Source: Desulfobacteraceae bacterium
GTDB taxonomy: Bacteria; Desulfobacterota; Desulfobacteria; Desulfobacterales; Desulfobacteraceae
Direction of reading: 5' to 3'
DNA: 7,581 bases
NCBI GenBank assembly: GCA_022712835.1
Contig: JAFLJU010000131.1
Location: forward strand, 1 to 7,581
Shown: positions 1 to 7,581 of the stretch, in pieces
Position numbering within the stretch: position 1 is the stretch's first letter
Layout: each line of letters opens with the position of its first letter
The notes under the pieces: model-generated
Told to the model about the DNA's origin: nothing
Databases searched by the model: none
What the model saw: only the letters and a program-made list of their open reading frames with translations
Made by a program: the position numbers and the translations under genes

Positions 1-1648
1 CACCCGCTTCTTTGATCATTTTTTCAGCCCGATAGATCAGGGCGTCGGCATCATTTCGTGCCATCACCCATTCTTTTTTCTTCCGGTCTTCATCTGCATG
101 GAGCTCAGCTTCCCTGACAAGGGTGTCTATCTCCTGTTTGGAAAGACCCGATGAGGTGGTGATCCTTATGGATTGTTCTTTCCCCGTTGCCTTGTCCTTT
201 GCGGACACATTGACAATACCATTGGCATCAATGTCAAAGGTGACTTCGACCTGGGGTACCCCTCTTGGCGCGGCTGCAAGACCTATCAATTCAAACTGCC
301 CCAGGGTTTTGTTGTCCTGGGACATTTCCCGCTCGCCCTGGAGGACATGGATGGAGACCGCTGGCTGGTTATCCATTGCCGTTGAAAAGGTTTCACTCTT
401 CTGGGTGGGAATGGTAGTATTTTTTTCGATGAGCCGGGTCATCACCCCGCCCATTGTCTCAATGCCCAGGGACAGAGGGGTTACATCCAACAGCAGCACA
501 TCTTTCAGGTCTCCTTTAAGAATGCCGCCCTGGATGGCGGCTCCAAGGGCGACCACTTCGTCCGGGTTCACGCTTTTGTCCGGCTCCTGGCCAAATATTT
601 CTTTGACCAGTTTCTGAACCGCCGGCATCCGGCTCATGCCGCCCACAAGGATCACCCGCCCGATATCGGAAAATTTCATCCCCGCATCCTTGACCACTTG
701 CCTGCACGGGGTTTCAATCCGGTTGATAAGATGGGCCACCAGGGTTTCCAGTTTTGCCCGGGTGAGCTTGATATCCAGGTGCTTGGGGCCGCTTGCATCG
801 GCGGTAATAAAGGGCAGGTTAATTTGGGTTTCCAAGGAAGAAGACAATTCCGTTTTGGCTTTCTCTCCTGCTTCCTTCAGGCGCTGCAATGCCATGGTAT
901 CTTTTCTTAAATCAATGCCCTGATCCCGTTTAAATTCATCGGCTAGAAAATCCAGGATACACAGATCAAAATCTTCGCCGCCAAGATGGGTATCCCCGTT
1001 GGTGGACTTGACTTCAAAAATCCCCTCCCCGATTTCAAGGATGGAGATATCAAAGGTGCCTCCCCCCAAATCAAAAACAGCGATCTTCTCCTCTTGCTTT
1101 TTATCCAGTCCATAGGCCAGGGATGCGGCGGTGGGTTCGTTGATAATCCGCAACACATTAAGACCCGCTATTTTACCGGCATCTTTGGTTGCCTGGCGCT
1201 GGCTGTCATCAAAATAGGCCGGCACGGTGATCACGGCATCGGTCACTTTTTCACCCAGATAGGCCTCGGCTGTTTTTTTGATATCTGCCAGAATAAAGGA
1301 GGATATCTCAGCCGGGCTGTGCGAGCTTTTGTGCAATTTAATTTTCACACCACCTCCCGAAGCTTTTTCTATCCTGTAAGGCAGATTTGGCAAGTCCTTT
1401 TGTACTTCAGGGGCGTCATAGTTTCGCCCGATGAGTCGTTTTACTCCGAAAACCGTATTTTCAGCATTGGTGACCGCCTGTCTTTTGGCGATCTGACCTG
1501 CCAGGCGCTCTCCGTTTTTAGCGGTGGCAATGATGGACGGGGTGGTCCGCCCTCCTTCGGCATTTGTAATGACAATGGGTTTGTCGTTCTCAAGTATGGA
1601 TACACAAGAATTGGTTGTTCCCAGGTCGATTCCGATAACTTTGCTCAT
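1..1648 (-). CDS. dnaK: Molecular chaperone DnaK (Hsp70), C-terminus cut by window edge
   Basis: Cytosolic ATP-dependent Hsp70 chaperone that binds exposed hydrophobic segments of unfolded proteins and works with DnaJ and GrpE. I read 549 uninterrupted codons from ATG 1648. The phosphate-1 motif GIDLGTTNS is at residues 6-14, the invariant Lys70 sits in VKRLIGR, INEPTAA is at 169-175, phosphate-2 DLGGGTFD at 193-200 and the adenosine motif ILVGGMSR at 333-340. The interdomain linker DVLLLD is at 383-388, followed by the beta-sandwich substrate domain and the start of the helical lid. E. coli DnaK is 638 residues, so about 85-90 residues are missing beyond position 1. The start is supported by AGGAGA about 6 bases upstream (1655-1660). 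A separate sigma-70-like promoter lies in the preceding gap. There is no grpE or hrcA immediately upstream, where many bacteria have one, so this may be a second dnaK copy or a rearranged locus. The family assignment is certain; the paralogue status is not. Confidence 0.97.
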
Positions 1649-1702
1649 TTTCATTCTCCTTGAATAATTATGGTCGGATAAATATGTTTTTCTGACAGAA
1701 CA

Positions 1703-1730
1703 AATGTATGACCAAAAATTCACATGTCAA
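1703..1730 (-). promoter_or_regulatory. Candidate sigma-70 promoter of dnaK
   Basis: On the minus strand a perfect -35 box TTGACA (1730-1725) is followed after 16 bases by TACATT (1708-1703; 4 of 6 matches to TATAAT) in very A+T-rich DNA. Transcription would start near 1696, leaving a leader of about 50 bases before the dnaK ATG. I see neither a CIRCE inverted repeat (TTAGCACTC-N9-GAGTGCTAA) nor a sigma-32 type CCCCAT box, so heat-shock control is not evident from this stretch. Confidence 0.5.
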
Positions 1731-1795
1731 TAAAAAATATATTATCTTTTTCATAATAATCAAAAAAGTAATGAGAAATAAACCGAATTAAGCCC

Positions 1796-2134
1796 CTAAT
1801 CCAGGTCGGATTCTATCTCATCAAAGATATCCTCCAGGGTGTACAGCAGTTTGTCCGCCTGGGCGAGATTCCGGTCGGCAATATTTTCCTGAACCTTTTT
1901 ATGGGTATTCCGAAGAGCGTCCCCATGCCGGAGAAGCACTTCTCGGAGCGAAGTGCCATCGGAATGATACAAAAGGAGATCCAATTGTCCCGCCAATTCA
2001 TAGAGAGAAGGGTCCCGGTCCAAAGAATACGAATCAATCTGTCGTAAATAACGGACCAGCTTGGGATAGACTATTTTCATTTCCCGTTCATAAAAGGGAC
2101 GCACGGTCACGGTCAGCTGCATATATTTGCTCAT
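1796..2134 (-). CDS. Hypothetical 112-residue acidic helical protein
   Basis: I do not recognise this family. The product has 112 residues with no Cys and no Trp, no signal peptide and no membrane segment, so it is probably cytosolic. It looks largely helical: a basic N-terminal part (residues 12-40) leads into leucine-rich helices at about 44-72, and the tail is strongly acidic (EDIFDEIESDLD, 101-112). The start at 2134 is well supported by AAGGAGGG 6 bases upstream (2141-2148); a Met at residue 5 is less likely. The gene begins 19 bases after the stop of the flavodoxin-ferredoxin gene, so the two are almost certainly co-transcribed. It ends in TAG, and dnaK follows after 147 bases from its own promoter. 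The position between a redox protein and a chaperone suggests nothing firm about function; a small adaptor or regulatory protein is only a guess. Confidence 0.85.
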   Translation of the reverse strand: MSKYMQLTVTVRPFYEREMKIVYPKLVRYLRQIDSYSLDRDPSLYELAGQLDLLLYHSDGTSLREVLLRHGDALRNTHKKVQENIADRNLAQADKLLYTLEDIFDEIESDLD

Positions 2135-2153
2135 GGGGAACCCTCCTTGCGGT

Positions 2154-2969
2154 TTACTTGTTCAACAGGCCCAAATAGGTCTGGGGTTCTTTCCTCTGGG
2201 CACAATTTTCACTGAGCCATTTTGCCTTGTCCCGCATGGGACCCGCTTTCAGGAGACGAGCCTGCTGGGGGCATGCTTTGATACAGGCACAGCAAAATAT
2301 ACACCGGTCATCCATGGTTGAATAATGGTTGGCTTCATCAATGGCCTCCTTGGGACATGCCGCCGCACAAATTCCGCAATCATCACAGTCTTGAGTAACA
2401 TCGATAAAATCAAACCCCCCATTGCCCATGCCCTCTTTATAAGGAAAATTTCCCGGCACTTCAACGGGCGAAATATCTGCCAGCGTTTCAATGTTCATCA
2501 AAAAACCGGCTATCTGCTGGCCAAATAAAAAGGCCTTTTCAAGGTCCTGCTCATCCGGCCTGTTTGGGGCGATTAAAAACTCATTATCGGAAAAAGAATG
2601 TTCTCCGATAAAGGCACCGCCAGCAACGGGAACAAACCCTGAATCAACCACAATATTTTTCAGTTCCAACAGGGCATCCTCAAACTCGCGATTTCCGTAT
2701 AAAACCACCACAACTGCCAGGGAGCCCGATCCCTTAATGGTTTTTAGATAATCTGCGGCATCCTTTGCAACTCGCCCGGCATAGACCGGCACACCGATAA
2801 GCACCACCTCATTTTCAAACACCGGGGCGACCTGGTTCCTGACCTCGGGCATCGTAATGTCAAAAATCCTGGGAGACTCCTGGCCAAGACCCCTTGCGAT
2901 CTCCTCAAGAATAATTCCGGTGGTAGAAGTGGGACTAAAATAAATCAATGACATATTTTCAACGGTCAT
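2154..2969 (-). CDS. EFR1-type flavodoxin domain fused to bis-[4Fe-4S] ferredoxin
   Basis: A 271-residue electron-transfer protein with two modules. The N-terminal part is flavodoxin-like: an FMN phosphate loop SPTSTTG at residues 12-18, the flavin-contacting segment PVYAGR at 61-66 and YGNREFEDAL at 91-100. The C-terminal part carries two ferredoxin motifs, C195-x2-C198-x2-C201-x3-C205-P and C223-x2-C226-x2-C229-x3-C233-P, each suited to one [4Fe-4S] cluster; C227 and C256 are extra. This layout matches the EFR1 family, common in strict anaerobes and usually of unknown partner; it is expected in the cytosol. The start at 2969 has AAGGAGG 9 bases upstream (2979-2985); Met6 is an alternative but has poorer spacing. 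It is the first gene of a unit with the 112-residue protein. A strong terminator lies between it and the lactonase gene, so it probably does not belong to the butyrolactone cluster. Confidence 0.93.
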   Translation of the reverse strand: MTVENMSLIYFSPTSTTGIILEEIARGLGQESPRIFDITMPEVRNQVAPVFENEVVLIGVPVYAGRVAKDAADYLKTIKGSGSLAVVVVLYGNREFEDALLELKNIVVDSGFVPVAGGAFIGEHSFSDNEFLIAPNRPDEQDLEKAFLFGQQIAGFLMNIETLADISPVEVPGNFPYKEGMGNGGFDFIDVTQDCDDCGICAAACPKEAIDEANHYSTMDDRCIFCCACIKACPQQARLLKAGPMRDKAKWLSENCAQRKEPQTYLGLLNK

Positions 2970-3012
2970 GTTTTGGATCCTCCTTGGATATTGTTTATTT
3001 CAACAGTTACAT

Positions 3013-3064
3013 CATTGTCACTACTAAGGCCATTGGTTACCAGAATCCGTTCACAATGACAATG
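3013..3064. repeat. 8-bp inverted repeat upstream of the flavodoxin-ferredoxin gene
   Basis: CATTGTCA (3013-3020) and its exact complement TGACAATG (3057-3064) flank 36 bases, 44-95 bases ahead of the flavodoxin-ferredoxin start codon. They could be operator half-sites or chance. No convincing -35/-10 pair is visible around them. Confidence 0.3.
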
Positions 3065-3091
3065 TTCATTCCGATCCAAATCCACCGCCTA

Positions 3092-3112
3092 TTTTTTTTT
3101 AGCCCCCCCCCC
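3092..3112. repeat. Adjacent homopolymer tracts T9 and C10
   Basis: Nine T (3092-3100), then AG, then ten C (3103-3112), in the gap upstream of the flavodoxin-ferredoxin gene and just past the lactonase terminator. The C tract can pair with G5 at 3124-3128, making a second stem after the terminator. Long mononucleotide runs are prone to slippage in replication and to miscounting in sequencing. Confidence 0.7.
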
Positions 3113-3129
3113 AAAGATAAATCGGGGGA

Positions 3130-3165
3130 AAAATGATACGGGGGACCCAATACTAAGGTCCCCCG
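3130..3165 (-). terminator. Rho-independent terminator of the lactonase/AbfT/AbfD cluster
   Basis: Read on the minus strand, a perfect 9-bp stem CGGGGGACC (3165-3157) / GGTCCCCCG (3147-3139) with a 9-base loop is followed by TATCATTTTT (3138-3129). It lies 37 bases past the lactonase stop codon. The U run begins a few bases after the stem, slightly later than ideal, but the stem is strong. The plus-strand side has no T run, so it works in one direction only. Confidence 0.75.
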
Positions 3166-3201
3166 CCGTGGTCATGGTAACAATTCAAATCACACAGATT
3201 T

Positions 3202-3981
3202 TCAGGAATAATATTCCGGTGCCTGTTTGAATTGCTTCCAGGCTTCAGGGTCATGGCCGGTCACAATTTTCACCCCTCGGGACTCCTGTAAAAAGCGCAT
3301 GCGTTCCACCGAGCGCACGGTTTCACCGGCGCTCCACATCAAACCGGGAAGGGTGCCATTTTCCAGATTGTCGCTGGTATAGCAGGCGTCGGCTGCAAAA
3401 AACATCGGCCCGCTTTCAGGCAGGTTGACCAGGATGGACTGGTGCCCCGGAGTATGCCCCGGGGTAAAATAAATTTGTATGGCCCCGTCATCAAAGAGGT
3501 CAAATTTATCGTCATCCCAGCCATTGAGAATAAACCAGTCCACATCCTTGTCAAAATCCTTTCGAATATAAGCCGCCTTCATATAGGGATCCGGAACATA
3601 GGCAAAATGCAGTTCGTCGCGCTGGACAATATAACGGGCATTGGGAAAATGGCCCACACAGCCAGCATGGTCCAGATGCAGGTGGGAGAGGATGACATAT
3701 TTAATTTCTTCGGCTGAGCACCCCGCCTTTTCAATGGCATTGACACACCATTGTTCCTGGGTCATGACCGGATCATAGGCTGCGAGAACATCTCCCCAGT
3801 GTTCTTCTTTCTCATTAATAGTTTCAAAGGCACACCCCGTGTCAAACAAAACTTTTCCCTGGGGATGATCGATGAGAAGGAAGGGGACGGGTACTTCAAA
3901 GTCATCTCCCACACCACTATTGAGGGTAAAATAGTGCTTCTGGCTTTTCAGGGTACCGGCTTCAAAAAAATAAAGCTTCAT
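3202..3981 (-). CDS. AttM/BlcC-like lactonase (gamma-butyrolactone or N-acyl-homoserine lactone hydrolase), metallo-beta-lactamase fold
   Basis: A 259-residue dinuclear-zinc hydrolase that opens lactone rings, probably cytosolic (no signal peptide). The metal-binding signature HLHLDH is at residues 100-105, with His176 in TPGHTPGH, the bridging Asp198 in ADACY and His243 in TGHDP. Tyr201 matches the catalytic Tyr194 of AiiA. All seven ligands of the AHL-lactonase family are present. From memory, the blocks GTLKSQKH, EVPVPFLLI, YIRKDFDK, ETVRSVERMR and VTGHDPEAWKQFKQAPEYY follow Agrobacterium AttM/BlcC more closely than Bacillus AiiA. AttM/BlcC cleaves gamma-butyrolactone to 4-hydroxybutyrate and can also act on AHLs. 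The start at 3981 has AAGGAG 6 bases upstream (3988-3993). It is the last gene of the cluster, 90 bases after abfT, and its likely product, 4-hydroxybutyrate, is the AbfT substrate. This context favours gamma-butyrolactone over quorum signals; the fold is certain, the substrate inferred. Confidence 0.93.
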   Translation of the reverse strand: MKLYFFEAGTLKSQKHYFTLNSGVGDDFEVPVPFLLIDHPQGKVLFDTGCAFETINEKEEHWGDVLAAYDPVMTQEQWCVNAIEKAGCSAEEIKYVILSHLHLDHAGCVGHFPNARYIVQRDELHFAYVPDPYMKAAYIRKDFDKDVDWFILNGWDDDKFDLFDDGAIQIYFTPGHTPGHQSILVNLPESGPMFFAADACYTSDNLENGTLPGLMWSAGETVRSVERMRFLQESRGVKIVTGHDPEAWKQFKQAPEYYS

Positions 3982-4023
3982 GGAATTCTCCTTGGTGTTA
4001 AGGTTAATTTAGGCTTCAGTTTA

Positions 4024-4054
4024 CTAAAAGATAGCCCCGCATCCAGGCCGGGCC
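4024..4054 (-). terminator. Weak hairpin between abfT and the lactonase gene
   Basis: On the minus strand, GCCCG (4053-4049) can pair with CGGGGC (4039-4034) around a loop of about 9 bases with one bulged base, followed by TATCTTTTAG. This is a poor terminator at best. It could be a partial attenuator that lowers lactonase expression relative to abfT/abfD, or an mRNA processing stem. Confidence 0.3.
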
Positions 4055-4071
4055 GAAAATATTAAGGCGGT

Positions 4072-5373
4072 TTAAGACGATTCCTGGATGGACGCCTTCC
4101 AGTTCCTTTGCAATTCTTCTTGAAATTCTGGTGCAGCAATCTCCACCAGGGCCTTTGCACGCTCTTTAACGGTTTTCCCCCTCAATTGGGCGATGCCGTG
4201 TTCAGTAACCACGTAGTCCACATCATTGCGGGAGGTGGTTACTGCCTGGCCGGGTGCCAGGGTAGCCACGATCCGAGATACCTTGCCCCTAGCTGCAGTG
4301 GCTGGCATGGCAATGATACTCCGCCCCCCCCTGGACCGCCGGGCCCCCCGAATAAAATCCACCTGGCCGCCCACTCCGCTGAACTGCCTGGGTCCCAGGG
4401 TGTCGGCTGCCACTTGGCCAAAAAGATCCACTGCAATGGCTGAATTTATGGAGACCATATTGTCGTTCTGGGCGATGATGAAAGGATTGTTGGTGTAGTC
4501 TACCGGGTGGCACTCGATCATGGAGTTATTGTCCAGCCACTGGTAAAATTTGCGGGTGCCCATGGCAAAGGTGATGATGATTTTGGAAGTGTGCAGGTTC
4601 TTGCGGCGGCCGTTGATCACCCCATTTTCCACCAGATGCATCACCCCGTCTGATACCATCTCCGAGTGAATACCCAGATCTTTTTTATCATTGAGAAAGG
4701 ACAAGGTTGCATCGGGAATGGCACCTATACCCAGCTGAAGACAGTCACCGTCCCGGATCAATTGGGCGGCATGAGACCCGATGGCCTGCTCCAAATCACC
4801 GATAACAGGGGGTTTCATCTCGATGATGGGTCTTTGGCTCAGCACGAAATGATCAATCTGACTGACATGGAGACTGGCATTGCCAAAAGTCCTGGGCATG
4901 TGGGGCGTGACCTCGGCAATTACCTTTTTAGCGCTCAGGGCGGCCTGGCGGGTGTAATCCACGGAAACACCCAGGGAAACATTCCCGACCTTGTCCGGCG
5001 GAGACACGGTGATCATGGCTACATCCACGGGCAGCACCTTGTCACGGAACAGCCAGGGAATTTCCGAGAAAAAGCAAGGGGTATAGTCTGCCCGGCCATC
5101 GGCAATAGCTGCACGGGTGTTGCCGCCGGCAAACAATGAATTATGGCGGAAGGATCCGGCATACTCAGGTTGACAATAGGGGCTTTCCCCCATGGAAACC
5201 ATATGAACAATTTCCACCTGTTTAAGCTCCTTGGCCCGTTTGACCAGGGCCTCGAGCACAGGTTCCGGTGAGCCGCAGGCATGGGCCGCCACCACCCGGT
5301 CTCCTGACCGTACAAAGGCTGCGGCCTCATCCAGGCCGACCTGCCTGGATTCATAATACGCTTTCCAATTCAT
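4072..5373 (-). CDS. abfT: 4-hydroxybutyrate CoA-transferase (acetyl-CoA hydrolase/transferase family)
   Basis: A 433-residue family I CoA-transferase that moves CoA from acetyl-CoA (or a similar acyl-CoA) to 4-hydroxybutyrate, giving 4-hydroxybutyryl-CoA in the cytosol. The catalytic glutamate, which forms the glutamyl-CoA thioester, sits in GIHSEM at residues 234-239. It is Glu238, the same number as the active-site Glu reported for AbfT of Clostridium aminobutyricum. Other family marks are HACGSPE (31-37), LGIGAIPDA (214-222), the CoA-site loop GVGGQVDF (333-340) and VTEHGIAQLRGKT (389-401). The length matches the family. The start at 5373 has AAAAGGAGC 8 bases upstream (5382-5390). It lies 69 bases after abfD and 90 before the lactonase gene, all on one strand. 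The abfD neighbour strongly supports 4-hydroxybutyrate as substrate; a butyryl- or acetyl-CoA:acetate transferase would be the alternative for this fold. Confidence 0.92.
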   Translation of the reverse strand: MNWKAYYESRQVGLDEAAAFVRSGDRVVAAHACGSPEPVLEALVKRAKELKQVEIVHMVSMGESPYCQPEYAGSFRHNSLFAGGNTRAAIADGRADYTPCFFSEIPWLFRDKVLPVDVAMITVSPPDKVGNVSLGVSVDYTRQAALSAKKVIAEVTPHMPRTFGNASLHVSQIDHFVLSQRPIIEMKPPVIGDLEQAIGSHAAQLIRDGDCLQLGIGAIPDATLSFLNDKKDLGIHSEMVSDGVMHLVENGVINGRRKNLHTSKIIITFAMGTRKFYQWLDNNSMIECHPVDYTNNPFIIAQNDNMVSINSAIAVDLFGQVAADTLGPRQFSGVGGQVDFIRGARRSRGGRSIIAMPATAARGKVSRIVATLAPGQAVTTSRNDVDYVVTEHGIAQLRGKTVKERAKALVEIAAPEFQEELQRNWKASIQESS

Positions 5374-5442
5374 AGTGATCTGCTCCTTTTAGATTCGATG
5401 ATCTTTCAATTGAGTTTCAATGCCTGGGATCAATTATTGGGG

Positions 5443-6891
5443 TCAATGTTTGGGCTCTATGCCACAGAGTTTCTTGGCCAGCTTCTGCTTGGTCCCAAGG
5501 TTGACCTGGCGGGAGATCATGATGCGCTGGGCCTGGGGAGAACCTGCTCCGTGCATGGATTCGGTCAGATATCCCACGGCGGCTGTGCCCAGGGTGAGGT
5601 TCTCAATGAGACGCAAAATCCGCATCCTGTTTTCCAGAGGCACCTCCGGATTTGTCTGGAAATATTTTTTGACCCATTTGCCTGTTTCAGGCGAATGCAA
5701 ATCCTTTTCCGAGGGCAGAGTGACCATGAGGCCGCCGGCCACATCCTGTGCCAGGCGGGCTATTTCATAGGGCAGCCGGGTAACGTTCTGCTTGTGCACA
5801 TTGGCCAGCAGGGTGTTGACATAATAGGTGCCCGAGGGTTCCTGATGACCCTCACAGGCACAGGCAATACAGCCGCAAAACAGGGTCTCGTTGAGCTGAT
5901 TCATCTCGATGATCTTGTCTTTGATGTGGGAGGCCCTTGCCGCACCGTTATATTCGGCAATGGTCTGGGTAGCCCCGATGAGTACATCCCCCACACCCAC
6001 CTTGCAGGCATAACTCTGGCGATGGTAGGAGGCAAACTGCTCCACAAGCTGGCCGGCAAACTCATGTTCACCCAACATGAATACCCTATTCCAGGGGACA
6101 AAGACGTCATCAAACACCACCAGGGCCTCATGGCCACCGTAAAGCACATTGCCCACATCAAAGGTGTTGCCTTCCAGTTTGCGGGTATCGCAGGACTGGC
6201 GACCCATGATATAGAGGATGCCTTCGGTGTCCGCAGGCAGGGCAAAGGAGACGGCATAATCCTTATCCTTTGGTCCCATGGAAATGGTCGGCATCACAAT
6301 GACCTCGTGGGAGTTGACCGCGCCGGTCTGATGGGCCTTGGCCCCCCTGACCACAATCCCATCCTTTTTTTCCTCTACAACCCTCAGATACAGGTCCGGG
6401 TCGTGCTGGCCATGGGGAGGCAGGCTGCGGTCTCCCTTGGGATCGGTCATGGCCCCGTCGCAGGTCAGATCGTTTTCCTGGACATGGGCCAGGTAGCTTA
6501 AAAACCTGGCATGGTATTCGCTCCCGTATTCCTGATCGATGTCGTAGGTGGTCATGGATAAAGCGTTAAGGGCATCCATCCCCACGCAGCGCTGGAAGCA
6601 GCACCCGGTGTGGGCCCCCATGAGCCGTCCCATTTTACTTTTTTTCACCAGATCATCCACCCCCTGGTGGATATGGGTAAACCGGTTGATTTTCTTTCCC
6701 GAAAGGTGGGAGGTGGCGGTCATCAGATCTTCAAATTCCGGCTTATGGGCCATTTCATAGGTCTGGGCCACAGCCTTCATACTCGGACGGATGATGGGAT
6801 GATCCACCACATTGGTGACCTTCTCCCCGAACATGAAAACATTCAGGTTCAGTTTTCTCAGACTGGCTTCATACTGCTCTGCGTTCATCAT
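5443..6891 (-). CDS. abfD: 4-hydroxybutyryl-CoA dehydratase / vinylacetyl-CoA delta-isomerase
   Basis: A 482-residue FAD and [4Fe-4S] enzyme that dehydrates 4-hydroxybutyryl-CoA to crotonyl-CoA by a ketyl-radical mechanism. It belongs to the acyl-CoA-dehydrogenase-like / 4-hydroxyphenylacetate 3-hydroxylase family, is cytosolic and oxygen-sensitive, and is a homotetramer in the Clostridium enzyme. Cluster ligands are visible: Cys98 and Cys102 in CCFQRC, His290 in SYHRQSY, and Cys296. Residues matching the studied Clostridium active site are Gln100, Thr189 (AHQTG), Glu255 (GGHEAL), Tyr294, Lys297 and Glu444 (LTESMHGAGSPQAQ). Clostridium AbfD, as I recall it, has SYGGCK where this protein has SYACK, so one residue is missing beside the cluster. 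The first in-frame ATG after a TAA (6912-6910) is 6891, giving MMNAEQY, close to the known N-terminus; a GGAG lies 11 bases upstream (6903-6906). It is the first gene of the cluster, 69 bases ahead of abfT, downstream of a sigma-54 activator gene. A related dehydratase with another substrate cannot be excluded. Confidence 0.93.
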   Translation of the reverse strand: MMNAEQYEASLRKLNLNVFMFGEKVTNVVDHPIIRPSMKAVAQTYEMAHKPEFEDLMTATSHLSGKKINRFTHIHQGVDDLVKKSKMGRLMGAHTGCCFQRCVGMDALNALSMTTYDIDQEYGSEYHARFLSYLAHVQENDLTCDGAMTDPKGDRSLPPHGQHDPDLYLRVVEEKKDGIVVRGAKAHQTGAVNSHEVIVMPTISMGPKDKDYAVSFALPADTEGILYIMGRQSCDTRKLEGNTFDVGNVLYGGHEALVVFDDVFVPWNRVFMLGEHEFAGQLVEQFASYHRQSYACKVGVGDVLIGATQTIAEYNGAARASHIKDKIIEMNQLNETLFCGCIACACEGHQEPSGTYYVNTLLANVHKQNVTRLPYEIARLAQDVAGGLMVTLPSEKDLHSPETGKWVKKYFQTNPEVPLENRMRILRLIENLTLGTAAVGYLTESMHGAGSPQAQRIMISRQVNLGTKQKLAKKLCGIEPKH

Positions 6892-6909
6892 TTTGGGCGT
6901 TTCTCCATC

Positions 6910-6948
6910 TTAATGATATTGTTCCGGGAACAGACCTTCCCAAGGCAT
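6910..6948 (-). CDS. Possible 12-codon leader peptide MPWEGLFPEQYH ahead of abfD
   Basis: ATG 6948 is preceded at an ideal 7 bases by AAGGAG (6956-6961) and runs 12 codons to TAA (6912-6910), 18 bases before the abfD start and in the same frame as abfD. It contains a small hairpin (6926-6941, 5-bp stem, 6-base loop). It could set up translational coupling or attenuation of abfD, or be a chance reading frame. The peptide has no run of one amino acid that would point to classical attenuation. The Shine-Dalgarno is better spaced than that of abfD itself. Confidence 0.3.
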   Translation of the reverse strand: MPWEGLFPEQYH

Positions 6949-6975
6949 CCCGTGTCTCCTTGATATGGTATTTTT

Positions 6976-6996
6976 TCAGTACATCTCCATCTCCTT
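6976..6996 (-). other. Minimal ORF (Met-Tyr-stop) with strong Shine-Dalgarno in the abfD leader
   Basis: AAGGAG (6996-6991) stands 6 bases before ATG-TAC-TGA (6984-6976); an in-frame ATG at 6990 would give Met-Glu-Met-Tyr. With the 12-codon frame downstream and abfD itself, this makes three Shine-Dalgarno/ATG units within about 105 bases. It may be a ribosome-standby or minigene arrangement, or a by-product of a purine-rich leader. Confidence 0.25.
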
Positions 6997-7189
6997 AATT
7001 CAAGAAAGATACCAGGAGGAAGGCGCGGCATCATAAAAATGAAATCCATGCAATTTTTTCAGACAACAGGGCTTCGCCAAGTACGCAACCTCTTTAAATA
7101 CAGATAGTTGGAATCAGTTCATTTTTTTTTATTAGGTGGAAGCGGATCAAAGTTGGGAAGGCGGGAACCCGCCGGACCGCACAAGGTTT

Positions 7190-7205
7190 GATGCAGATTT
7201 GCATC
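7190..7205. promoter_or_regulatory. Palindrome GATGCA-N4-TGCATC (site 1)
   Basis: GATGCAGATTTGCATC is a perfect 6+6 dyad with a 4-base spacer, the best copy of a motif found three times in this gap. Its centre is 73 bases (about seven helical turns) from that of site 2. On the minus strand it overlaps the only GG-N10-GC pair of the region (7207-7191), a weak sigma-54 -24/-12 candidate. It is a probable operator or activator site; the cognate protein is inferred to be the adjacent regulator. Confidence 0.5.
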
Positions 7206-7260
7206 CATGGGGACCCAAAAGACACAGCCAAACCTTTATGGATAGGTTCCCCCTCCTTGT

Positions 7261-7296
7261 TTGATGCACAAAGACATCAAGATGCATTGACGCATC
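7261..7296. promoter_or_regulatory. Tandem palindromes (sites 2 and 3), candidate activator-binding sites
   Basis: Site 2, GATGCA-CAAA-GACATC (7263-7278, two mismatches to the perfect dyad), is also a perfect TTGATG-N8-CATCAA dyad (7261-7280). Site 3, GATGCA-TTGA-CGCATC (7281-7296), has one mismatch. Their centres are 18 bases apart and they begin 30 bases past the regulator stop codon. Paired dyads upstream of a promoter are the usual layout of sites for sigma-54 activators. Confidence 0.5.
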
Positions 7297-7325
7297 AAGA
7301 AACCGGCCCTTCAACTATTGGCTCT

Positions 7326-7581
7326 TTACTGGGTGGTCTGAATATTGTAACGCTGGAGTTTTCGCACCACCGTGGACTGATTCACCTTAAGCGCCTCTGC
7401 CATTTGGCGGGTGGTCCTGTGCCTGGCCAGGGCCTGCTCTAGAACATTGCGCTCCACATCGGCCAGAATCTCAGACAGGGGGCGGTGGTCATAACCGGCC
7501 AGGGAAGCTGTGGGAACCCGGCCGCACCAATTATTGGGGAGGCTTCCGGGAATAATGATCTCCCCCGGGGTAATCACCACC
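7326..7581 (-). CDS. Sigma-54-dependent transcriptional activator, C-terminal end only
   Basis: Only the last 84 complete codons are in the window; the reading frame stays open to the edge. It ends in a Fis/TyrR-type helix-turn-helix: a helix at about residues 36-52 (ILADVERNVLEQALARH), then TTRQMAEALKVNQSTVVRKL as the DNA-binding unit. The preceding stretch ITPGEIIIPGSLPNNW (about 3-18) corresponds to the end of the AAA+ domain, where many activators read G-x-I-x-x-x-D-L-P. Family members hydrolyse ATP to open sigma-54 RNA polymerase promoters, often after sensing a ligand or signal through an N-terminal PAS or ACT domain that is not visible here. It lies upstream of abfD on the same strand, so it is the likely local regulator of 4-hydroxybutyrate/lactone use. 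That link is inferred from position and nearby palindromes. Confidence 0.88.
   Translation of the reverse strand, partial: VVITPGEIIIPGSLPNNWCGRVPTASLAGYDHRPLSEILADVERNVLEQALARHRTTRQMAEALKVNQSTVVRKLQRYNIQTTQ

Follow-up and report, generated by a model that had tools for sequence, protein, structure and literature searches.

A candidate anaerobic gamma-butyrolactone catabolic operon combining a BlcC-like lactonase with AbfT and AbfD

Introduction

The two half-pathways closest to the locus described here, the Blc lactone pathway and the Abf route, are already known, as are their enzymes. The abfH-abfT-abfD route occurs in Clostridium aminobutyricum, and the chemistry of the lactonase, AbfT, and AbfD steps is established. 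The metallo-beta-lactamase lactonase fold is promiscuous. According to passages of one study (PMC5924552), the blcABC operon of Agrobacterium serves to break gamma-butyrolactone down into gamma-hydroxybutyrate and succinate semialdehyde, and its lactonase, BlcC, both opens gamma-butyrolactone and degrades AHLs. The abfH-abfT-abfD route of 4-aminobutyrate/succinate fermentation also appears for C. difficile in part of another (PMC10534356), and AbfT- and AbfD-type enzymes are stated to convert 4-hydroxybutyrate to crotonyl-CoA in a section of a third (PMC8659255).

An earlier reading made from the sequence only had put forward a lactonase, AbfT, and AbfD as a candidate operon of a make-up not known to have been described. 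One open-access library, which lacks most subscription journals, agrees weakly with this: among the papers listed, none linked a lactonase and 4-hydroxybutyryl-CoA dehydratase into one pathway in its title or opening abstract lines, and in no paper of that library did 4-hydroxybutyryl-CoA dehydratase, lactonase, and butyrolactone come up together. PMC10534356 mentions abfD, 4-hydroxybutyrate, and lactonase in unrelated places, and the dehydratase and homoserine lactone both occur in PMC11509705 and PMC11508158. What appears new here, having not turned up in that library, is that a Blc-type lactonase is joined to the Abf route and that a single lactonase clade exchanges its partners.

Results

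Organization of the locus

The window, by which we mean the whole stretch of 7,581 nucleotides that was analyzed, carries on its minus strand, in the order of transcription read from its open reading frames (ORFs), the end of a regulator gene, abfD, abfT, a lactonase gene, and a terminator. The regulator gene (positions 7326..7581) is cut by the window edge, and the 84 visible residues are the C-terminal end of a TyrR/Fis-type protein with HTH_50 and HTH_8 matches. It is followed by abfD (5443..6891; 482 residues), encoding a protein of the 4-hydroxybutyryl-CoA dehydratase family as judged by ORF, Pfam, PDB alignment, and residues; by abfT (4072..5373; 433 residues), encoding a 4-hydroxybutyrate CoA-transferase with Glu238 on the basis of ORF, Pfam, NCBIfam, PDB, and residues; and by the gene for a BlcC/AttM-like lactonase of the metallo-beta-lactamase fold (3202..3981; 259 residues), for which a structural model was added to the same five lines of evidence. 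The intergenic gaps measure 69 bp (AbfD-AbfT) and 90 bp (AbfT-lactonase), and a purine-rich stretch lies ahead of the start codon of each of the three genes. A strong intrinsic terminator on the same strand (3138..3166) consists of an 11-pair stem and a T-rich tail, and the region from 3200 to 3125 has a folding energy of -26.8 kcal/mol (z = -2.5 versus shuffles). The ORF coordinates and the 11-pair terminator (3166-3138) thus bear out the earlier claim of a unit on one strand closed by a single terminator, one whose genes would be cotranscribed. The span first proposed, 3202..6891, proved right for the three enzymes, which were confirmed, and left out the neighboring regulator gene, which probably controls the unit. 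Past the terminator lie a gene for an EFR1-like ferredoxin protein (a match under the cut-off of the EFR1 model), a gene for a 112-residue protein with no match in Pfam or NCBIfam, and dnaK, cut at the window end. No RNA family reached its gathering score in the window, and no tRNA was found there.

The locus resembles blcABC (attKLM), as the latter is described in passages of PMC5924552, in that its lactonase belongs to the family of BlcC (47.7% identity) and stands beside genes that would consume 4-hydroxybutyrate. It differs in that tblastn at E 1e-3 gave no match in the window to BlcA (succinate semialdehyde dehydrogenase), BlcB (an Fe-ADH), or the probe Fe-ADHs, AbfT and AbfD being present instead; this matches, for the window at this threshold, the earlier remarks that no 4-hydroxybutyrate dehydrogenase is present and that another route would replace BlcB and BlcA. 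The regulators differ as well, the window having a TyrR/Fis-type protein (sigma-54 type in relatives) and blcABC the IclR regulator BlcR. With the abfH-abfT-abfD route the locus shares its AbfT and AbfD families, the catalytic residues of both enzymes being intact, but no Fe-ADH-type dehydrogenase was found in the window, and the lactonase could supply the 4-hydroxybutyrate.

Identity of the three enzymes

Pfam and PDB sequence comparisons were concordant on the identity of all three enzymes, and none of the three reached an NCBIfam equivalog cut-off. The lactonase possesses the dimetal-site set HxHxDH, His, Asp, Tyr, and His, whose roles at the metal site we take to be those of the corresponding residues of AiiA. 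Across 25 core rows including BlcC, with at most two gaps allowed, H100, H102, D104, H105, H176, D198, Y201, and H243 were invariant; in an alignment of 39 database proteins, H100, H102, H176, D198, and Y201 were invariant and D104, H105, and H243 were kept in at least 90%. Because its best NCBIfam score, 348.2 bits to AHLLactAttM against an equivalog cut-off of 390, falls outside the curated equivalog, the protein is named only BlcC/AttM-like here. The full set of metal ligands and the AttM/BlcC likeness that had been read from the sequence were upheld to that extent. The solved structures nearest to the lactonase are, by name, enzymes for AHLs and pyridoxolactone, and the structural model (pLDDT 93.5) found its best fold match in the AHL lactonase AhlX (9khq; TM 0.96, 47% identity). 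Since the model matches AhlX this closely, AHL activity of the lactonase is likely as well; such activity alone would not decide the role of the enzyme, because BlcC does both reactions.

For AbfT, the nearest PDB relative is 3eh7, annotated as "4-hydroxybutyrate CoA-transferase" (E = 7e-145), and 3gk7 aligned too. The protein contains PF13336 and PF02550 (acetyl-CoA hydrolase/transferase), and its best NCBIfam model is butyryl-CoA:acetate CoA-transferase, at 320 bits against a cut-off of 675. The position aligned with Glu238 of AbfT is glutamate in the window protein and in 10 of 10 relatives examined. AbfD is nearest to 1u8v (E = 5e-202), with 6vjr also aligned; a one-residue gap between the ligand His and Cys is common to the window protein and 6vjr. 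With residues numbered, and roles assigned, as we take them to be in C. aminobutyricum, 13 of 13 rows retain the equivalents of His292, Tyr296, Cys299, and Lys300, and 12 of 12 retain those of Cys99 and Cys103 (L015 is cut there), and the cluster ligands (three Cys and one His) together with Tyr296 and Lys300 are all present in the window protein. The assignments made earlier, of an AbfT with Glu238 and of AbfD as a 4-hydroxybutyryl-CoA dehydratase, were thus confirmed by nearest structures and aligned residues.

Recurrence of the gene cluster

A first set of loci was collected by lactonase peptide patterns alone, with one genome per species, giving 16 loci. AbfD lies within 5 kb of the lactonase in seven of these (L001, L002, L007, L008, L013, L015, and L016), compared with 0.055 loci expected by chance at the AbfD density of those genomes (23 matches over 72.8 Mb), and Fe-ADH is nearby in eight of the remaining nine. 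The loci are not independent, as L001/L002 and L007/L008 are close kin; even four of 16 loci with AbfD would be very unlikely by chance (P = 2e-7). Whole-genome samples, which overlap in part with the genomes of the pattern scan, held the lactonase in 4 of 395 genomes of the phylum of G004 (E ≤ 1e-50), 6 of 242 of the order of G001 (E ≤ 1e-60), 5 of 55 of the class of G007, and 3 of 398 of the phylum of G013, Bacillota (E ≤ 1e-60). Because so few genomes per sample carry one, the lactonase must be regarded as uncommon. From these samples came seven further loci, examined in longer stretches, whose lactonase shows 50% identity or more: five with AbfD (L034, L036, L037, L044, and L045), one with Fe-ADH (L035), and one cut at a contig end (L038).

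Besides the window, the total came to 24 loci whose lactonase reaches 50% identity, in stretches of varying length; L012 and L038 are cut by a contig end, and L048, met via AbfD, has a lactonase fragment only. AbfD is nearby in 13 of the 24 (the seven and the five named above and L048). A full AbfT accompanies it in 10 of these, L048 has an N-terminal AbfT piece in a fused AbfT/lactonase piece, and in L016 and L037 other CoA-activating genes take the place of AbfT beside AbfD and the lactonase. The complete trio is therefore clustered in 10 other loci (the AbfD of L015 being cut by a contig end). In nine loci an Fe-ADH adjoins the lactonase or lies one gene off, the latter in L009 (L003, L004, L005, L006, L009, L010, L011, L012, and L035); that of L005 is GldA-like and that of L009 BlcB-like. 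blcABC likewise pairs its lactonase with an Fe-ADH, BlcB. Neither partner was seen in L014 or in the cut L038, nor, by the same probes, beside the distant lactonases of L039 and L040 (38-40% identity), and none of the examined stretches held AbfD and Fe-ADH together (probes, E 1e-15).

In the Bacillota sample, AbfD was found in 43 of 398 genomes (E ≤ 1e-150), and all three lactonase genomes were among these 43 (hypergeometric 0.0012), with the genes close together in each. G013 is the center of this sample, and two of the three lactonase genomes are independent of that choice. Since the other 40 of the 43 do without a lactonase at E 1e-60, the lactonase appears to be an optional addition to AbfD genomes. 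The trio of G768 sits on a 2.4-Mb contig, which makes a binning error unlikely. The pairing of AbfD with the lactonase was found in both Desulfobacterota-type and Bacillota genomes, and since the arrangement recurs in other genomes, chance linkage is very unlikely. The neighborhood search that had been suggested for other anaerobes thus returned AbfD at 13 of 24 loci, and the 10 further loci with all three genes showed that the trio is not unique to a single genome.

Exchange of partners around the lactonase

The window is closely comparable to seven of the Fe-ADH loci, those of Desulfopila and others (L003, L004, L006, L010, L011, L012, and L035). Their lactonases are of the same clade, 54 to 82% identical to that of the window, and a sigma-54-type regulator adjoins the lactonase in five of the seven (probes gave none in L011 and L035); the window differs in having AbfT-AbfD where they have Fe-ADH. 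The clearest case of exchange is found in the class of G007. There, in L006 and L012, the lactonase stands with the regulator and an Fe-ADH. The regulator and lactonase of L007, L008, and L036 are of the Fe-ADH-locus kind too, and yet their partner is an adjoining, convergent AbfT-AbfD. The regulators of L007, L008, and L036 are 50% identical to that of L003, those of L006 and L012 54 to 56%, and the lactonases of both groups are equally close to that of the window (77.5 to 79%). Both types occur in G012: besides L012, the Fe-ADH locus, it has L037 on a different contig, where AbfD is accompanied by an AMP-binding ligase in AbfT's place and a lactonase 51% identical. In L016, AbfD and the lactonase occur with two PF01144 CoA-transferase genes and a class III CoA-transferase, and the locus continues with crotonase, SDR, thiolase, and acyl-CoA dehydrogenase genes, which fit an onward oxidation of crotonyl-CoA. 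The Fe-ADH of L003 scored 183 bits against the 500 cut-off of the 4-hydroxybutyrate dehydrogenase model and is 28% identical to BlcB; the Fe-ADH partners are consistent with 4-hydroxybutyrate use and may be considered putative 4-hydroxybutyrate dehydrogenases.

On a lactonase tree of 25 rows (omitting L038, L044, L045, and L048; moderate support, 7 of 22 inner branches starred), the AbfD label requires seven changes, at least three of them forced by well-supported branches; 118 of 500 shuffles came out as low, so the label is no more clustered than under shuffling. An AbfD tree of 21 rows, eight of them from AbfD places not beside a lactonase, gave a change count of three with L048 labeled lactonase-free, a count that would drop with L048 scored as lactonase-bearing.

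Regulation

The regulator end in the window is most similar, at 55% identity over 80 residues, to the C terminus of the regulator of L001, a PAS, sigma-54-interaction, and HTH protein encoded upstream of the trio there. Regulators of the sigma-54 type occur in 16 of the 24 loci (11 of the 13 AbfD loci and five of the nine Fe-ADH loci). At 14 of 24 operon heads, a -24/-12 site with at least 9 of 12 letters was found within 250 bp at a shuffle fraction of at most 0.05, in a scan whose shuffles preserve base composition only and which covered the loci other than L015, L022, L044, L045, and L048. L007 and L036 have such sites ahead of both units within 250 bp, while the one on the AbfD side of L008 is about 400 bp upstream; in all three loci the lactonase has a site of its own in front. 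The strict scan gave no site in the window, only a weak candidate on the minus strand (6999..7014) with 8 of 12 consensus letters and GA for GC at -12. The adjoining regulator gene probably controls the trio and forms part of the unit.

Discussion

We consider it likely that an anaerobe uses the trio as an operon to break down gamma-butyrolactone or a closely similar gamma-lactone; judged solely by the nearest relatives of the lactonase and AbfD, this host is probably of the Desulfobacteraceae kind. The dimetal lactonase would open the gamma-butyrolactone ring to give 4-hydroxybutyrate, to which AbfT would transfer CoA, with acetyl-CoA or a different acyl-CoA as donor; AbfD, which carries a [4Fe-4S] cluster and FAD, would then dehydrate 4-hydroxybutyryl-CoA via a ketyl radical, with isomerization of the product to crotonyl-CoA, and beta-oxidation would yield two acetyl-CoA. 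A sigma-54-type activator from the adjoining gene would probably switch the operon on. Each of the partner sets, AbfT-AbfD, Fe-ADH, and BlcB/BlcA, plausibly consumes 4-hydroxybutyrate. The proposal that this is the common intermediate was strengthened by the finding that the same lactonase clade elsewhere has Fe-ADH instead. 4-Hydroxybutyrate is common to the Abf and Blc sets, and the Fe-ADH set would fit it as well, which makes gamma-butyrolactone the simplest substrate and, together with close gamma-lactones, the best-supported one. Beyond the single operon, the evidence leans modestly toward a sigma-54 sensor and a gamma-butyrolactonase acting as an exchangeable front end, which in anaerobes has repeatedly become joined to one or another means of consuming 4-hydroxybutyrate (Fe-ADH; AbfT-AbfD; other CoA-transferases with AbfD; a ligase with AbfD).

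The lactonase might instead serve a repair function. 4-Hydroxybutyryl-CoA cyclises spontaneously to gamma-butyrolactone, and the enzyme would merely return what is lost when this ester or free 4-hydroxybutyrate closes on itself, the true entry compound being 4-hydroxybutyrate made or imported by the cell. The lactonase gene is the last of the trio and is missing from 40 of the 43 AbfD genomes of the Bacillota sample, as an accessory gene might be, and a passage of PMC7147479 ascribes to 4-hydroxybutyrate a tendency to lactonise. We regard this as unlikely, given that the same lactonase clade lies near Fe-ADH in nine of the 24 loci, with neither AbfT nor AbfD in the examined stretch, and that L007, L008, and L036 have a separate sigma-54-type site before the lactonase. 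Moreover, AbfD is missing genome-wide (E ≤ 1e-50) from five of the eight Fe-ADH-locus genomes searched (G003, G004, G005, G009, and G010) and lies elsewhere in the genome in the other three (G006, G011, and G012; G413 was outside the search). Because AbfD-free Fe-ADH genomes exist, the lactonase clade is not always dependent on the CoA ester.

It is less probable still that the natural substrate is a different, for instance substituted, gamma-lactone, with AbfT and AbfD acting on the matching 4-hydroxyacyl compound. The nearest solved relatives of the lactonase, which work on AHLs and pyridoxolactone, would allow for this, but AbfD, when aligned with the 4-hydroxybutyryl-CoA enzymes, retains their catalytic residues. 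The known substrate of 4-hydroxybutyryl-CoA dehydratases is unsubstituted. That the lactonase destroys AHL signals and stands beside abfT-abfD incidentally, as its sub-cut-off match to the AttM quorum-quenching model and its resemblance to AhlX might suggest, is very improbable in view of AbfD within 5 kb in seven of the 16 pattern-found loci and Fe-ADH near eight of the other nine. A LuxI family search matched none of the 17 host genomes, and its positive control likewise gave no match.

If the trio does act as a gamma-butyrolactone operon, it would provide a genetic basis for anaerobic gamma-butyrolactone breakdown that bypasses succinate semialdehyde, and, consisting of three enzymes of known chemistry, it is a directly testable marker. 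It would also suggest that the annotation "N-acyl homoserine lactonase", as given to genes of sulfate reducers and anaerobic Bacillota, in some cases stands for a catabolic enzyme rather than a signal destroyer. An exchangeable front end, if real, would make gamma-butyrolactone a genuine anoxic growth substrate, one whose breakdown proceeds partly through a radical dehydratase.

AbfD and nearby genes

The AbfD of the window (5443-6891) and those of three numbered loci in other genomes (L001, L002 and L034) are one residue shorter than their aligned relatives in the interval from the cluster His to the cluster Cys. The same one-residue gap was found in 6vjr, a second PDB entry aligned with AbfD, whereas the residue is present in 1u8v, the nearest PDB relative, and in the remaining AbfD relatives of the alignment.

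At three loci, a NifU-like protein sits between AbfD and AbfT, recognized by a Pfam match in L013 (8356-8652) and by sequence similarity in L045 (6838-7152) and L048 (2400-2705); this protein possibly functions in iron-sulfur loading of AbfD. L048 (G016, contig 45) also carries a piece at 3077-3815 in which the N-terminal part of AbfT runs into the C-terminal part of the lactonase; this is a deletion or an assembly error that has joined two adjacent members of what was once a trio.

Another neighbor of AbfD is a small protein, roughly 112 residues long, that carries a CGGCN motif and, in addition, a second cluster of Cys residues. It adjoins AbfD in L007 (12402-12719), L008 (8601-8939), L036 (12348-12686), L045 (7100-7453) and L048 (about 2701-2985), is close to it in L034, L037, L047, L049 and L050 as well, and keeps this AbfD-side position in loci both with and without the lactonase. 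Pfam scans of three representatives (L008, L036 and L045) gave no matches, and a search of the window for this protein gave no hit at an E value of 1e-3. The protein may have a role in the AbfD cluster or in AbfD maturation. In the window, a 112-residue protein (1796-2134), flanked by an EFR1-like ferredoxin gene and dnaK, had no match in Pfam and NCBIfam searches.

The trio in L045 is followed by ABC transporter genes of the branched-chain amino acid type and by an EamA transporter (10657-15429), which represent a candidate uptake system. Close to the trio in L034 lies a PhaC-type polyester synthase gene (6583-8379), which may connect 4-hydroxybutyryl-CoA to polymer storage.
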